This document shows, one piece after another, positions 1-64,000 of a stretch of 64,000 nt of DNA. Source of the DNA: Pedobacter puniceum (GTDB lineage: Bacteria > Bacteroidota > Bacteroidia > Sphingobacteriales > Sphingobacteriaceae). How positions within the stretch are numbered: the first letter of the stretch is position 1; every line of letters starts with the position of its first letter. The translations under genes and the position numbers were made by a program. The stretch spans positions 496,001 through 560,000 of the forward strand of contig NZ_WKJI01000002.1 of NCBI RefSeq assembly GCF_009674685.1, read 5' to 3'. The notes below the pieces were generated by a model. The model saw nothing but the letters and a program-made list of their open reading frames with translations. It did no database searches and was not told the origin of the DNA.

Positions 1-20
1 AGCCTTCTAAAAGCCTTCAA

Positions 21-605
21 TTATTGCTTTACTAACTGAATTCTTTTAGGTAAAATAGGAACATAAGTTTCAAAGTTTGGACATTTCCCTTCAACATAGA
101 TATCTTGTGTTCTATAAAAATTAAAAGTCATATTTGTTAAAGTAGTATTATTAACAGATATATAAACCTCACCTCCATCCATACAATAAGTATCATTTTT
201 ATTCTCGAAATGCATCACATAACTGCCATTAATCGGATAAGAACCTTCAAGCCATGTTTCTTCATCATCTGAAATATTTAAAGTATTATACAAAATGGCA
301 CCTGTTACTTGGTCTTTAATTAGTAATCTACCTGCCAACAGATCTATCTTAAATCCGTCTGCACTAGATGGTAAATGCAAAAACTTGTTTAAATGCAGTT
401 CAATTATTTTACCATCTGCCGTACCCTTCCAAATACCTACAAATTTGGGAAGTATGTTATTAACATCTTTAACGTAAGTAACATCTTCTGGTATACCATC
501 TGGAGTTCCTAAATATGCTTCTGCTTGTTCTAAGGAAATGATAACTTGCGCTTGTACAGTTAAACTAATTAATATTATTAGTATACTTAAATATATTCTT
601 TTCAT
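21..605 (-). CDS. Secreted DUF6705-like hypothetical protein
   Basis: This encodes about 194 residues from the ATG at 605, which begins MKRIYLSILIILISL. That hydrophobic stretch ends in VQAQ, a typical signal peptide, so the longer upstream reading frame to 638 is less likely. The mature part is rich in beta-strand-forming residues and includes GIWKGTADGKIIELHL, as in the lipocalin-like DUF6705 proteins of Bacteroidota; that family call is from memory. Function is unknown. It lies 24 bp downstream of the 629-1588 reading frame on the same strand, so it is probably co-transcribed with that split lipoprotein gene, and the two may act together at the cell surface. Confidence 0.7.
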   Translation of the reverse strand: MKRIYLSILIILISLTVQAQVIISLEQAEAYLGTPDGIPEDVTYVKDVNNILPKFVGIWKGTADGKIIELHLNKFLHLPSSADGFKIDLLAGRLLIKDQVTGAILYNTLNISDDEETWLEGSYPINGSYVMHFENKNDTYCMDGGEVYISVNNTTLTNMTFNFYRTQDIYVEGKCPNFETYVPILPKRIQLVKQ

Positions 606-628
606 TTTATTTAGATTAAAAATTTCAA

Positions 629-1588
629 TTATGGACAAGGGTTGGTAAATACTGTAATTTTACCATTAGAATTTAGTATTAAAGATTTTTCCTCTATGAT
701 ACCGTTACTTTTTGCTTTAAAGAGCTTAACACCATTTAAATTCATCTCTTCATTAACAAATCTTAAAAATTTCTTTTCATCATTACCATCTTCTTTTTTA
801 TAAAATTCCACATATTTATTTCTCCATTCTGGAGTATCAAAACCAGTTTTTATATCAAAATGACTACCAGTAAACATTATAGTATAGTTTCCATTGCTAC
901 TTACCATATTAACATAATATTTTGAATAGTCACCGCTACTAATATTAGCTTGAATTAATAACATAAGGGCATTAACATCAGCAGGTGAAAACATTTTAAT
1001 AGGTTTTCTTATTTCAACAATACCATTATTTACAGTACTTACTAATTCATAATCATCCAAATGATTATGTGTGAATCCTATCGTTTCAGTATCAATATTA
1101 ATCTTTAGATTATCGCTATTTGATGTAGAATTTCCTGATATCAAAGAATTGAATGTTCCTAATCGAGATTCTGCATAACCTGTTTCATGAGTTAAATTGG
1201 TCTTATTTTTCAACTCATTAACTATAGCTCTAAATTCCATATCTTGCTCATGCAAAGCTACTTGAGCACAAGGATCATAAGTTACACACGGTAATAAACC
1301 AGTTGTTCCACCAACACAACCACAACCTTGTATAAAATATGCTGAGCCCCCTGGTACATTTGCACAGTCTAAAGGGTCTGGTGAAGGAGGTGGATCTTCA
1401 TAAATGACGCAATCATAATATTCGTCTATGTGTATAAGACTCCAACTTACATATCCAGAGTATATTGTTTGATTACACCAAGAATCATAGTCAACAAGAT
1501 CGCTATCTAGTGGTTGAGAACAATACAGAGATCTTCCTGTCTCAAAATAACCGTTCTCTAACATCCCCCATGATGCTGTCCATACCAA
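629..1588 (-). CDS. C-terminal part of a frameshifted surface protein with JAMM-like HxH...SxxD motif
   Basis: This open frame of 319 codons has only a TTG near its start (1588) and no signal peptide. It overlaps by 31 bp the end of the lipoprotein frame 1558-2229, and reads like that gene's continuation. There is a Cys- and Gly-rich segment at residues 60-105 (PPPSPDPLDC, GCGCVGG). After it comes a domain with GFTHNHLDD (His174, His176) and KMFSPADV (Ser201, Asp204). The HxH...SxxD order resembles JAB/MPN metalloproteases, although the spacing of about 25 residues is longer than usual. One extra base near 1582 would join the frames smoothly. Related Bacteroidota proteins, as remembered, are single lipoproteins. 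It is probably a pseudogene or the product of a sequencing indel. Confidence 0.55.
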   Translation of the reverse strand: MVWTASWGMLENGYFETGRSLYCSQPLDSDLVDYDSWCNQTIYSGYVSWSLIHIDEYYDCVIYEDPPPSPDPLDCANVPGGSAYFIQGCGCVGGTTGLLPCVTYDPCAQVALHEQDMEFRAIVNELKNKTNLTHETGYAESRLGTFNSLISGNSTSNSDNLKINIDTETIGFTHNHLDDYELVSTVNNGIVEIRKPIKMFSPADVNALMLLIQANISSGDYSKYYVNMVSSNGNYTIMFTGSHFDIKTGFDTPEWRNKYVEFYKKEDGNDEKKFLRFVNEEMNLNGVKLFKAKSNGIIEEKSLILNSNGKITVFTNPCP

Positions 1589-2229
1589 AGACAGTCAACA
1601 AATGCTAAAGTACATTCGACTCTTTCTGATGTACTAGCTTGTTTTGAGCCTCGACTAATTTGATTTTTCAGAGGTTTATGAACACCATTTCGATATTCAT
1701 AAGAGTTAATAGTTTTATTTTTAAAATCTTTTAATAATAAAACACCATTAAAATTTTTGAAATCAGTAGTATGATCCTGTATTAGATCCTTAGATTCATC
1801 CTTAATAGCTGTAATATTCGATTTAGGGGGAATAATATAGGTGGCCAATTTAATATCTAATCCAGAAGAAGTTTCTTTAAATAATATATATTTATCAGTG
1901 TTTGAAATAGGAGATTTCAAGTAAACATTCGTCTTTTTATTAAGAATTTGTAAATCGAGTGGTATATAATAATAAGCTAATGAATCATTAACTAATTTTT
2001 TCTGAAATTTTTTCCAATCAGGTTTCCAGCTTATTTCAATAGAATCTTTATGATTAAGTAACAATTGAGACTGATATCCACTATTAGCAAAAACTAATTT
2101 AAGTGCTTCGACATTGTAAGTTTCAGGCTGACTTGTTGAAGTGTTAAAAATTATATCTTTTTTACAGTTACAAAAAAAGATACAGATGAAAATAGCAAAT
2201 GCTATTTTGATATTTTTTTTTCTTTTCAT
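1558..2229 (-). CDS. N-terminal part of a frameshifted lipoprotein
   Basis: This encodes 223 residues starting MKRKKNIKIAFAIFICIFF followed by CNCKKD, a short lipoprotein-type signal in which Cys22 is likely lipidated. The body is charged and has no domain I recognise. The frame ends in CLWYGQHHGGC just after entering the region that, one frame over, reads WTASWGMLENGYFETG. The two frames together would make a protein of about 530 residues. The start is a clear ATG at 2229, with 173 bp of non-coding DNA upstream that should hold the promoter. It is called as a CDS because the frame is intact to its stop, but functionally it is probably one gene with 629-1588. Confidence 0.6.
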   Translation of the reverse strand: MKRKKNIKIAFAIFICIFFCNCKKDIIFNTSTSQPETYNVEALKLVFANSGYQSQLLLNHKDSIEISWKPDWKKFQKKLVNDSLAYYYIPLDLQILNKKTNVYLKSPISNTDKYILFKETSSGLDIKLATYIIPPKSNITAIKDESKDLIQDHTTDFKNFNGVLLLKDFKNKTINSYEYRNGVHKPLKNQISRGSKQASTSERVECTLAFVDCLWYGQHHGGC

Positions 2230-2364
2230 AAGAGTAGATGTTACTCAAAAGTATAAATAACTTTTAAATGAGATAGAAAATCCCAAAAAATAACCTAACA
2301 ATAATATTAAATTAACAATGGCTTCTAGCAATTTAGGTTTGGTTTTTGAATAAGTATGATGAAT

Positions 2365-2382
2365 AACTGCCTAGTGGCAGTT
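2365..2382. repeat. Perfect palindromic hairpin AACTGCC-TAGT-GGCAGTT
   Basis: A perfect 7-bp inverted repeat with a TAGT loop lies about 20 bp before the nucleotidyltransferase gene at 2403. Its core TGCCTAGTGGCA differs by one base from TGCCTAGCGGCA at 23956-23967, so both may be copies of a short dispersed palindromic repeat. It could also act as an mRNA hairpin in the leader of the 2403 operon. Confidence 0.5.
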
Positions 2383-2402
2383 TCTACCTTATTAAAAACC
2401 CT

Positions 2403-3152
2403 ATGATTACAACTGAAGAAGAGAAAAAAGAAGCTCAAGAATTCTATAAAGAAGCCTTACAATTACTAAAAGAGTGCGGTGTAGATTTTATGCTAGGAGG
2501 TGCCTTTTCCCTCTTTGCACATACTGGTATTTACCGCGATACTAAAGATTTAGATATCTTTTGTAAACCATCAGACTATAGTAAAATACTACAGTTTTTT
2601 GCTGACAAAGGTTATACAACCCAATTAACAGACATCCGCTGGTTGGCCAAAGTTTTTAAAGGAGATTATTTTATCGATATTATTTTTGATACTGTAAATA
2701 ATATTTGTACGGTTGATGATAGCTGGTTTGAACATGCTACCCCTGGTACTTTTGCTGGTGAAGAAGTGAAATTTTTATCTCCCGAAGAGCTTATTTGGTG
2801 TAAAATATATGTCCAAAATCGTGAACGTTTTGATGGGGCAGATATCAACCATGTTATTCTTAAAAAAGGCAAAGAATTAGACTGGGAAAGGTTACTTTCC
2901 CGATTAGACCAACACAACCACTGGCATTTATTATTGGCTCAAATCATTATGTTTCAGTTTGTTTACCCGTCTGATTTTCATGAAATCATCCCTCAATGGT
3001 TGTTTGATGAATTGATAAAAAGAGCCAATAACCAATACCAATTACCCGCTACGGTAGTGAAAGTTTGTAGAGGCCCCGTTATAGACCAAACCCAATACAG
3101 CGTAGATATTAAAGATTGGGATTATAAAGTATCCACCATCATGACTACCTAA
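2403..3152 (+). CDS. Nucleotidyltransferase family protein
   Basis: This is a 249-residue soluble protein. Near the N-terminus it carries the nucleotidyltransferase-fold signature LGGAFSLFAHTGIYRDTKDLDIF (residues about 31-53): a GG-A/F-S turn and then a DLDIF acidic pair, the Mg-binding Asp residues. The remainder is helical with no strong signature. The fold is shared by antitoxin-like and tRNA/aminoglycoside nucleotidyltransferases, so the substrate cannot be named. It opens a run of five same-strand genes with very short gaps (12 bp to the metallophosphoesterase), suggesting one operon of nucleotide- or phosphate-handling enzymes. The ATG at 2403 is the first in frame. Confidence 0.75.
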   Translation: MITTEEEKKEAQEFYKEALQLLKECGVDFMLGGAFSLFAHTGIYRDTKDLDIFCKPSDYSKILQFFADKGYTTQLTDIRWLAKVFKGDYFIDIIFDTVNNICTVDDSWFEHATPGTFAGEEVKFLSPEELIWCKIYVQNRERFDGADINHVILKKGKELDWERLLSRLDQHNHWHLLLAQIIMFQFVYPSDFHEIIPQWLFDELIKRANNQYQLPATVVKVCRGPVIDQTQYSVDIKDWDYKVSTIMTT

Positions 3153-3164
3153 ATTTTTCATACC

Positions 3165-3911
3165 ATGACAGATACAACAAAAAATACTAGAATAGCCGCC
3201 GTTGCCGATATCCATGTAAAAGAATCTGACAAAGGAAAATGGACTGCCTATTTTAAAGAAATATCAGAAAAAGCAGATGTTTTGGTTATCTGTGGCGATT
3301 TAACCGATACGGGCGACGAGTCTGAAGCAGCCGTTTTAGCCGAAGAATTAAAAGTATGTAGCATCCCTGTAGTGATGGTTTTAGGCAATCACGATTACGA
3401 AAAAGGCAGAGAGAAAATGATTCGTCAGCTTTTGTTAAAAGACCATGTTCATGTTTTAGATGGAGAAGCTATCGTTATCCATAACATTGGCTTTGCCGGT
3501 ATTAAAGGCTTTGGTGGTGGTTTTGATAAGCATATGCTATCCATGTTTGGCGAAAAAGGCATGAAAGATTTTGTACAAGAAGCCGTAAATGAAGCCTTAC
3601 AATTAGAAAGAGCCTTGGCAAGATTAGAATCAGACCATCAAGATATTAAAAAAGTGGCTTTGTTACATTACTCGCCCATAGCAGAAACCGTAAAAGGCGA
3701 AGCCGAAGCTATTTTTCCGTTTTTAGGTTCATCCAGATTGGCAGAACCCCTCAGCAGAAGAAATGTTGATGTTGCTTTTCATGGCCATGCCCACATTGGC
3801 ACTTTAAAGGGCAAAACACAAGACGGTATAGAGGTTTTTAATGTTGCCAAACCACTGCTTTTACGCGATGGTTATGATTGCCCCTATTTTTTATACGAAA
3901 TAACAGCATAG
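3165..3911 (+). CDS. Metallophosphoesterase (calcineurin-like)
   Basis: This 248-residue protein shows the full calcineurin-like set in order: DIH at Asp15/His17, GDLTD at Asp45, GNHDYE at Asn75/His76, ALLHYSP around residue 168, and FHGHAHIG around residue 207. These ligate a dinuclear metal centre that hydrolyses phosphoesters; the natural substrate cannot be read from the sequence. There is no signal peptide, so it is cytoplasmic. It starts 12 bp after the nucleotidyltransferase and is followed closely by MazG and HD hydrolases, consistent with a shared housecleaning or repair role. The length is normal for single-domain members. Confidence 0.88.
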   Translation: MTDTTKNTRIAAVADIHVKESDKGKWTAYFKEISEKADVLVICGDLTDTGDESEAAVLAEELKVCSIPVVMVLGNHDYEKGREKMIRQLLLKDHVHVLDGEAIVIHNIGFAGIKGFGGGFDKHMLSMFGEKGMKDFVQEAVNEALQLERALARLESDHQDIKKVALLHYSPIAETVKGEAEAIFPFLGSSRLAEPLSRRNVDVAFHGHAHIGTLKGKTQDGIEVFNVAKPLLLRDGYDCPYFLYEITA

Positions 3912-3948
3912 CCCTTATTTATTGCTAAAGATTCCTGATTTTAGCATC

Positions 3949-4275
3949 ATGGAAATTAAAGAAGCACAACAACTGGTAGACAATTGGATTAAAACTACTG
4001 GTGTAAGGTATTTTAATGAGCTCACCAATACGGCTATTTTAATGGAAGAAGTGGGTGAGGTTGCCCGTATCATGTCTCGTAAATATGGCGAGCAGTCTTT
4101 TAAAGAATCTGATAAAAAAGTTGATTTAGGCGATGAAATGGCCGATGTACTTTTCGTATTGATTTGCTTGGCTAACCAAACAGGTATTGATTTAACCGCT
4201 GCATTAGAAAAAAATATGGAGAAGAAAAGTATTAGAGATGCAGACAGACATCGTAACAACGAGAAATTAAAATAA
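3949..4275 (+). CDS. MazG-like nucleotide pyrophosphohydrolase
   Basis: From the ATG at 3949 the protein is 108 residues. An upstream TTG at 3922 is possible but adds a non-conserved tail. It has the all-alpha NTP pyrophosphatase metal motif: EEVGE (Glu33, Glu34, Glu37) and DEMAD (Glu63, Asp66). Such proteins convert (d)NTPs to (d)NMPs and pyrophosphate, removing abnormal nucleotides. It resembles the short single-domain MazG/YpjD type rather than two-domain E. coli MazG. Its stop overlaps the start of the next gene (TAATG at 4273-4277), so translation of the two is likely coupled. Confidence 0.88.
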   Translation: MEIKEAQQLVDNWIKTTGVRYFNELTNTAILMEEVGEVARIMSRKYGEQSFKESDKKVDLGDEMADVLFVLICLANQTGIDLTAALEKNMEKKSIRDADRHRNNEKLK

Positions 4276-4922
4276 TGCAAGACTTCATTAACAAAACCAT
4301 AGCTTTTGTAAAGCAAGAATTACAAGATGCCGAGGCTGGCCATGATTGGTTTCATATAGAACGTGTTTGGAAAACAGCTAAAAACATCGCAGCAGAGGAA
4401 AAAGTGAATTTACTAGTGGTAGAGTTTGCCGCTTTGCTACATGATATTGCCGATGCTAAATTTCATGATGGAGATGAAGAAATAGGACCAAGAAAAGCGG
4501 GCGAATTTTTAAAAACTTTAGCTGTTGATGATGAAACCATTATCCACGTACAGCAAATTATTAAAAACATGTCTTTTAAAGCTAGCTTAGGCGATGTTAC
4601 TTTTACTTCAGCAGAAATGTTGGTGGTACAAGATGCCGATAGGCTAGATGCCATTGGTGCTATTGGCATAGCCAGAGCTTTTACCTATGGTGGCTATAAA
4701 AACAGAGAACTTTACAACCCAGATATTAAGCCAGAGCCTAACCAAAGTAAGGAGGCTTATAAAAAGTCTACCGCCCCAACCATCAACCATTTTTATGAAA
4801 AATTACTCTTATTGAAAGATAAGATGAACACCGCAACAGGCAAAAAATTGGCAGCCCAAAGACATGATTTTATGGTTCAATATTTGACTCAGTTTTATGC
4901 AGAATGGAACGGAGAAAAATAA
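4275..4922 (+). CDS. HD-domain phosphohydrolase (YpgQ/YedJ type)
   Basis: This 215-residue protein has the HD-superfamily motif: HDWFHIERV (His27), then ALLHDIADAKF (His56-Asp57), and a later VQDADRLDAIGAIG holding the last metal-binding Asp. The order and the TYGG...HFYEKLLLLKD C-terminus fit the YpgQ/YedJ subgroup, members of which hydrolyse nucleotides. The start codon overlaps the MazG stop. It is cytoplasmic and probably acts with its neighbours in nucleotide sanitation, but the actual substrate is unknown. Confidence 0.88.
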   Translation: MQDFINKTIAFVKQELQDAEAGHDWFHIERVWKTAKNIAAEEKVNLLVVEFAALLHDIADAKFHDGDEEIGPRKAGEFLKTLAVDDETIIHVQQIIKNMSFKASLGDVTFTSAEMLVVQDADRLDAIGAIGIARAFTYGGYKNRELYNPDIKPEPNQSKEAYKKSTAPTINHFYEKLLLLKDKMNTATGKKLAAQRHDFMVQYLTQFYAEWNGEK

Positions 4923-4925
4923 ACC

Positions 4926-5378
4926 ATGGAAAACACTTTTTTATATTTCGCTTACGGTAGTAATCTTAATAAAGCATTAATGGAATTTAGGGTTAATGAC
5001 CCTGTAACAGTTGTTGGGCAAGCCGTTTTATATGGTTATGGTTTATGCTTTCATCAGCTTAACGCCGATGGTAGTGCCAGAGCCAATTTGGTAGTTTCTG
5101 AAAGTGAAAATGTACATGGTGTTTTATATCAAGTACATAATCAACATTTTGAATTGTTGCAACAAACAGAACCTCAATACCAATTACAAGAATTTGAGCT
5201 TGAAAGCGATAAAGGTTTACATCAGGCTTATGCTTTTATTTGTGTGGATGAAGCAGAGGAGCTATCACCAGAAGAAGAATATCTAAACACCCTATTAGAA
5301 GGCGCTAAACAACACCAATTGCCAGAAAATTATATTTCCTACATCAAACACAAAGCAAATTTTAAGGCAGAAGAATAG
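4926..5378 (+). CDS. Gamma-glutamylcyclotransferase-like (AIG2/GGCT) protein
   Basis: This is a small 150-residue protein beginning FLYFAYGSNLNKALM, the YGSNL phosphate-like loop that defines the GGCT/AIG2 fold. A Glu in QQTEPQY lies where the catalytic acid is expected, and VHGVLYQV matches the usual strand before it. Family members release 5-oxoproline from gamma-glutamyl amines or amino acids; the exact substrate is open. It follows the HD gene after 3 bp and ends the five-gene operon. The UbiA gene converges on it with only 4 bp between stops. Confidence 0.82.
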   Translation: MENTFLYFAYGSNLNKALMEFRVNDPVTVVGQAVLYGYGLCFHQLNADGSARANLVVSESENVHGVLYQVHNQHFELLQQTEPQYQLQEFELESDKGLHQAYAFICVDEAEELSPEEEYLNTLLEGAKQHQLPENYISYIKHKANFKAEE

Positions 5379-5382
5379 GATT

Positions 5383-6231
5383 TTAGAGCCATAACCAGCT
5401 AAAATACAGCAACATCATTAAACCACTCATAAGCGTCATACCCATCGCATTTTTAAAAGATGCTGCTTCAACTCGGTTTAAACACTGTTTAAACCACCAT
5501 AAAAAATAGCCTAATATTGGGGAGCAGCATAGGGCAAAAACCCAAAAATTATAGAGTTCATTTTGCCTGTTCCAATAATCAAACATCAGGGCAAAACCCA
5601 AAAAAAATACAAAGCCTGAAAATAAAAAAGAGCCTTTTACACCTAGTAAAAGACTTAAAGTTTTATCGCCACGCTTGCAATCTTCTTCGTGTTGGTACAC
5701 TTGCGTTAACGGATAAGAAGCCCCAATTAAGCAGGAGGCAATCAATCCGGCTTGGATGACATCGGCGTTAAGCCCTAAGTCATATTGACCTATGGCTTGG
5801 TAGCAACTGTAGTAAATAAAAAATCCTTGAAAAATAAAAACCACCAAAAAACTTAAAATAGGATATTTTTTGATGCGGATACGAGGATGACTGTAAGCTT
5901 TAGAAAAAGAATTATAAATGGCAACCGCCAAAGCAAACTCAAAACTCACTAAAAAAGCCATCAATAAACCTGTCCACTCTAAAACATAAGCCGTTACCAA
6001 TAAAGATTTTTGCACTTTTGGAGGTTCTTTTATAAGCGCAATACTGCCTTCATCCTTATCAAAATAGCTATTGTAAGCGTTACTTGCCGGATACACAAAT
6101 AAATGCCAAACTATAAAAACTACTATGGCATTGTAAATGTTAGGATTAGGTACTTCGCTATAAGCAAACAAATAAACAGGAAGCAATAACAAAGAAAAAG
6201 GAAGGCGTAAGTGTAATAAGGTAGACTTCAT
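5383..6231 (-). CDS. UbiA-family prenyltransferase
   Basis: This 282-residue integral membrane protein has about 8-9 hydrophobic helices. The first acidic motif is NSYFDKDEG (Asn54, Asp58, Asp60), and the second is EEDCKRGDKT near residue 185. These bind Mg-prenyl diphosphate in UbiA enzymes, which attach isoprenoid chains to aromatic acceptors. It is transcribed divergently from the type III PKS with only 47 bp between starts, so promoter elements must overlap and regulation is likely joint. The acceptor is plausibly the polyketide made by the neighbouring genes; that link is inference. A menaquinone or heme role is less likely because menA- or cyoE-type neighbours are absent. Confidence 0.85.
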   Translation of the reverse strand: MKSTLLHLRLPFSLLLLPVYLFAYSEVPNPNIYNAIVVFIVWHLFVYPASNAYNSYFDKDEGSIALIKEPPKVQKSLLVTAYVLEWTGLLMAFLVSFEFALAVAIYNSFSKAYSHPRIRIKKYPILSFLVVFIFQGFFIYYSCYQAIGQYDLGLNADVIQAGLIASCLIGASYPLTQVYQHEEDCKRGDKTLSLLLGVKGSFLFSGFVFFLGFALMFDYWNRQNELYNFWVFALCCSPILGYFLWWFKQCLNRVEAASFKNAMGMTLMSGLMMLLYFSWLWL

Positions 6232-6278
6232 TTCTTTGTTATGTTTAGCATGAAGGTAAAAATATTTAATTTTTTTGA

Positions 6279-7382
6279 ATGAGCAGTGTTATATCGACAA
6301 TTGGTACTAGTAATCCATCAAATCAGTTTGCGCAAAGTCGCATACTGGAATTTATGAAAGAAGCACACCAGTTGGATAGCAACCAAGCTCGTAGATTAGA
6401 AAAATTATATCAAGTATCTGGGATAGATTACAGGCACTCGGTACTGCAAGATTTTGGTAAGCAAAAAGGAGATTACAGCTTTTTTGGTAATGATGCTGGC
6501 CTTAACCCCTTCCCTACTACAGCCAGCAGAGGTTTTATATACGAGCAAAATGCTTTACAAATTGCTTTAAAAGCTGTTGAAAATTGCTTAAAACAGCTTG
6601 ACTTTAATCCTCAAAACATCAGTCACTTAATTACGGTAAGTTGTACAGGAATGTATGCTCCGGGTTTAGATATAGAACTGGTAGAAAAACTAGGCTTAAA
6701 GCCCGATACTGAGCGTACTTGTATAAATTTTATGGGTTGTTATGGTGCTTTTAATGCGCTTAAAGTGGCCGATTATATTTGCAGAGCGCAACCTACAGCT
6801 AAAGTTTTAATTGTAGATGTTGAGCTTTGTACCCTCCATTTCCAAAAAGAAAATACTTTAGATAACTGGTTGGCAAATTCTTTATTTGCCGATGGTGCAG
6901 CGGCTGTTTTAGTGCAACATGAAGCGCAAACTGATGATAAACTTTTCCATATCAATTCTTTTTACAGCGAGCTAATTAGCCAAGCAAGAAATGAAATGGC
7001 TTGGCGCATTGGCAATTTTGGCTATGAAATGCAGCTTACCAGCCAAGTTGCTAAACAAATAAGAAGTGGTATTAAAGATATTGCCCAAAAATTATTGAAA
7101 AAAGCCCAATTAGCTTTTGATGATATTGGACAATATGCCATCCACCCTGGTGGCAGAAGAATTTTAGAAGTTTGTGATGATGCTTTTCAGCTCCATCCCC
7201 ACCAAAATGAGCATGCTTATGAGGTATTACGTAATTTTGGTAATATGTCATCGGCAACGGTGCTTTTTGTCTTAGCAGCACTCGGTAAAAAGCTCAAAAC
7301 CAAACAACAAGAAGAAAAAATATTGAGCTTTGCTTTTGGTCCTGGCTTAACTTTTGAAAGTATGGTACTTACATATGCCTAG
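6279..7382 (+). CDS. Type III polyketide synthase (chalcone synthase-like)
   Basis: This 367-residue thiolase-fold protein carries the type III PKS catalytic triad: Cys154 in INFMGCYGAF, His289 in AIHPGG, and Asn322 in NFGNMSSATV. The C-terminal SFAFGPGLTFE matches the GFGPG loop. Such homodimers extend an acyl-CoA starter with malonyl-CoA and cyclise to resorcinols or pyrones without an acyl carrier protein. The product is expected to be an alkylresorcinol- or alkylpyrone-like phenolic lipid. The next two genes, a methyltransferase and an FAD monooxygenase-like enzyme, overlap it and each other and parallel the Streptomyces srsABC arrangement. The substrate is inferred, not shown. Confidence 0.92.
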   Translation: MSSVISTIGTSNPSNQFAQSRILEFMKEAHQLDSNQARRLEKLYQVSGIDYRHSVLQDFGKQKGDYSFFGNDAGLNPFPTTASRGFIYEQNALQIALKAVENCLKQLDFNPQNISHLITVSCTGMYAPGLDIELVEKLGLKPDTERTCINFMGCYGAFNALKVADYICRAQPTAKVLIVDVELCTLHFQKENTLDNWLANSLFADGAAAVLVQHEAQTDDKLFHINSFYSELISQARNEMAWRIGNFGYEMQLTSQVAKQIRSGIKDIAQKLLKKAQLAFDDIGQYAIHPGGRRILEVCDDAFQLHPHQNEHAYEVLRNFGNMSSATVLFVLAALGKKLKTKQQEEKILSFAFGPGLTFESMVLTYA

Positions 7383-8067
7383 TTTTAAACATAGAAGTAC
7401 AGCGTTAGAAATCATGGATGATTTCTCGTTAGACCAACAAGCTATTCACCCGGTTCTAAAAGAGCTGGAAGTCATCAACAAATTGCTAGGCGGTTTTCAG
7501 GTATTTTACAATGCTTTTAAGAAATTACCCATTCAAGATAAAGACATTATTTGCGATTGGGGCTGCGGCGGTGGCGATAGCCTAAAAGTTTTAAAAAAGC
7601 ACTTCCGTAAAAGAAAAATATACCCTCACTTTATCGGGATTGATGCCACACCTAGTGCTATTAGCTTTGCCAAAGCACATCATGAAGCAGAAGATATCCA
7701 CTTTAGTTTGGCTGATGTTTTAGAAGAGCCATTCTTAGCCGAAGAGTTTGATTATGTTATCAGCAGCTTATTTACCCATCATTTTAATGATGATGAATGG
7801 AAGAAACTGGTAGGAAGAATGCTGTACGCTTCTAAAAAAGCTGTTATCATCAATGATTTACACCGTCATTGGTTGGCTTATTATTCTATTGGTTGGCTTA
7901 CCCAAATCTTCTCCAAATCGCCCATGGTAAAACACGATAGTAAATTATCAGTCTTAAGAAGTTTTACCAGAAAAGAGCTGCAAACATTATTAGCGCAAAT
8001 GGGTATTAAGAAGTATAGTATTAAATGGATGTGGGCCTTTCGCTGGCAAATCATCATTTATAAATGA
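7375..8067 (+). CDS. SAM-dependent class I methyltransferase
   Basis: From the ATG at 7375, which overlaps the PKS stop, the protein is 230 residues; a frame extending to 7354 is less likely. Motif I is ICDWGCGGGDSLKVL, followed by FIGIDATPSAISFAK and the SLADVL acidic loop, giving a Rossmann methyltransferase that uses S-adenosylmethionine. The C-terminal region with HRHWLAYYSIGWLTQIFSKS looks membrane-associating, which fits a lipid-like substrate. It is sandwiched between the type III PKS and an FAD oxidoreductase with overlapping codons, so it very likely methylates the polyketide product (O- or C-methylation unknown). Confidence 0.88.
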   Translation: MPSFKHRSTALEIMDDFSLDQQAIHPVLKELEVINKLLGGFQVFYNAFKKLPIQDKDIICDWGCGGGDSLKVLKKHFRKRKIYPHFIGIDATPSAISFAKAHHEAEDIHFSLADVLEEPFLAEEFDYVISSLFTHHFNDDEWKKLVGRMLYASKKAVIINDLHRHWLAYYSIGWLTQIFSKSPMVKHDSKLSVLRSFTRKELQTLLAQMGIKKYSIKWMWAFRWQIIIYK

Positions 8068-9194
8068 GCAAAAAACCAAAAATATTTATTGCCGGAGGTG
8101 GTTTAGCAGGCCTTACCAACGCTATTTTATTAAGCAAAGCAGGCTTTGAAGTTTGCCTTGCCGAGCGTAAATTTTACCCTTTCCATAGGGTTTGTGGCGA
8201 GTATGTAAGCAATGAAGCTTTACCTTTTTTAAAAAGTTTGGGGTTAAACCCCGAGGATTTGCAGGCGAGTAAACTAGAAAAGTTAATTATTGCCTCACCA
8301 TCAGGAAAAACCATTCATGCCCCTTTAGACTTAGGCGGATTTGGCATCAGCCGATACACCTTAGATGAGCAGCTTTACCTCATCGCTAAACAGCAAGGCG
8401 TGGAGTTTCTTTTAGGCGAAAAAATAACGGATATCTATTTTCATGATGAACAGTTTAACATTTCACTAGCCGGAAAAACTTATCAGGCAGATTTGGTGAT
8501 TGGTGCTTTTGGAAAACGCTCTAACTTAGATAAGCAACTCCAACGTTCCTCCTTTTATAAGCGCAGCCCTTATATGGGTGTTAAATATCACGTAAAGTTA
8601 GATTTCCCTAAAGACACCATCCGCTTAGATAATTTTGAAGGTGGTTATTGTGGCCTAAACAGCATCGGTACAGATAGCTATTGCTTATGTTATCTATCAG
8701 AAAATAGGCATTTAAAAAAATACGGTTCTATAGCCGCTGTAGAAGAAGAAGTTTTAAGCAAAAACCCCTTTTTAAGAGAAGTTTTTCGCAACGCCGAGTT
8801 TATTTGGGATAAGCCAGAAACCATTAATGAAATTGCTTTTGAGCGCAAAACATTGATAGAAAACCATATCCTCATGTGTGGCGATACTGCCGGTATGATT
8901 GCTCCACTTTGCGGAAACGGCATGGCTATAGCCTTACACTCGGCAAAAATTTTAAGTTCTTGCATTATTGATATTTGCTATGATGGCATTAACCCAACTA
9001 AAAGAGCCCAACTAGAAAAAGCTTATAGCCAAACATGGCAACAAGAATTTGCGCAAAGGTTATTCATAGGCAGAACCATCCAAAAGCTATTTGGGCAAAA
9101 TCAAATCTCTGAAATGGCTATTACTAGCCTTAACTACTTCCCTAAAGTTTTTTCTTTCTTGATAAGTAAGACGCATGGGAAAGTTTTTAGTTGA
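8064..9194 (+). CDS. FAD-dependent oxidoreductase (geranylgeranyl reductase/monooxygenase family)
   Basis: This 376-residue flavoprotein has an N-terminal dinucleotide fold, IFIAGGGLAGLTNAILLSK, then the FHRVCGEYVS segment found in geranylgeranyl-reductase-type proteins. The second FAD-contact motif is LMCGDTAGMIAPLCGNGMA near residue 270. Its ATG overlaps the methyltransferase stop (ATGA at 8064-8067), so the three genes are translationally coupled. In the comparable srsABC cluster a flavoprotein hydroxylates the phenolic lipid to a quinone. Here the enzyme may do that or reduce an isoprenoid chain added by the divergent UbiA enzyme. It is cytoplasmic or membrane-peripheral. Confidence 0.88.
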   Translation: MSKKPKIFIAGGGLAGLTNAILLSKAGFEVCLAERKFYPFHRVCGEYVSNEALPFLKSLGLNPEDLQASKLEKLIIASPSGKTIHAPLDLGGFGISRYTLDEQLYLIAKQQGVEFLLGEKITDIYFHDEQFNISLAGKTYQADLVIGAFGKRSNLDKQLQRSSFYKRSPYMGVKYHVKLDFPKDTIRLDNFEGGYCGLNSIGTDSYCLCYLSENRHLKKYGSIAAVEEEVLSKNPFLREVFRNAEFIWDKPETINEIAFERKTLIENHILMCGDTAGMIAPLCGNGMAIALHSAKILSSCIIDICYDGINPTKRAQLEKAYSQTWQQEFAQRLFIGRTIQKLFGQNQISEMAITSLNYFPKVFSFLISKTHGKVFS

Positions 9195-9270
9195 GTATGT
9201 ATATCCTAAACTAATAATTTACTATTTTAAGCGTTTAATTTTTTAGCAACTACTATAAAAAACGCTGGCT

Positions 9271-10251
9271 ATGGAACATGAAACACTAAACCGGTTTAAC
9301 AGAATTGTTTCCATATTTATCCACTTACAATCTGGCAGAATTGTAAAAGCACAAGAACTAGCCAAACGCTTTCAAGTAAGTTTACGTACCATTTACCGTG
9401 ATATTAAATCTTTAGAAGCAGCAGGTGTACCCATTAGTGGAGAAGCCGGAATTGGTTATTATTTATTAGATGGGTATAGGGTACCGCCTACCATGTTTAC
9501 GCCTGAGGAAGTTAACAGCTTTGTAGCTTCTGAAAAATTGATGCAAAAGTTTAGCGATAAAAACTTAAGCGCACATTATGAGTCGGCTATGTTTAAGCTA
9601 AAATCTGTACTAAGAGGCCATACCAAAGATAGAGTTGCCATGCTAGAAAATCAGGTTTGGATTAATGCTAGTCATGATGTTTTTAACGACCAAGTGCCTA
9701 ATGCCTTAAATATTTTATTAGATAGCATGGCAGAGAAAAAGCAAGTTGTTATCAACTATCAAAATTTACATGCCGAAGAAATTGTAGAACGTATTATTGA
9801 GCCAATTGGCGTTTTTAACGAAAATAATTTTTGGTATATGATGGCTTTTTGCTTGCTACGGCAAGATTATAGACAGTTTCGTACCGATAGAATATTTGCC
9901 ATCGCTAAAACTGAACATCGTTTTAGTAAAAAACATAGTCCAGAACTTTTAGACGAATACAGAAAAGCTATGGAAGGGCAAAAAGAGAAAACTAAAGTAG
10001 TTATCAGGATTGATAAGGATATTGCCCGTTATTTAAGTACAGGCAGGAAATACTATGGTTTCGTCTCAGAAAAGGTTATCAGAAATAGTGTTGAAATGAC
10101 TTTCATGACCAACGATACACATGAAAGTTTTGCCCGCTGGTTTATGATGTTTGCAGACCGAGCAGAAATTTTAGAACCTGATAGCTTAAAAGAAAGAATA
10201 GCTGAAATAGTATCTCAAATAAAAATTAATATTCCAGAGAGCATCAGTTAA
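9271..10251 (+). CDS. YafY-type regulator: HTH plus WYL domain
   Basis: This is a 326-residue transcription factor. An HTH_11-type winged helix at residues about 8-65 includes QELAKRFQVSLRTIYRDIKSL. A WYL domain at about 150-235 includes WYMMAFCLLRQDYRQFRTDRI, followed by a C-terminal extension. WYL domains bind ligands, often nucleotides or metabolites, and control the DNA-binding part. It lies 76 bp downstream of the PKS cluster on the same strand, so it might be its regulator, but similar WYL genes are common and the link is inference. It meets the next gene tail to tail with a 4-bp overlap. Confidence 0.88.
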   Translation: MEHETLNRFNRIVSIFIHLQSGRIVKAQELAKRFQVSLRTIYRDIKSLEAAGVPISGEAGIGYYLLDGYRVPPTMFTPEEVNSFVASEKLMQKFSDKNLSAHYESAMFKLKSVLRGHTKDRVAMLENQVWINASHDVFNDQVPNALNILLDSMAEKKQVVINYQNLHAEEIVERIIEPIGVFNENNFWYMMAFCLLRQDYRQFRTDRIFAIAKTEHRFSKKHSPELLDEYRKAMEGQKEKTKVVIRIDKDIARYLSTGRKYYGFVSEKVIRNSVEMTFMTNDTHESFARWFMMFADRAEILEPDSLKERIAEIVSQIKINIPESIS

Positions 10252-10466
10252 TCGGGTAACTCTTGGCAATACAAGCCTATATTTTCTAACTCTTGGGCTA
10301 CTTCACAAGCATCTAATAAAAGGGTTTCAACCCGGAGGATGCGGTCGCAATCCTCCAGATCAAAATTCCAGTTTCCGTTTTCATCAATGAGGTTTTTCAT
10401 GACCTCATTAACTTTTGGCACTAGTTCTTCTTCTACAGATGTTTTAAAAACCAGTATCTTTTTCAT
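10248..10466 (-). CDS. Small uncharacterised protein (72 aa)
   Basis: From the ATG at 10466 (MKKILVFKTSV) this encodes 72 residues, acidic and soluble, with no signal peptide or transmembrane segment. The pattern, a short beta strand followed by helices and a second strand, resembles a small ferredoxin-like or heavy-metal-associated-type alpha/beta fold, but no Cys pair is present (no CxxC). A longer frame reaching 10481 would overlap the DinB gene upstream. It lies 2 bp after DinB and is probably co-transcribed with it. Function is unknown. Confidence 0.65.
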   Translation of the reverse strand: MKKILVFKTSVEEELVPKVNEVMKNLIDENGNWNFDLEDCDRILRVETLLLDACEVAQELENIGLYCQELPD

Positions 10467-10468
10467 AA

Positions 10469-10954
10469 TTATCTTTCCCAAAAAAACGGAGGCTCAATTC
10501 CTAAAGAACGTAAATACACATAACCTTGCCCCCTATGATGAATTTCATTATCTATAAAGTAAAAAATAGTAGACCAAACAGAGCCTTCATATTGACCAAA
10601 GGCCAAAATATGCTCATGAAAGCGTTCTACCGGAATTTGCCCCCATAATTGGTTCAACTCCTCGGTAGCTTCATCCCAAAGTTTCAGGATATGAGCCTTT
10701 TGTTTTCCATGCTCTATATGCTCTTTAAGCTCTTCTGTTTTACCACCCGTAATTTCTCTTAAACCGGGTACGGCAATAGCTAGCAGTTCTTGTACCATAT
10801 CTGCAAAAGGCCTCATGCCGCCAATGCTATAATCAAAAAACTCTTGCTCTGGAAAAGCTTCTATTAATCTACGGGTTAAACCTCTGTGCCCTTGCCAATG
10901 TGCTAGTAATTCTTCTGAAGTAATTACTGCTGTGTTTGCTTTTGTAGTTTCCAT
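10469..10954 (-). CDS. DinB-family protein
   Basis: This 161-residue four-helix-bundle protein ends with FIDNEIHHRGQGYVYLRSLG, the DinB/YfiT signature around His139-His140. The usual upstream His of that motif is Asn136 here, so the metal site may differ. DinB-like proteins include thiol-dependent transferases and many of unknown function. The start ATG at 10954 is followed by a short polar tail before helix 1. A small unknown gene follows 2 bp later on the same strand. It is not the DNA polymerase IV DinB. Confidence 0.85.
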   Translation of the reverse strand: METTKANTAVITSEELLAHWQGHRGLTRRLIEAFPEQEFFDYSIGGMRPFADMVQELLAIAVPGLREITGGKTEELKEHIEHGKQKAHILKLWDEATEELNQLWGQIPVERFHEHILAFGQYEGSVWSTIFYFIDNEIHHRGQGYVYLRSLGIEPPFFWER

Positions 10955-11124
10955 AATGATTTATTTATATCCCAAAACTACTTTTGAAATTGACAAAGGC
11001 TTGTCAACAATGTTTAGCTATTTTGTAACCAATATCATTATCCTACAGTATGCAAATATGTATCTTGCATCATCATTTAAAAAAATAAGATATAGCTTAC
11101 ACTCATAAAAACACGCTTAATGAT

Positions 11125-12108
11125 ATGAAAATTGCCGTTTTTAGCACCTACCATTACGATGAAGAATTTTTAAACAGATACAATACCGGTCATGAGCTTA
11201 CTTTTTTCACTCTAGCGCTTAATGCAGATACCGCCCCTTTGGCTAATGGTTTTGATGCCATTTGCATTTTTGTAAATGATAAAGTAGATAAAGCAGTATT
11301 AGAAATACTAAAAGTTGCAGGTATTAAATTAATTGTTTTAAGATGTGCTGGCTTTAATAATGTGGCTGTAGCCGATGCAAAAGCCATGGGCATAACCGTA
11401 GTAAGGGTACCTGCATATTCACCAGAAGCAGTTGCAGAACATGCTATGGCATTGATTTTAACCTTGAATCGTAAAACACATAAAGCTTATAATCGCGTAC
11501 GAGAAGGTAATTTTTCTTTAGAAAGATTGATGGGTTTTAACCTACATAACCGTAAAGTAGCAGTTATTGGCACAGGTAATATTGGTAAAGCATTTTGTAA
11601 GATATTAAGTGGTTTTGGCTGTAAAATAAGTGCTTATGATTTGTACCCGCAAGATGAAGTTAAAGCCATGGGTGTACAATACGGAACCCTAGAAGAAACT
11701 TTGTGTGATGCTGATATTGTATCTCTACATTGCCCTTTAACGCCAGAAACGCAATACTTAATCAACCAAAAAACATTAAAACTATTTAAGCATGGTGCCA
11801 TGCTTATTAATACCAGTAGAGGCGCTTTGGTACATACTAAAGATGCTATAAAAGCTTTAAAAAGTGGCCAATTAGGGGCTTTAGGTTTAGATGTTTATGA
11901 GCAGGAAGGAGATTTATTTTTCCATGATTTATCAGAAGGAATTATACAAGATGAATTGATTACCCGTTTAATTTCTTTTCCTAATGTTTTAATCACCTCG
12001 CATCAAGGATTTTTTACGCAAGAAGCCATAGGGGAAATAGCAAGGGTTTCTTTTGCCAATATTGATGCATTTTGCAATGGCGAAGAACTAAAAAACAAGG
12101 TAGATTAA
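11125..12108 (+). CDS. ldhA: D-lactate dehydrogenase (LdhA type)
   Basis: This 327-residue D-2-hydroxyacid dehydrogenase closely tracks E. coli LdhA from end to end: CIFVNDK, LRCAGFNNV, VRVPAYSPEAVAEHA, TLNRKTHKAYNRVREGNFSL. The NAD-binding loop is VIGTGNIGKAF. The catalytic Arg is in NTSRGALVHT, the Glu in GLDVYEQEGDLFF, and the acid-base His in TSHQGFFT. It reduces pyruvate to D-lactate with NADH during fermentation or redox imbalance. It stands alone with about 170 bp upstream and converges on the DUF1801 gene with a 4-bp overlap. Confidence 0.92.
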   Translation: MKIAVFSTYHYDEEFLNRYNTGHELTFFTLALNADTAPLANGFDAICIFVNDKVDKAVLEILKVAGIKLIVLRCAGFNNVAVADAKAMGITVVRVPAYSPEAVAEHAMALILTLNRKTHKAYNRVREGNFSLERLMGFNLHNRKVAVIGTGNIGKAFCKILSGFGCKISAYDLYPQDEVKAMGVQYGTLEETLCDADIVSLHCPLTPETQYLINQKTLKLFKHGAMLINTSRGALVHTKDAIKALKSGQLGALGLDVYEQEGDLFFHDLSEGIIQDELITRLISFPNVLITSHQGFFTQEAIGEIARVSFANIDAFCNGEELKNKVD

Positions 12109-12461
12109 AGGACGGATTTATTTTCTTCTACCCTAAAAGCTACTATCTTCTCTATCAAAGCATAAGGAATAGGCTGGTTTAAAGGAAACTGTACTGAGCC
12201 TTTTCCTTGCTTGTAAATAGATAAGTCCTCAGCAAAAGCGGTATGTCCGCTTGGAGTAGCATAAAAACCTATATGATTTTTAAAAGCTGCAAAGTAAACC
12301 AATGGCTTTTTATAAAGCTTATAGGCTGGCATACCATAGCTGATGCTTTCTACCGCATCAGGTGCAAGCCTTTTTATAATTTCTCTGATTTGTTTTAGCT
12401 GATGCTGAATAACTTCAGGGAAATGAGCTATATATGCTTCTACAGATTCATAATTTTCCAT
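12105..12461 (-). CDS. DUF1801 domain protein (YdhG-like)
   Basis: This 118-residue protein of the DUF1801 family is recognised by SVEAYIAHFPEVIQHQLKQIR, then ESISYGMPAYKLYKKPLVYFA and GFYATPSGHTAF. Some relatives (YdhG, frataxin-like fold) are proposed iron chaperones, but the biochemical role here is not established. It is cytoplasmic with no signal peptide. It lies 9 bp downstream of the DUF72 gene, so the two are probably co-transcribed, and it ends tail to tail with ldhA. Confidence 0.85.
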   Translation of the reverse strand: MENYESVEAYIAHFPEVIQHQLKQIREIIKRLAPDAVESISYGMPAYKLYKKPLVYFAAFKNHIGFYATPSGHTAFAEDLSIYKQGKGSVQFPLNQPIPYALIEKIVAFRVEENKSVL

Positions 12462-12470
12462 AGGCTAAAA

Positions 12471-13358
12471 TTAAAATAAAGTAGGATTTTCTGTGGCCAT
12501 TGCGGGGATATGAAGCTTTGTACCTATTGCTCTATTTAACTTTTCTATAAAATGGGCAGACAATAAAGGCGAAGCCAGCTCTACATTTTGGTGAACAAAG
12601 AAATACAGTTTCTGTAAACCAGCAGCTTTCCAATCAACAATACGTTCTACCCATTCATCTAATCTGCTATAATCAGATTCATGATTAGCGCCTACATAAC
12701 GAATAAAAGCAATAGGTGTGCTTAACTTCATGTGCATCATGTCTCTTCTGCCTGCTGTATCTACCAAAACATTGGTGATATGATGCTTTTTTAACAATTG
12801 GTAAAGTTCATCGGCAACAGCCTTATTGGTGAACCATTCTTCGTTTCTAACCTCTATGGCTAGCGGGATTACTTTTGGAAAATCTTCAACAAAAGTTTTA
12901 AGTCGGTCAAAATCTTTAGGCTTAAAATTATCATGCAGTTGCAAAAAAGCCATTCCTAATTTTTCTTCGAAATGGCTAATGGCATCGCAAAATAAAGTAA
13001 CAGGTTCTTTAACATCTATTAACCTGCGGTAATGACTAACTGTGTTGGTTATTTTAGGAAAAAACTTAAAATCATCAGGAGTTTTATCTCTCCAGCTGCT
13101 TACTTGTGCGCTGCTAGGTAAATTATAGAAAGTAGCATTTAGCTCAATACAATTAAACTGCGTGGCGTAATAAGTTAGCTCGTCTTTTGTACCTCTTGGA
13201 TAAAAGCCTTTTAAATCGGCTTTATTCCATTTAGCGCATCCTACATAGGCCTCAAAATCATTTTTAGAAGTATTTTTTAGTACTTCTTTAGTCTCAGGCG
13301 CATCAGCCGGAAGGCTAAAATTTATGATTGATGGATCTTCTACTTTTCCAAATTGCAT
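12471..13358 (-). CDS. DUF72 (YecE-like) TIM-barrel protein
   Basis: This is a 295-residue protein of the DUF72/YecE family. It shows YVGCAKWNKADLKGFYPRG near the N-terminus, then the FNCIELNATFYNLPSSAQV strand with the conserved Asn-Thr-Phe-Tyr, then FFPKITNTVSHYRRL. Further on are LAIEVRNEEWF and a C-terminal FVHQNVE. The structure is a TIM barrel whose enzymatic role is unknown. It has no signal peptide. The gene lies between the TPR histidine kinase (26 bp upstream) and DUF1801 (9 bp downstream) on the same strand. Confidence 0.88.
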   Translation of the reverse strand: MQFGKVEDPSIINFSLPADAPETKEVLKNTSKNDFEAYVGCAKWNKADLKGFYPRGTKDELTYYATQFNCIELNATFYNLPSSAQVSSWRDKTPDDFKFFPKITNTVSHYRRLIDVKEPVTLFCDAISHFEEKLGMAFLQLHDNFKPKDFDRLKTFVEDFPKVIPLAIEVRNEEWFTNKAVADELYQLLKKHHITNVLVDTAGRRDMMHMKLSTPIAFIRYVGANHESDYSRLDEWVERIVDWKAAGLQKLYFFVHQNVELASPLLSAHFIEKLNRAIGTKLHIPAMATENPTLF

Positions 13359-13384
13359 GATGTTTTCTATTAAAATTACGTGAT

Positions 13385-15352
13385 TTAAGCCTTAGGTAAG
13401 GTAAAACTAAACTCAGAACCCTCGCCTTTCTTACTTTTAACACTTATGGTGCCTTTATTTGCTAAAACGTATTCTTTACACAAGATGAGGCCTAAGCTAT
13501 TTCCTTTTTCATTACCAGTACCTGCTAGACTGATGTTCTCAAAATTAAAAATACGACTCTGTTTTTCGGCAGACATGCCAATACCAGAATCTTTAACTGT
13601 AATTCTGATATATTGGCTTTCATCTTCTGCAAAAACCTTGATGCTGCCTCCCGTATTGGTAAATTTTACGGCATTACTTATTAAATTTCTGATGATTAAA
13701 TCAAAGTGGGCTTTATCTGCCAAAACAGCTACATGAGGTAGTATTTCATTACTGAAACTGATATTCTTATCCTCAATCAGCACACTTAAAAACTCGCGAT
13801 TAAGCTCTATTTCTTTAGCAACAGCTATGGTTTGTGGGTTTATTCTCAAACCTTTAATTTGTGTTTCGCCCCACTTTACCAGATCGTTAAGGGTATCTAA
13901 ATAAGCGGTACTATTTTGGGTAATTTTATCAATTAAATCGTTCTTTTCTTCTTCATCTAAATATCCATCTTTAACCATGCTTAAAAGGTTAATAATGGCT
14001 GCAAATGGTCCTCTTAAATCATGAGCTAGAACAGAGAATAATTTATCTTTAACCGTGTTAGATTCTTTTAATTCTTGATTGGCTTTAGACAAAAGCTGAT
14101 TAAATTTCCTGTTTCTTCGGTTGTTAAAAACCATAAAAACAAGAATAATCATAACAAATACAGCAACACTTAAGATAATGGTACTACGTAAGTTTTGTTG
14201 GGTGTTACTGTATTGCAGTTCTTTAACTCGGGCTTGAGATTTAGCCAGCTCATACTCGGCTTGTAAATCGCTTATGCGACTATTAATATCTTTATACAAA
14301 AAGCTGTCTGCTAAATTTTTCTCTTCCTCTTTTAATGTTAATGCCTCTTTATAATTACCCTCTTTGCGGTAAAGAATTACCATTTGGTTTAGAATTTCTA
14401 CTTGCCTTTTATAAGCATTGTTTTTTCTGGTAAGTTCTAATGCATTTTTATAATAGCCTAAAGCTTTTCTACTATCGGTTTCTTTATAATTCTCTGCTAA
14501 GCCTAATAAAACCTCTGTTTCTCTCAGGAAATTTTGTATTTCTTTAGCCTTTTTAAGAGCTTCTTTTTGAAGCGCTATAGCTTCTTTCTTCTTGCCAGTA
14601 CGAGCGTAGACACTAGCCAAGTTATTGGTAAGCGTAATATTTAAACCTTGATATTTGATATTATTGCTTAAAGCAACACCTTTTTTAAGATAATACTCAG
14701 CTAAATCATATTTTTTAATATCTCTATAGATAACCCCGAAATTATTGTAAATGTTGAGGTTCAGATTTGAAAAAGGGATGGTGTCGCTGATAAACTCGGC
14801 TTTTTTTAAATATTTTAATGCTACTGCATAATTTTTTTGCCCCAGATACCCCTCTGCTACGGTAAGGTTAGATTCCATTATGCCATAAGCATAATTATTT
14901 TTCTCGCTTATAGCTAATGATTTTAAGAAATACTCTATAGCTTTATCATGATTACCTTTTCTATTTTCGACTACACCTAAACGTATAGTTACGGCAGAAA
15001 TACCCTTTACATAACCTGTTCTTTGGTAAATTTCTAGTGCTTGTAAATACTTTTTTCTAGATTCTTGATAGTTTCCCTTGTTGTCATAAATCATCCCCCA
15101 TTGGTTTAGCATCATAGCTTTCCCATTATCATCATTTAACCTAGTAGCAAGTTCTAAGCCTTGGTTCATGAAATAAAGAGCAGAGTCTGGTTTAAAATAC
15201 CTGTACCTACTTACCAGAGAATCGTAAAGTTTAAGTTGGGGATTTAGCTGATAAGACTTCTGAAAAGCAATAGTAATAATTGGCAACAGTAAAAACACTA
15301 AAAGTGTTATACTTTTTAATTGTTGTTTTATATTGAATCCCCTTAAAATCAT
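13385..15352 (-). CDS. TPR-domain hybrid sensor histidine kinase (membrane)
   Basis: From the ATG at 15352 the protein is about 655 residues. An N-terminal hydrophobic segment is followed by roughly six to seven tetratricopeptide repeats (residues 60-350) predicted to be periplasmic. A transmembrane helix (about 390-410) precedes a short coiled coil, the H-box FSVLAHDLRGPF (phospho-acceptor His about 444), and an HATPase domain with RNLISNAVKF (N box), DSGIGMS (G1) and NSLGLILCKEYV (G2). No receiver or response-regulator gene is adjacent, so its partner is unknown. It heads the DUF72-DUF1801 run. The 130-bp upstream gap separates it from a divergent membrane protein gene. Confidence 0.88.
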   Translation of the reverse strand: MILRGFNIKQQLKSITLLVFLLLPIITIAFQKSYQLNPQLKLYDSLVSRYRYFKPDSALYFMNQGLELATRLNDDNGKAMMLNQWGMIYDNKGNYQESRKKYLQALEIYQRTGYVKGISAVTIRLGVVENRKGNHDKAIEYFLKSLAISEKNNYAYGIMESNLTVAEGYLGQKNYAVALKYLKKAEFISDTIPFSNLNLNIYNNFGVIYRDIKKYDLAEYYLKKGVALSNNIKYQGLNITLTNNLASVYARTGKKKEAIALQKEALKKAKEIQNFLRETEVLLGLAENYKETDSRKALGYYKNALELTRKNNAYKRQVEILNQMVILYRKEGNYKEALTLKEEEKNLADSFLYKDINSRISDLQAEYELAKSQARVKELQYSNTQQNLRSTIILSVAVFVMIILVFMVFNNRRNRKFNQLLSKANQELKESNTVKDKLFSVLAHDLRGPFAAIINLLSMVKDGYLDEEEKNDLIDKITQNSTAYLDTLNDLVKWGETQIKGLRINPQTIAVAKEIELNREFLSVLIEDKNISFSNEILPHVAVLADKAHFDLIIRNLISNAVKFTNTGGSIKVFAEDESQYIRITVKDSGIGMSAEKQSRIFNFENISLAGTGNEKGNSLGLILCKEYVLANKGTISVKSKKGEGSEFSFTLPKA

Positions 15353-15497
15353 TAAACAGATATTAACCAAATATAAAAATCTATAAGTAGGAAATCGGTT
15401 TTTTGTGAAAATTAAATCGATAAACCCTTTATCTTTTTATTAAAAAAATTCTTATTACGAAAACTGATTTCTATATTGAAGCACTGAACCTGAAATC

Positions 15498-16754
15498 ATG
15501 AAATATATTTTTTTACTGCTCCTATTTTGCAGTTCATTTGCCCTAGGTCAAACTCGTTATCACAAAGGTTATATTGTAACCCATAAGCTAGACACTATAA
15601 AAGGTGATATTGGTTTAAAAGAATGGAATTATAACCCTAATTTAATTTATCTTAAATCTGCTGAAGCCAAAGAACGAAAAGAATACACTATTAATGATAT
15701 TTTAATACTTCAAATACCTGATGTTTGTTATTATCAAAAATATCAAGGACCTATATCAATACCACAATCAGAAATTAGTTCTGTAATAGATAGTAATTTT
15801 GTTTTTAAAGAAGAAACAGTATTGTTAAAACGCTTATTTGAAGGGACTTATTTATCACTCTTTAGTTATAAAGATGCTACCAAAGAACGCTTTTTTGTAA
15901 AAGATAAAAACGATAAAATATCAGAATTACTGAGCAATTATTATCGTTTAAATGGTGTAAAAGAAAGCTATAATCCTTACAAAAAGCAACTTCGTGAGTT
16001 GTTAAATACTTATGGGATTAATAATGAAAAATCTTCCAATGCAATAAGAACATCGGCTTATAATGAGGTGAGCTTGATTAAATTGTTTAAGACCATCAAT
16101 TTAAATCAACAAACAGTAACTACAAAAAAATCTAATTCAGTAAATCTTTTTTTTGGATTAACAGCTAATAACAGCAAAGTATCTTTTCATGAAAACCATA
16201 TCCTTACAGGTAAAAAGTCTGAAATGTTTGTAACACCTGGCATAACAGGCGGCTTTATATTCTACACTAATCCACATGTACGTAAAATAGCTTTTAATAT
16301 ACCTATACATATTTATCAAGTAAAAGCTAAAGCTGAAGGAGAGGAAGAACTAACTTTTGACAGAGCAAAATATGGCGTTTACAATTATGAAGATATTATA
16401 TTCTCTTTATCACCAAATATTGTCTACAACTACTATAATAAGCAAAACTTTAAGCTTTATGTAAGCGGAGGTATTTCTTTTAGCTTCCGTTTAAATATGG
16501 TGTCTAACTATACCACTTACTTCAGTAAATCTTACATACAATCAGAAATGAACAATCGTTTACAATATGATTTAACCCTTAATAAAGCAATGTTTGATTT
16601 ACCTTTAGAGACCGGAGTTTCTTTAAAAAGGATTCAGCTTTTTGCAGCTTACCTAAAATCAGTAGGAAAAACCATCTACTCAGAAGGTCAGTACAACATT
16701 CAATCAAAAACCTATCGAGTAGGTGTTAGATATCTTTTTGGGAAAATATTATAA
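15498..16754 (+). CDS. Secreted outer-membrane-type hypothetical protein
   Basis: This 418-residue protein has a clear signal peptide (MKYIFLLLLFCSSFALGQ). The N-terminal third, with YHKGYIVTHKLDTIKGDIG, is a small beta-domain common in Bacteroidota surface proteins. From about residue 210 there are alternating amphipathic strands ending in TYRVGVRYLFGKIL, as in an eight-strand outer-membrane beta barrel. I cannot assign a named family or function. It is monocistronic: the preceding gene is divergent, and the following amidohydrolase converges on it beyond a terminator hairpin. Confidence 0.75.
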   Translation: MKYIFLLLLFCSSFALGQTRYHKGYIVTHKLDTIKGDIGLKEWNYNPNLIYLKSAEAKERKEYTINDILILQIPDVCYYQKYQGPISIPQSEISSVIDSNFVFKEETVLLKRLFEGTYLSLFSYKDATKERFFVKDKNDKISELLSNYYRLNGVKESYNPYKKQLRELLNTYGINNEKSSNAIRTSAYNEVSLIKLFKTINLNQQTVTTKKSNSVNLFFGLTANNSKVSFHENHILTGKKSEMFVTPGITGGFIFYTNPHVRKIAFNIPIHIYQVKAKAEGEEELTFDRAKYGVYNYEDIIFSLSPNIVYNYYNKQNFKLYVSGGISFSFRLNMVSNYTTYFSKSYIQSEMNNRLQYDLTLNKAMFDLPLETGVSLKRIQLFAAYLKSVGKTIYSEGQYNIQSKTYRVGVRYLFGKIL

Positions 16755-16784
16755 AAAAACAGCGCCTCTCTTTAGGGAGACGCT
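16752..16784 (-). terminator. Rho-independent-type terminator of the amidohydrolase operon
   Basis: A 10-bp imperfect stem, AGCGCCTCTC with loop TTTA and GGGAGACGCT (16761-16784), is followed on the minus strand by seven T residues. It lies about 30 bp beyond the stop of the 16817-18118 amidohydrolase, so it should terminate the amidohydrolase operon. The plus-strand side lacks a T run, so it would work poorly for 15498-16754. Confidence 0.7.
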
Positions 16785-16816
16785 ACCATTAATATCTTTA
16801 AAACGCTTAGCTCAAA

Positions 16817-18118
16817 TCACTCTTTGATACCTAATTTTTCTGCATAGCGTTTGTATAATTGCTTTTGAACGTTATCTAAATTTATATCACGACCTTGGAT
16901 ATAAGCTTTGCTAATATGGTTAGTTCGCATATCTAAAGCATCGCCTTCAGAAATAATGATATTGGCATCTTTACCTATCTCTAAAGTACCTGTTTGTTTA
17001 TCTATACCTAAAATTTTAGCTGTGTTGGATGTAATTAAAGCCAAAGCTTCTTCTTTACTTAAACCATAAGCCGCTGCTGTACCTGCCATAAAAGGTAAAT
17101 TACGTTGCTGCCAATAACCTTCAATACTCATGGCTATTAATATCCCTGCTTTATGTAAAAGTGCTGCATTTTTGTATGGAAGGTAAACATCGTCATCATC
17201 ATTTACTGGTAAAGCATGACTCTCGTTAACAATAACAGGAATTTGATGCTCCTTTAAAAATCCTGCAACTTGTATAGCCTCATCAGCGCCAAGCAAAACA
17301 GGTTTTATACCAAACCCTTCGAAAAATTTAACGGCTATAATGATATCTTTTTGTGCTGATACATTTACAAAAGCTTTTTTAGTACCTGTAAATAAGCCTT
17401 TCATGGCATCAAAACGAGCATTAAAAACTTTAGGTTTACTAAGCTCGGCGTAAGCCTTAGCTTCTTCAAAATAGTTTTGTAACTCGGCCATTTGCCTTTG
17501 GTAACGCTCTTTTTGCTGCTCCTCGCTAACTGCTGCTCCTGCTCTTCTGCTGGTTCTTATTCTTGAAGTTGGCCAATTAAAATGGATAGCCATATCGGTT
17601 TTATAAGCAGCATCTTCCCAATTCCAACCGTCTAATTGCACTACAGATGATGTTCCTGAAACCAAACCACCTTCTGGCGCTGGCTGAGAAAGTAAAACAC
17701 CATTAGAACGTACCGTTGGGATAATTCTAGAATCGGTATTATAAGCAATAATAGACCTTACATGCGGATTGATAAAACCTACTTCTTGTATATCTCTGGT
17801 AGCTCTAACAGATTCTACCTCGGTTAAACCTAAACCATTAGCCGGGGCAATAAAACCTGGGTAAATATGTTTTCCAGTAACTTGAACGACATTTGCATTT
17901 TGCGGTAATGCTGTTTTACTATCGCCAACAGCGGTAATTTTACCTTTATCAAAAATAATAATCCCGTTTTCTATTACGGTACCATTACCAATATGCAGCG
18001 TAGCACCCACCAAAGCAATTGCCTGAGTTTGGGCTTTAGCCGGAGCTATATTTGGTTGCGCATAAGCTGTACATGCCACAACCGTTAATATGATGAATTG
18101 ATATATAATTTTTTTCAT
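16817..18118 (-). CDS. Exported amidohydrolase-fold protein lacking the metal HxH
   Basis: This 433-residue protein has a signal peptide (MKKIIYQFIILTVVACTAYAQ). The urease-superfamily composite domain is visible: NGIIIFDKGKITAVGD at the N-terminus and TGTLEIGKDANIIISEGD at the C-terminus. Where active members have PGFxDxHxH, this one reads KHIYPGFIAPANGLGL, so the two His metal ligands are missing. It is therefore likely non-catalytic or a partner subunit. It lies 12 bp downstream of the 1010-residue amidohydrolase, whose first half has the same defect; the two probably form one complex or arose by duplication. It is exported to the periplasm. Confidence 0.82.
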   Translation of the reverse strand: MKKIIYQFIILTVVACTAYAQPNIAPAKAQTQAIALVGATLHIGNGTVIENGIIIFDKGKITAVGDSKTALPQNANVVQVTGKHIYPGFIAPANGLGLTEVESVRATRDIQEVGFINPHVRSIIAYNTDSRIIPTVRSNGVLLSQPAPEGGLVSGTSSVVQLDGWNWEDAAYKTDMAIHFNWPTSRIRTSRRAGAAVSEEQQKERYQRQMAELQNYFEEAKAYAELSKPKVFNARFDAMKGLFTGTKKAFVNVSAQKDIIIAVKFFEGFGIKPVLLGADEAIQVAGFLKEHQIPVIVNESHALPVNDDDDVYLPYKNAALLHKAGILIAMSIEGYWQQRNLPFMAGTAAAYGLSKEEALALITSNTAKILGIDKQTGTLEIGKDANIIISEGDALDMRTNHISKAYIQGRDINLDNVQKQLYKRYAEKLGIKE

Positions 18119-18130
18119 GATGTTTAGCTA

Positions 18131-21100
18131 TTAATGTTCTTCGGTTTCAGCATGCTCACCTTCTAAAGTGTCACAATCGTACAAGCTTGGTTTTTCTAAA
18201 GACGGACGTTGTGTTTTTGCTCCTTTAGTTTTAGCATTAATCATTTTCTGGATTAAACGAGCCTGCTCTTCTTTAATTTCTTTTCTTTTTTGCTCATCTT
18301 TCTCATAATCCCAATAAACAATACCGTCAACAAGCGTTTTTTCTGCCTTAGCATAAACAGATAAAGGATGCTCTGACCATAAAACTAAATCGGCATCTTT
18401 ACCGGGTTTAATACTACCAACCCTATCATCAATATGCATCATGATAGCCGGATTAAGGGTTACAAATTTTAAAGCTTCCTCCTCGCTAACACCACCATAT
18501 TTAACTGCTTTGGCAGCTTCTTGGTTTAAACGACGAGCCATTTCAGCATCATCAGAATTGAAAGCGGTTAATACTCCGGCTTCATGCATCAGCTTTCCGT
18601 TGTACGGAATAGCGTCTAAAACTTCCATTTTATACGTCCACCAATCAGAGAAAGTAGAACCAGCAATACCTCTCTTAGCCATTTTATCAGCTACTTTATA
18701 GCCTTCTAAAATGTGGGTAAAAGTATTTACTTTAAAGCCCATGCTATCTGCAACTTTCATCAACATATTAATTTCTGATTGCACATAAGAATGGCAGGTG
18801 ATATGTCTTTTGCCATCTAAAATCTCTACCAAAGCTTCCAACTCTAAATCTTTACGGGGTTGGGTTAAACCCGATTTATTCTTAGCGCCGTTATAAGCCG
18901 CCATAGTAGCTTTATACTCTTTTGCTCTGGTAAAAGCATCTATAAAAACTTGTTCTACCCCCATACGGGTTTGTGGGAAACGGATGGTATTAAACTCGCC
19001 CCAATTGCTTTGCTTTACATTCTCGCCTAAAGCAAATTTGATGAAACCTGGGTTATTACCAAATTTCAATCCCTCTGGTGTATTTCCCCATCTTAATTTT
19101 ATCAATTGTGTTTGTCCACCAACAGGATTTGCAGAACCATGTAATAAGTGTGATGTTGTTACACCACCAGCCAATTGTCTGTAAATATTAACATCCTCAG
19201 CATCTAACACATCACCAATACGAACCTCAGAAGTAACAGCTTGTGTGCCTTCGTTAACACCTCTACTAATGGCAATATGCGAGTGTTCATCAATAATACC
19301 TGGTGTTATATGTTTGCCCTTAGCATCAATAAGTTTAGCGTTGTTGGCGCTTAAGTTCTTACCAACGGCTTTAATTTTTCCGTTTTCTACCCAAACATCA
19401 GCATCTTTTAAAATACCATCCTTTTCGTTTGTCCAAACGGTAGCATTTTTAAAAATAATGGTTTCTGCTTTTGGCAACTCTGGGTTACCGTAAGCCACTA
19501 ATGGATAAACAACTTTACCTACATTGCTAACACCTTTGGCCTCTTCTTTCTTTTCTTTCTCTATAAACGGAGCTTTAAAAATTGCCGACCAATTGGTAGT
19601 ATTTCCGTTAGCAGCAACCGCATCACCTTTAAAAGTTAAAGGTGATGCTTTATCTAAATATCCTGACAATCTAAAATCGCCTTTAGGGTTTTTGGTTAAA
19701 TCAAAAACCAGATTAACCAAATCTCCATTGCGCACAAAATTTGCTTTTATTTTTACGCTATCAGCTCCAGTTCTTACAATATTTACTTCATAAGCACCAA
19801 TGCTTCCGCCAATTTTCATGTCTAGCTTGCCTAGGCCGGCTATCACTAAATCATAATCGCCACGTAAATCTTTCACATCCATTTGTGAAACTATAAACCT
19901 TTTCCCTTGCACCCAGTTTTCAAAAATGATGTTCTCTTTAGCAAATAATGGCGATGATGTAATTAAGAAATTAGCCTCTTTACCTACGTTTAAGGTACCA
20001 ACCTTTTTATCTATCCCTAAAATGCTAGCAGGTATTTCTGTTAAAGATTTTAAAGCTTGTTTTTCTGATAAACCAAAATCAATGGCTAGGCGTAGGTTGG
20101 TCCAAAAATCTTTAGGGCTTTCTAAGCCGGCAGGACTAATAGCAAAAGTGATTCCGTTTTGCTCTAACACAGCTGGGTTGGTAGGTGCCAATTCCCAATG
20201 TTTCATTTGTGCAAAGGTTACAGAGCGAGCATCGGCAGGGTCTTCCACATCATAAGCTTTAGGGAAATTAATAGGAATGATAAATTTACCTGTGGTGGCT
20301 TTTATGTCTGCTATGCGTTGGTATTCATCTCCGCCCGATTTAAAAACGTATTGCTTACCAAATTCATCGCCTAGTTTATCGGCTCTTAAAACATCCTCCC
20401 AGTTTTCTACTTCAAAAATCTGAGGTAAATTTTGTTGCTTGTTAAACTCATCTAAGGAAATGTTAAACTCTTTACTTTGGCTTTTGTACCAAGCAGCATC
20501 TAAATAAGTTTGGCGTAATAAAGCAATAGAACCCATTAAAGAACTCGGATAATCTGTTTTTGCAGTACCCTTGCTAAAAGAATAATTTGCAGCAGTTTTA
20601 GCCGATAGCATCACTAAGTTATTACTTTCATCGCCCAAAGTAACTGCCGCAGAAGTACCACGGGCAATACCGTCTTTAATTAACGTATTTACAGTACCGA
20701 AGCCATTTTTCTTCATTTCTTCGGCCTTTTTAGCATCCAAATTAAAAATACTATGGGCATTCATCTCTGGCTTTATAGCTTCATTCCAATGATAAGCACC
20801 TTGCTTCGTTGTGGTAAACACCGGTGCCGAACCTCTACCGCTAAAACTCTGACGAGGGGTTTCTGGCAAACCGTAAGAAGTGTAAGCATCAATAAGTGAA
20901 GGGTAAATGTATTTCCCTTTCAAATCAATAATTACGTAACCTTTTGGGATGTTTAGCGCAGTACCTACTTGTTCAATTTTTCGGTCTTTAATGATTAAAG
21001 TACCGTTTTTGATGGTTTGCTCTGCACTTACCACAATATTGGCGTTGATAAAAGCAAACTGGCCGCTACGTATATCGTATGATCCATTGACAGGAAAAGT

Positions 21101-21163
21101 CTCCTGAGCTTGCACCGTAGCAACGCAAAATAATGCCCCTATTAATAGTAATATTTTCTTCAT
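18131..21163 (-). CDS. Exported double amidohydrolase (degenerate plus intact domain)
   Basis: This is a 1010-residue protein with a signal peptide (MKKILLLIGALFCVATVQAQ). The first amidohydrolase-like region (about 30-430) reads KYIYPSLIDAYTSYGLP in place of the HxH motif and is degenerate. After a linker of about 100 residues with beta character, a second region (about 560-960) has KHITPGIIDEHSHIA (His-Ser-His near residue 624), CHSYVQ, FTHILEGYK and AFNSDDAEMARR. That is a full metal-ligand set for an imidazolonepropionase-like amidohydrolase. The substrate is unknown; periplasmic peptides or cyclic amides are possible. It is first in a two-gene operon with 16817-18118. The upstream 130 bp hold no recognisable promoter motif. 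Confidence 0.88.
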   Translation of the reverse strand: MKKILLLIGALFCVATVQAQETFPVNGSYDIRSGQFAFINANIVVSAEQTIKNGTLIIKDRKIEQVGTALNIPKGYVIIDLKGKYIYPSLIDAYTSYGLPETPRQSFSGRGSAPVFTTTKQGAYHWNEAIKPEMNAHSIFNLDAKKAEEMKKNGFGTVNTLIKDGIARGTSAAVTLGDESNNLVMLSAKTAANYSFSKGTAKTDYPSSLMGSIALLRQTYLDAAWYKSQSKEFNISLDEFNKQQNLPQIFEVENWEDVLRADKLGDEFGKQYVFKSGGDEYQRIADIKATTGKFIIPINFPKAYDVEDPADARSVTFAQMKHWELAPTNPAVLEQNGITFAISPAGLESPKDFWTNLRLAIDFGLSEKQALKSLTEIPASILGIDKKVGTLNVGKEANFLITSSPLFAKENIIFENWVQGKRFIVSQMDVKDLRGDYDLVIAGLGKLDMKIGGSIGAYEVNIVRTGADSVKIKANFVRNGDLVNLVFDLTKNPKGDFRLSGYLDKASPLTFKGDAVAANGNTTNWSAIFKAPFIEKEKKEEAKGVSNVGKVVYPLVAYGNPELPKAETIIFKNATVWTNEKDGILKDADVWVENGKIKAVGKNLSANNAKLIDAKGKHITPGIIDEHSHIAISRGVNEGTQAVTSEVRIGDVLDAEDVNIYRQLAGGVTTSHLLHGSANPVGGQTQLIKLRWGNTPEGLKFGNNPGFIKFALGENVKQSNWGEFNTIRFPQTRMGVEQVFIDAFTRAKEYKATMAAYNGAKNKSGLTQPRKDLELEALVEILDGKRHITCHSYVQSEINMLMKVADSMGFKVNTFTHILEGYKVADKMAKRGIAGSTFSDWWTYKMEVLDAIPYNGKLMHEAGVLTAFNSDDAEMARRLNQEAAKAVKYGGVSEEEALKFVTLNPAIMMHIDDRVGSIKPGKDADLVLWSEHPLSVYAKAEKTLVDGIVYWDYEKDEQKRKEIKEEQARLIQKMINAKTKGAKTQRPSLEKPSLYDCDTLEGEHAETEEH

Positions 21164-21292
21164 ACAAATGATTTAATATTCTAATCTACTTATAATCATC
21201 CGCTAGTAATTGTAATTTTTTTGTGCCAGGAATTTTGAGGGGGAGGGTTGTTTTGGGGAGGGTTGTATAATGAAAGCTTAAATACAAAACAA

Positions 21293-21607
21293 TTAAATAG
21301 CATTAGTTAACCACCACATAAATTCTCCATATTTATTAGCAAGTACTATGGATACAATAATGATAGCTATTAAAATTAATAAATCTAAGTAAGTCCATCT
21401 GTTAACTATATCTGACTTCTTATCTTTAATCCATTTCGTTATAACTATTATAAAGTGTATAATAAATGATATGGTAATTAGAGCCATAAAGATGATATCT
21501 GCACCACCCGTATGATTAAATAATACTAATGAACAGAAGAATAAATAACTAAAAAAAATTGCTAGTTGTCTAATGAATGTTCTTTTATAATTTATCCGTG
21601 ATATCAT
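21293..21607 (-). CDS. Small membrane protein, uncharacterised
   Basis: This encodes 104 residues with three predicted transmembrane segments: IFFSYLFFCSLVLF, MALITISFIIHFIIVI and LLILIAIIIVSIVLA. Charged loops (KWIKDKKSDIVNRW) separate the second and third. I recognise no family. The ATG at 21607 is preceded by another small membrane-protein frame on the same strand 31 bp upstream, so they may be co-transcribed. The AT-rich codon use resembles the neighbours and the TA genes rather than the core genes. Confidence 0.55.
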   Translation of the reverse strand: MISRINYKRTFIRQLAIFFSYLFFCSLVLFNHTGGADIIFMALITISFIIHFIIVITKWIKDKKSDIVNRWTYLDLLILIAIIIVSIVLANKYGEFMWWLTNAI

Positions 21608-21638
21608 CTTAATGCTTCCTAAGATACATTATTAAAAA

Positions 21639-21905
21639 CTAACTTTTTCCAAATTGTTGTCTTACCTTACTAAGTCCTCTCAGAACGATAAAGAAAATAA
21701 GCCAGATAATAAGGAAAGCAATTACCTGATATATCAGAACATAAAGAAATGGTTCTGCGTCACTAAACATAATCAATATAGGAAAGAATGACACTGGTGC
21801 TGTAAAGTAATATAAAAATGTATCTGTGGGGATTAAAATACTGTAGCTAGTCCAGAACAAACAACTATATAAAGTTCCTAGTCCAACATAAACACCGCTA
21901 ATCAA
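21639..21905 (-). CDS. Small membrane protein, uncharacterised
   Basis: This encodes 88 residues, almost wholly hydrophobic, with two to three membrane segments (for example YVLIYQVIAFLIIWLIFFIVL) and a basic C-terminal tail ending LSKVRQQFGKS. No family is recognised. It sits 31 bp upstream of the other small membrane protein on the same strand. The 190 bp upstream to the toxin gene shows no further frame or clear motif. It could be a real small gene in an accessory spot; the coding call rests only on length and composition. Confidence 0.45.
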   Translation of the reverse strand: MISGVYVGLGTLYSCLFWTSYSILIPTDTFLYYFTAPVSFFPILIMFSDAEPFLYVLIYQVIAFLIIWLIFFIVLRGLSKVRQQFGKS

Positions 21906-22097
21906 TAAAGATAGTTCTTACTTGACATAACAAGTTATTTCTTTTTCCTAATAATTAAGACAAACCAGAAGCTCTACCTAACCAAAATAAGTATAGTCAA
22001 AGACCAGTGGTTAATATTGCTTTCTTAAGGTAGATGATATTCTGTAAAAGAGCAAATTCTTTAACACTTTAAATAATAAAAACAGTGAAGTACCAGT

Positions 22098-22421
22098 TTA
22101 ATCCTTATTGTGCTTACGTTTAGGATTGTTTATCTTAACCGGGTCTTGGCGAGTATCAAATATATCGGTAATCAAAACACCTTCTGCAACTCTTTTATAA
22201 ATCACCTTGTAATTTCCGCTTACAATATACCTGTATCCTTCATTTAGTTGCTTAAGAAAGATTTCCTCCTGACCAGAATCAGGATAATGCTTTAGTTGTT
22301 TGGTAGACTTAAATATCTCTGTTTTTATTTTATATGCGATACTTTTTCCTGCTACTTTAGCGTAGTATTTAGTGATGGCTTTAAGGTTTTCAATTGCAAA
22401 ATTAGTCCAGATTATTTTCAT
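22098..22421 (-). CDS. ParE/RelE-type toxin of a type II toxin-antitoxin pair
   Basis: From the ATG at 22421 the protein is 107 residues (MKIIWTNFAIENLKAITKYY); a longer frame to 22445 overlaps the antitoxin and is less likely. The sequence matches the ParE/RelE plasmid-stabilisation fold: FAIENLKAITKYYAKVAGKSI, then LKHYPDSGQEE, then EGYRYIVSGNYKVIYKRVAEGVLITDIFDTR. Members are either mRNA endonucleases or gyrase poisons; the sequence does not settle which. The antitoxin lies 4 bp upstream on the same strand. The C-terminus carries a basic tail (PKRKHNKD). Confidence 0.85.
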   Translation of the reverse strand: MKIIWTNFAIENLKAITKYYAKVAGKSIAYKIKTEIFKSTKQLKHYPDSGQEEIFLKQLNEGYRYIVSGNYKVIYKRVAEGVLITDIFDTRQDPVKINNPKRKHNKD

Positions 22422-22425
22422 CGAA

Positions 22426-22656
22426 TTACCAGTTCTCAGATTCAATCTCTAGTTGTTCTTGCGTTTTAAAGTTTCCTGTAAGATAATCATCATTAGAATG
22501 TTTAATTCTACTTAATAATTCTTCTTGAGTAAACGGTTTTAATTTTTCATTACCAATCTTATCCTTAATAATTGTTTCAATCTTGTTGAACAACTTCTCA
22601 TCCTTAAGCTCTATCAGGTATTGGATAATATTTAGTTTTCGTGTTTGTAGATCCAT
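22426..22656 (-). CDS. Antitoxin of the ParE/RelE-type pair
   Basis: This is a 76-residue acidic protein, MDLQTRKLNIIQYLIELKDEKLFNKIETII..., ending in KTQEQLEIESENW. The layout, an N-terminal helical dimerisation part followed by an extended C-terminal tail, and the EELLSRIKHSNDDYLTGNF segment resemble the small antitoxins often paired with ParE/RelE toxins in Bacteroidota. It stops 4 bp before the toxin start. Antitoxins of this type usually repress their own promoter. A TATTTTTG -7-like element lies at 22683-22690 on the same strand, about 27 bp upstream, without a clear -33 partner. Confidence 0.75.
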   Translation of the reverse strand: MDLQTRKLNIIQYLIELKDEKLFNKIETIIKDKIGNEKLKPFTQEELLSRIKHSNDDYLTGNFKTQEQLEIESENW

Positions 22657-22970
22657 TTGCTGAATTTTTATATATAAAATTACAAAAATAATTTTAGCAA
22701 AATGAACATATTCCTTACTAACTCATCAAAGTTTTGTTTCACTTTAGTTGTATAAACATAAGCCGTATAAAGTAGTAGACACGGTGAACTACCTTTGTTT
22801 TATGTATATGAGTTGTCTTTATAGTGCTGAAAAACCTTGTCTAATGGTTTTAAAAACGAAGATAAGAGGTACTATTTTAAGGTAACCAAACCCCTATAAA
22901 ACAGTTAAGCTCAGAACGGGGAGAACTGAGCTTAAACTAACCAATTATAAACCTAAATTAAACGAAAGGG
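22657..22970. other. Gene-free stretch between the TA operon and the tRNA-like gene
   Basis: These 314 bases hold no convincing reading frame. They contain a possible -7 element for the antitoxin (22683-22690, minus strand) and the terminator hairpin at 22900-22938. The rest is AT-rich with no repeat or motif I can support. Confidence 0.5.
22900..22938 (-). terminator. Terminator hairpin downstream of the tRNA-like gene
   Basis: The perfect 10-bp inverted repeat TTAAGCTCAG (22905-22914) / CTGAGCTTAA (22926-22935) has an 11-nt loop. On the minus strand it is followed by CTGTTTTATAGG. It begins about 33 bp past the 3' end of the tRNA-like gene and fits a terminator for that transcript. Confidence 0.65.
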
Positions 22971-23083
22971 CTGTAGGGGTAGGAGTCGAACCTACACGAA
23001 GTAGTTATTTCACATTGCTGCTATTTCCCAAACCTTCGCCACCGAGACAAGGAGGTGTGTCTGCCAATTTCACCACCCTACAG
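22971..23083 (-). tRNA. Atypical class II tRNA-like gene with a 43-nt variable arm
   Basis: Read on the minus strand it has a 7-bp acceptor TGTAGGG/CCCTACA (8 bp if C23083-G22971 pair). The D arm GTG-AAATTGGCAGA-CAC is as in tRNA-Leu, and the canonical T arm is GTAGG-TTCGACT-CCTAC. The would-be anticodon stem CCTCC/GGTGG (23051-23055, 23039-23043) has a central T-T mismatch around loop TTGTCTC, which would place GTC at 34-36 and a pyrimidine at 37, both odd. The variable region (22996-23038) is 43 nt, closed by CGAAG/CTTCG, much longer than in normal Leu or Ser tRNAs. The base after the acceptor is G, not the A of tRNA-Leu, and CCA is not encoded. Amino-acid identity cannot be assigned. It may be a divergent tRNA, a decayed one, or a tRNA-like regulatory RNA. 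Confidence 0.6.
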
Positions 23084-23140
23084 TATATTTATTTGTCAAT
23101 TTTTGAAGAAGATCGCCTTCTTTCTGTTGATTGAACAATA

Positions 23141-23172
23141 CAAATGTAATAGCAAAACTTATATTTTACAAA
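23141..23172 (-). promoter_or_regulatory. Consensus Bacteroidota promoter for the tRNA-like gene
   Basis: On the minus strand TTTG (23172-23169) is followed after exactly 20 nt by TACATTTG (23148-23141), a perfect match to the Bacteroidota sigma-A consensus TTTG-N19-21-TAnnTTTG. The tRNA-like sequence begins about 58 bp beyond the -7 box, after a leader that includes a small hairpin (AAGAAG/CTTCTT, about 23108-23124). This supports real transcription of the RNA. Confidence 0.75.
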
Positions 23173-23245
23173 TATTTCAACAATATATTTTAATTTTTAG
23201 CAATTTTTTATTTAATATTGTTTACGATTAAAAAATAGCAAAAAC

Positions 23246-23722
23246 ATGATTGATAAATCCCGCCAAAATTTAGAAATTGATAATCTGGATATTGAAATTT
23301 TGTCTATCCTGATGAATGATGCAACTACTGCATATACTGAAATAGCCAAAGAATTAATCGTTTCTGGTGGTACTATCCACGTGAGAATGAAGAAGATGCA
23401 GGATATGGGTATCATCAAAGGCTCTAACTTAATAGTAGATGCACAGAAAGTTGGTTATGATATTTGTGCCTTCTTAGGTATTTACTTAGAGAAAGGTTCT
23501 ATCTACCACGATGCCGTTGAAAAACTAAAACAAGTTAAGGAAATTGTAGAGTTGCACTACTGTACAGGAGCTTATTCTATGTTTGCCAAAATTATTTGTA
23601 GAGATACTACGCATCTTCGCCATGTTTTAAATGATCAAGTACAAGCTGTACCAGGTATTCAACGTACGGAGACTTTTATCTCTTTAGAGGAAAGCATTAA
23701 AAGACAGATTACATTAAAGTAA
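23246..23722 (+). CDS. Lrp/AsnC-family transcriptional regulator
   Basis: This 158-residue protein has the Lrp/AsnC layout. An N-terminal HTH (residues 12-60) contains DIEILSILMNDATTAYTEIAKELIVSGGTIHVRMKKM. A C-terminal RAM/ligand-binding domain has VGYDICAFLGIYLEKG, the GAYSMFAKIICRD effector loop and QRTETFISLEE. It forms oligomers that sense amino acids and bind DNA. The HTH entry differs slightly from E. coli Lrp (AKELIVSGGTIHVR), as is usual in Bacteroidota homologues. It is divergent from the tRNA-like gene with 160 bp between them, so it could share control with it. A weak hairpin follows the stop. Confidence 0.9.
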   Translation: MIDKSRQNLEIDNLDIEILSILMNDATTAYTEIAKELIVSGGTIHVRMKKMQDMGIIKGSNLIVDAQKVGYDICAFLGIYLEKGSIYHDAVEKLKQVKEIVELHYCTGAYSMFAKIICRDTTHLRHVLNDQVQAVPGIQRTETFISLEESIKRQITLK

Positions 23723-24265
23723 AGCAGTTTAAAGGTTTGTGAGTATATTTCTTAATGACTAAGAAATATTAAATAGACATTGTGGAAAAGGGATTAAAAC
23801 CTTAGCTGGGTATTGAATTTTTTCAAGTATTGGTCTTTACACACAAGGCTTTCTTACCCTTGCCGTGTAGCGGCTTCTTTCTTTTCCTTGATGAAAGAAA
23901 CAAGGAACGAATTCATGAATATCTAAGAAAACCATAAATAAAAATGAATAATTCATGCCTAGCGGCAGGCAGGCAAAGCTGATAAGTATTTGTAGTTTCG
24001 TCTAAATAAATCTTTATACACGACCCTAAGTGGTGTGAATGGTTATGGCTTATGAAGGTTTCTACAATACCCGTCAGATTGTTTCCCAATACTTCTTAAG
24101 AAAAGTTTTTTGCGAAAGATTTATTAGACTTCACCTCTAAATCTTCATAGATTGTCTTTAGTCCTTCGGAAAAGTTTGATTTAATATTATTGGAAGTTCC
24201 TAATTATCGCTTTTTAGGCATCTTTATACTCTGTACTTTAATACTTTTAACTTTCTACTTTTAAC
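23723..24265. repeat. Gene-free stretch with palindromic and homopurine repeat elements
   Basis: These 543 bp contain no credible gene. They hold the hairpin at 23745-23769. At about 23873-23915 is a pyrimidine/purine segment (CTTCTTTCTTTTCCTTGATG then AAAGAAACAAGGAA) of a kind I associate with dispersed intergenic repeats in Sphingobacteriaceae. The palindrome TGCCTAGCGGCA, extended by GGCA units to GGCAGGCAGGCA, lies at 23956-23975. The stretch looks like degraded repeat DNA rather than regulatory sequence. Confidence 0.5.
23745..23769 (+). terminator. Hairpin downstream of the Lrp/AsnC gene
   Basis: The perfect 10-bp inverted repeat ATATTTCTTA / TAAGAAATAT with a 5-nt loop starts 23 bp after the lrp-like stop. 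It lacks a T run, so terminator activity is uncertain; it could simply stabilise the mRNA 3' end. Confidence 0.4.
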
Positions 24266-24988
24266 TTAAAAAACCATCTTCACTAGCTTATTACCTTTTA
24301 AAACCGGAATAGTCTGGGTAATATTTTCTTGAAGGCAAAACTTGATATCTTCTTCTATGCCCAAAAGCTTCAATCTTTCGCTATGAGAAGTTTTGGCAGT
24401 GTAAGCACCTAAATCATGCTTTGCTAATTGGTATAGGTCTTCTGCGGCAGTACTAGAATCATCCTGAAAATAATTTCCATCTTTTAATCTGCTCACCACT
24501 GCTCCAGCAAATAGCGTATCTTCTAAGTTGAACTTATTTTTCCATCCGGCACAAAGTAAAAAAACGTCTTTATCTTGTGTTTTCAAATAATCGCATACAG
24601 CATCAACATTTAAAAAAGAACCAATTATAACCTGATAAGCTGTTTTTTTAGATTCATCTATGGCATGTGTACCATTGGTTGTGGTGAGTACAATTGTTTT
24701 GCCTTTAACTTTTTCTGTAGTATAAGAAAAGGGAGAATTTCCAAAATCAAAACCTTCTACTACTTTGCCATCACGCTCTGCTGCCAGAAGACAAATATCA
24801 TCCTTTAAGGCAATGCATTCTTCTACGGTAGCTACAGGTATAATAGCTTCGGCACCATTATCTATCCCATAACAAATAGAAGATGTAGCTCTAAAAATAT
24901 CAATAACTATAACTATAGAATTTTCAATATTATAAAGTGGAAGTAAAGCTGGGGTAAGGCAAACTTCTATCTTTCTCTGCTGCTGCAT
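24266..24988 (-). CDS. comB: 2-phosphosulfolactate phosphatase (ComB family)
   Basis: This is a 240-residue ComB-family protein. It has VIVIDIFRATSSICYGIDNG near the N-terminus, then AAERDGKVVEGFDFGNSPF, VLTTTNGTHAID, and LLCAGWKNKFNLEDTLFAGAVV. ComB hydrolyses 2-phospho-3-sulfolactate to 3-sulfolactate, a step of coenzyme M synthesis in archaea. Bacteria of this phylum do not make coenzyme M, so the product may feed sulfonate metabolism such as sulfonolipid precursors; that is inference. It is cytoplasmic and lies 31 bp downstream of gcvT on the same strand. The ATG at 24988 is the best start. Confidence 0.88.
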   Translation of the reverse strand: MQQQRKIEVCLTPALLPLYNIENSIVIVIDIFRATSSICYGIDNGAEAIIPVATVEECIALKDDICLLAAERDGKVVEGFDFGNSPFSYTTEKVKGKTIVLTTTNGTHAIDESKKTAYQVIIGSFLNVDAVCDYLKTQDKDVFLLCAGWKNKFNLEDTLFAGAVVSRLKDGNYFQDDSSTAAEDLYQLAKHDLGAYTAKTSHSERLKLLGIEEDIKFCLQENITQTIPVLKGNKLVKMVF

Positions 24989-25019
24989 ATATCTTGCTTA
25001 TAATCTTATGTATAATGGC

Positions 25020-26102
25020 TTATTTCTTGAAGAAAGGAAGTTTTACAACCTTAGCCTTAATCTTGTTATCTCTTATTTTAATGAAAATCTCGGCATCTAT
25101 TTTACTAAAAGCTTTATCTACATAGCCTAAACCTATAGCTTTTTGTAAAGATGGAGATTGCGTACCTGATGTTACTTTTCCGATAGTGTTTCCATCAGCA
25201 TCGCAAATTTCATAATCATGACGAGGGATGCCACGCTCTACCATTTCAAAGCCAACTAATTTATTAGCTATGCCATTTTGCTTTTGTAAAGCTAAGGCTT
25301 CTGAATTGGTAAAAGATTTATTAAAACTGGTAACCCAACCTAAGCCAGCTTCTAGTGGCGATGTTTGGTCGTTAATATCGTTACCATACAAGCAGAAACC
25401 CATTTCTAATCTTAAGGTATCTCTGGCACCTAAACCAATAGGTTTGATACCATAAGCAGCACCTGCATCAAAAATAGCATCCCAAATTTTTTCAGAATGC
25501 TGATGATCAAAATAAATTTCAAAACCACCAGCACCAGTATATCCGGTAGCAGAAATCAATACATTTTCTATACCTGCAAACACACCTTTTGTAAAAGTGT
25601 AATACTCCATGGCTGCTAAATCTATATCGGTTAAACCCTGTAATGCTTGGGCAGCCAAAGGACCTTGTACAGCTAGTAATGAGGTACGGTCTGATATGTT
25701 TTTCATATCCACACCATGGGTATTAAAGCTTTGTATCCAATCCCAATCTTTCTCTATGTTAGAAGCATTAACCACCAACATATAAGTTTTTTCATCTATT
25801 CGGTAAACCAATAAATCATCAACAATGCCACCTTCTTTATTGGGTAAATACGAGTATTGTACTTTACCATCAAAAAGTTTAGTAGCATCGTTAGCGCTTA
25901 CTTGTTGTATCAAAGCTAAAGCCCCCTCACCTTTCAAGATAAACTCGCCCATATGGCTAACATCAAAAACACCAACAGCATTTCGTACCGTTTCATGCTC
26001 TATGTTAATTCCAGCATATTGTACTGGCATGTTAAATCCTGCGAAAGGAACCATTTTGGCACCCAGAGCTATATGCTTATCGGTTAAAGCTGTATTTTTC
26101 AT
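25020..26102 (-). CDS. gcvT: Aminomethyltransferase, glycine cleavage T protein
   Basis: This 360-residue GcvT has normal length. Typical motifs are [24 protein letters not shown] with the conserved Asp-Val-Ser-His-Met, [36 protein letters not shown], and [19 protein letters not shown]. It transfers the methylene group from the aminomethyl-lipoyl H protein to tetrahydrofolate, releasing ammonia, in glycine catabolism. The other gcv genes are not in the window, as is usual for Bacteroidota. comB follows 31 bp downstream, probably in the same transcript. Confidence 0.95.
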
Positions 26103-26144
26103 GAATCTTATGGGTTATTACGTTGCGAAATTAACAAAAAAACA

Positions 26145-27353
26145 TTAAGGCTTTTTGTCACAAATTGTTTGATAAACATTTAGTAAATCTTTACTAAGCG
26201 TTTTATTATCGTGATACTTGGCTACCAGCTTCTTAGCTTCCTTTCCTATCCGGCTAATTAAAGTTTTATCCGTAAAGCAACGAAGAATTTGCTTGTAAAA
26301 ATCATCAGCTTTATCGGCGATTAAAATATTCACATCATGCTGATAGTTGATACCTTCTGCAGCAATAGAAGTAGCAATGATACATTTTCCTAAGGCCATA
26401 GCTTCTATAATTTTCACCCGCATACCACTACCAGAAAGTAATGGAACAATAAGCACATGTTGCCTTGCCATAAATGCAGCGGCGTCTTCTACCTCGCCTT
26501 CTAAAATGAAAGATTGGCTATTTAAAACCTTTAAATATTTAGGCATATTTTTACCTGCCAAATGAAAGGTAATTCCTGCATCAAGCTGTTTAATAGAAGG
26601 CCATACTTTTTCTAAAAACCAATCTATACCTTCGAGATTTGGCCGCCATTCCATAGAGCCAATATAGCCTATACTCTTATGTAGAGATAGCTGTTGCTGA
26701 ACCTCGTAATTATCTAAATTTAAAGCGACAGGAAAGGTGTGAACCGGACTTTGGCAGCCTACACTCTTGAAAAAATGTTCGTCTACAGAACTAATAGCTA
26801 AAATAGCATCAAAACTATTTAAAATTTTAAACTCGAATTTTTGTAAACGCTTACTTAGTAGCCCAAAATACATTTTACGCAAGAAAAAATTTTCTTGCAA
26901 GGTTAAACGTTTCCAGATTTGATGTTCAATATTATGTGCCCTATAAATAAGTTTTCCTTTACTTACTTCTTTTATAATGTCTAAATACGGCACTACTTGA
27001 AGGCCTTCAAATTGTATAATATCAAACTCTTGTGTTCTTAGCAGATGTGCAAGTTTACTAGCACAGTTTTTCTCGTAAAACCTGCTTAGGTTATATGATT
27101 TACCTGTAAATAAATTTAAAAAAGCATCTTTTACCTTAACCCTATTATCTATTTTGTACTGTACAAATTTGATTTTCTTAAAAACGGGGTCTTTAATTTC
27201 CTTTGTTTTCACAAAGTGCTTAGTGGTGTTTAAAGAGAAAAGTGTAACCTCACAACCTAGCTCAACAAGCTCCCTTATCGTATTGTAAATTACAATAGGA
27301 TAACCTCCATTTGGCGGAAATGGAACTCTATTGGTGAGCAGTAGTACTTTCAT
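26145..27353 (-). CDS. Glycosyltransferase, GT4 type
   Basis: This 402-residue GT-B fold glycosyltransferase opens with [21 protein letters not shown], a sugar-nucleotide transferase start with a flexible glycine loop. The C-terminal half has [19 protein letters not shown] and the donor-binding [22 protein letters not shown], with Glu of the EX7E-like pair in KIIEAMALG. It is cytoplasmic or membrane-peripheral and adds a sugar to a surface glycan intermediate. It overlaps rnhB by 26 bp upstream and is last in the rnhB-GT-GT gene set. Confidence 0.88.
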
Positions 27354-27960
27354 AAGATAGATTATTGAAGATAGAAAGTTGTGGGTTGGTTATTCTAAAA
27401 GTCTTACGATGATAGGGACTTAAACCATAATTAAGTACAGCCTCGCGGTGCTTTACCGTTGGATAACCTTTATTCTGTTTCCAATCATAATGCGGAAACT
27501 GCTGATGCAGGTTTTCCATATATTCATCTCGGTAAGTTTTGGCTAAAATAGAGGCTGCCGCTATAGAGAAATATTTACCATCGCCTTTTACAATGCATTG
27601 GTGTTTTGTATTTTGATAAGGCTTAAACCTATTCCCATCTATAATAATAAAACCTGGCTGCTGCTTTAACTGGTCTAAAGCCCTATGCATAGCTAAAAAA
27701 GAGGCATTAAGAATGTTTATTTTATCAATTTCTTGATGGTCTACCGCTGCAACAGCAAAAGCAATGGCCATTTCTTCAATCTCTTTACGGAGTTTGTTAC
27801 GCTCTTTTTCTGCAAGCTGTTTAGAATCGTTTAGTAAAGGGTGATGAAAATCGGGAGGCAATATAACAGCTGCCGCAAAAACTGGTCCTGCTAAACAACC
27901 TCTACCAGCTTCATCACAGCCGGCTTCTAAAAGCTCTTGTTGGTAAAATGGTAGTAGCAT
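27328..27960 (-). CDS. rnhB: Ribonuclease HII
   Basis: From the ATG at 27960 the protein is 210 residues ([20 protein letters not shown]). The catalytic set is visible: [16 protein letters not shown] (Asp-Glu pair), [44 protein letters not shown] with the third Asp, and [17 protein letters not shown]. It nicks RNA in RNA-DNA hybrids, including single ribonucleotides. A longer frame to 27987 would overlap the upstream glycosyltransferase. It is embedded between two glycosyltransferase genes with overlaps on both sides, so it must be translated from their mRNA. Confidence 0.95.
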
Positions 27961-29066
27961 TAGCTTATTTTTTGTATAATGTCCCACAATTTATCAGTAG
28001 CAATGTCCCAAGAATAACTTTGAGCAAAAGCTATCCTTTTACTTTCTTGCTCTTTATCGGGCTGCATGTTTGCTAATTTAAGCAAAGCATTTTCTAAGTC
28101 AAAAACGTTAAACGGATTAATTAAATGTGCTAAGCCACCAGAAATTTCTTCCATTGCTGTGTTTCTACTGGTGATAACTGGTGTGCCACAAGCAAAAGCC
28201 TCTATTACAGGCAAACCAAAACCCTCAAAATAAGAAGGGTAAACAGCAGCAGTAGCATGCGCTACTAAACTTGCCAATTCTTCATCAGGTAATTTACCTG
28301 TAAAAATTACATCTGCTTGATGTTGCATTTGCTGATAGTAATTTTCTAGTTCTTGATTTTTCCAAGCCTTCCTCCCGGTAAGCACCAATAAATGTGGTAA
28401 TTGATTTTTTGTTTTAAAAGCCTCAAAAGCTTGCAATAAGCAAAGTATATTTTTACGTGGATGTATAGCGCCGTTGTAGATAAAATAAGGTTTATCAAAT
28501 TTTTTATACGGCTTCTTTTGTTGTGCTATGGGTTTAAAAACATCAGAAACGCCATTGTAAACAACAGCTATTTTACTCTCTGGAATTTGATATTTTTGGA
28601 CGATATCTGCCTTGCTAAAATGCGATACGGTAACAATGGCATCAGCCTGGTGGGCAAATTTTGGAAAAAAGTATCGGTAATATACAGAAGAAAGCCAATC
28701 TATCGCTTTTGGGTAATGTTCAAAAGCGATATCGTGTATAACAGCTACTTTTTTAAACTCAGTATTTAAAGGTAAAAACCCATCGGGTGATAGGAAAACA
28801 TCCGCTTTAAGCGCTTTTAATTTTCTTCTTAAACTGTGTTGATACCAGATATAATACAAAAAAGGATGTCTTGCCTGCGGATAAACTACATATGCTTTTA
28901 CGTTTGGAGCAAAAATAAAAGAAGCGTCGAATTTCCTGTCAAACAAGAAAATAAACTCTACCTCCGGATGTTTAAGTACCATCCTTTTTAAAGTTTCAAA
29001 AGAAAATCTTCCTATACCTTCTAGGTTGTCTTTCTGTAAAAAACGGGTGTTAACAGCTATTCGCAA
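27960..29066 (-). CDS. Glycosyltransferase, GT4 type
   Basis: This 368-residue retaining glycosyltransferase starts [20 protein letters not shown]. Its donor-site segments are [20 protein letters not shown] and [20 protein letters not shown], an [10 protein letters not shown] signature (EX7E) typical of mannosyl- or other GT4 enzymes. It acts on the cytoplasmic side in building a lipid-linked surface polysaccharide. Its stop overlaps the rnhB start (TAATG). It is divergent from the flippase at 29163, so promoters of two polysaccharide transcripts lie in the 96-bp gap. Confidence 0.9.
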
Positions 29067-29162
29067 AATATTAATTCTGGTTATGGGCTAAGATAAATAA
29101 ACCTGCTTCATAATAAAATTGCGGCTTTGCATTTATTAGTTTATTTTCATCTTTCAACTGTT

Positions 29163-30596
29163 ATGCATAAAAAGTTAGCCGGCTGGGTAATTATATTAAT
29201 TCTTGTAAATGTTTCCATAAAATTAGTCTGGATTTTTGGAGTAGAACGTGGTGTACAATTAGCTGCCGGTTTTGAAGCTTATGGCTTGTATTATAGTCTT
29301 TTTAATTTCAGTTTTGTTTTAAGTATTATTACAGACCCTGGCATCAACAACTATTTACTGCGTTCTGTTGCACAAAAAGTTGCCGCAAAAGAAAATGTAA
29401 AACTTTTTAGCTTAAAGCTGATTTTATCTGCCATTTATATCATCATTACCTTTTTAAGTGCCCTCTGTAGCGGTTATGATAGTAATTATTTTTTGCTTTT
29501 ATTTTGGCTGAGTTTGTATCATGTGCTATGGTCTTTCTTAAACTTTTTAAGGTCTTATTTAAAAGGTGCAGAGTTGTACAAGGCGGAAACTATTTTTTCT
29601 GTTTTAGATAAACTCTTACTGATTTTATTGTTTATACCACTTCTGGTATATGAAATAGCCCTAAGTAGTAATCTTTTATTTTTTGCTTTAAGCCAAGTAA
29701 TTGCAGTAACCATAAGTATTGTTTGTTGTGCTTTAGTTTTACATAAAAACCGAATTCATGTTATTCATTTAAGCAAATTAAAGCCTGATTTCAGTATCCT
29801 GAAAAGCTTAATGCCTTTTACTCTTTTTACCTTTTTAGTGCTAGCCTATAATAAAATTGATAGCATTATGCTAGAAAAAATGCTCCCAAACGGACAATTA
29901 GAAGCAGGTATTTATGCCGCAGCTTACCGCTTATTAGATGCCTCAAATATCATTTATGTCTTGTTTGCTTCTTTATTTTTTCCCACGGTTAGTAGATTTA
30001 TTGCACAAGGAAAAAATATCAATACACTTGTAAAAGAGAGCTTTGAATTATTGATGGTTTTGGCCATCATCATTTCTTTAAGCTGTTGGTTTTTTAGGGT
30101 AGAAATGATGCATCTTTTATATGGCAATAAAAGCAGCATTCATTTATCTAATGTATTTGGTATACTGATGTTTAATAGCCCATTAATTGTACTATACTAT
30201 ATTTTTAGCAGCATTTTAACCGCAGCAAATAAATTAAAAGCTTTAAACATTATTTCTGGAATGGGCCTCTTGATAAATATTATATTAAACTGCTATTTTA
30301 TACCAAAATATATGGCTTATGGTGCTGCTTTAAGTACTTTGATAGCTTTAATAGCAGCTGGTTTATCCTATCAAGCTTTTTATTATGTTTATTTTGAAGA
30401 TAACTTCCCTTTATCTACCATTTTCAAGCTATTTGGCTTTATAGCCTTATTAATTATAGGAGGTTATCTTTTAAAAAACATCCTTTTAAACTGGATAGTA
30501 TCTTTTCTACTTTTTGTAATCGGCAGTATTCTGGTTAGTTTCGTCCTTAAACTATTATCTGTCAAAAAAATAAAGGACATGTTAAAAATGGCATAA
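29163..30596 (+). CDS. Polysaccharide flippase (Wzx/MATE-like membrane protein)
   Basis: This encodes about 477 residues from the ATG at 29163; an upstream in-frame ATG at 29127 adds an atypical tail. The protein is almost all membrane, with 12-14 predicted helices, a cytoplasmic loop RSYLKGAELYKAETIFSVLD, and the TFLVLAYNKIDSIMLEKML motif of the Polysacc_synt/MATE flippases. It would flip undecaprenyl-linked oligosaccharide across the inner membrane. The next two genes encode a Wzz-like chain-length protein and a ligase or polymerase, so the three form a Wzx/Wzy-type surface-glycan unit. Confidence 0.88.
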   Translation: MHKKLAGWVIILILVNVSIKLVWIFGVERGVQLAAGFEAYGLYYSLFNFSFVLSIITDPGINNYLLRSVAQKVAAKENVKLFSLKLILSAIYIIITFLSALCSGYDSNYFLLLFWLSLYHVLWSFLNFLRSYLKGAELYKAETIFSVLDKLLLILLFIPLLVYEIALSSNLLFFALSQVIAVTISIVCCALVLHKNRIHVIHLSKLKPDFSILKSLMPFTLFTFLVLAYNKIDSIMLEKMLPNGQLEAGIYAAAYRLLDASNIIYVLFASLFFPTVSRFIAQGKNINTLVKESFELLMVLAIIISLSCWFFRVEMMHLLYGNKSSIHLSNVFGILMFNSPLIVLYYIFSSILTAANKLKALNIISGMGLLINIILNCYFIPKYMAYGAALSTLIALIAAGLSYQAFYYVYFEDNFPLSTIFKLFGFIALLIIGGYLLKNILLNWIVSFLLFVIGSILVSFVLKLLSVKKIKDMLKMA

Positions 30597-30637
30597 AACA
30601 GATATTATTTATAATTTAACAGTTTAAAATTGACAAA

Positions 30638-31717
30638 TTGGAAAAAGAAATACCACAATTTAACCTACTATCTATAAGCAATATCATCCTCCAAAATAGA
30701 AAGCACATTGCTATTATAACTTTTATAGGATTAGTAATTGGTTTAATTGCTAGTTTTTTAATAACTCCTAAGTATGAGGCTTATACTGTTTTTTATACTC
30801 CGGCAAATAACTCTATATCTAAAACTGTACTAGGTGAAAATAACCTAGAAGATTTTATGGAATTTGGAGATGAAGAACAAACCGACCAAGTTTTAGAAAT
30901 GCTTCAAGCAGATGAACTTAAGGATAAAGTGATTCAAAAATTTAATTTATTAGCGCATTATAATATAAAAGCTGATGAGAAATATCCACAAACTAAAGTA
31001 AGAGAACAGTTAGCATCAAACACTAAAATTAACCGTACAGATTATTTAGCTATAAAAATTGCCGTTAAAGATGAAGACCCAAAAATGGCTGCTGCTATAG
31101 CCAATTATATATCCTTTGCCTTAGACAGTATGCGTACCCTGATGCAACAAGAAAGGGCAAAACAAGCTTTTGATATTTTAGCGTATCAATACCAAAAAAA
31201 GCAAAAGCAGGTAGATTCTATTCTAGCACAACTAAGTACCATAAGAGAACAAGGAGTGTTTGATTATGAAGCACAATCTGAGGTTTTAAGTGAGGCTATC
31301 ATTAAAGCAGAAACGCAATTAAAAGCAGAAGAAGCCCGTTTAAAAGTTTACGATGCTAATCGAAAAGATTTACCCGATACCACCTATATTAAAGCCAAAG
31401 GGCGTTTAGAAGCCGCTAGGGCTACATTAAAATCATTAAAACCAACGGTAAGCACTTTTAGTAAACTAAGTGGTAAATATTTAGATTATGAAGCTGTTTA
31501 TGAAAAAGAAAAAGAAGCTTTAACCAACTTACAATTGCGTTATGAAAATGCCGAGGTTGATTTAAAAAAATCAGCAGCTCAAAAATTCATTATCGATAAA
31601 GCAAGTATACCAGAAAAAAGCACCTATCCTAATAAATTATTAGTGATGTTAAGCGTTGGCTTTAGTGCATTTTTACTAGCTTGTTTAGGCTTTTTAGCAA
31701 AGAAAAATTCTTTATAA
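30638..31717 (+). CDS. Wzz-type chain-length regulator
   Basis: The 359-residue protein begins at a TTG (30638, reading EKEIPQFNLLSISNIIL). One membrane helix lies near residues 20-45 (IITFIGLVIGLIASFLI), a long periplasmic coiled-coil region follows (about 140-310, rich in K, E, A and Q), and a C-terminal helix (LLVMLSVGFSAFLLACLGFL) includes a Pro before it (IPEKSTYPNK). This is the Wzz/GNVR layout that sets polysaccharide chain length. There is no tyrosine-kinase domain. It lies 41 bp downstream of the flippase and the next gene overlaps or abuts it. Confidence 0.85.
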   Translation: MEKEIPQFNLLSISNIILQNRKHIAIITFIGLVIGLIASFLITPKYEAYTVFYTPANNSISKTVLGENNLEDFMEFGDEEQTDQVLEMLQADELKDKVIQKFNLLAHYNIKADEKYPQTKVREQLASNTKINRTDYLAIKIAVKDEDPKMAAAIANYISFALDSMRTLMQQERAKQAFDILAYQYQKKQKQVDSILAQLSTIREQGVFDYEAQSEVLSEAIIKAETQLKAEEARLKVYDANRKDLPDTTYIKAKGRLEAARATLKSLKPTVSTFSKLSGKYLDYEAVYEKEKEALTNLQLRYENAEVDLKKSAAQKFIIDKASIPEKSTYPNKLLVMLSVGFSAFLLACLGFLAKKNSL

Positions 31718-31719
31718 AA

Positions 31720-33141
31720 TTGATAACCTCTATTAAACAGATTTACGCTTTAAGTGTAGCTTTCTTAATACTGATTGCGCTTATTGTGTTCAAATTTCCT
31801 GTTTATTATGCATTACTAATTCCTGCAGCATTAATTTTTGCAGCTCTTTTTATATTTTCTTTTGATAAGATTTTATTGTTGATAGCCTTTTGTACGCCGC
31901 TATCCATAGAGTTAATGTTAGGTACGGCAGGTATAAACCTGCCTGATGAACCTATGATGTTTGCCTTTAGCCTAATATTTTTTTTAAAACTTTGGCAAGA
32001 AAAATCAGCTTATAGAAGCCTGTTTAAAAGCCCTTTAAGTAAAAGTATTTTGCTCTTTTATGTATGGCTTATCATAACCAGTTTAACTAGCACCCTTCCT
32101 TTAGTCTCCTTTAAGTTTTTACTTGCCCATTTTTGGTTTATCGGCACAGGCTTTTTGTGGGGATTTTTCATTTTCCAACAAAAGCAAAACATCAAAAACT
32201 TTGTAATTAGTTATGGTTTAGGCTTATGCCTAATAGTTTATTACACCAGTATTAGACATTGGCAAAGAGGCTTTTCACAAAAAAGCGGAACCTTTGTTAT
32301 GAACCCTTTTTTTGATGACCATACCGTTTACAGTGCCGTATGCGCTATGATATTTATTTTTACTGTAGTTTTAATTATCAAAGGCCGAACCTATTTATCA
32401 ACTTTAAACTTTATTTTTTTATGGGTGATTGCCGCATCAACCACAGTAGGTATTTTGCTTTCTTATTCTAGAGCAGCTTGGTTAAGCATCATCATCACCT
32501 TAGGTTTTGCAGTAATAATTAAGATGCGGGTTAAGTTTAAAACTATGATGATAGGATTAGTTTTAGCTGCTTCTTTAGCAATACTGTTTCAAAACCAGAT
32601 TTACCAAACAATCAGATTTAATAAAGTAGCATCGGGCAAAACCCTAGAGGGAGATTTAAAATCTATCTCTAATATTAGTACTGATGATTCTAACGTAGAA
32701 CGCTTAAACAGATGGAAATCTGCCTCAAGAATGTTTCAAGAAAAACCATTCTGGGGATATGGACCAGGAACCTATCAATTTCAATACTCAGGCTATCAAA
32801 GAGCACATGAAATGACTTCCATCAGTACCACAACTGGAGATATGGGCGGTATACACAGCGAATATTTGAGGCCTCTGATAGAAAGTGGCATTATTGGTTT
32901 GATTACCTTTTTAATTCTTGTTTTTACTGTTATTAAATTACTTTTAAACGTTATTTATCAATCTACTGATAAACAATTAAAGCTATTTGCTTTAGCTATT
33001 TTATTAAGCTTATCAACCTATCTGATACACGGTTTTCTCAATAATTTTCTAGATCAAGATAAAGCAGCATTAGTTTTTTGGGCTTTATTAGGAATGACAG
33101 GTGCTATTTATCACCAACACTTTCAACAAAAACTTATTTAG
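31720..33141 (+). CDS. O-antigen ligase / polymerase family protein
   Basis: The frame of 486 codons reaches back to a TTG at 31681, inside the Wzz gene. The next in-frame TTG, at 31720, falls just after the Wzz stop and is chosen here, giving about 473 residues. It has 11-12 hydrophobic helices and the large periplasmic loop of the Wzy/WaaL family, with NRWKSASRMFQEKPFWGYGPGTYQ, then GGIHSEYLRPLIESGIIGL. The Gly-x-Gly-Pro and conserved Arg/His match ligases that join or polymerise glycan repeats in the periplasm. Whether it is a ligase or a polymerase cannot be told. Confidence 0.85.
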   Translation: MITSIKQIYALSVAFLILIALIVFKFPVYYALLIPAALIFAALFIFSFDKILLLIAFCTPLSIELMLGTAGINLPDEPMMFAFSLIFFLKLWQEKSAYRSLFKSPLSKSILLFYVWLIITSLTSTLPLVSFKFLLAHFWFIGTGFLWGFFIFQQKQNIKNFVISYGLGLCLIVYYTSIRHWQRGFSQKSGTFVMNPFFDDHTVYSAVCAMIFIFTVVLIIKGRTYLSTLNFIFLWVIAASTTVGILLSYSRAAWLSIIITLGFAVIIKMRVKFKTMMIGLVLAASLAILFQNQIYQTIRFNKVASGKTLEGDLKSISNISTDDSNVERLNRWKSASRMFQEKPFWGYGPGTYQFQYSGYQRAHEMTSISTTTGDMGGIHSEYLRPLIESGIIGLITFLILVFTVIKLLLNVIYQSTDKQLKLFALAILLSLSTYLIHGFLNNFLDQDKAALVFWALLGMTGAIYHQHFQQKLI

Positions 33142-33157
33142 ACTAATTATAAATAAT

Positions 33158-33189
33158 TTTGCATTTAAGAGTTTAGGACTCTATATTTG
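33158..33189 (+). promoter_or_regulatory. Consensus Bacteroidota promoter for the TonB receptor operon
   Basis: TTTG at 33158-33161 is followed after 20 nt by TATATTTG at 33182-33189, a perfect fit to the Bacteroidota consensus TTTG-N19-21-TAnnTTTG. The first gene starts 32 bp after the -7 box. It should drive the receptor, PepSY protein and DUF4198 genes. Confidence 0.75.
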
Positions 33190-33220
33190 CCTCTGTTTAT
33201 AATTAATCTAAATAAAAACA

Positions 33221-35623
33221 ATGAATAATAATTATCTAAAATCTTTCATTTTATTACTATCTATCATATTTAGTTATCAGTTGGCCAATGCTCAGACAGG
33301 AGCTATAAAAGGGAAAGTAACAACCTCAGACGGCCAAGCTGGCTCTTTAGTTTCTATCACAATTAAAGGTATTAAAGGCACCGTGGTTGATGATAAAGGG
33401 CAATATTTACTTAAAGGCTTAAAACCTGGTAATTATGAAGTTACAGCAAGTTATATAGGTTTAGCATCACAAAGTAAACAAGCGTTAGTAATTGCCAACC
33501 AAGTAGTAGAGTTAGACTTTATACTTTCTGAAAGTGGCCAGCAATTAAAAGAGGTTACCATTAAACAAATTAAAGCTAATAAGTTTGCTAAAAAAGAGTC
33601 TCCGTATGTAGCTAGGTTACCGCTACTAAATATGGAAAACCCTCAGGTGTATAGCACCATTTCTAGCGAGCTGATTAAAGAACAAGTCATCACAAGCTTT
33701 GATGATATTGTTAAAAATGCCCCTGGTATTGATAAACTTTGGACTTCTACAGGAAGATCTGGAGACGGAGCAGCCTACTATTCTTTAAGAGGCTTTGCCG
33801 TACAACCTAATTTATTAAATGGTTTACCAGGCTTAACTAATGGGGGCTTAGATGTTTCTAATGTAGAGCGTTTAGAGGTTATCAAAGGTCCATCAGGAAC
33901 CTTATTTGGAAGCAGCTTAATCTCTTATGGTGGTCTAATCAACGTAGTAACCAAAAGACCGTATGAACAATTTGGTGGAGAAATCAATTACACATCAGGC
34001 ACTTATGGTTTAAATAGATTTAGTGCAGATATCAATACTCCGCTTAAAGAAAACCTATTTTTAAGAATTAATACAGCTTACCATACAGAAGGTAGTTTCC
34101 AGGATGCTGGCTTTAGAAAAGCTTTATCTTTTGCACCTTCTTTAAGCTACAAAGCAAGTGATAGATTAAGTATTGATTTAAATGCTGAGTTTTTAAATGA
34201 AGAAAAAACTAACCCAGCGATGATATTTTTAGACCGTGGTGCCCCTTTGCTAGCTAAAAATATGGATGAGCTAGGCTATAATCCTAAACTTTCTTTCACC
34301 AATAACGAGCTAACTTTAAAAAACCCAATTAGCAGTTTTCAAGGTCAAATAAACTATAAACTTTCTGATAGCTGGACCTCACAAACTGTATATTCTAGAA
34401 GCGCAGCTAAATCTGATGGTTATTACTCTTATTTGTATGAAGTATCAAGATTTATCCCTAATTATCCTAATATTGATGGCGTATTTAGAAGATATGTAAG
34501 TAAGCAAAATGGTAATACCTATACCTCAGATATTCAACAAAACTTCATTGGCGATTTTAAAATCGGGAAATTTAGAAACCGCTTAGTTGCTGGTTTAGAT
34601 TACTATAACAAAGTCATCATTAACAATAGTAGTGGCTATGCAGTAGTTGGCGATGTTAAAATGAATGGTGAAGATACAGGTATTTTAACCAGACCAGCCG
34701 TTGACGATAAATTAAGAACATTAGCAGCGCCTAAAACAAAAACATCGCAAGAAGTTTATAGTGCTTATGTTTCTAACGTATTTAACTTTACGCCACAACT
34801 TTCTGCCATGTTAAGCGGTAGGTTAGATTATTTTGATAATAAAGGTCTAGAAACCAACCCTAATGATGACTATGACCAAACTGCATTTTCGCCAAAATTG
34901 GGTATCGTTTATCAACCTATAAAAGATAAGATTTCCATTTTTGGTAATTACATGAATGGTTTTAGAAACATTGCTCCAATTACTCAAGGAAGCGTGGTGA
35001 ATACCTTTAGACCAGAGCAAGCCAACCAAATAGAAGGTGGTGTTAAATTAAGCTTATTCAATAATCTGTTTACAGGTACTTTAAGCTATTATGATATTAG
35101 AGTTTCTGATGTGGTAAGACAAGGTGGCGAAACTGCACCAGGTTCTGGCGTTTTCCAATACTCGCAAGATGGTGAAAATTATAGCAAGGGTTTTGAAGCA
35201 GAAGTTATAGCTAACCCTTTTAAAGGTTTAAATATTATTGCCGGCTATAGCCATAACGATAGCAAAGTTGTTGAAAGTAGCGATTTACAATTTGTTGGTA
35301 GAAGACCAGAAAGTGCAGGTCCGCAAGATTTGGTAAACTTATGGTTAAGCTATAAATTCTTAGAGGGTAATCTAAATGGCTTTGGCTTAGGTTTTGGTGG
35401 CAACTATGCGAGTGAAAACTTCATCATGAACAGGTTAACACCAGGTGCTTTTGCTTTACCAGCATACACGGTATTAAATGCATCAGCATCTTACCAAACT
35501 AACCGAATAGGCTTAATCTTAAAATTAGACAACCTAACAAACAAAGAATACTACAAAGGTTGGTCTACCATAGAAGCCCAAAGACCAAGAACTGTAAATG
35601 CTAGCCTTAGTTACAAGTTTTAA
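33221..35623 (+). CDS. TonB-dependent receptor, siderophore/metal type
   Basis: This is an 800-residue outer-membrane receptor. The signal peptide runs to about residue 25 (YQLANAQ). A carboxypeptidase-regulatory-like domain (about 27-105) contains GAIKGKVTTSDGQAGSLVSI. The plug domain (about 125-240) has GDGAAYYSLRGFAVQPNLL, VERLEVIKGPSGTLFGSSL and YGGLINVVTKRP. The C-terminal 22-strand barrel ends ASLSYKF. This is the FhuA-like family that imports siderophores or metal chelates using TonB energy. The PepSY and DUF4198 genes that follow point to iron or another metal. A strong promoter lies just upstream. Confidence 0.92.
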   Translation: MNNNYLKSFILLLSIIFSYQLANAQTGAIKGKVTTSDGQAGSLVSITIKGIKGTVVDDKGQYLLKGLKPGNYEVTASYIGLASQSKQALVIANQVVELDFILSESGQQLKEVTIKQIKANKFAKKESPYVARLPLLNMENPQVYSTISSELIKEQVITSFDDIVKNAPGIDKLWTSTGRSGDGAAYYSLRGFAVQPNLLNGLPGLTNGGLDVSNVERLEVIKGPSGTLFGSSLISYGGLINVVTKRPYEQFGGEINYTSGTYGLNRFSADINTPLKENLFLRINTAYHTEGSFQDAGFRKALSFAPSLSYKASDRLSIDLNAEFLNEEKTNPAMIFLDRGAPLLAKNMDELGYNPKLSFTNNELTLKNPISSFQGQINYKLSDSWTSQTVYSRSAAKSDGYYSYLYEVSRFIPNYPNIDGVFRRYVSKQNGNTYTSDIQQNFIGDFKIGKFRNRLVAGLDYYNKVIINNSSGYAVVGDVKMNGEDTGILTRPAVDDKLRTLAAPKTKTSQEVYSAYVSNVFNFTPQLSAMLSGRLDYFDNKGLETNPNDDYDQTAFSPKLGIVYQPIKDKISIFGNYMNGFRNIAPITQGSVVNTFRPEQANQIEGGVKLSLFNNLFTGTLSYYDIRVSDVVRQGGETAPGSGVFQYSQDGENYSKGFEAEVIANPFKGLNIIAGYSHNDSKVVESSDLQFVGRRPESAGPQDLVNLWLSYKFLEGNLNGFGLGFGGNYASENFIMNRLTPGAFALPAYTVLNASASYQTNRIGLILKLDNLTNKEYYKGWSTIEAQRPRTVNASLSYKF

Positions 35624-35637
35624 GTATTAAATTTAAG

Positions 35638-36822
35638 ATGAGCTTTAAAAAAAGTATCAGAAAAATTCACCTCTGGCTCGGATTATCATCCGGGCTAGTG
35701 GTGTTTATAGTAAGTATCACTGGCTGCTTATATGTTTTTCAAAAAGAAATATCAAGCCTATATTATCATGATGTTTTGTATGTTGATGTACCTAAAAACT
35801 CATCAACTTTACCTATATCTGAGCTTATTAAAAAAGCAGAACTCGAGTATGGTAAACAAATTCCTGTGCGTACCGCTACAAGCTTTAAACAGGCTGATAA
35901 AGCATGGGAATTTATGTTTTTTAAAGCTGGTCCAGAAGATGCTATTACCTATTTTGAAGCTATTGAATATTACGATGCCATTTATATAAACCCATATACA
36001 GGAGCCGTTACTGGTAAAATAGATTACAAATACAATTTCTTTAGTCTGGTTAAATACATGCATTGGAGTTTATTATTAAGCACTCCGTATGGCCAGCCTA
36101 TTGTTGGTTATGCTACGCTCATTTTTGTGGTGATGCTTATCAGTGGTATCATTTTATGGTGGCCAAAGAACCTTAAAAAATCAAATTTTAATAAAAGTTT
36201 CAAAGTTAAATGGTCGGCAAAATTTAAACGCCTCAATTACGATTTGCATAATGTAGCTGGTTTTTATGCCTCATTTGTGTTATTACTTTTAGCCCTTACG
36301 GGGATGGTTTGGGCCTTTAAATGGTTTCAAGCTACAGTCTATGTTGTAGCTGCACAAAGTACCACAGCTCCAGAACAAATAAAACTTAGCTCTAATCTGG
36401 CAGATTCTAGTTTTAAAAGTATCCAACACCCGCTAGATATGGCCTACCATACTGCTAAAATAGAATTAATAGAAGCGGATAGATTATCGGTTTTAAAACC
36501 TGCTAATCCAGAAGCTACTATAAGGGTTACCGGCTACCGTGGTAAAGAAGTTTATTATAACCAAGACCAATTACATTTTGACCAATACACCGGTAAACGT
36601 TTACATCGCAAAAATTTTGCTGATGCCAATAACGGAGAAAAAATTATCGCCATGAATTATGATATCCACGTAGGAGCAATTTTAGGGCTACCCGGTAAAA
36701 TATTAGCTTTTATAGCAAGTCTAATATCGTCTAGCTTACCCATTACCGGTTTCATGATATGGTGGGGCAGAAGAAATAAAAAAGCAAAAAGCATTAGCAC
36801 ACAAGAATTAATCACAGCTTAA
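35638..36822 (+). CDS. PepSY-domain membrane protein
   Basis: This 394-residue protein has four membrane helices: HLWLGLSSGLVVFIVSITG near the N-terminus, YATLIFVVMLISGIILWW, SFVLLLLALTGMVWAF and LPGKILAFIASLISSSL. It carries the PepSY_TM pattern including IRKIHLWLGLSSG, HNVAGFYASFV and YDIHVGAILGLPGK, with heme- or metal-like conserved histidines. Such inner-membrane proteins sit beside TonB receptors in iron uptake and are proposed to reduce or release the imported complex. It lies 14 bp downstream of the receptor. Confidence 0.9.
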   Translation: MSFKKSIRKIHLWLGLSSGLVVFIVSITGCLYVFQKEISSLYYHDVLYVDVPKNSSTLPISELIKKAELEYGKQIPVRTATSFKQADKAWEFMFFKAGPEDAITYFEAIEYYDAIYINPYTGAVTGKIDYKYNFFSLVKYMHWSLLLSTPYGQPIVGYATLIFVVMLISGIILWWPKNLKKSNFNKSFKVKWSAKFKRLNYDLHNVAGFYASFVLLLLALTGMVWAFKWFQATVYVVAAQSTTAPEQIKLSSNLADSSFKSIQHPLDMAYHTAKIELIEADRLSVLKPANPEATIRVTGYRGKEVYYNQDQLHFDQYTGKRLHRKNFADANNGEKIIAMNYDIHVGAILGLPGKILAFIASLISSSLPITGFMIWWGRRNKKAKSISTQELITA

Positions 36823-36833
36823 CAAATACAATT

Positions 36834-37544
36834 ATGAAAACTCTAAAATCAATACTCTTTTTAGCCTTATTGGCGCTTCCATTTAAAAATTTATTAGCCC
36901 ATGCTTTATGGATAGAAACTCCTCTAAACGGTAAAATAGGACAATCACATCAAGTAAATATTTATTACGGCGAGTATGCAACCCAAGAAAAAGAAATACC
37001 TAACAAATGGTATTCTGATGTTAACCAGTTTAGCTTATGGCTGATACAACCAGGAAAAGAAAAAATTAGACTAGAAGTAAAAGAAACTCAGGATGGTTTC
37101 ACAGCATCTTTTACACCTGCTGTACAAGGGCAGTATGCTTTATCAGTAGTGCATGAAGCTAAAGAATTAGGCGGTACAACTAAATATGAATTTTCTTCTT
37201 ACGCTATTGTAAATGTAGGTAATGTTAAAGCTGAGGCTGATGTACCAAATCCGCTAAAAACGGTTTTTAAAGTGCAAAAATTACATCAAATAAATCAGGA
37301 AGTACAATTTCAGGTCTTGTTAAATAATAAAGCATTTGCTAAAGGAAAGGTAATGGTTTTCTCACCTCAAGGCTGGAGCAAAGAATACACAGCAGATGAA
37401 AATGGCTATATCACTTTTATACCTGTATGGAAAGGTTTTTATGTTTTAGAAGCTAGCAATTACGAAAAGACAAATGGTACTCATCACGGTAAAACTTATG
37501 ATGCTAGTTGGCAGGGTGCTACCTCGGGTATTTTTGTACAGTAG
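36834..37544 (+). CDS. DUF4198 periplasmic metal-uptake protein
   Basis: This is a 236-residue secreted protein with a signal peptide ending LLAHALWIE. The mature N-terminus AHALWIETPL and the GEYATQEKEIP and ENGYITFIPVWKGFYVLEA segments match DUF4198 (NikM-like) proteins found with TonB receptors and PepSY proteins. The HxLW near the N-terminus could bind metal. It is probably an accessory binding protein for the imported metal. It follows the PepSY gene by 11 bp and ends the operon; the next gene is on the other strand. Confidence 0.85.
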   Translation: MKTLKSILFLALLALPFKNLLAHALWIETPLNGKIGQSHQVNIYYGEYATQEKEIPNKWYSDVNQFSLWLIQPGKEKIRLEVKETQDGFTASFTPAVQGQYALSVVHEAKELGGTTKYEFSSYAIVNVGNVKAEADVPNPLKTVFKVQKLHQINQEVQFQVLLNNKAFAKGKVMVFSPQGWSKEYTADENGYITFIPVWKGFYVLEASNYEKTNGTHHGKTYDASWQGATSGIFVQ

Positions 37545-37620
37545 GGTTAGTTAGACGGTTAGTTGAATAGATAGATTCAGATGTTTGATTTAGACTTTTA
37601 TCTACGCATTATGAACCCAT

Positions 37621-38871
37621 CTAATGAAATCTTAAAGATAAAATAGTAATATCATCTGTTGCCGTTAAACTTCTTCTTATAGCTTCTATCTTTTTGATAA
37701 GTAAATGATGAATAACATTTAAATCTAATTGCTTATTTGCAATGAGGAAATCCATCAAATCTATTTCAGAAAGACTTCTTTCTTCTTCACCATCAAATTC
37801 TAAAATACCATCGGTATAATTAAAAATGAGGGCTTCTGGTTCTATCTCTATGAAGCCTTCATTTACAAAAGGCAATTCATCAAAAACGCCAATCATAGTA
37901 GTTCCTTTTAAAAGAGGCACTACGCCGTTTCCTTGTATCAATAAAGAAGCATTATGCCCTGCATTAAGAAAATTAAGTACTCTGGTTTGCTTATTGTATT
38001 TACCCAAAAATAAGGTAATAAATCTATCTCCCTTGGTATTTTGGTACACTACTTTATTTAAGCGAGTAATTAATTCTGATAAAGAAATATCAACAGAAAC
38101 AAGTGCTCTTAAACTAGCCTGGAAATTAGCCATAATTAAAGCTGCTGAAATTCCTTTTCCAGAAACATCAGCAACACACCAAAGAATTTCAGATTCATTA
38201 AGCTCTATAAAATCATAAAAATCGCCACCTATAGTTTGGTGCTGGCGGTAAATGGCTTCTACATCTAACTCAGTATTCTTTGGTAAAACCTGCGGAATTA
38301 ACATATTTTGCACTTGGCTTGCTAATTCTAAATCTCTTTGTAAACGCTCTTTCTGAATGCGCTCTTTAAAAAGTTTTTTATTCTCAAACGCAACAATAAT
38401 TACGTTTATTAAGGTTTGGATATAATCAATCTGATTGCCCAAAAGCTTTTCCTCTTGCGGGAAATCTCCGACCAAAACATAGGCTAGAGCTTGGTTTTTA
38501 TGATAAACTGGGATAAAGAAATCGTAACCTTTAAAAATTGGGTCTGGATGATCTGATAATTGAGTTGGATTTTTAAGCTCTATCAACTCTTTACTGATAG
38601 CAGTATAATCTTCATAAAGATTTACATCGCCACCAAACTGAGAAACACAAACAAAATCATCTTCATGGATATAAAGCAATCTAAACCTACCAACTTTTAA
38701 ATTAGTCTTTAGGATGAGCTCCAGCATCTCTATCAAGACAGAACCTGGTACATTACTATTAATAGCTTGTGTGATTTCCAGGAGCGCATTTAGCTCGGCC
38801 TGCCTTTTCAGCAAAAGCTCAATAAGATCTATCTGCTCTTCTTCATTGGAGGTATGCTGTTTGTTTTTCAA
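37621..38871 (-). CDS. GAF plus SpoIIE-type (PP2C-like) serine phosphatase
   Basis: This 416-residue protein has a GAF-like sensor region (about 25-170), a short coiled coil KERIQKERLQRDLELASQVQ, then a SpoIIE/RsbU-type PPM phosphatase with NMLIPQVLP, GGDFYDFIEL, DVSGKGISAALIMANF, LNAGHNASLL and NYTDGILEF. The metal-binding Asp residues of D-F-Y-D and D-V-S-G are present. RsbU-like enzymes dephosphorylate anti-anti-sigma factors in stress signalling; a partner STAS or RsbW protein is not in view. It has no membrane segment. It is monocistronic on this strand. Confidence 0.9.
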   Translation of the reverse strand: MKNKQHTSNEEEQIDLIELLLKRQAELNALLEITQAINSNVPGSVLIEMLELILKTNLKVGRFRLLYIHEDDFVCVSQFGGDVNLYEDYTAISKELIELKNPTQLSDHPDPIFKGYDFFIPVYHKNQALAYVLVGDFPQEEKLLGNQIDYIQTLINVIIVAFENKKLFKERIQKERLQRDLELASQVQNMLIPQVLPKNTELDVEAIYRQHQTIGGDFYDFIELNESEILWCVADVSGKGISAALIMANFQASLRALVSVDISLSELITRLNKVVYQNTKGDRFITLFLGKYNKQTRVLNFLNAGHNASLLIQGNGVVPLLKGTTMIGVFDELPFVNEGFIEIEPEALIFNYTDGILEFDGEEERSLSEIDLMDFLIANKQLDLNVIHHLLIKKIEAIRRSLTATDDITILSLRFH

Positions 38872-38927
38872 AATCTTGTTCTATGTTTCTAAATTAATTA
38901 TTTATCTATAAAAACTCAATTTTAAAA

Positions 38928-40079
38928 CTATCTAACCATTCTACCTTTCCAATTATATTTTCCAGAGTTCCCGGCAATACCTATATAAATGAAATATAAA
39001 GGATGAATAAGTGTAAGAATTGGCAATAGAAATAATAATCCTTTCCTTTTATTAAATGTCAAAACGGGAATTAAAAACCATAACTCTACCAGTAGTTTTA
39101 GGAAGTATTGGGCCGCGAAAACGCATAAAATGGTAGGAAAAAGAAACGAAAACAATAAATTTAAGATTAAACTTAAATTTGAGAGCCATACAGAAACAGC
39201 CAAAGCAACAATACGTTTATCTTTATATTTTACACTTTTACTGGCCCAACGTTTACGCTGTTGAATAAAAGCTTTCAAGTTTTCTTTAGCATGTGTAAAT
39301 ACGATAGCATCGTAAGATTTACAGAAACCTATACCGCTAGGGTAAGCAAAAGCTACTTTATGTAATAAAAGCTCATCATCGCCAGAGGCCAAATCATCAA
39401 TCCCTTTAAAACCTCCTAGCTCAATAAACACATCTTTACGATAAGCTAAATTAGCACCATTACAAGTAGAAGCCATTTTATTACCTATACCAGCGGCTCC
39501 TAAACCTATCAAAAAAGAAAACTCTAAAGTTTGCAGTTTTTCAAACCAAGTTTTCTCTTCAAAATAAGCTACTGGCGAACTTATCAATTTATAATCATGC
39601 TGATTGTAATAATTGATAATGGTTGGCAACCATAAACTTCCCATTCTGCAATCTGCATCTGTAGTGATAATCAGCTCTCCAGAAGCTATTTTTATAGCTT
39701 CTGCTATTGCCTTTTTCTTATAGGAATTTAAAGGCTCACTTTCATTTAATTTGATGAGCTTAACGCCATGGTTGGCATAGCTGCCAATAATTTCTGCTGT
39801 AGCATCTGTAGAATGGTCATCAACCACAATTAATTCAAAAAGCTCCTTTTGATACTCCTGTTTAAGAATGTCATCTATCGTTAAAGCAATTTTATCTTCT
39901 TCATTTCTAGCGGCAATAATGATAGAAACTTTAGTTATAGGCTGTATATTTTTAAAAACAAAATTGGGCAGATTTAACCAGCCTTTATTTAAAAAAAGTA
40001 CTAATAATGCATATATAATGCTGAGCAGGATAGAAAGTATACTAAGAATTGTTACCAAAGAAATTGAGTTTAAAAACAA
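38928..40079 (-). CDS. Glycosyltransferase family 2, membrane-anchored
   Basis: The 383-residue GT2 starts at a TTG at 40079, overlapping the preceding gene by 38 bp, so the start is uncertain; another TTG lies at 40055. There is one N-terminal helix, then the GT-A domain with VSIIIAARNEEDKIALTI, LIVVDDHSTDATAEII, IITTDADCRMG and the QRKRWASKS motif near residue 276. Two to three C-terminal helices follow. It is a processive-like or lipid-acting glycosyltransferase, but not an obvious cellulose or hyaluronan synthase. The substrate is unknown. Translational coupling to the 40042-41022 membrane protein is suggested. Confidence 0.88.
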   Translation of the reverse strand: MFLNSISLVTILSILSILLSIIYALLVLFLNKGWLNLPNFVFKNIQPITKVSIIIAARNEEDKIALTIDDILKQEYQKELFELIVVDDHSTDATAEIIGSYANHGVKLIKLNESEPLNSYKKKAIAEAIKIASGELIITTDADCRMGSLWLPTIINYYNQHDYKLISSPVAYFEEKTWFEKLQTLEFSFLIGLGAAGIGNKMASTCNGANLAYRKDVFIELGGFKGIDDLASGDDELLLHKVAFAYPSGIGFCKSYDAIVFTHAKENLKAFIQQRKRWASKSVKYKDKRIVALAVSVWLSNLSLILNLLFSFLFPTILCVFAAQYFLKLLVELWFLIPVLTFNKRKGLLFLLPILTLIHPLYFIYIGIAGNSGKYNWKGRMVR

Positions 40080-41022
40080 AGAAAGAACCCAAAATAGCAG
40101 GAATAATTAAATTAACCAACCAAATTAACGCTGCAGAAGCCATAATTGCAATTTCTTGATGGGTAATGAAACTAAAGAAATAAGTAGCTGTCATACTTCT
40201 AACGCCTATATCAAGTAAATCTAAAGATGGTAATGCAGATTGAACAAAGAACAAAATAAATACCAATAAACTTACTTGATAAAAAGGTATCTCGGGTATT
40301 AGTAAATGTATAATTAAAATATATTGTGTAGTAAAAACTGTAAATCTTGCCAAACTAAATAACATCACTTTACTTAATTCTTTAGAATTATAACTATTTA
40401 AAACCCCAAAAAAAGCATTAAAACGCTTTAAAGGCTTTATGCTATTAAGAAGGTGATTTAGCGAGTGAATATTAAAATAGAAAAGAATAAAAAAGCTACA
40501 GAAAACAAAAACAACAAAAGAAATAGCAAAAAATAAACTTTGGTTTGTTATTACAAAATGGAACAGAAACCATAATAAAGCTAAAGCGCCCGCAACATTG
40601 GTAATAACCATTTGTGATATATGCCCAACACTCATGGCTATGGCACCTTGTATTCTTTTCCTTGGCGATAAAAAAAAGATACGTCCGCCGTACTCTCCTA
40701 TTCTGTTAGGTGTAAAAACTGCCCAAGTTAAACCACAAAAAACAGATTCTATAGCTTTTTGAAGTCTTATAGACTCTATTTTAGCTATTAAAAATTTCCA
40801 TTTTAAGCTTTCAAGTAACCAATTAAAAAGCATCAGTAAAAATATCAAAGACAAAATTACCTTTACCTTATTTTTATCTAGTGTAGAAATTAACTGATTG
40901 AAATTTTGTAGATTGGTATTATCAGACAATCGTTTATAAATAAAAATAGCCGCTAAAAGCAGGATACTAAATTTTATAAGGTAGTTGATAATTTTTTTGT
41001 GCTGCTTTGTCAAAACCGCCAT
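40042..41022 (-). CDS. LPG-synthase-type (flippase-like) transmembrane protein
   Basis: This is a 326-residue membrane protein with about eight helices and the N-terminal pattern of the lysylphosphatidylglycerol synthetase TM region family: VKVILSLIFLLMLFNWLLES and FCGLTWAVFTPNRIGEYGGR. There is no C-terminal lysyl-transferase domain, so it is probably a lipid flippase-like partner rather than an LPG synthase. It pairs with the downstream GT2 by a 38-bp overlap, suggesting the two handle one lipid-linked sugar. It is divergent from ruvC with 39 bp between starts. Confidence 0.85.
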   Translation of the reverse strand: MAVLTKQHKKIINYLIKFSILLLAAIFIYKRLSDNTNLQNFNQLISTLDKNKVKVILSLIFLLMLFNWLLESLKWKFLIAKIESIRLQKAIESVFCGLTWAVFTPNRIGEYGGRIFFLSPRKRIQGAIAMSVGHISQMVITNVAGALALLWFLFHFVITNQSLFFAISFVVFVFCSFFILFYFNIHSLNHLLNSIKPLKRFNAFFGVLNSYNSKELSKVMLFSLARFTVFTTQYILIIHLLIPEIPFYQVSLLVFILFFVQSALPSLDLLDIGVRSMTATYFFSFITHQEIAIMASAALIWLVNLIIPAILGSFFVFKLNFFGNNS

Positions 41023-41061
41023 TTTTGTACAATGTTAAGAAATTAGCTTAATATTGCCCTT

Positions 41062-41628
41062 ATGCTAAGAGAAAAATCAAAAGAAAGAATCATCTTAGGG
41101 ATAGATCCCGGGACTGCTGTTATGGGTTATGGTTTAGTAAAAGAAACTGGCAGTAAGCTTTCTTTAGTTAATTTAGGCATTATTAAACTAGATCATTTAG
41201 ATGATCATCCGCTTAAGCTACAACGCATTTTTGAACGTACAACCAGTTTAATAGAGCAATATCAACCAGATTGTATGGCGCTTGAGGCTCCCTTTTACGG
41301 TAAAAATATTCAAGTAATGTTAAAACTAGGTAGGGCACAAGGTGTAGCTATGGCTGCTGGCTTAGCTAAGAACCTTCCTATCTTTGAATATTCGCCAAAG
41401 AAAGTTAAACAATCTATCACCGGAAATGGTAATGCAGGTAAAGAGCAAGTAGCTGCTATGTTACAACAATTATTAGGCTTTAAAGAAACGCCGGAGTTTT
41501 TAGATGCTACTGATGGTTTGGCTGTTGCAGTTTGCCATTCTTTCCAGAAAATTTCTGCTAGCGGTAAAGGTAAAACTTATAGTGGTTGGGAGAGTTTTGT
41601 TAAGGATAATGCTAAGAGGGTGAAATAA
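41062..41628 (+). CDS. ruvC: Crossover junction endodeoxyribonuclease RuvC
   Basis: This 188-residue RuvC has a catalytic Asp15 in LGIDPGTAVMGYG, a Glu in CMALEAPFYGKN, and a final acidic pair in FLDATDGLAVAVCHS. FYGKNIQVMLKLGRAQGVAM matches the usual DNA-binding and dimer region. It resolves Holliday junctions with RuvAB. The length is slightly above the average of about 173. A possible promoter, TTTG-N21-TAATATTG, lies just upstream with one mismatch in the -7 box. It ends 4 bp before the convergent response regulator. Confidence 0.94.
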   Translation: MLREKSKERIILGIDPGTAVMGYGLVKETGSKLSLVNLGIIKLDHLDDHPLKLQRIFERTTSLIEQYQPDCMALEAPFYGKNIQVMLKLGRAQGVAMAAGLAKNLPIFEYSPKKVKQSITGNGNAGKEQVAAMLQQLLGFKETPEFLDATDGLAVAVCHSFQKISASGKGKTYSGWESFVKDNAKRVK

Positions 41629-41632
41629 ATTG

Positions 41633-42271
41633 CTAAACTAATTTATTTTCTACAGCAATATTTATAGCACTCACTTTATTATCAACCTGTAGTTTTTTAT
41701 AAATATTTTCAATATGTTTTCTTACAGTTCCGTAACTAATAAATAAATTGGCAGCAATTTGCTCGTAAGTAAGCCCAGTTTTTAGCTGTTCTAAAATTTC
41801 TTTTTCTCTTGGCGTTATATCAAAAACCTTTACTGCTTTATTATCATGAGGTTGCTTACGCATAATATTCATAACCTTTAAGGCAATACTTGCCGACATT
41901 GCCGCACCACCGTCTATAGTGTCTGTAATAGCTTTATAAATATTTTCATGCCCCTCCTCTTTAAGCAAATAACCTGATGCTCCTGCCATAATCATCTCAA
42001 ATATTTTATCATCATCATCAAACGTAGTTAATGCCAATACTTTTATTTTAGGGTTTAATTGAGCTAATTTTCGTGTAGTTTCTATACCATTTAAGACCGG
42101 CATTTCTATATCCATTAATACTATATGGATGGGATGAAGTTTTATTTTTGAGAGTAAATCTTGGCCATTATAACAAATCAATTTAACAGCTAAATCCTCA
42201 TACTTAGCAAGCTTTTCTAAAACAGATTGTAAAGCAAAGTTATTATCTTCCGCAATGGCTATATGAATCAT
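41633..42271 (-). CDS. NarL/LuxR-type response regulator
   Basis: This is a 212-residue two-domain regulator. The receiver has EDN near residue 8, the phospho-acceptor Asp54 in VLMDIEMPVLNG, and the switch Thr/Lys region ALTTFDDD. The C-terminal LuxR HTH reads TPREKEILEQLKTGLTYEQIA and SYGTVRKHIENIYKKL. It is 66 bp downstream of the TPR histidine kinase 42338-44215 on the same strand, which is its likely kinase. Phosphorylation is expected to make it bind palindromic sites such as those at 44256 and 46103 (inference). Confidence 0.92.
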   Translation of the reverse strand: MIHIAIAEDNNFALQSVLEKLAKYEDLAVKLICYNGQDLLSKIKLHPIHIVLMDIEMPVLNGIETTRKLAQLNPKIKVLALTTFDDDDKIFEMIMAGASGYLLKEEGHENIYKAITDTIDGGAAMSASIALKVMNIMRKQPHDNKAVKVFDITPREKEILEQLKTGLTYEQIAANLFISYGTVRKHIENIYKKLQVDNKVSAINIAVENKLV

Positions 42272-42337
42272 ACCTAAAATAAATTTTTATAAAACTAAAT
42301 AAGCTTAAGCTTAAAGCCCATACGCAAAACTCCGTAT

Positions 42338-44215
42338 TTATGAAAGTTTAATAATGACGTTTATATTCGTTCCCGTATGAAAGTCTGAAGTAATATGTAA
42401 AACTCCACCAATATTAGCGGCCCTATTTTTCATATTATCCAAACCAAAACCAGCAGTTATATCAGCTTCTTTGAAACCCTTTCCATTATCTGTAATCATA
42501 ATATTTAATTGCTTATCGCTAACCTCAAGCTTAACATCTATAAGCGATGCTTGGGAATGTTTAAGTGCGTTGTTTACAGCTTCTTGTACAATTCTGAAAA
42601 TTTCTGTGGCTTTTGTAGCATCAATAATTTTGTCTGTTTGCCCTTCATCTATGACAGTCAAAAAAGAAATACTTTTGAAGAAATCTCTAAGTTTTATGGC
42701 TAATTCTTCTACACTTACAGCTTCTTTGTTAATTAGCCAAACTGTTTTTCTAAGTTCTTTTATAGTTTCTGTTGTAAGTTGTTGTACTTGGTTAATTTTA
42801 TCATAGTCTTGAGTTTTGTTTTCTACCATACCGGTCATCGCGTTATTGATAAAGGTAAGGTAAGAGCCAATATGGTCATGCAATTCTCTAGAAATTCTTA
42901 CTTTTTCAGATTGCATCTTTTGTCTTGCCTGTTCTGCTAAGATTTGCTTTTCTAAACGGGCTTTTAGTATCAGTTGCTTTTCTTTTTCTCTCTTTTTTTG
43001 ATAAACAAAGTAAGCACCAATAACCACCAAAGTTAATACTACCCCAGCTATTAAAAGATACAGGTTACGTTGTTTTATTTTTAACGCTTGTATTAAGTTT
43101 TTTTGGTTTAGATTGGTAATTTGTTGTTCTTTCTTACTGGTTTCGTATTTAGTTTGTAGCTCTTGTAAACTCTTCTGATTGTTCAAGAATAATACAGAAT
43201 CTTTAAGTATAAAAGCCTTATTGATATTTTCATAAGCCTCTTTATAACTGCCTTTCTGCTGTTGCAATTTTGCTAGCTCGGCATAGCTGTTATACAAAAT
43301 TTCTTTATCATTTAATGTTTGTGCAATTTGTAAAGCATTTTTAAATTCTTTTTCTGCTAGCGTTAACATCCCTGTTTTGGTGTGGGCGTAAGCAAGGTTA
43401 TAAAATGCCTTCATTTTTAAATCTTGATTACCAATTTTTTCTGAAATAGTTAAAGCCTCATTTAAATAGATGATAGCTCGCTGATAATTTCTTTTTTTAA
43501 TAAATAATTCGCCCAGATTAATTAAAACAGGGGTATTTGCAGGCAGGTTATTAATTTCGATATTTTTCTGTCTGGCTAATTGCAGATAATAAATAGCAGA
43601 ATCTATCTTATTTAAAGAAGTAAAAGTAGAACCAATATTATTATAAGCAGAGGCAGTCTCATTAAGGTCTTTTACGTGTAAAGCATTTCTTAAGTAATAC
43701 CTAAAATAGGTAATAGCCTGTTTATAGTTAGCCTGCTCAAAATATACCATACCTAAAAGGTTATTCACCCTTCCTTGCCCATTCTCATCCCCAATTTTTT
43801 CAAATAATTTTAATGCTTTTAAAGCATAGGTAATAGTATATTGATGCTCAGCAGATGCACTATAAGTAGTAGCGATATTTAAGTTAGCTTTTGCAATTTC
43901 AACGGTGTCTTTTAATGTGCTAAACAACTTTAAAGCTTCTTGATAATGTTTTAACGATGCTTTAAAGTCGCTTTTAAAATAGTTGGCTACTCCTTTAAAT
44001 TTAGCTGCTGTAGCCAAGCCCTTGGTATCGTTAATTGTTTTTGCTTTTTGATAAGCTAAATCTGCATAGTATAACATAGAGTCGGGCTGCCCCATTACTG
44101 CTTTGGTTTTATCAATGAATTGATTTATCTCTAGTTGAGCTTTACTTTGTGCTAAAATAGCTGAATAAGAAAATAATTGGATAAATAAGAAAAGTGATAA
44201 AATAGCTGTTTTCAT
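42338..44215 (-). CDS. TPR-domain sensor histidine kinase (HisKA_3 type)
   Basis: This 625-residue protein has a signal or anchor segment at the N-terminus. Several tetratricopeptide repeats (about 55-345) such as YYADLAYQKAKTI and KALKLFEKIGDENGQG are predicted to be periplasmic. A transmembrane helix (LYLLIAGVVLTLVVIGAYFV, about 385-405), a coiled coil, the HisKA_3 H-box VRISRELHDHIGSYLTF and a HATPase domain with FRIVQEAVNNALKHSQA and DNGKGF complete it. It pairs with the LuxR-type regulator just downstream. The input is unknown; TPRs may bind a peptide or protein. Site A (44256-44273) lies 41 bp upstream of its start. Confidence 0.92.
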   Translation of the reverse strand: MKTAILSLFLFIQLFSYSAILAQSKAQLEINQFIDKTKAVMGQPDSMLYYADLAYQKAKTINDTKGLATAAKFKGVANYFKSDFKASLKHYQEALKLFSTLKDTVEIAKANLNIATTYSASAEHQYTITYALKALKLFEKIGDENGQGRVNNLLGMVYFEQANYKQAITYFRYYLRNALHVKDLNETASAYNNIGSTFTSLNKIDSAIYYLQLARQKNIEINNLPANTPVLINLGELFIKKRNYQRAIIYLNEALTISEKIGNQDLKMKAFYNLAYAHTKTGMLTLAEKEFKNALQIAQTLNDKEILYNSYAELAKLQQQKGSYKEAYENINKAFILKDSVLFLNNQKSLQELQTKYETSKKEQQITNLNQKNLIQALKIKQRNLYLLIAGVVLTLVVIGAYFVYQKKREKEKQLILKARLEKQILAEQARQKMQSEKVRISRELHDHIGSYLTFINNAMTGMVENKTQDYDKINQVQQLTTETIKELRKTVWLINKEAVSVEELAIKLRDFFKSISFLTVIDEGQTDKIIDATKATEIFRIVQEAVNNALKHSQASLIDVKLEVSDKQLNIMITDNGKGFKEADITAGFGLDNMKNRAANIGGVLHITSDFHTGTNINVIIKLS

Positions 44216-44255
44216 AAGCTAATGAAATACTAATGAGTTTATTGATTGATGCAAA

Positions 44256-44273
44256 ATACGAATTTATTCGTAT
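44256..44273. promoter_or_regulatory. Palindrome ATACGAA-TTTA-TTCGTAT: candidate operator
   Basis: A perfect 7-bp inverted repeat around TTTA lies between the divergent kinase gene (start 44215) and the secreted protein gene (start 44337). It shares CGnATTTATnCG with the palindrome at 46103-46122. LuxR-type response regulators bind such dyads, and both two-component systems here are of that type. The function is inferred. Confidence 0.45.
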
Positions 44274-44336
44274 GGTAATCTGGCTAAAACAATGGCAACT
44301 TTATCATCATTATTGAAGTCATAAAAATATTAAAGA

Positions 44337-45371
44337 ATGAAAAATTTATCCTTAAACAAATTAGTAGCATACTGCTTAACAGCTAGCTTATGCTTAACAA
44401 CTACAGTTTTTGCACAAGTGAGCGAAAAACAAGTAGACAAAATGTTTGCTCCAAAAGGCACTTACCGCTCTCCGTTTAAAAAAGCATCTGAGTTAGCTTT
44501 AACAAGTGTTAACCTACGTTTTAAAGTTGCTACCAGTGAGAAATCGGTTAAAAGAGACGCTGGTTCTGCCATATCATGGGCTTTTTTGGAAGGAGTTGAC
44601 GATGCTCTTTTTCAAGAAATTACTGATGAATACTACAAAAGATTAGCTGAAAAACTTCAAAGCAGAGGGCTCACAGTTTCAGATAAATACAAAGAATCTA
44701 AACACTATGCCACACTTCTAGAAAAAAATGCTAGTAATGAGCGTCAAACCTACAAGAAAAATTGGGGTGTTGCTAATGTCTATACTGCCAACAAAGGACC
44801 ATATATAGAATTTCCTGTGATGATGATGGGAGCACACTCTAGATTAGCTAATGAGTTAAAATATCCAATAGGCCAAGTTTTATTAACTATAGATTTTGCC
44901 TATATCGCCCAAAGTATCTCTAAAGATACTGAATATGGATTTTTGAGTAGTTCTAGCAATACGGTAACCACCAAAACTAAAGCCACTATTTACCCTGTTA
45001 TTACCGTAGAAGCAGTAACAGAAGGTGCCGTAATGCGTGGCGATGGTTCTTATGCTTTATTTGCTGGCGATAATTATGGTTTTTGTAATGCTATTATTAA
45101 AAACGGACAAGGAGTGGTTTCTCAAGCCCAATATGCCGAAAAAATTGAAAGTGCTAAGGGAATGCCAGAGAGTATGAAAAAATTTAAAAGTGATGTTTTG
45201 GGTGATATAACAGCCATTTTTAGTGGAGGTTTAGTTGGTAACGGTAGGGCAACAGGCGAGTTTACTTTCAATGTTAAAGCAAACCCAGAAAAATATAAAA
45301 CAGCGGTTTTAGATGCATTAGATAAATATAATGATTATTTGATGGCTTATATTTCCTTTAACAATAACTAA
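44337..45371 (+). CDS. Secreted hypothetical protein
   Basis: This 344-residue protein has a signal peptide (CLTASLCLTTTVFAQ). The mature protein has alternating alpha and beta character, is basic, and shows no transmembrane segment or motif I recognise. A central part (PYIEFPVMMMGAHSRLAN, then QVLLTIDFAYIAQSIS) may form a beta sandwich. It sits alone between two two-component systems and downstream of the palindrome at 44256, so it may be a regulated envelope or stress protein. A stem-loop terminator follows. The function is unknown. Confidence 0.75.
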   Translation: MKNLSLNKLVAYCLTASLCLTTTVFAQVSEKQVDKMFAPKGTYRSPFKKASELALTSVNLRFKVATSEKSVKRDAGSAISWAFLEGVDDALFQEITDEYYKRLAEKLQSRGLTVSDKYKESKHYATLLEKNASNERQTYKKNWGVANVYTANKGPYIEFPVMMMGAHSRLANELKYPIGQVLLTIDFAYIAQSISKDTEYGFLSSSSNTVTTKTKATIYPVITVEAVTEGAVMRGDGSYALFAGDNYGFCNAIIKNGQGVVSQAQYAEKIESAKGMPESMKKFKSDVLGDITAIFSGGLVGNGRATGEFTFNVKANPEKYKTAVLDALDKYNDYLMAYISFNNN

Positions 45372-45395
45372 ACATCTTCCCTATAACTTCAATAT

Positions 45396-45430
45396 AAGAG
45401 GCAGCAATTAAATTGTGGTCTCTTTTCTTG
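45396..45430 (+). terminator. Terminator of the secreted protein gene
   Basis: The stem AAGAGGCAGCAAT / ATTGTGGTCTCTT (12 of 13 positions paired counting G-T wobbles) with a TAA loop is followed by TTCTT, starting about 25 bp after the stop at 45371. It fits a rho-independent terminator on the plus strand. Confidence 0.55.
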
Positions 45431-45581
45431 ATTGCTTAAGCTGTAATGTATCTAGTGAAGGCTAACAACCTATAATACCGCCAAAATAACCGCATTCACA
45501 ATAATCACTCAATTTCCTTATCTCTCAACAGAAATACTACAAATTAAAAATCAATTTATCTTAAATACACAACCATAAAAC

Positions 45582-45624
45582 AAAAATGGGAAAGTCTTAA
45601 AAGAAAGACTCTCCCATTTTTTTT
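45582..45624. terminator. Bidirectional terminator hairpin
   Basis: AAAAATGGGAAAGTCTT and AAGACTCTCCCATTTTTTTT pair over about 16 positions with one A-C mismatch, flanked by A- and T-runs on both sides. It lies between the secreted protein gene (plus) and the GPxYKN repeat protein (minus) and could terminate either. The 330 bp gap 45372-45701 otherwise holds only this, the hairpin at 45396-45430, and a weaker one at about 45651-45674. Confidence 0.65.
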
Positions 45625-45701
45625 AACCAGACTCTTGTTTCAGGTCTGACAACTCTTTAAGAACTTTAAGAGTGTATATAAATTACACTTTAAACCTTAT
45701 C

Positions 45702-46025
45702 TTAATTTACTTTTCTGCTAAAATGATTGTAATTTTTATAAGCAGGTCCTTTTAAATTTTGCTGCTCATTGCCAACAGTGCTTACCAAAGCCATTTCAGT
45801 ATTTGACGTATTTTTTCTAAGATTTTGATTTTTATATGCTGGCCCTTGAAGTGTATTTACAGTTGAAGCCGACTGTATTTTTGTTGGCACTGCTTTATGC
45901 ATCCAAGACTTAAAATTTTTATATTCTGGACCTTTTAAATCACTTTGTTTCACTTCACTTTTTTCTTGTGCTAATGCCCCAAACGATAAGACAAATAACC
46001 CTAATATTAATGCTACTTTTTTCAT
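45702..46025 (-). CDS. Secreted protein with three GPxYKN repeats
   Basis: This is a 107-residue protein with a signal peptide (MKKVALILGLFVLSFGALAQ). The mature part is only about 87 residues and contains three copies of a short repeat: DLKGPEYKNFKSWM, TLQGPAYKNQNLRK and NLKGPAYKNYNHF, spaced by 26-32 residues of basic, Ser/Thr/Gln-rich linker. No family is known to me. The repeats look like a binding module or a cell-wall/glycan contact. The start is the ATG at 46025. Palindrome B (46103-46122) lies 78 bp upstream, so it may be controlled by one of the neighbouring response regulators. Confidence 0.75.
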   Translation of the reverse strand: MKKVALILGLFVLSFGALAQEKSEVKQSDLKGPEYKNFKSWMHKAVPTKIQSASTVNTLQGPAYKNQNLRKNTSNTEMALVSTVGNEQQNLKGPAYKNYNHFSRKVN

Positions 46026-46102
46026 AACCGTTATTTTTATTGTTCTCTATAAATTTACAGTCAGTAGTATTAATTTAGTATTATAAGAATTTACGCTATT
46101 TG

Positions 46103-46122
46103 TATCCGTATTTATACGGATA
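46103..46122. promoter_or_regulatory. Palindrome TATCCGTA-TTTA-TACGGATA: candidate operator
   Basis: A perfect 8-bp inverted repeat around TTTA lies 78 bp upstream of the GPxYKN protein start and 16 bp beyond the end of the response regulator 46138-46770. It shares CGnATTTATnCG with the site at 44256. The proposed role as a response-regulator site is inference. Confidence 0.45.
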
Positions 46123-46137
46123 TTTCTGCTAATTTAA

Positions 46138-46770
46138 TTAAATCAGATTTATTTCTGTTGCTTTTTTAATAAGCTCGGCAGTATTTTTTACTTCAAACTT
46201 TTTAAGAATACTGGTGCGGTGTGTTTCTATAGTACGTGTGCTTACAAATAGTTTAGCTGCAATTTCTTTTGTGGTTAACCCTTTAGAAATTAATCCTAAA
46301 ACCTCAATTTCTTTCCTTGATAAAACATTTTCGCTAACGCTTTGAGTAGACATAAAGTTTATCATTTTTTCAGAAATTTCTGCACTAAAATGTTTCTTCC
46401 CTTTGTAAACATTTCTTATTGCAAATACCAATTCAGACTCATCAGTATTCTTTAATAAGTAACCGTATGCGCCCATTTTGGCACATTTTGCAATGTAGTT
46501 ACCCACGCTATGCATAGAAATTACAATAGGTTTTATATTAGCGTTTAAGCTTTTTATTCCTTTTAAAACTTGAAAACCATCCATATTGGGCATGGTAAGG
46601 TCTAGCAAAACTATATCTGCATTAAGCCCACTGTTAAGTGCATCCATCAACTCTACCCCATCAGCAACACTTTTAACAATTTTAATATCATCATGCTTTT
46701 TAAGTAACTCTGCAAGCCCAATCCTAAAGAGTTCATGATCATCAGCTATTATTAATTTAATTTCATTCAT
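46138..46770 (-). CDS. NarL/LuxR-type response regulator
   Basis: This 210-residue regulator has a receiver with ADDHELF at the start, the phospho-acceptor Asp57 in VLLDLTMPNMDG, and the ISMHSVG and GYLLKNTDE switch region. The LuxR HTH reads SRKEIEVLGLISKGLTTKEIA and STRTIETHRTSILKKF. Its start overlaps the stop of the upstream kinase by 4 bp, so the two are translationally coupled. It is a true partner of that kinase and may act on the palindrome at 46103. Confidence 0.93.
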   Translation of the reverse strand: MNEIKLIIADDHELFRIGLAELLKKHDDIKIVKSVADGVELMDALNSGLNADIVLLDLTMPNMDGFQVLKGIKSLNANIKPIVISMHSVGNYIAKCAKMGAYGYLLKNTDESELVFAIRNVYKGKKHFSAEISEKMINFMSTQSVSENVLSRKEIEVLGLISKGLTTKEIAAKLFVSTRTIETHRTSILKKFEVKNTAELIKKATEINLI

Positions 46771-48419
46771 AGTTCAATAGGTAATTCAATTTCGAAAGTT
46801 GTATTTCCGGGTAAAGCACTAATCAAAATACTACCATTACAAATTTCTACACGCTCTTTGATATTAATAATTCCTGACCCTAATTTAACAGAGTTCATAT
46901 CAAAACCAAGCCCATCGTCAAAATAAAAAAGAGAAATAAACTCATCAAATTCTGAAAGCGTAATCCTTATATTTTTTGCTTTAGAATGTTTTAAAGAGTT
47001 ATTAATAAGCTCTTGACTTATTCTAAAAAGATTAATGCCTTGATGATTAGAAATATTAGAATCTTCTTGTTTAGTTAGATCTTCGTATTCAATATTAATA
47101 TTAGTTGACTTATTTAAGTTTTCTATATAGTTGGTTAGTGTTACTCCAATCCCAAAATCATCTATAGAAGCGGGCATTAATGCATTAGACATCAATCTTA
47201 CTTCCGAAATCGCCTCATCCACTATTTTCTTCATCTCCGTTTTCTTCAATTCATCTTTGACGTTATTTTCTATATAAAACTTTAAAGATGTTAAATAAGG
47301 CCCCAAGCCGTCGTGAAGTTCTCTTGAAAGTCTACGCCTTTCATTTTCCAATCCGTTTACCAACAAGCGCTTAGCCATTATTCTGCTATCATCTTCTTTA
47401 TTTTTATAATCAATAAGTTTATTTCTCATTGTTAGAAGGCTTTTTCCAAGAACGTCATTAGTACTACTAGGCTCATAGTTTGTTTCCAGATTCATATTGC
47501 CAATTGCTTCAGAAAATTTTACAGCACCTTGTAACGAAGCCTTCAGGTTAGACAGTGCTTCAAACATTTCTTTAATCTCGTTTGAACTTTTTTTATATTC
47601 AATGGTTTGATTATAATCGCCCTTAGCCATCACTCTGAGACTGTTTTGCATGTTCTTTATTGGATTAACAATAATTCTTGTTAGGAAAAGAGATAGGGTA
47701 ACAGCTACTAAAAAAATGATGAGTGTTAAGGCCATAAGCCTCATTTTTAATTTTTCTAAAGGCTTAGTAACCTCGCTTACATCAATTTCAGAGAGGATAA
47801 CCCACTTCAAATTTGAAATTTGAATAAGGCTATAAACACTATAAACCGGCACACCTCTGTAATCCTTAAAAATACCTCTTCCGTTAACCCCTTTTAAAGC
47901 ACTTATTACCCCTTCTGTTTTTACTGCTATATCATAAGGTTTTTTATCAGGTAGAAAACGAGATTCAGAACGCATTCTAAAATCCTCACCAACCAAATAG
48001 GTCTCCCCACTCTCGCCCATACCAGTTCTTTCTAAAAGAATATTTTGTATGTTGCTATAATCTATAACCTTGATTTTTCTGCCTTTCTTAGAGTTTAAAA
48101 CAAAACCTATTGTTGCCTTTTTATCTTTGTGATAAGGCGTAAAATCATGAATACCATTTATGTTTTTGATACTGTCTGAAAGCACTAAAGTACTATCAAT
48201 ATCTTCTTTATACTCTTCAGATGATGCAAAGCTTTCCCATTCTGACTTTACTAGGTTTTCTATTTGTATACTTTCAAGAGCTTCGATTGAATTCAATTGC
48301 ATTAAAATACGATCGTTCAAAACACTTGAAAACTGCTCATAAAACGAAAAAGATAATAAAGCAATCACCAATACAATCAAACTATTAATGATAATCAGTA
48401 CTAGTGTTTTAATGTTCAT
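46767..48419 (-). CDS. Membrane sensor histidine kinase with Cache-like input and HAMP
   Basis: This is a 550-residue protein. An N-terminal helix precedes a periplasmic Cache-like region (about 30-235) containing GETYLVGEDFRMRSESRF. A second helix (about 235-255) leads to a HAMP domain (RIIVNPIKNMQNSLRVMAKGD). The HisKA_3 phospho-acceptor region is RRRLSRELHDGLGPYLTSLK, and the HATPase has FRISQELINNSLKHSKAKN and FDDGLGFDM. Cache domains sense small ligands outside the cell. It overlaps the LuxR regulator that follows. The TPR-free layout differs from the two other kinases in this window. Confidence 0.92.
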   Translation of the reverse strand: MNIKTLVLIIINSLIVLVIALLSFSFYEQFSSVLNDRILMQLNSIEALESIQIENLVKSEWESFASSEEYKEDIDSTLVLSDSIKNINGIHDFTPYHKDKKATIGFVLNSKKGRKIKVIDYSNIQNILLERTGMGESGETYLVGEDFRMRSESRFLPDKKPYDIAVKTEGVISALKGVNGRGIFKDYRGVPVYSVYSLIQISNLKWVILSEIDVSEVTKPLEKLKMRLMALTLIIFLVAVTLSLFLTRIIVNPIKNMQNSLRVMAKGDYNQTIEYKKSSNEIKEMFEALSNLKASLQGAVKFSEAIGNMNLETNYEPSSTNDVLGKSLLTMRNKLIDYKNKEDDSRIMAKRLLVNGLENERRRLSRELHDGLGPYLTSLKFYIENNVKDELKKTEMKKIVDEAISEVRLMSNALMPASIDDFGIGVTLTNYIENLNKSTNINIEYEDLTKQEDSNISNHQGINLFRISQELINNSLKHSKAKNIRITLSEFDEFISLFYFDDGLGFDMNSVKLGSGIINIKERVEICNGSILISALPGNTTFEIELPIEL

Positions 48420-48645
48420 TAAACCTGATCAATTAAATTGTTATTCAATTAAAATTTATTGCCCTTTAGTGGTTAAAATCTCTGCTTCATAAAGAGAAAT
48501 TATTAATAAAGCTTATAAGACTATAACCCACCAACTTATATCTTTTGCAATATAAATAAAACAGGCTATTTTCTTACCAAGCCTAAACAATATACTTAAC
48601 TCAAACAATCCTGAATAAAACAGGAAAGAAGGCCTAATTAAATCA

Positions 48646-48676
48646 TAAAAAAAACCTCGAAATTGTATTTCGAGGC
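48646..48676 (-). terminator. Terminator of the greA-HIT transcript
   Basis: The perfect 9-bp stem CCTCGAAAT / ATTTCGAGG with loop TGT (48655-48675) is followed on the minus strand by eight T residues. It lies just past the HIT-family gene stop and is a strong rho-independent terminator. Confidence 0.8.
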
Positions 48677-48699
48677 TTTTAACTTCTTCCAGCAAAACT

Positions 48700-49101
48700 T
48701 TAATCTTCCCTTAAAGCTTCTAATATTTTTAAAGCTGTATGGCTTAATTCTTCTTGTGTAGGCGATAGTTTTGGCTTACTAAAATCCATATCAGAAACGC
48801 TATTCATAGGAATAAGATGTATATGAGCATGTGGTACTTCTAAACCAATAACGGCAACACCAATTTTTTTACAAGGAATTGCTTTTTTCAGGCCTCGGGC
48901 TACAATTTTTGCAAATAGCATCATCTCTACGTATAAAGAATCCTCTACATCAAAAATATAATCTACCTCTTGCTTAGGTATTACCAAAACATGCCCTTCT
49001 CTTAACGGACTGATATCCAGAAAAGCAAGAAAATCTACAGACTCTGCAACAATATGTGCCGGAATCTCTTTATCAATGATTTTTTTAAATATGCTAGACA
49101 T
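48700..49101 (-). CDS. HIT-family hydrolase
   Basis: From the ATG at 49101 the protein is 133 residues (MSSIFKKIIDKEIPAHIVAE); the open frame to 49188 runs into greA and is not used. The histidine triad is VPHAHIHLIP, with FLDISPLREGHVLVIPK, typical of the HinT-like branch. It hydrolyses nucleoside phosphoramidates or related AMP conjugates. It lies 16 bp downstream of greA, the same order as in many Bacteroidota, and is followed by a strong terminator. Confidence 0.92.
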   Translation of the reverse strand: MSSIFKKIIDKEIPAHIVAESVDFLAFLDISPLREGHVLVIPKQEVDYIFDVEDSLYVEMMLFAKIVARGLKKAIPCKKIGVAVIGLEVPHAHIHLIPMNSVSDMDFSKPKLSPTQEELSHTALKILEALRED

Positions 49102-49117
49102 GTTTTTTATGTTGATG

Positions 49118-49591
49118 TTATCTGCTAATTTCCATAATCTCAAACTCGATTTTACCAGCCGGAACTGTAATCTCGGTTTTATCGCCAACAGATTTGCCTA
49201 ACAAACCCTGCGCTATAGGTGATTTAACAGAAATCTTACCAGATTTTAAATCGGCTTCATTTTCTGCCACCAATTGATACGTCATGGTAGCATTATTTTT
49301 TAAGTTCTTGATTTTAACAATAGATAAAGCCAAAACCTTAGAAGTATCTATTTTAGACTCATCAATTAACCTTGCATTTGCTAAAGTATTTTCAAGCTTT
49401 GCAATTTTTGTTTCATGATGTCCTTGCGCTTCTTTGGCTGCATCATATTCTGCATTCTCAGATAAGTCTCCTTTATCTCTTGCCTCGGCAATAGCAGCAG
49501 CAATTTTTGCTCTTCCTTCTGTTTTTAGGTATTGCAGCTCTTGTTTTAAATTCTCTAAACCTTCTTTGGTAAAATACGCAACCTCTGTCAT
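49118..49591 (-). CDS. greA: Transcription elongation factor GreA
   Basis: This 157-residue GreA has an N-terminal coiled coil with FTKEGLENLKQELQYLKTE, then the basic patch and ARDKGDLSENAEYDAAKEAQ, with the acidic tip DLSEN. A C-terminal FKBP-like domain has YQLVAENEADLKSGKISV, SPIAQGLLGKSVGD. It rescues backtracked RNA polymerase by stimulating cleavage of the nascent RNA. The HIT gene follows 16 bp later on the same strand, ending in the terminator at 48646. Confidence 0.95.
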   Translation of the reverse strand: MTEVAYFTKEGLENLKQELQYLKTEGRAKIAAAIAEARDKGDLSENAEYDAAKEAQGHHETKIAKLENTLANARLIDESKIDTSKVLALSIVKIKNLKNNATMTYQLVAENEADLKSGKISVKSPIAQGLLGKSVGDKTEITVPAGKIEFEIMEISR

Positions 49592-49656
49592 AATCTCTTT
49601 TAATTTTGGTTATTGAAAAAAAAGCCCGGACTGATACCAAGCTCTTAAAAAACAAA

Positions 49657-49691
49657 CAAGACTATATCTGGTCTTAACCGACATAGTCTTG
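49657..49691 (-). terminator. Hairpin terminator of the hydroxyacid dehydrogenase gene
   Basis: The perfect 9-bp stem CAAGACTAT / ATAGTCTTG has a 17-nt loop. On the minus strand it is followed by TTTGTTTTTTAAGAG. It lies about 32 bp beyond the dehydrogenase stop at 49724. Confidence 0.65.
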
Positions 49692-49723
49692 CTTCAATCA
49701 TTACTAAGATAATATTTTTGGTT

Positions 49724-50650
49724 TTACAATTCCAAATTTTTTAATTTATCAGCTAATACTTCTGATATTTTTCTGTAAGAATCAAATGTCCAACCACCAA
49801 CATGCGGACTTAACAATACTTTGGGGTTTTCGCTTAAAGTAGCATACCAATTTTGCTCGCCCAAAGCCGGAAATTTTTCAGTCTCTAAAACATCTAATCC
49901 GGCACCTAAAATCTTACCTTCTTTAATGGCGTTTAAAACCGCTTGAGTGTTTACAATTTCGCCTCTGGCTAGGTTAATAAAGAAAATAGGTCTACGGAAA
50001 TGTCTTAGATATTCTTCATCAACCATCTGGCGGGTTTCTTTAGTTAAAGGAATATGTAAACTTAAAACATCAGCATATTTTACAATTTCTTCCATACTGG
50101 CTTCTGTGGCAAAATCATCAGTAAAACGGGTTTTGTATTTATCATAAGCCAAAACTTTTACCTCAAAACCTTTAAGCTTACGAGCAAAACTTTGCCCCAT
50201 ATGGCCATAGCCAATAATACCAACCGTTTTGCCTTTTAACTCATAACCACGGTTACCTTCGCGGTCCCATTTCCCATTTCTTATTTCAATATCTGCTTTG
50301 CGTAAGTTGTTCATCAAAGATAAAAGCATACCCACAGCATGTTCTCCAACAGCATCAGAATTTCCTTCGGGTGCATTTATCAATTGAATATTTTTTTCAT
50401 CAGCGTAAGCTTCTTCGATATTATCCATTCCGGCTCCGGCTCTGGCAACAAATTTTAGGTTTGGTGCTGCATCTATCACTTCTTTATCAACCCTAAATTT
50501 GGTACGGATAGCTAAACCTTCGTACTGGTGAAGAATTTCTAGTACTTCGTTTTTTTTAATCAGTGGTAAATCATCCACTTCATAACCTAAATCTTGTGCT
50601 GCTATTTTAAAAGCAGGATGCAAATCGTCTACAATTAATATTTTTTTCAT
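49724..50650 (-). CDS. D-2-hydroxyacid dehydrogenase (SerA-like)
   Basis: This is a 308-residue NAD-dependent dehydrogenase. The NAD loop is VGIIGYGHMGQSFARKL, the catalytic Arg is in NLARGEIVNT, the Glu in LDVLETEKF and the His in SPHVGGWTFDS. VARAGAGMDNI and NAPEGNSDAVGEHAVGMLL are typical of phosphoglycerate-dehydrogenase-like proteins lacking the ACT domain. It may be a 3-phosphoglycerate or other 2-hydroxyacid dehydrogenase; no serC is next to it, so the serine role is only likely. It is monocistronic with a terminator. Confidence 0.88.
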   Translation of the reverse strand: MKKILIVDDLHPAFKIAAQDLGYEVDDLPLIKKNEVLEILHQYEGLAIRTKFRVDKEVIDAAPNLKFVARAGAGMDNIEEAYADEKNIQLINAPEGNSDAVGEHAVGMLLSLMNNLRKADIEIRNGKWDREGNRGYELKGKTVGIIGYGHMGQSFARKLKGFEVKVLAYDKYKTRFTDDFATEASMEEIVKYADVLSLHIPLTKETRQMVDEEYLRHFRRPIFFINLARGEIVNTQAVLNAIKEGKILGAGLDVLETEKFPALGEQNWYATLSENPKVLLSPHVGGWTFDSYRKISEVLADKLKNLEL

Positions 50651-50692
50651 CTTATTATGCTAAATCATCCTCTAAAAGAAGAAGAATCACTG

Positions 50693-51016
50693 CTAATTTT
50701 GTTTTCTATAAAATTCTTTTCCTATTCTATTGATATGATCGAGAAATCGAGCATCAGTAATTTTATCATAAATAGAAATATCAAATTTGTAAGGAAGTAA
50801 CAAATCGTCAAGTTTAAACTCAATCTCACTTAACATGGATGATGTTAAATCTTCACCTATAAGCGTCAAATCTATATCAGAGGCTGGGCGATAATTACCT
50901 TTTGCTCTTGACCCATAAATTAAAACGCTATCAAGTTGAGGATACTCCATAAAAACAGTTTTAATTTTTAGGATATCATCTGGTTCTAAGCCAATATCAC
51001 CCTTCAAATTATCCAT
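50693..51016 (-). CDS. MntA-type nucleotidyltransferase antitoxin
   Basis: From the ATG at 51016 the protein is about 107 residues; a GTG at 51025 is an alternative, and both overlap the toxin gene. The minimal nucleotidyltransferase signature is YGSRAKGNYRPASDIDLTLIG, a GSx10DxD motif (Gly35-Ser36, Asp47, Asp49). In type VII toxin-antitoxin pairs such an enzyme AMPylates the HepT toxin and silences it. It is encoded just after the HEPN protein on the same strand, with the start inside its last codons. Confidence 0.88.
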   Translation of the reverse strand: MDNLKGDIGLEPDDILKIKTVFMEYPQLDSVLIYGSRAKGNYRPASDIDLTLIGEDLTSSMLSEIEFKLDDLLLPYKFDISIYDKITDARFLDHINRIGKEFYRKQN

Positions 51017-51470
51017 ATAATTCACTTCTTTTCTCTTCCATTTTATTTTTGAACGCTACAAAAGCCGGGTAATAATCTTCTAATATCTTAGAAAAAATTT
51101 CTTCTGCCGTTTCTTCATTATAGGTATGTGAGGTTTTATTCCTGCTGCTAATCATATCCATCCACACATTTCCATCAGCAATTAGTTGAAGCTGAAAAGC
51201 TTCTCTAGATGCATCCCTACTACCTCCAATGTTAGTGTTACCTCGGTAAATAGCATAATCCTTCATCACATTCCAAGCTAATTCATGAGTATATTCAAAC
51301 CTTTGAATCAATCCTTCTCTTAACATTTCATCTAATACAAAATCTTTATCATGAACCAGTTCTTTCTTATTGGTATAATTGGTCTTGATGTATTCTATGG
51401 ATTGGGTAAGCTTATTTAGCGCTTTCACATAATTTGAAAACCTTTGCTCCCATCTTATATCTTGTTCCAT
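51009..51470 (-). CDS. HepT-like HEPN toxin (nucleotidyltransferase substrate-binding)
   Basis: This 153-residue all-helical protein of the HI0074/HEPN type has ISSRNKTSHTYNEETAEEIF near its end (Arg110, His115, Tyr117), the RX4HXY motif of HepT RNases. The N-terminal half (KLTQSIEYIKTNYTN, VLDEMLREGLIQRFEYTHELAW) matches nucleotidyltransferase-substrate-binding proteins. The active His and Tyr are intact, so it is probably a functional toxin silenced by the downstream MntA-type protein. It sits among core genes between a dehydrogenase and rsmA with no mobile element near. Confidence 0.88.
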   Translation of the reverse strand: MEQDIRWEQRFSNYVKALNKLTQSIEYIKTNYTNKKELVHDKDFVLDEMLREGLIQRFEYTHELAWNVMKDYAIYRGNTNIGGSRDASREAFQLQLIADGNVWMDMISSRNKTSHTYNEETAEEIFSKILEDYYPAFVAFKNKMEEKRSELYG

Positions 51471-51514
51471 ATTTGTAATCGTTAATTTTAAAACTAAAAT
51501 CTATTTTAGATGAG

Positions 51515-52303
51515 TTAATTTTCTTTGATATTTAGGCTTATTAAATTAGTTAATTTCACAAAATCTGCTACGCTTAAACGCTCTGCTCTTAATGTCCAAA
51601 CTTCTGTATCGTCTTGTTTATCTTTTGGTATAATGCCTGCTAAAGCATTACTTAATGTTTTTCTTCTTTGGTTAAAACCGGCTTTTACCACTTGCCAAAA
51701 CAGTTTTTCATCACAATCTAAATCTGCAACTTCATTTCTACTTAACCTAATAACTGCCGAGAGCACTTTAGGCGGTGGATTAAAAACACCGGCTTTTACC
51801 GTAAAAAGATATTCGCACTTATAATAAGCCTGCAAAAAAACGCTTAAGATACCATACTCTTTACTGCCTGGCTTGGCCACACAGCGCTCTGCAACTTCTT
51901 TTTGAAACATTCCAACCACTTCTGGTACCTGTTGCCTGTTCTCTAAAACCTTAAATAATATCTGCGAACTGATATTGTATGGAAAGTTTCCAATAATGGC
52001 AAAAGGCTCTAGAAATATATCCTTGAAATTAAGTGCAAGAAAATCTGCATTAATCAATTTATCACCCAAATTTGGGTATTGCCTATGCAGATATTCAAAA
52101 GACTCGGTATCAATATCTATTAAATAAGTCTCAAAGGCTTCCTTTTTTAGTAAGAAATCAGACAAGACACCCATTCCTGGACCAACCTCTAAAACTTTCT
52201 TGTATTTATGGGTATGGATAAGAGAATTGACAATCTTTTCAGCGATATTTTTATCGGTTAGAAAATGCTGTCCTAAATGTTTCTTGGCTTTTACCTGACT
52301 CAT
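51515..52303 (-). CDS. rsmA: 16S rRNA dimethyltransferase RsmA/KsgA
   Basis: This 262-residue protein begins VKAKKHLGQHFLTDKNIAEKI, a signature of KsgA. Motif I is VLEVGPGMGVLSDFLL, then the NADFLALNF loop and IGNFPYNISSQILFKVLE, the NxPY motif that contacts adenine. The C-terminal helical part, NQRRKTLSNALAGI, binds 16S rRNA helix 45. It dimethylates two adenines there in ribosome biogenesis. It is divergent from pdxA, as in several Bacteroidota. Confidence 0.95.
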   Translation of the reverse strand: MSQVKAKKHLGQHFLTDKNIAEKIVNSLIHTHKYKKVLEVGPGMGVLSDFLLKKEAFETYLIDIDTESFEYLHRQYPNLGDKLINADFLALNFKDIFLEPFAIIGNFPYNISSQILFKVLENRQQVPEVVGMFQKEVAERCVAKPGSKEYGILSVFLQAYYKCEYLFTVKAGVFNPPPKVLSAVIRLSRNEVADLDCDEKLFWQVVKAGFNQRRKTLSNALAGIIPKDKQDDTEVWTLRAERLSVADFVKLTNLISLNIKEN

Positions 52304-52401
52304 ATTGATTAAAAAACGTCACAAATTACGTAAAGATTAACGTTAATACCCGAAGATTAAACTCAAAATATTTATTTTGCACAAAATTTAGATTCATTTT
52401 T

Positions 52402-53457
52402 ATGAGCGAGCAATTAAAAATTGGTATTTCTATAGGCGATGTAAATGGTATAGGTTTAGAGGTTATCATCAAAACTTTAATGGAGGCCGAGGTTTACAAA
52501 TATTGTACTCCTATAGTTTACGGGCATACCAAAGTTGCTTCTTTTCATAGAAAAGCAGCTGATATTCATGAATTTATTTTCCAGGTTGTCCCTGATGCTA
52601 GTCAGGCACATTATGGTAAACCTAACATGATTAATTGTTGGGAAGAAGATGTGAAAATAGAACTTGGTGTAGCTAATGAAACAGGTGGTAAATATGCTTT
52701 ATTGTCTTTGCAAAGAGCCACTGATGATTTAGTCTCTGGCAAAATTGATGCCTTAGTTACCGCTCCAATCAATAAACACAACATCCAAAGTGAGGAATTT
52801 AAATTTCCCGGCCATACAGAATTTATACAAGAAAAAGCTGGCGGACAGGATGCTTTAATGTTTATGATAAGCGAGAACTTTAAAGTAGGTGTAGTTACAG
52901 GGCACATCCCAGTGAAAGATATTGCTAGCCATATCACAGTAGAAAATATAGTTTCTAAGCTAAAGCTGATGAACCAATCTTTAAAAAATGATTTTTGGGT
53001 AGAAAAACCAAAAATTGCAGTTTTAGGATTAAACCCACACGCTGGAGATAATGGTTTACTAGGTAAAGAAGAACAAGAAATTATTATTCCGGCTATTGAG
53101 GCTGCCGCAGAAGCTGGTGTATTTGCTTTTGGTCCTTTCCCGGCCGATGGTTTTTTTGGCAACCAAGCCTATGCAAAATTTGATGCTGTTTTAGCCATGT
53201 ATCACGATCAAGGTCTGATTCCTTTCAAATCTATGAGTTTTAATAGCGGCGTTAACTTTACAGCAGGCTTACCGGTAGTAAGAACATCACCAGACCACGG
53301 TACCGGATATGACATTGCAGGTAAAAATTTAGCTGTACCAGCATCTTTCAGAGAAGCTTTATTTGCAGCTATTCATATTGTAAAAAGTAGAAGAGAACAG
53401 GCAGAACTAACTGCAAACACCCTAGCTTTTTCTAAAATGAGCCGAGATAGAGACTAA
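52402..53457 (+). CDS. pdxA: 4-hydroxythreonine-4-phosphate dehydrogenase
   Basis: This 351-residue PdxA has ISIGDVNGIGLEVIIKTL at the start, APINKHNIQSEEFKFPGHTEFI, then GLNPHAGDNGLLGKEEQ and MYHDQGLIPFKSMSFNSGVNFTAGLPVVRTSPDHGTG, with the metal-binding His residues and the substrate loop. It oxidises 4-phosphohydroxythreonine in pyridoxal 5-phosphate synthesis, working with PdxJ. Length is normal. It is followed by 120 bp without genes, then the rpmF-fab operon. Confidence 0.95.
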   Translation: MSEQLKIGISIGDVNGIGLEVIIKTLMEAEVYKYCTPIVYGHTKVASFHRKAADIHEFIFQVVPDASQAHYGKPNMINCWEEDVKIELGVANETGGKYALLSLQRATDDLVSGKIDALVTAPINKHNIQSEEFKFPGHTEFIQEKAGGQDALMFMISENFKVGVVTGHIPVKDIASHITVENIVSKLKLMNQSLKNDFWVEKPKIAVLGLNPHAGDNGLLGKEEQEIIIPAIEAAAEAGVFAFGPFPADGFFGNQAYAKFDAVLAMYHDQGLIPFKSMSFNSGVNFTAGLPVVRTSPDHGTGYDIAGKNLAVPASFREALFAAIHIVKSRREQAELTANTLAFSKMSRDRD

Positions 53458-53550
53458 AAAATAACCGCATTTTATACAAAGACGTTGTAAAAAGCTTTAG
53501 GGCAGAATCATACATTTTGAAAAAAACCTTTACAGCTTAATTATTTTTCC

Positions 53551-53558
53551 TAAATTTG
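53551..53558 (+). promoter_or_regulatory. Likely -7 box (TAAATTTG) for the DUF177-rpmF-plsX operon
   Basis: TAAATTTG matches the Bacteroidota TAnnTTTG -7 element 20 bp before the DUF177 start codon. Upstream, CTTTAC at 53528-53533 is a weak -33 candidate at a spacing of about 18 nt. It fits a promoter for the fatty-acid operon but is less certain than the two consensus matches elsewhere. Confidence 0.5.
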
Positions 53559-53577
53559 CAGGCTTAATTGTCGGACT

Positions 53578-54108
53578 TTGAAATTACTTAAACAATATTC
53601 GGTTCCGTTTACGGGGTTAAAGCTGGGTCTTCATCAATTCAATTTTGATGTTGATGGTGGCTTTTTCAAAGAGTTTGAATATTCGCTAGTTAAAAACGGC
53701 TTACTAAAAGTAGATCTTGTTTTAGATAGACAAGAAACTATGTTAGTATTAGATTTTCACATTACAGGGTTTATTTATCTGGATTGTGACCGTTGTTTAG
53801 CAGAATATCCTCAAACAATTGATACACGTGATAGACTCATCGCTAAATTCTCTCAAGAAGATGATTTAGACGAGACAGACGAAGTTATTGTTTTAACAAA
53901 AAATGATGTTGAAGTTGATACTTCAACTTTCATTTATGAAATGATTACCCTGGCAGCTCCATACATTAACATGTGTGATAATCCAGGAAATACTGATGCT
54001 TGTGATAAAGAAATGATTGCAAAGTTACAAGAACTATCAGCAGAAGACAGTGAAGATAACGGTGATGTAGATCCCCGTTGGGCAGCTTTAAAGAATATCA
54101 AAAAATAA
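53578..54108 (+). CDS. YceD/DUF177-family protein
   Basis: This 176-residue protein begins at a TTG (53578, reading KLLKQYSVPFTGLKLGLHQF). It belongs to the DUF177 family (YceD): FIYLDCDRCLAEYPQTIDT holds the conserved C-x2-C, and YINMCDNPGNTDACD with ENGDVDPRWAAL ends it. In many bacteria it is encoded just before rpmF; the plant homologue affects 23S rRNA maturation. It sits 17 bp ahead of rpmF here. The TTG start and the TAAATTTG box upstream fit this start. Confidence 0.85.
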   Translation: MKLLKQYSVPFTGLKLGLHQFNFDVDGGFFKEFEYSLVKNGLLKVDLVLDRQETMLVLDFHITGFIYLDCDRCLAEYPQTIDTRDRLIAKFSQEDDLDETDEVIVLTKNDVEVDTSTFIYEMITLAAPYINMCDNPGNTDACDKEMIAKLQELSAEDSEDNGDVDPRWAALKNIKK

Positions 54109-54125
54109 TTAAAAAATAGGAAAAA

Positions 54126-54317
54126 ATGGCACATCCAAAGCGTAAAATATCAAAATCTAGAAGAGATAAAAGAAGAACGCACTATAAAGCAGAAGCTCCA
54201 TCATTATGGACTTGTAAAGAAACTGGTGCAGTTCATTTGCCACACAGAGCCTACAATGTAGACGGTAATCTTTACTACAAGGGTAAACTTCTTATCGAGA
54301 ATACTACAATAGCTTAA
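54126..54317 (+). CDS. rpmF: 50S ribosomal protein L32
   Basis: This is a 63-residue L32 with the classic start [20 protein letters not shown], rich in Lys/Arg for rRNA contact. The zinc Cys pairs of some L32 forms are reduced here: only one Cys ([15 protein letters not shown]) remains, so this is the zinc-free (C-minus) type. It is part of the large ribosomal subunit. It is followed by a 17-bp inverted repeat before plsX, which may thin out the mRNA of the downstream genes. Confidence 0.95.
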
Positions 54318-54332
54318 GTATTTTCAAGCATG

Positions 54333-54390
54333 AAAAACTTTTATACAATAATAAATGGCTTTTTAACCTTAAAATTGTATAAAAGTTTTT
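54333..54390 (+). terminator. Long inverted repeat between rpmF and plsX (attenuator-like)
   Basis: AAAAACTTTTATACAAT (54333-54349) and its exact complement (54374-54390) form a perfect 17-bp stem with a 24-nt loop, followed by a T residue run. It starts 16 bp after the rpmF stop. It resembles a partial terminator that would lower expression of plsX-fabH-acc relative to the ribosomal gene. Confidence 0.55.
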
Positions 54391-54418
54391 TGTTTCCATT
54401 TAAAAGCAGATTATTCTT

Positions 54419-55357
54419 ATGAAAATTGGCTTAGATATAATGGGTGGCGATTATGCGCCCAAAGCAACAGTATTGGGTGCCATTGAGGCTTATAAACAAC
54501 TCAAAGAAGGCCAAAAGTTAGTTCTTATCGGAGATAGAACTTTCATAGATCCCATTCTTAAGGATAATAATTTTAATCCAGACCTCTTTCAAATTATCCA
54601 CACAACAGAGGTAATTGGTATGGGAGAACACCCAACCAAAGCAATAGTACAAAAACCAAATTCGAGCATTTCTTTAGGTTTCTCTCTTTTGAAAGATGGA
54701 GAAATAGACTCTTTTGCTTCTGCTGGTAATACCGGTGCCATGTTGGTAGGCGCAATGTTTAGCGTTAAAACAGTTCCTGGAGTTATCAGACCTGCAATTG
54801 CCTCTATTGTTCCTAAAGTTAAAGGTGGATGCGGTATTTTGTTAGATGTTGGTGCCAATGCAGACTGCAAACCAGATACTTTATTACAATTTGGTATACT
54901 AGGAAGCATTTATGCAGAGCATATCTATAATATTGCGAATGCAAAAGTTGGATTAATGAATATTGGCGAAGAGGAAGAAAAAGGTAATCTGTTAACACAG
55001 GCCAGTTATACCCTCATGAAAGAAACCGAATTGCTTAATTTCATTGGTAACATAGAAGGCAGAGACCTCTTTAATGATAAAGCTGATGTAATTGTTTGTG
55101 ATGGTTTTACTGGTAATGTTGTCTTAAAACTTGCTGAATCTTTTTATGTATTAACGCTTAAAAAGGGCATGAAAGACGAGTTTTTTGATAGGTTCAACTA
55201 CGAACAATACGGAGGTAGCCCTATTTTAGGCGTTAATGCTCCGGTTATCATCGGACATGGTATATCAAGCCCAGAAGCAATTAAAAATATGGTTTTACTT
55301 TCAAGAGATATGATTGAAACAAAAATCATTGACAAATTTAAAGTTGCCTTCAACTAA
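54419..55357 (+). CDS. plsX: Phosphate acyltransferase PlsX
   Basis: This 312-residue PlsX begins MKIGLDIMGGDYAPKATVLG. It has HTTEVIGMGEHPTKAI, SAGNTGAMLVGAMF, LDVGANADCKP and VCDGFTGNVVLKLAES, typical of the family. It makes acyl-phosphate from acyl-ACP for PlsY in phosphatidic-acid synthesis. It follows rpmF and precedes fabH with 18 bp between, as in many bacteria, and is cytoplasmic or membrane-peripheral. Confidence 0.95.
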   Translation: MKIGLDIMGGDYAPKATVLGAIEAYKQLKEGQKLVLIGDRTFIDPILKDNNFNPDLFQIIHTTEVIGMGEHPTKAIVQKPNSSISLGFSLLKDGEIDSFASAGNTGAMLVGAMFSVKTVPGVIRPAIASIVPKVKGGCGILLDVGANADCKPDTLLQFGILGSIYAEHIYNIANAKVGLMNIGEEEEKGNLLTQASYTLMKETELLNFIGNIEGRDLFNDKADVIVCDGFTGNVVLKLAESFYVLTLKKGMKDEFFDRFNYEQYGGSPILGVNAPVIIGHGISSPEAIKNMVLLSRDMIETKIIDKFKVAFN

Positions 55358-55375
55358 ATCTAATAACACCAAAAT

Positions 55376-56371
55376 ATGAGTAAAATTCATGCTGCTATAA
55401 CAGCAGTTAATGGTTACGTACCTGATTATATTTTAACAAACCAGGAACTGGAAACCATGGTTGATACCAACGACGAATGGATTACCACCCGTACAGGTAT
55501 TAAAGAGAGAAGAATACAAAAAGGAGAAGGCCTTGCAACTTCAGATATGGCAGTACCTGCCGTAGAAGGTCTTCTAAAAAAGAGAGGAATATCAGCAGAA
55601 GAAATTGATTTAATTATTTTCTGTACCTCAACCCCTGATATGCCTTTTCCAGCTACAGCAAATATTTTAGCTGATAAAATTGGTGCTGTTAACGCTTGGG
55701 GATATGATTTACAAGCTGCTTGCTCTGGTTTTATATTTGGTTTATCTACCGGAGCTCAGTTTATTGAGTCTGGCAAGCACAAAAAAGTTTTAGTAGTAGG
55801 TGGTGATAAAATGTCTTCTATCATCAATTACGAAGACCGTACAACCTGTATCATTTTTGGAGATGGTTGCGGATGCGCACTTTTAGAACCTAATGACGAG
55901 GGATTAGGAATTATAGATTCTATCCTAAAAAGTGATGGTGCTGGAAGAAACTTCTTAAACCTAAAAGCAGGAGGTTCTTTAAAACCTGCTAGCTATGAAA
56001 CCATAGATAATAAAGAACATTACGCTTACCAAGAAGGACAAACTGTTTTTAAATTTGCAGTTACCAATATGGCCAATGTTGCAGCAGAAATTATGGAAAA
56101 AAATAACCTTACCTCTGATGACATTGCATGGTTAGTGCCTCACCAAGCTAATAAAAGAATTATAGATGCTACAGCAAACCGTATGGGTGTGGGTCCTGAA
56201 AAAGTTATGATTAACATAGAAAAGTACGGAAACACTACAAATGGTACCATAGCTTTATGTTTATGGGAATGGGAAAGCAAACTTAAAAAAGGCGATAATG
56301 TGATATTAGCAGCCTTTGGAGGCGGTTTCACCTGGGGCTCGGTATATTTGAAATGGGCATATAATGCTTAA
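55376..56371 (+). CDS. fabH: 3-oxoacyl-ACP synthase III (KAS III, FabH)
   Basis: This 331-residue FabH has catalytic Cys116 in [13 protein letters not shown], His in [10 protein letters not shown], and Asn in [12 protein letters not shown], followed by [14 protein letters not shown] at the end. It condenses acetyl-CoA (or branched acyl-CoA, common in this phylum) with malonyl-ACP to start fatty acid synthesis. Located between plsX and accB. The branched-starter preference is general knowledge of the phylum, not read from the sequence. Length is normal. Confidence 0.95.
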
Positions 56372-56439
56372 TTTAAATAAGAGATTACTATATTAGATTT
56401 TTTTTTAAATAAACTTAACACTAATAAAAACCTATATCA

Positions 56440-56925
56440 ATGGGAATGGATATTAAACAAATTCAAGATCTGATCAAGTTCGTATCAAAATCAGGTGTGA
56501 ATGAAGTGTCAATAGAAGAGCAAGACTTTAAAATTACAATAAAAACCAATCAAGAGCCTACTTTTGTAGCTGCACAACCACAGCAACAAATTGTAGCTCA
56601 GGTTCCTGCGGCAGCTCCGGCTCCAGCAGCGGCAGCTCCGGCAGCAGCAGCTCCAGCACCAGTTGCTAGTGATGATACTTCAAAATACATTACTGTAAAA
56701 TCTCCAATGATTGGTACTTTCTACCGTTCATCAAACCCAGAAAAACCATCTTTTGTAAATGTAGGAGATGAGGTTTCTGCTGGTCAGGTAGTTTGTATTA
56801 TAGAAGCAATGAAACTATTTAATGAAATAGAATCTGAAGTTTCTGGTCGTATAGTTAAAGTTTTGGTTGAAAACGCACAACCTGTTGAGTACGATCAACC
56901 TTTATTCTTAGTAGAACCTATTTAA
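56440..56925 (+). CDS. accB: Biotin carboxyl carrier protein of acetyl-CoA carboxylase
   Basis: This is a 161-residue BCCP. An N-terminal helix and strand (about 1-40) are followed by a long Pro/Ala linker (about 52-76). The biotinyl domain is at 82-160, with biotin-accepting Lys125 in [10 protein letters not shown]. It carries CO2 as carboxybiotin between AccC and AccA/D. It precedes accC by 79 bp. The repeated GCAGCTCC-like codons in the linker make it GC-richer than its surroundings, a normal effect of the Ala/Pro run. Confidence 0.95.
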
Positions 56926-57004
56926 TCAATTTGTCCAAATAAGCAAGAAAGAATTTGCCTTTGGAAGAAAATTAACTTATTGATTATCGACAAATTGAAT
57001 ACTC

Positions 57005-58345
57005 ATGTTTAAAAAAATACTAATTGCCAATCGTGGAGAAATAGCATTACGTATCATACGTACATGTAAAGAAATGGGCATTAAAACTGTTGCTGTATAC
57101 TCTACGGCAGATAGAGATAGCCTTCACGTAAGATTTGCTGATGAAGCTGTTTGTATTGGCCCACCTCCAAGTAAAGATTCATATTTAAATATCCCAAATA
57201 TTATTTCTGCTGCCGAAGTTACCAATGCAGATGCTATACACCCAGGTTACGGATTTTTATCAGAAAATGCTAAATTTTCTGCTATATGTGCCGAGTATGG
57301 TATCAAATTTATTGGTGCAACCGCAGACCAGATTAATAGTATGGGCGATAAAGCATCAGCAAAAGAAACCATGAAAAATGCTGGTGTACCTACTATACCA
57401 GGTTCAGAAGGTTTAGTTGCCGATTTAAAATCAGGAATTGCAACTGCTAATGAAATTGGTTATCCGGTTATCTTAAAAGCAACTGCCGGCGGTGGTGGCC
57501 GTGGTATGCGTGTAGTTTGGAATGATGAAGAATTTGAACCAGCTTGGGATTCTGCCCGTCAGGAATCAGGTGCTGCTTTTGGTAACGATGGTTTATATCT
57601 TGAAAAATATATAGAAGACCCACGTCACATTGAAATCCAAGTTATTGGAGACCAATACGGAAAAGTTTGTCATCTTTCAGAAAGAGATTGCTCTATACAA
57701 AGACGTCACCAAAAATTAGTTGAAGAGGCTCCTTCTCCATTCATGACACCAGAGTTACGTGAAAGAATGGGTAAAGCAGCTATCGCTGGTGCACAAGCGG
57801 TAAAATATGAAGGCGCAGGTACTGTAGAATTTTTGGTTGATAAACACCGTAATTTCTACTTCATGGAGATGAATACACGTATCCAGGTAGAGCACCCGGT
57901 AACAGAAGAAGTTATCAATTTTGATTTAATTAAAGAACAGATAAAAGTTGCTGCAGGTATTCCTATCTCAGGAAAATCTTATGAGCCAACTATGCATGCA
58001 ATTGAATGCCGTATCAATGCAGAGGATCCATTCAATAATTTCAGACCATCACCTGGTAAAATCACACATTTCCACTCACCAGGCGGACATGGAGTTAGAA
58101 TAGATACTCACGTTTATGCAGGTTATACTATTCCTCCGAATTACGACTCTATGATAGCTAAGATTATTTGCGTGGCACAAACACGTGAAGAAGCTTTAAA
58201 TACCATGGAAAGAGCTTTAAGCGAATTTGTAATTGAAGGTATTAAAACTACAATACCATTCCACCTGAAACTATTAAAAGACCCTAATTTTAGAGCTGGT
58301 AACTTTACTACTAAGTTTATGGAGTCTTTTGAATTTTCTGAGTAG
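57005..58345 (+). CDS. accC: Biotin carboxylase subunit of acetyl-CoA carboxylase
   Basis: This 446-residue AccC has [20 protein letters not shown] at the N-terminus, [18 protein letters not shown], the ATP-grasp glycine loop [35 protein letters not shown], and [17 protein letters not shown] with the catalytic Glu and Arg. It carboxylates biotin on AccB using ATP and bicarbonate. Length is normal. Together with accB it forms the end of the rpmF-fab operon, closed by the terminator at 58369-58410. Confidence 0.95.
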
Positions 58346-58368
58346 ATTTAAATAATTTTTATTTATAC

Positions 58369-58410
58369 AAATACCATTCTGATTATAAAACAGAATGGTA
58401 TTTTTGTTTT
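58369..58410 (+). terminator. Terminator of the fab/acc operon
   Basis: The perfect 13-bp stem AAATACCATTCTG / CAGAATGGTATTT with a 9-nt loop is followed by TTGTTTT. It starts 23 bp after accC. tatC starts at 58414, only 4 bp past it, so tatC may be read through or have its own start site within the hairpin. Confidence 0.8.
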
Positions 58411-58413
58411 CGT

Positions 58414-59292
58414 ATGGCAAAAGAGAGAAAAAAAGATTTAGTTGAAGCTATTAAGCAGAAAGGTAAAACTATAGAGGCAGAAATGTCTTTCTTTGATCAT
58501 ATTGAAGTTTTAAGATGGCACTTAATACGCTCGGCTGTAGCCATTGTGATTTTAACTATACTTGCCTTCGCTTACTATGATTTTCTTTTTGACATCATCA
58601 TCATGGGCCCAAAACGTCCTGATTTTTGGACTTACCAGATGATGTGTAAAATTGGAGAACGTTTTAATTTAGGCCCTGATTTTTGCATCACTGAAATTCC
58701 TGGAAAAATTATCAATACAGAAATGGCTGGGCAGTTTACGTTACAGTTAAACTCATCTTTACTGATGGGTATAACTCTGGGTTTTCCTTATTTGCTATGG
58801 GAGATATGGCGTTTCGTAAAACCTGCATTACATGAAAATGAGCGTAAATCGGCCAGTGGTTTTGTTTTCTACGCTAGCATGCTATTTCTAATAGGAGTTT
58901 TATTTGGTTACTACATTATTGCCCCACTTTCTGTTAACTTCTTAACTAATTATACTGTTTCAGAAATTATAGAAAATACCATCACTATAGATTCCTACTT
59001 ATCATCTGTAGCCACGTTAACTTTAGGTAGTGGCGTAGTATTTGAGTTACCTATTGTGATTTATATCTTATCTAAACTAGGTATCATGACACCGCAATTT
59101 ATGCGTGAAAAAAGAAGATATGCAGTGGTTTTAATTTTAATTATTGCCGCCATTGTAACGCCTACACCTGATATATTAACCATGTTGACCGTAAGTTTCC
59201 CGCTATTTTTATTGTATGAAATAAGTATAGGCGTATCTGGCAGGGTTAATAAAAAGAGATTAAAAGAAGAACAAGAGTTTTACGCAAATTAA
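58414..59292 (+). CDS. tatC: Sec-independent translocase protein TatC
   Basis: This 292-residue membrane protein has six helices and the TatC signatures: EMSFFDHIEVLRWHLIRS with the conserved F-x-H-I-E-x-L-R, then NSSLLMGITLGFPYLLWEIWRFVKPALHENERK, and IAAIVTPTPDILTMLTVSFPLFLLYE. It is the receptor of twin-arginine signals and forms the translocase with TatA, which is not in this window. The longer N-terminus (KDLVEAIKQKGKTIEAE) is common in Bacteroidota. Two exported Gfo/Idh/MocA proteins with RR motifs lie within 4 kb. Confidence 0.93.
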   Translation: MAKERKKDLVEAIKQKGKTIEAEMSFFDHIEVLRWHLIRSAVAIVILTILAFAYYDFLFDIIIMGPKRPDFWTYQMMCKIGERFNLGPDFCITEIPGKIINTEMAGQFTLQLNSSLLMGITLGFPYLLWEIWRFVKPALHENERKSASGFVFYASMLFLIGVLFGYYIIAPLSVNFLTNYTVSEIIENTITIDSYLSSVATLTLGSGVVFELPIVIYILSKLGIMTPQFMREKRRYAVVLILIIAAIVTPTPDILTMLTVSFPLFLLYEISIGVSGRVNKKRLKEEQEFYAN

Positions 59293-59298
59293 TAATAT

Positions 59299-59733
59299 AT
59301 GAAAATTGCCATAGGAGCAGACCACGCAGGTTTTAATTATAAAGGACAAATTATTCCTTACTTAAACTCCTTACCCCAAATTACAGAAGTAAAAGACTTT
59401 GGTACCTATTCATCAGATTCTGCAGATTATCCTGATTTTGCACATCCTACAGCAGATGCAGTAGAAAGTGGGGCTTATGATTTAGGTATTTTAATTTGTG
59501 GTAGCGCTAATGGCGTAGCCATAACTGCTAATAAACACCAAGGAATAAGAGCTGCCATTTGTTGGGAAGTTGAACTAGCAAAACTTGCAAGAGCGCATAA
59601 CAACGCTAATATTGTTTGTATTCCTGAGCGTTTTATTTCTATTGATTTGGCTAAACAAATTATTGATGCTTTCTTAGCTACAGAATTTGAAGGTGGCAGG
59701 CATGCTAATAGAGTAGGGAAAATATCCTGCTAA
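59299..59733 (+). CDS. rpiB: Ribose-5-phosphate isomerase B
   Basis: This 144-residue RpiB has AIGADHAGFNYKGQI at the start, YPDFAHPTADAV, ILICGSANGVAITANKHQGIRAA with the catalytic Cys and the GSANG loop (TGxG-like), and HANRVGKIS at the end. It interconverts ribose- and ribulose-5-phosphate in the pentose phosphate pathway. It follows tatC by 6 bp and is closed by the bidirectional terminator 59743-59783. Confidence 0.93.
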   Translation: MKIAIGADHAGFNYKGQIIPYLNSLPQITEVKDFGTYSSDSADYPDFAHPTADAVESGAYDLGILICGSANGVAITANKHQGIRAAICWEVELAKLARAHNNANIVCIPERFISIDLAKQIIDAFLATEFEGGRHANRVGKISC

Positions 59734-59742
59734 AAAACATGA

Positions 59743-59783
59743 TAAAAAAAAATCCTGCTTGTAACAAGCAGGATTTTTTTTAT
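59743..59783. terminator. Bidirectional terminator between rpiB and a Gfo/Idh/MocA gene
   Basis: The perfect 11-bp stem AATCCTGCTTG / CAAGCAGGATT with loop TAA (59751-59775) has an A-run before and a T-run after. It ends rpiB on the plus strand and the Gfo/Idh/MocA gene on the minus strand; the stop codon of the latter (59780-59782) lies in the T-run. Confidence 0.85.
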
Positions 59784-60982
59784 GCAAATACATCATATTC
59801 TTTTTGCCAGTATTGTATTTTTCTGTTGTACATAGCTTCATTGGCTAAATGTACACAGATAGCAGTGGTAGCACCCGTTAAAACATTAGACGGAGGATTT
59901 TTCTTAGTTACTATACAATCAAAAAAATCTTTTAAGGCATACCAAGTTCCATCTTTACTTTTATCAGCTTCAATAGGTATTCCACCGTCTTTATTCCAAA
60001 CAATTTTTGTAGCACCGGTAACACCATCAACGGTTTCTAACTCTGCTTTTGTTTCCTTTTCGGGATAAAAAACTCCTTGATTCATCAATAAAGAAACGCT
60101 GCCTTTAGTGCCTTTTAATTTAAACAAATAGCCATCTCTAGCATTAGCGCAGGTAGCACCGTAATTACCAATCATCCCATCTTTATCATATCTAAAAGTT
60201 GCTTGCACATTATCAAACGTCTCTCGTCCGTCTTTATAATAATCTACACCACCTGTGGCATAAACTTCGGTAGGGTGTGTATCAAAAGCCCAATTGATAA
60301 AATCTATTTGGTGAGAAAGTAATTCTGCAGCTAAACCACCAGAATACTCCTTGTACATACGCCAATTGATTTTTCTTTCTAAAGATGGCTCAGGTACAGG
60401 TCTACGCCAATTCCAGTTTCTATCCCACCTACAGTCTATCTGCGTTACTTTACCTAAGTAGCCCTTATCAATCATCTCTTTCACTTTAAAATAAAGTGGT
60501 GTGTAACGGTATTGATGCCCAACTTGTAACGTTAAATTTGGATGCAAAGCCTTAGCCTTTACCAAATCTAAAGCTTGTGAGATATTGTAAGTCATTGCTT
60601 TTTCTAAATACACATGCTTACCTGCTTTTAAAGCCGCTAAAGCAATATCATAATGTGCATTAAGAGAAGTAGCAATAAGTACAGCTTGTACATCAGCTTC
60701 AGCTAAAAGCCTTTTATAATCTTTGTAAGAAGCAATTTTTTCTCCACCTAATAACTTTTGCGTAGCTGCTAGTCTAAAATCTAAGGTATCGCAGATAGCA
60801 GTCACTTTAAATTGTTCTTTTAGTTCCTGCATCACTTGAATGAGACCATTACCCCTATCTCCACAACCTATTACAGCAACCTTTAAAGGAGTATTTGCAG
60901 CAAAAGCATGTAATAGCTCTCGCTGCATAAGTAATCCTCCGGTTACTATACCTGTCTTCTTAATAAAATTTCTTCTTAGCAT
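59780..60982 (-). CDS. Exported Gfo/Idh/MocA-family oxidoreductase (Tat)
   Basis: This is a 400-residue protein with a twin-arginine signal (MLRRNFIKKTGIVTGGLL). The NAD(P)-binding fold is VAVIGCGDRGNGLIQVM, followed by GKHVYLEKAMTYN with the conserved EK dyad of the family. The C-terminal domain (GLAAELLSHQIDFINWAFD) is of the alpha/beta Gfo type, and a His in LLSHQIDF is probably catalytic. Such periplasmic proteins oxidise or isomerise sugars. It is followed by a terminator and preceded by the 61021-62373 gene. Confidence 0.88.
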   Translation of the reverse strand: MLRRNFIKKTGIVTGGLLMQRELLHAFAANTPLKVAVIGCGDRGNGLIQVMQELKEQFKVTAICDTLDFRLAATQKLLGGEKIASYKDYKRLLAEADVQAVLIATSLNAHYDIALAALKAGKHVYLEKAMTYNISQALDLVKAKALHPNLTLQVGHQYRYTPLYFKVKEMIDKGYLGKVTQIDCRWDRNWNWRRPVPEPSLERKINWRMYKEYSGGLAAELLSHQIDFINWAFDTHPTEVYATGGVDYYKDGRETFDNVQATFRYDKDGMIGNYGATCANARDGYLFKLKGTKGSVSLLMNQGVFYPEKETKAELETVDGVTGATKIVWNKDGGIPIEADKSKDGTWYALKDFFDCIVTKKNPPSNVLTGATTAICVHLANEAMYNRKIQYWQKEYDVFA

Positions 60983-61020
60983 TTCTAAGTATGATTAACG
61001 ATAGCTATGAAAAAGTATTA

Positions 61021-62373
61021 TTAATATTTAAACACTTTTCCATTAACCATAACTTCTTGTGTTTTTTCATCAAACGTTGCTTTAGAACCAGTTCTTACCG
61101 CTGCATTTGTCATGATAGTAGCAACAGAGTGATAATAACCAGCTTCCACCGGTGCATTAGTTTCTTTTCTACTACGGATACACTCCATCCAATTACGCAT
61201 ATGGTTAGAAGTTAACCTATCTGCCCCTGTATTAGCAGATGCAACTACCTTTTCCTCTTGACTAGTTAAACTCATTTCAGGAAGCAGGTTAGGCTTTAAG
61301 CCCATAGCAGCTGCTTGCTTTTCTTGTAAACCACCTTTTGGAGAAATTTTATTGGTATTTAAGTTTAATTCGCCACCATTAGAATAATAAATCTCAGCTG
61401 GACGCTCGTCTCCATTATGCATTCTAGAGCCAAATACTACTTGGAAACCTTTCTTCATGTCTTTATCACCATAATCAAAAACTGCGGTTGTGGTATCCCA
61501 GTTTCTTCTTCCGTCTTTCCACTGATAAATTCCTCCATTAGCAACCACACTTCTTGGATACATTAAGCCAGTAAACCAATGTACAGTATCAATTTGGTGC
61601 GACATCCACTGCCCAGGCATACCCGAAGAATAAGGCCAGAATAAACGGTATTCTAAGTATTTCCTAGGATCCCATTCTTCAAATGGACGATTCATTAAAA
61701 AGCGTTTCCAATCTGTATCTTCTTGTTTTAGTTTAGCCACTAAATCTGGTCTGCGCCATCTACCAGGCTGGTTAACATTCCAAGTAAGTTCTACCATTGT
61801 AATATCTCCAAATTTACCCTGTTGGATAAAATCAGCCGCAGCTTTATAATTAGCGCCACTTCTTCTTTGAGAACCAATTTGAATAATTTGTTTAGAGGCC
61901 TTTATAGCTTTTAATGCCGCTCTATTATCTTCCATGGTTTCTGCAAAAGGCTTTTCACAATAAACATCGCATTTAGCGTTAACAGCTTCAATAGCGTGTA
62001 AAGCATGCTGAAAATCTGCTGTACTTACTATTACAGCATCTAAATCTTTCATAGCATACAATTCATCATTATTTCTACAGCCTTTTATATCGTGGTTAAA
62101 TTTAGATTTTAAAAGCTCTACCCCTAAGTTTCTTCTATAGCTCCATAAATCAGAAACAGCTACCATATCAAAATTTAATTCTTGATGATGATTTAGAAAA
62201 CATGGCAATAAAGTATCTCTAAAACGATCTGAAAAACCTACAGCACCAACACGTACCCTATCGTTAGCACCTAAAATTCTACCATAGCTTTTTGCACTGA
62301 AGCCCATAGCTCCAAAATATGTTCCGGCTGCTGCAATAGCAGACTGTTTTATAAATTTTCTACGTGAGTTCAT
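61021..62373 (-). CDS. Exported Gfo/Idh/MocA-family oxidoreductase (Tat)
   Basis: This is a 450-residue protein with a twin-arginine signal (NSRRKFIKQSAIAAAGTYFG). The Rossmann region is VRVGAVGFSDRFRDTLLP, a less standard GxGxxG than its neighbour (the third Gly is replaced), followed by CDVYCEKPFAETMEDN with the EK dyad and GQWMSHQIDTVHWFTG. It is larger than its 59780 neighbour, with an extended C-terminal part. Gene order (DUF1080, this, the second oxidoreductase) is on one strand with short gaps of 22 and 38 bp. Its job is probably oxidation of a glycoside or its keto form in the periplasm. Confidence 0.88.
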   Translation of the reverse strand: MNSRRKFIKQSAIAAAGTYFGAMGFSAKSYGRILGANDRVRVGAVGFSDRFRDTLLPCFLNHHQELNFDMVAVSDLWSYRRNLGVELLKSKFNHDIKGCRNNDELYAMKDLDAVIVSTADFQHALHAIEAVNAKCDVYCEKPFAETMEDNRAALKAIKASKQIIQIGSQRRSGANYKAAADFIQQGKFGDITMVELTWNVNQPGRWRRPDLVAKLKQEDTDWKRFLMNRPFEEWDPRKYLEYRLFWPYSSGMPGQWMSHQIDTVHWFTGLMYPRSVVANGGIYQWKDGRRNWDTTTAVFDYGDKDMKKGFQVVFGSRMHNGDERPAEIYYSNGGELNLNTNKISPKGGLQEKQAAAMGLKPNLLPEMSLTSQEEKVVASANTGADRLTSNHMRNWMECIRSRKETNAPVEAGYYHSVATIMTNAAVRTGSKATFDEKTQEVMVNGKVFKY

Positions 62374-62395
62374 TTTTATTTTGATGTCTTTAGGT

Positions 62396-63748
62396 TTATA
62401 GTTGTTTAATTTTTAGGCTTCTAAATGCTACTGCATTTCCATGGTCTTGTAATAGAATCCTTCCTTTAGGTGCCATTCCAAAGTTTTTCCAATCTTTATA
62501 CTTACTTTCTGATACCAATTTTAAGAACTCTGCCGAGCCTCTGGTATAATTAAGGATATTGTGGCCATTTAACCAATATTCTACTCTATTATCTGGGTAA
62601 ACCCTGATAATACCTTTATTCCACTCGCCTATTGCCTTTTGTGCAGCTGGTATTTTCTTAGAAGTGATTAAATCATATAAAGAACCCAATGTACGGTTAC
62701 CATCTTTACCTAATTTTGCATCAGGATGTGTAGCATCATCTAAAATCTGGTACTCAGGACCAATGGCTGAGCCTTTATTACCTTCGCTTTCTGTAACAAA
62801 ATATTTTACACCACTGTTAGCACCTTTAGAAAGTTTAAAATCAAACTGAAACTCAAAAGCACTATATTCTTTTAAAGTAACTATATCACCACCGTTGGTA
62901 GACTCGCTTCCATCAGCGTCTTTAACTCTTAATTCGCCATCAACAACTTCCCATCCTTTAGTTGGGAAAGTGGTTTTATAAGCGCCTCTCCATTGCGAAG
63001 TACTTTTACCATCAAATAACAAACTATAACCTTTAGCTTTTTCTTGAGGAGATAAATGATTTGGGATATAATTTGCGATAAAAATACCATCCGGCTTAGA
63101 AGGTTGTAAATTGGTAGTTTGTATTCTGATATTTCTCCATCTGATTTCTTTGCCCGGAGTCTCTTCTTTCCTGATAGAATGCACTTGCAGTGCAATAAAA
63201 CCTGATGCGGTTTCAGCATCTACAACATGAGCCGTAGGGATACCATTCACCCAAGTTCTTATCGTATTACCTATAGCTTCTATACGATATTTATTCCATT
63301 CGCCCGGTTTAAAAGCTTTCTTACCTTCTGGATTTAGTTCTAGGTTATATAACCAGCCTCGTCTACCTTCGTCATAAATACCACCACTCCAAGCTCTGCT
63401 GGATGGATCAATTTCCATTTGATAGCCATGAACTCTACCATCACGATAGTCTGCTTTACTTAAACTTCTAAATTGAACGCCAGAATTCATGCTATTATCA
63501 ACAAGAAGTTCTAATTCTAAAATAAAGTCGCCATAAGTTTTTTCGGTTGCCATAAAAGAGTTAGGTTCATTAGAAACTGTAGTCCCTACAATCTCGCCAT
63601 TTCTAACTTCATACTTAGCTTTACCGTTTAGTTGTTTCCAACCTTTAAAGTCTTTTCCATTAAATAAAGACTCCCATTTACTTTGGGCAATCGTTTGCCC
63701 AAATGCTGCAAACATGAATAGTAATAAAATACCTGTTTTAAGTTTCAT
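62396..63748 (-). CDS. Double DUF1080 (3-keto-glycoside hydrolase-like) secreted protein
   Basis: This 450-residue protein has a signal peptide (MKLKTGILLLFMFAAFGQTIAQ). Two DUF1080 concanavalin-like domains are visible: 24-205 (WESLFNGKDFKGWKQLNGKA, NSGVQFRSLSKADYRDG) and about 225-448 (YSLLFDGKSTSQWRGAYKT, NSGVKYFVTESEGNKGSAIG). DUF1080 proteins include hydrolases of 3-keto-glucosides; other members are uncharacterised. Its downstream neighbours are two Gfo/Idh/MocA oxidoreductases, matching a route in which the sugar is oxidised at C3 and then cleaved. The 177 bp upstream, shared with a divergent gene, shows no consensus promoter. Confidence 0.88.
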   Translation of the reverse strand: MKLKTGILLLFMFAAFGQTIAQSKWESLFNGKDFKGWKQLNGKAKYEVRNGEIVGTTVSNEPNSFMATEKTYGDFILELELLVDNSMNSGVQFRSLSKADYRDGRVHGYQMEIDPSSRAWSGGIYDEGRRGWLYNLELNPEGKKAFKPGEWNKYRIEAIGNTIRTWVNGIPTAHVVDAETASGFIALQVHSIRKEETPGKEIRWRNIRIQTTNLQPSKPDGIFIANYIPNHLSPQEKAKGYSLLFDGKSTSQWRGAYKTTFPTKGWEVVDGELRVKDADGSESTNGGDIVTLKEYSAFEFQFDFKLSKGANSGVKYFVTESEGNKGSAIGPEYQILDDATHPDAKLGKDGNRTLGSLYDLITSKKIPAAQKAIGEWNKGIIRVYPDNRVEYWLNGHNILNYTRGSAEFLKLVSESKYKDWKNFGMAPKGRILLQDHGNAVAFRSLKIKQL

Positions 63749-63925
63749 TTTGAAAGTGATAAATTGGTTAGCAAGCCCTAATCTAAAGAATTAAATCTAA
63801 ATATCTTTAACCGAGTAAAATTTTCTTAAAATTTGGTGAAAGAGTTTTGTAATTTTTTTGTTCTTGAAACACATAAGCAAAAATTTATTATTTTACTTAG
63901 CTAAAGTTTAAAAGAAATCAATCTC

Positions 63926-64000
63926 ATGAAACTTAGAAACCTGCTCTTATATTTTTTAGTGCTCCCTTATTTTACTTTTGCCCAAAATAATGCTTTACCC
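63926..64000 (+). CDS. Start of a secreted protein, truncated by the window end
   Basis: Reading from the ATG at 63926 gives MKLRNLLLYFLVLPYFTFAQ followed by NNALP at the window end, a complete signal peptide of about 20 residues. The rest lies outside. It is divergent from the DUF1080 operon with 177 bp between. An AT-rich spacer of T and A runs lies upstream. Nothing can be said about function. Confidence 0.6.
   Translation, partial: MKLRNLLLYFLVLPYFTFAQNNALP

Follow-up and report, generated by a model that had tools for sequence, protein, structure and literature searches.

Our analysis supports the conclusion that, in Pedobacter puniceum and its relatives, a type III polyketide synthase (PKS), a methyltransferase (MT), and an FAD-dependent oxidoreductase form a module that acts in one pathway with a divergently encoded protein of the UbiA superfamily. 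We consider it rather probable that this four-enzyme pathway makes a hybrid polyketide-isoprenoid membrane lipid, for which we infer all reactions, their order, and the lengths of the chain and the prenyl group. What is new is the conserved Bacteroidota version of the system, with its subclass of UbiA proteins and, in some lineages, a neighboring YceI gene. The cluster lies within a stretch of 64,000 nucleotides (hereafter, the window, numbered from its first letter) of a 3.9-Mb genome that is very close to Pedobacter glucosidilyticus.

The locus and its enzymes

The UbiA-family protein, a putative prenyltransferase, is encoded on the reverse strand (positions 5383–6231; 282 aa; PF01040, 56.3 bits against a cut-off of 34.2) and is separated by a 47-bp gap (6232–6278), which presumably carries promoters in both directions, from the type III PKS gene on the forward strand (6279–7382; 367 aa). 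The latter is followed on the same strand by the genes for a SAM-dependent MT (7375–8067; 230 aa from the ATG at 7375; Methyltransf_25, 51.5 bits) and an FAD-dependent oxidoreductase of the aromatic hydroxylase/geranylgeranyl reductase superfamily (8064–9194; 376 aa; FAD_binding_3, 31.7 bits), which we infer to be a ring hydroxylase. An earlier note on this DNA had described these four open reading frames and that of a WYL regulator near the cluster (63.2 bits, Pfam), and all five lie where it had placed them; the coordinates likewise bear out the head-to-tail, overlapping order of the PKS, MT, and FAD genes and the position of UbiA on the other strand, 47 bp away. The MT and FAD genes overlap by 4 bp. 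As listed, the MT frame begins at a TTG (7354) and overlaps the PKS gene by 29 bp, but the ATG at 7375, with an 8-bp overlap, is the most likely start because it fits the lengths of the MT in most relatives (231–242 aa, most commonly 231). The window UbiA shares 98% identity with its counterpart at another locus in our set (L091).

The catalytic triad and the Chal_sti_synt N and C domains (88.8 and 84.1 bits, respectively; Pfam) identify the PKS as a type III enzyme, for which the closest solved structures are PKS18 and Steely1. The residues assigned to catalysis in the earlier note, Cys154, His289, and Asn322, proved invariant in 20 aligned PKSs and in 58/58 PKS rows of the UbiA clade described below. 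Met251 lies nine positions after Trp242, the same spacing as that of Gly284 and Met293 in ArsC; this Gly284 is the counterpart of Trp281 in ArsB, a position at which Trp favors resorcinols over pyrones, according to the available part of the source (PMC6274091), the placement relative to ArsB being by spacing rather than by alignment. Trp242 is thus compatible with aldol cyclization to a resorcinol. As a proof of resorcinol formation, this residue was rejected: it occurs in 58/58 UbiA-clade rows and also in 5/5 rows of ICMT-linked PKSs.

The model of the FAD enzyme (pLDDT 91.4) matches the halogenase PltA (Z 36.2) and 3-hydroxybenzoate 6-hydroxylase (4bk1; Z 35.6) about equally well, followed by a geranylgeranyl-reductase-like protein (Z 32.2), and its best NCBIfam family, GG-red-SF, is matched at 95.5 bits, below the cut-off of 158.8. 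The hydroxylase converts a meta-phenol to a hydroquinone, and the motif of halogenases, WxWxIP, is absent from the sequence of the FAD enzyme. Furthermore, FAD genes of the same type stand beside PKSs in genomes that lack UbiA (L071, L073, L195, L197–L199, and L203), which makes a prenyl-reductase role unlikely.

The UbiA protein belongs to the UbiA superfamily by both its Pfam match and its fold. The closest folds to its model (AF2 with 50 sequences, pLDDT 94.7) are prenyltransferases, with Archaeoglobus UbiA in complex with DMAPP (4tq4) at Z 23.8 (263 residues superposed at an rmsd of 3.1); a membrane phosphoribosyltransferase (8j8j, Z 18.0) is also among the matches, and the best row outside UbiA has a Z of 14.8. 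Motif I reads NSYFDKD and motif II QHEED, with no variation at Asn54, Asp58, Asp60, Gln180, His181, or Asp184 among 50 aligned relatives. Compared with the canonical motif I, NxxxDxxxD, Asn54 and Asp58 are kept, whereas the third Asp site is taken by Gly62, with Asp60 invariant instead; in place of the canonical motif II, DxxxD, 50/50 relatives have QxxxD, so that the protein is indeed divergent, as the earlier note had said. Twelve canonical UbiAs, those of 28 open reading frames that passed a motif I filter (the 16 dropped include a further UbiA of this genome, its heme O synthase), have Asp (10) or Ser (2) at the site of Gln180 and Asp (12/12) at that of Asp184. The UbiA profile aligns clearly with these 12 in a profile-profile comparison (99.2); two results speak against close kinship with canonical UbiAs: hhalign against the single sequence of the menaquinone-type UbiA (L002) aligned only 50 columns at a probability of 8.7, and a search of PDB sequences with the profile gave no match at E<=1. 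Gln180 is shared by all 8 members used (of 11 open reading frames found) of a lower-scoring UbiA subfamily from a different Bacteroidota family (f24), where 34/34 genomes with this sister UbiA also have a PKS match; in the stretches examined, the sister gene adjoins a thioredoxin and a gene of no assigned family, not a PKS. Given the QxxxD motif II, we file the cluster protein as a UbiA-fold protein rather than a canonical member. It probably acts like a prenyltransferase, although, with the first canonical Asp of motif II missing, normal Mg-diphosphate chemistry is not assured.

Co-inheritance of UbiA and the polyketide synthase

We searched 151 genomes drawn from the family of the window with a PKS query and the UbiA profile. 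The PKS query matched 81 of them: 56 carry a clade-type PKS, 55 of these scoring 275 bits or more and the last being divided between two contigs, and 25 gave weaker matches of other types. All 53 genomes matched by the UbiA profile also have a clade-type PKS (53/53); conversely, UbiA is present in 53 of the 56 genomes with a clade-type PKS, the exceptions being G090, G111, and G150. The distance between the two genes is at most 1.9 kb in 50/53 genomes, a proximity beyond what chance would give, and in the other 3 they are on separate contigs. Across a sample of 395 Bacteroidota genomes, the UbiA search matched 60 and the PKS search 177, with a PKS in 60/60 UbiA genomes; the naive hypergeometric value, 1.6e-24, is far too small given the relatedness of the genomes. 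The 26 genomes of this sample with a strong UbiA match (at least 268 bits; next, 148) are the same 26 in which the PKS scores at least 431 bits, a cut-off set after the fact on scores without a clear gap (next, 417). By eye, the coordinates in these 26 genomes put the two genes next to each other in 20, 335–720 kb apart on the same contig in 3, and on different contigs in 3.

The scan of named loci yielded at least 571 stretches with a UbiA relative, and we examined the best 80. The PKS is on the locus in 66 of these best 80, and 13 of the 14 genomes without an on-locus PKS have one elsewhere, the exception being a 2.6-Mb MAG (L167). Thus, the pairing of UbiA and PKS outlives the loss of linkage, and this strict co-occurrence, linked or not, places UbiA in one pathway with the PKS-MT-FAD module, in agreement with the earlier note. 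The finding that this note had named as speaking against its reading, unlinked homologs of UbiA engaged in menaquinone synthesis, did not materialize: the PKS still accompanies the unlinked copies, and the UbiA of the menaquinone type is encoded separately. In a PKS tree of 88 rows (the window and 147 others, reduced by identity; quick method, midpoint root), 58/58 UbiA rows fall into one clade of 62 (SH-aLRT 96), the other 4 rows being 3 without UbiA and 1 taken from a Psychrobacter plasmid record. The simplest reading of this midpoint-rooted tree is a single acquisition of UbiA by the PKS lineage followed by two or more losses, both gain and loss being reconstructed. Two rows, L170 and L143, have long branches. 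A tblastn search found no UbiA among 72,556 plasmid records.

The remaining members of the cluster are less constant. The 66 PKS-bearing loci, some of them cut by contig ends, comprise 51 with all four genes, 7 without the FAD gene, and 8 without both MT and FAD genes. The FAD gene is found elsewhere in 11 of 12 tested genomes without an adjacent copy, and on these grounds we rejected a core of PKS and UbiA without the FAD enzyme. The MT is conserved in 58 (36+15+7) of the best 80 of at least 571 loci, and a search of 10 genomes failed to find it in 5 (L128, L129, L134, L144, and L155). One MAG (L144) lacks both MT and FAD genes. YceI genes (PF04264) occur in 15 of the same best 80 loci (106.4 bits for the copy in L059), 11 between UbiA and PKS, 2 just upstream of UbiA, 1 at 1.6 kb, and 1 at 3.2 kb; the solved YceI lipocalins mostly bind isoprenoids, such as octaprenylphosphate and ubiquinone-8, according to the accessible text of PMC9113575. 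The WYL regulator, which the earlier note had thought might sense a ligand of the pathway, is a real gene, but counting matches above 60 bits it was found in 0 of the best 80 loci, and it is missing even from the nearly identical locus L035, so that we do not regard it as a member of the cluster.

A predicted lipid pathway and its alternatives

In the proposed pathway, the PKS would add malonyl units to a long fatty acyl starter and close the ring by an aldol reaction, yielding an alkylresorcinol. Hydroxylation of the ring by the FAD enzyme would then give a hydroquinone-type head, oxidizable to a quinone, which in most lineages the MT would methylate on oxygen or carbon, and the divergent UbiA would add a prenyl group to a ring oxygen or carbon. 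Arguing for this pathway are the PKS matches in 60/60, 53/53, and 79/80 UbiA genomes (the last among the best 80 of at least 571), the gathering of all UbiA rows in a single PKS clade, the retention of the FAD gene away from the locus, the UbiA fold, the separate menaquinone-type UbiA gene, the spacing of Trp242 and Met251, which fits ArsB Trp281 and ArsC Met293, and the presence next to the cluster, in several lineages, of YceI, a family in which most solved members bind isoprenoids. To these can be added the parallels discussed below, namely, alkylresorcinols from MT-FAD-PKS operons and UbiA-type O-prenylation of an alkyl-methoxyhydroquinone, as far as the available parts of the sources describe them. 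Arguing against it are motif II without its first Asp, the Trp242 of ICMT-linked PKSs, the tie of the FAD model with halogenases and its best, below-cut-off match to GG-red-SF, the unmatched MT in half of the genomes tested, and the 3 genomes of the PKS clade without UbiA.

Three other readings have to be weighed. That UbiA is an unrelated neighbor, for instance, a menaquinone enzyme, is extremely improbable: UbiA is apart from the PKS in 3/53 family genomes and 6/26 phylum genomes (the latter judged by eye), but those genomes keep both genes, and co-occurrence in the phylum sample is complete. We rejected a menaquinone role because the best NCBIfam match of the cluster UbiA reaches 23.3 bits against a cut-off of 226, with no menaquinone-type model matched, whereas another UbiA of this genome (L002), located near ubiE/menG, reaches 291 bits with TIGR01475, above the cut-off of 180.8, and serves the quinone pathway. 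It is quite improbable, too, that the PKS makes alkylpyrones, to be decorated by the MT, the FAD enzyme, and UbiA. PKS18, the closest solved PKS, is an alkylpyrone synthase (activity as given in the accessible part of PMC8086630), and Trp242 alone fails to separate the PKS types in our set; nevertheless, the Trp242/Met251 spacing matches the ArsB and ArsC positions, with a Trp that favors resorcinols (PMC6274091, in part), operons of the alkylresorcinol type have the same MT and FAD partners (PMC10896814, in part), and a phenol suits a ring hydroxylase.

The third reading, which we consider unlikely, accepts UbiA as part of the pathway, but not as an ordinary Mg-dependent prenyl diphosphate transferase: it could use another donor, transfer another group, cyclize, or serve as a membrane scaffold. 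The Gln in place of the motif II Asp in 50/50 relatives and 8/8 sister proteins, where 10/12 canonical UbiAs have Asp, points in this direction, and UbiA-fold enzymes with other chemistry exist, as exemplified by the phosphoribosyltransferase mentioned above. However, Asn54, Asp58, Asp60, and Asp184 are kept, the closest folds are prenyltransferases, Ser occupies the site of Gln180 in 2/12 other UbiAs, and the YceI neighbors suggest an isoprenoid.

The hybrid lipid remains our preferred reading. From this strictly co-inherited set of four enzymes in many environmental Bacteroidota (at least 571 stretches with a UbiA relative, the best 80 of them examined), we predict a class of membrane lipids that is as yet undescribed and should occur in cultured genera such as Pedobacter, Mucilaginibacter, Algoriphagus, and Roseivirga. 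The cluster also provides a subclass of UbiA proteins in which the metal motif is altered and the acceptor can be guessed. Much more speculatively, Sphingobacteriales and Cytophagales might make a redox lipid not seen before: a counterpart of ubiquinone whose polyketide head bears a long alkyl chain on one side and, on the other, a prenyl tail attached by the UbiA subclass with a QxxxD metal site; in some lineages, YceI lipocalins would carry it.

Comparison with known systems

The canonical UbiAs (UbiA, MqnP, and DGGGP synthase) share with the cluster protein the fold, the N-x-x-x-D of motif I, and the second Asp of motif II. By contrast, the first Asp of motif II is replaced by Gln in the cluster UbiA, which also falls far below all NCBIfam cut-offs and is tied to a PKS. 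The earlier note had likened the locus to srsABC of Streptomyces; in Streptomyces griseus, the order of PKS, MT, and flavoprotein is the same as in the window, and srsABC is not known to include a UbiA. Compared by gene order rather than by the SrsA-C sequences, the Bacteroidota cluster differs in its co-inherited UbiA, which goes beyond srsABC.

SrsA gives alkylquinone products, and planctomycete PKSs, several of them from MT-FAD-PKS operons, yield alkylresorcinols on heterologous expression; the available text of that study mentions UbiA nowhere (PMC10896814). Cyanobacterial hierridin clusters combine the same enzyme classes, with a prenyltransferase in one hierridin-like cluster only, among those covered in the accessible part of PMC8086630. 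As far as these sources describe them, hidABC (HidA-C being compared by description) and the Planctomycetota operons thus have the same three enzyme classes, usually in the order MT-FAD-PKS. A UbiA gene is located near the loseolamycin PKS, according to the part of PMC7587189 available. Plasmids of Deinococcus and Roseomonas have annotated PKS-MT-FAD sets with no UbiA nearby, and a Psychrobacter plasmid is annotated with PKS, FAD, and MT genes. The literature searched, with subscription journals mostly outside it, contains no functional study of the Bacteroidota cluster.

The closest parallel in enzyme content is the agq cluster of Actinoplanes missouriensis, which makes an alkyl-O-dihydrogeranyl-methoxyhydroquinone and also includes an MT and an FAD monooxygenase. 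Thus, the same set of PKS, MT, FAD, and UbiA enzymes is clustered in another phylum, the likeness being drawn by description rather than from the AgqA-D sequences. In that species, the product of a type III PKS (Awakawa 2011) is hydroxylated and prenylated (PMC10896814), and a UbiA-like enzyme O-prenylates the alkyl-methoxyhydroquinone (PMC3227686; also PMC4044012), as far as the available parts of these sources go. The earlier note, which took the added UbiA as pointing to a product that is prenylated or different in some other way, had missed this precedent for a prenylated type III PKS product. Because the Actinoplanes pathway prenylates a PKS lipid, this kind of pathway is already known, and, likened by description, the Bacteroidota system appears to be a variant, perhaps a convergent one, of the actinobacterial combination of PKS and UbiA.

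Genes around the cluster and the state of the FAD gene

The WYL regulator gene downstream of the cluster (9271-10251) has no counterpart at the corresponding position in L035 or L091, both nearly identical relatives, and seems to be a local neighbour of the cluster. On the opposite flank, a 215-aa protein (4275-4922), which we take to resemble HD-type hydrolases, is encoded convergently to UbiA; because similar proteins are found near the cluster in two compared stretches, L046 and L063, it may be a syntenic neighbour. Within the cluster, the FAD gene is apparently broken in two relatives (L093:2909-4157 and L043:2861-3982; Pedobacter cryoconitis and a MAG) and is missing from the cluster in L038 and L042, and other genomes lacking an adjacent copy carry the gene elsewhere.

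Occurrences outside the expected hosts

Plasmid 5 of Psychrobacter urativorans (L204) carries a PKS 48% identical to that of the window, accompanied by FAD and MT genes; in the PKS tree this PKS is nested within the UbiA clade of Bacteroidota. On the plasmid itself, the only replicon considered, there is no UbiA. This set looks like a transfer from Cytophagales. A contig filed as an Azovibrio restrictus MAG (L139) also contains the Bacteroidota cluster and is probably mis-binned.

Related UbiA and PKS sets

A UbiA subfamily that is sister to the cluster's and likewise has the QxxxD motif occurs in genomes of another Bacteroidota family, f24 (L207-L218). Its gene is divergent to that of an unknown protein of about 300 aa and is followed by a thioredoxin-family gene; these genomes carry a type III PKS as well, at another site. 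L071 and L073, also from Bacteroidota, hold a type III PKS set of another kind, ordered FAD-MT-PKS and followed by FabA-like and ketosynthase genes, and L203 combines FAD with a PKS from that branch; these three genomes have no UbiA of the cluster's clade. In L072, L074 and L200-L202, an ICMT-family methyltransferase follows the type III PKS, an arrangement resembling the bpsA-bpsB pair of B. subtilis.

What the first reader, a model, noticed from the sequence alone, without database searches (positions are those of the whole stretch)
22900..23172. Expressed tRNA-like RNA with a very long variable arm and odd anticodon arm
The acceptor, D and T arms are canonical, but the variable region is 43 nt with a closing CGAAG/CTTCG stem, the anticodon stem carries a T-T mismatch, the loop TTGTCTC has no purine at 37, and the discriminator is G on a Leu-like body. 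A perfect Bacteroidota promoter (TTTG-N20-TACATTTG) and a 10-bp terminator flank it, so it is a stand-alone transcription unit rather than random similarity. It could be a novel tRNA family, a tRNA-derived regulator, or a decaying tRNA. An Lrp/AsnC regulator, which senses amino acids, is divergent to it.
Basis: partly seen in the sequence, partly recalled or inferred. Interest (0 to 1): 0.75.

Follow-up and report, generated by a model that had tools for sequence, protein, structure and literature searches.

The report
Non-decoding tRNA-like RNA for asparagine
The window carries a real, widely conserved but undescribed tRNA-like RNA that appears built not to read codons but to be loaded with aspartate and converted to asparagine, next to the gene for an asparagine-sensing type of regulator; if true, these bacteria make an amino acid on a dedicated RNA scaffold.

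Summary
A 112-nt tRNA-like RNA lies on the minus strand at 22971-23082, with its own promoter and terminator. It is not a decaying tRNA: homologues of about 107-196 nt occur in more than 20 Bacteroidota families, with strong covariation in all stems. No Rfam family covers it beyond a weak match to generic tRNA.

In 108 distinct sequences the Leu-type body carries the known aspartate identity set (G73, U35, C36, C38 in 108/108; G34 in 103/108) plus U1-A72 (108/108), the pair the amidotransferase GatCAB reads. Decoding features are lost (U33 in only 86/108, never A37).

GatB is present in 53/53 RNA-bearing genomes tested. Among genomes holding both GlnRS and AsnRS, where GatCAB has no standard task, GatB occurs in 34/34 with the RNA and 4/11 without. 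The divergent 'Lrp' gene is closest to E. coli AsnC, which activates the divergent asparagine synthetase gene asnA; it flanks the RNA in 51 of 69 loci from 20 families.

Best reading: AspRS charges the RNA, GatCAB amidates Asp to Asn, and AsnC controls it as an asparagine-supply gene. Charging, amidation and the fate of the Asn are inferred. Absence of asparagine synthetases was not tested.

The parts
22971..23082 (-). Mature tRNA-like RNA (112 nt, G73 at 22971; C74 encoded at 22970), 7-bp acceptor and 5-bp T stem, class II with a 42-nt variable arm
   Evidence: homologues; covariation
23039..23055 (-). Anticodon arm CCUCC-UUGUCUC-GGUGG: G34 U35 C36 and C38 = aspartate determinants; U37 instead of A37; U-U mismatch 29/41 conserved in the Sphingobacteriaceae members
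   Evidence: determinants from PMC9976931
22997..23038 (-). Variable arm: outer stem CGAAG/CUUCG, inner internal loop, GNRA-capped hairpin; covarying outer stem; dispensable in one relative
   Evidence: V-arm-less relative in L243
23141..23172 (-). Bacteroidota-type promoter TTTG-N20-TACATTTG of the RNA; similar boxes precede most homologues inspected
   Evidence: sequence inspection
22905..22935 (-). Intrinsic terminator hairpin (10-bp perfect arms 22905-22914 / 22926-22935) followed by a U-rich tract
   Evidence: terminators after homologues
22939..22953 (-). Conserved box GGTTTATAATTGGTT between RNA 3' end and terminator in Sphingobacteriaceae; function unknown
23246..23722 (+). AsnC-type regulator gene (158 aa), divergent from the RNA; closest solved relative E. 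coli AsnC 2CG4
   Evidence: conserved neighbour of the RNA

Best explanation
The RNA is a dedicated, non-decoding tRNA-like scaffold for tRNA-dependent asparagine synthesis. Steps: (1) the RNA is transcribed from its own promoter, which faces an AsnC-type regulator; (2) it is trimmed and CCA-tailed like a tRNA; (3) aspartyl-tRNA synthetase charges it with Asp, reading G34 U35 C36 C38 and G73; (4) the amidotransferase GatCAB, reading U1-A72, converts Asp to Asn on the RNA; (5) loss of U33 and A37, and usually a bulky variable arm, keep this Asn carrier with an Asp anticodon off the ribosome; (6) Asn is released for general use, and AsnC adjusts RNA supply to the Asn level, as E. coli AsnC does for the divergent asnA gene. 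Shown: conserved structure, presence of the determinants, AsnC linkage, co-occurrence with GatB. Inferred: transcription and processing, charging, amidation, exclusion from translation, release of Asn, regulation.
For: Identity: in 108 distinct homologues G73, U35, C36 and C38 are 108/108, G34 is 103/108, G2 and C71 are 108/108, and U1 and A72 are 108/108. Bacterial Asp determinants are G73, G34, U35, C36 and C38, and amidation needs U1-A72 and is blocked by G1-C72 and U20a (PMC9976931; PMC4206432). By region the window RNA is closest to host tRNA-Leu in the D arm (0.85) and to tRNA-Asp in the anticodon arm (0.71) and acceptor (0.53). In the host the Asn and Gln tRNAs are the elongator tRNAs seen with U1-A72. 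Not for decoding: U33 in 86/108, pyrimidine 37 in 105/108, never A37; the host has its own tRNA-Asp(GUC) and five Leu tRNA genes. GatCAB: GatB in 53/53 RNA+ genomes; among GlnRS+ AsnRS+ genomes 34/34 RNA+ versus 4/11 RNA- have GatB (Fisher p 7e-6); joint absence within families f1, f2, f5 and in f3/f4. AsnC: nearest PDB chain is E. coli AsnC, E 6e-37, against 2e-11 for E. coli Lrp; gene divergent from the RNA in 51/69 loci from 20 families, in no other orientation. E. coli AsnC activates the divergent asnA gene and Asn reduces this (PMC8707732). A relative without the variable arm keeps U1-A72, U35, C36, C38 and G73.
Against: No biochemistry. G10, another bacterial Asp element, is present in only 27/108, and G1-C72, conserved in tRNA-Asp, is replaced. 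A few members have A34 or C34, and one has U38. A long variable arm may hinder AspRS. U1-A72 also occurs in an ordinary tRNA-Asn of a Flavobacteriaceae-like genome (L141) whose family members tested lack GatB, so on its own it is not diagnostic. Four RNA- genomes with both GlnRS and AsnRS still have GatB (G304, G347, G360, G417). The co-occurrence is not corrected for phylogeny. AsnA/AsnB status and AspRS type were not tested. In the f5, f63, f67 and f81 loci examined the AsnC gene is not next to the RNA.
Confidence: 0.62

Rival explanations
1. The RNA is charged with Asp and amidated by GatCAB, but the Asn is not released into metabolism. It is either an aminoacyl donor for a non-ribosomal product (lipid, peptide or cell-wall modification) or a charging-state sensor that controls Asn metabolism.
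For: Same identity and GatB evidence. The long variable arm has conserved internal motifs (GAUAAA/GCUAA, GGGUUGACCAC) that look like protein or ligand contacts.
Against: No conserved transferase or biosynthetic neighbour in about 85 loci; only AsnC recurs across families. The variable arm can be lost altogether.
Confidence: 0.17
2. GatCAB works on ordinary tRNA-Asn through a non-discriminating AspRS, and the RNA is an AsnC- or translation-related regulatory RNA whose link to GatCAB is indirect.
For: tRNA-Asn of the host has U1-A72 and G73. Bdellovibrio and Legionella appear to use this route with both AsnRS and GlnRS present (PMC4206432).
Against: It does not explain why all five Asp determinants and U1-A72 are fixed on a Leu-type body while the decoding positions are free, nor why GatB and the RNA are absent together in several families.
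Confidence: 0.12
3. An unusual decoding tRNA: Asp with anticodon GUC, or a Ser or Leu tRNA charged through its class II body.
For: Normal U8, D-loop GG, T loop and encoded C74 as in host tRNAs. G73 and a large variable arm are Ser elements.
Against: U33 and purine 37 are not kept. G73 is a listed antideterminant against LeuRS. SerRS needs C72 and C11-G24, but A72 is 108/108 and U11 92/108. SerRS has no anticodon determinant, yet the anticodon positions are invariant. A full normal tRNA set exists.
Confidence: 0.05
4. Decaying tRNA-Leu or chance similarity.
For: Missed by ARAGORN and only weakly matched by the tRNA model.
Against: Conservation and covariation across several orders, recurring promoters and terminators, up to six tandem copies.
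Confidence: 0.01

Closest known systems
tRNA-dependent asparagine synthesis (non-discriminating AspRS + GatCAB on tRNA-Asn), e.g. Deinococcus, Thermus, Staphylococcus aureus, Bdellovibrio
   Same: Asp loaded by AspRS and amidated by GatCAB through U1-A72; GatCAB retained despite GlnRS and AsnRS (PMC4206432)
   Different: The proposed carrier is not tRNA-Asn but a separate class II RNA with an Asp anticodon that seems unable to decode; AspRS need not be non-discriminating
E. coli asnC-asnA locus
   Same: AsnC-type regulator divergent from the gene that supplies asparagine
   Different: The divergent gene is an RNA, not asparagine synthetase
tRNA-Leu (bacterial class II)
   Same: D-arm sequence, GG in D loop, class II variable arm, T arm
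   Different: G73, U1-A72, Asp anticodon loop, variable arm of 38-122 nt
Non-translating tRNA-Gly of Staphylococcus peptidoglycan synthesis (from memory)
   Same: tRNA-like RNA adapted to leave translation
   Different: Different amino acid, body and pathway
allo-tRNAs and tRNA-Sec (8/4, 9/3, 8/5 forms)
   Same: Class II tRNAs with unusual anticodon-body combinations
   Different: Here the acceptor and T stems are the normal 7/5

Membership tests
tRNA (Rfam RF00005) | Cloverleaf with score above gathering threshold | tested here: met
   35.2 bits versus 29 for the window copy; seven loci with other members give no match at E 0.1
Decoding elongator tRNA | U33 and purine at 37 for codon reading | tested here: not met
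   U33 86/108, purine 37 only 3/108 across the family; the window copy has U33 but U37
tRNA-Leu | A73 discriminator, Leu anticodon | tested here: not met
   G73 108/108; anticodon GUC
tRNA-Ser | G73 with C72 and C11-G24 | tested here: not met
   A72 108/108; U11 92/108; determinants
AspRS substrate | G73, G34, U35, C36, C38 | tested here: met
   108, 103, 108, 108, 108 of 108
AspRS substrate | Actual aspartylation | not testable with these tools
   needs enzyme assay
GatCAB substrate | U1-A72 and no U20a antideterminant | tested here: met
   U1-A72 108/108; the D-loop base taken as 20a is A in 108/108 (numbering by analogy with tRNA-Leu)
GatCAB substrate | GatCAB present in the genome | tested here: met
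   GatB in 53/53 RNA+ genomes; GatA and GatC not searched
tRNA-dependent Asn synthesis as sole Asn route | No AsnA/AsnB | not tested
AsnC regulator (neighbour gene) | Closest to E. coli AsnC rather than Lrp | tested here: met
   E 6e-37 versus 2e-11; also 3e-34 versus 6e-13 for a distant family
allo-tRNA / tRNA-Sec | 8/4, 9/3 or 8/5 acceptor/T stems | tested here: not met
   7/5 in the alignment
phage or plasmid tRNA | Carried by mobile elements | tested here: not met
   no match in phages, plasmids or viral contigs

The most novel reading that the evidence does not exclude
A previously undescribed RNA family is the working surface of asparagine biosynthesis in much of Bacteroidota: a chimeric tRNA with a Leu body and Asp and GatCAB identity elements that has given up decoding, so that one amino acid is made on a dedicated RNA controlled by AsnC.
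Probability: 0.5. Interest if true: 0.95.

Novelty: new variant of a known kind. Interest (0 to 1): 0.86.

Why it matters
It would explain why many Bacteroidota keep GatCAB although they have both GlnRS and AsnRS. It would show that tRNA-dependent amino acid synthesis can move onto an RNA freed from translation. It would also give a natural tRNA scaffold that tolerates large variable-arm insertions. Even without the mechanism, it is a conserved RNA family in many genera, missed by ARAGORN in the window and absent from Rfam as a family of its own.

Tried and rejected
1) Anti-Shine-Dalgarno mimicry (ACCUCCUU in the anticodon arm equals the 16S tail, from memory): rejected, because the stem sequence changes with compensation in other families. 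2) Mobile-element origin: no phage, plasmid or viral hits. 3) Homology of the long variable arm to a known RNA: no Rfam match in seven loci. 4) Conserved enzyme neighbours of the RNA or of gatB: none informative besides AsnC. 5) A hidden divergent RNA beside the AsnC homologue in Flavobacteriaceae-like and other RNA-less genomes: not found. 6) Asparagine synthetase genes near the AsnC homologue in RNA-less genomes: none recognised by eye in the translated neighbours. 7) Single-strand folding of the window copy alone: uninformative. 8) Literature on such an RNA: none found in the held open-access library.

Full report
What is there. The finding lies in a Sphingobacteriaceae-type genome (G000, 3.9 Mb; named records carrying an identical RNA include Pedobacter glucosidilyticus). 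On the minus strand, 23082 to 22971, is a 112-nt tRNA-like RNA with a 7-bp acceptor stem, Leu-type D arm, 5-bp anticodon stem with one U-U mismatch, a 42-nt variable arm, 5-bp T stem, T loop UUCGACU and G73. C74 is encoded, as in nearly all listed host tRNA genes. A Bacteroidota-type promoter (TTTG-N20-TACATTTG, 23172-23141) and a 10-bp terminator hairpin (22905-22935) flank it. ARAGORN and the default Rfam scan miss it; a permissive scan gives the tRNA model at 35.2 bits.

It is a family, not a relic. An exact 39-mer is found in 52 stretches, almost all Sphingobacteriaceae, often as a tandem pair of a short (about 111 nt) and a long (about 141 nt) form. Covariance model R1 found longer relatives in other Bacteroidota families. 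Model R2, built on 59 members, separates the family (102-130 bits in one order, mostly 78-127 bits in another) from ordinary tRNA-Leu (at most about 65 bits). About 46 of 89 genomes of the order of G007, 53 of 69 of the order of G076, and two genera of another class carry it, some with up to six tandem copies. On 58 distinct sequences, 95.5% of paired cells are standard pairs against 84.3% after shuffling and at most about 60% with slid partners. Sixteen pairs show changes on both sides, covering acceptor, D, anticodon, variable and T stems (the alignment was fitted to the structure, which inflates this somewhat). Promoter-like boxes and terminator hairpins flank most of the homologues inspected.

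What is conserved. In 108 distinct sequences U1, G2, C71, A72, G73, U35, C36 and C38 are invariant, G34 is 103/108 and U3 107/108. By contrast U33 is only 86/108 (G, A or C otherwise), and position 37 is a pyrimidine in 105/108 and never A. The variable arm ranges from 38 to 122 nt, with an outer stem, an internal loop with GAUAAA/GCUAA and, in long forms, a conserved GGGUUGACCAC segment. One relative (L243) has lost the variable arm but keeps U1-A72, U35, C36, C38 and G73, so these ends, not the arm, are the constant core.

Reading the pattern. The aspartate identity set of bacteria is G73, G34, U35, C36 and C38 (with G10 and G2-C71 as further elements). Amidation of Asp-tRNA by GatCAB needs U1-A72 and is prevented by G1-C72 and U20a (PMC9976931; PMC4206432). 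The RNA has the five Asp determinants and the amidation pair on a body whose D arm is closest to tRNA-Leu. G73 is an antideterminant for LeuRS, and the SerRS elements C72 (always) and C11-G24 (in most members) are missing. Loss of U33 and A37 argues against decoding, which would be harmful for an RNA carrying Asn with an Asp anticodon (inference).

Independent test: GatCAB. GatB was found in 16/16 RNA+ genomes and in none of three RNA- genomes, then in 37/37 RNA+ and 26/43 RNA- genomes. Of the 26 RNA- genomes with GatB, 21 lack GlnRS and one lacks AsnRS, so GatCAB has a standard task there. Restricted to genomes with both GlnRS and AsnRS, GatB is present in 34/34 RNA+ and 4/11 RNA- genomes (Fisher p 7e-6). 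The RNA- GatB- cases include members of RNA-bearing families (G002 and G122 in f1; G017 and G115 in f2; G359 in f5), which suggests several joint losses. The test is not corrected for phylogeny, and some exceptions are fragmented assemblies.

Independent clue: AsnC. The divergent gene at 23246-23722 is closest to E. coli AsnC among solved structures (E 6e-37, against 2e-11 for E. coli Lrp), and the same holds in a distant family. An AsnC-type gene lies divergent and about 40-320 bp upstream of the RNA in 51 of 69 loci from 20 families, never in another orientation. In E. coli AsnC is autogenous and activates the divergent asparagine synthetase gene asnA, an effect reduced by asparagine (PMC8707732). 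The RNA thus sits where an asparagine-making gene would be expected. Caveat: AsnC homologues also exist in lineages without the RNA, and one of these also scores closest to AsnC.

Conclusion. The best-supported mechanism is a dedicated RNA for tRNA-dependent asparagine synthesis: AspRS loads Asp, GatCAB makes Asn, decoding is disabled, AsnC adjusts supply. I put the AspRS-plus-GatCAB substrate claim at about 0.7 and release of Asn for general use at about 0.55. Alternatives are a non-ribosomal Asn donor or sensor, or an indirect link to GatCAB. Not tested: asparagine synthetases, GatA and GatC, AspRS specificity, expression. No description of such an RNA was found in the held open-access library, which lacks most subscription journals.

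Noticed in passing
window 22939-22953 (-): Box GGTTTATAATTGGTT between RNA and terminator is conserved in many Sphingobacteriaceae, and remains with a hairpin near the AsnC gene in G002 (L132), with a close variant in G122 (L131), although no RNA is found there. Two further exact copies are in the host genome (L160, L162).
   Followed up: partly
window 22098-22445 (-) and about 22430-22720 (-): Small gene pair resembling a RelE/ParE-type toxin and its antitoxin just downstream of the RNA terminator (by eye, not searched).
   Followed up: no
L202 1302-2407 (G396 C1:3545329-3546434): Six tandem copies of the RNA within 1.1 kb in one genome.
   Followed up: no
L243 1839-1915 (-) (G072): 77-nt relative that lost the variable arm but keeps the acceptor end, U35 C36 C38 and G73, with A34; no AsnC gene nearby.
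   Followed up: yes
G425 C6:121133-121981 and G347 C51:4632-5480: GatB-type domains inside open frames of about 1110-1130 residues, perhaps GatB fusions or paralogues; G347's is its only GatB hit.
   Followed up: no
L141, upstream of the AsnC homologue of G029: A tRNA-Asn (GUU) gene lies next to the AsnC-type gene in one Flavobacteriaceae-like genome (read by eye).
   Followed up: no
L065, L243, L247, L248, L249 (families f9 and f82): Members with A34 or C34 instead of G34; G166 (f9) and G385 (f82) lack GlnRS, so RNA charging may differ there.
   Followed up: partly
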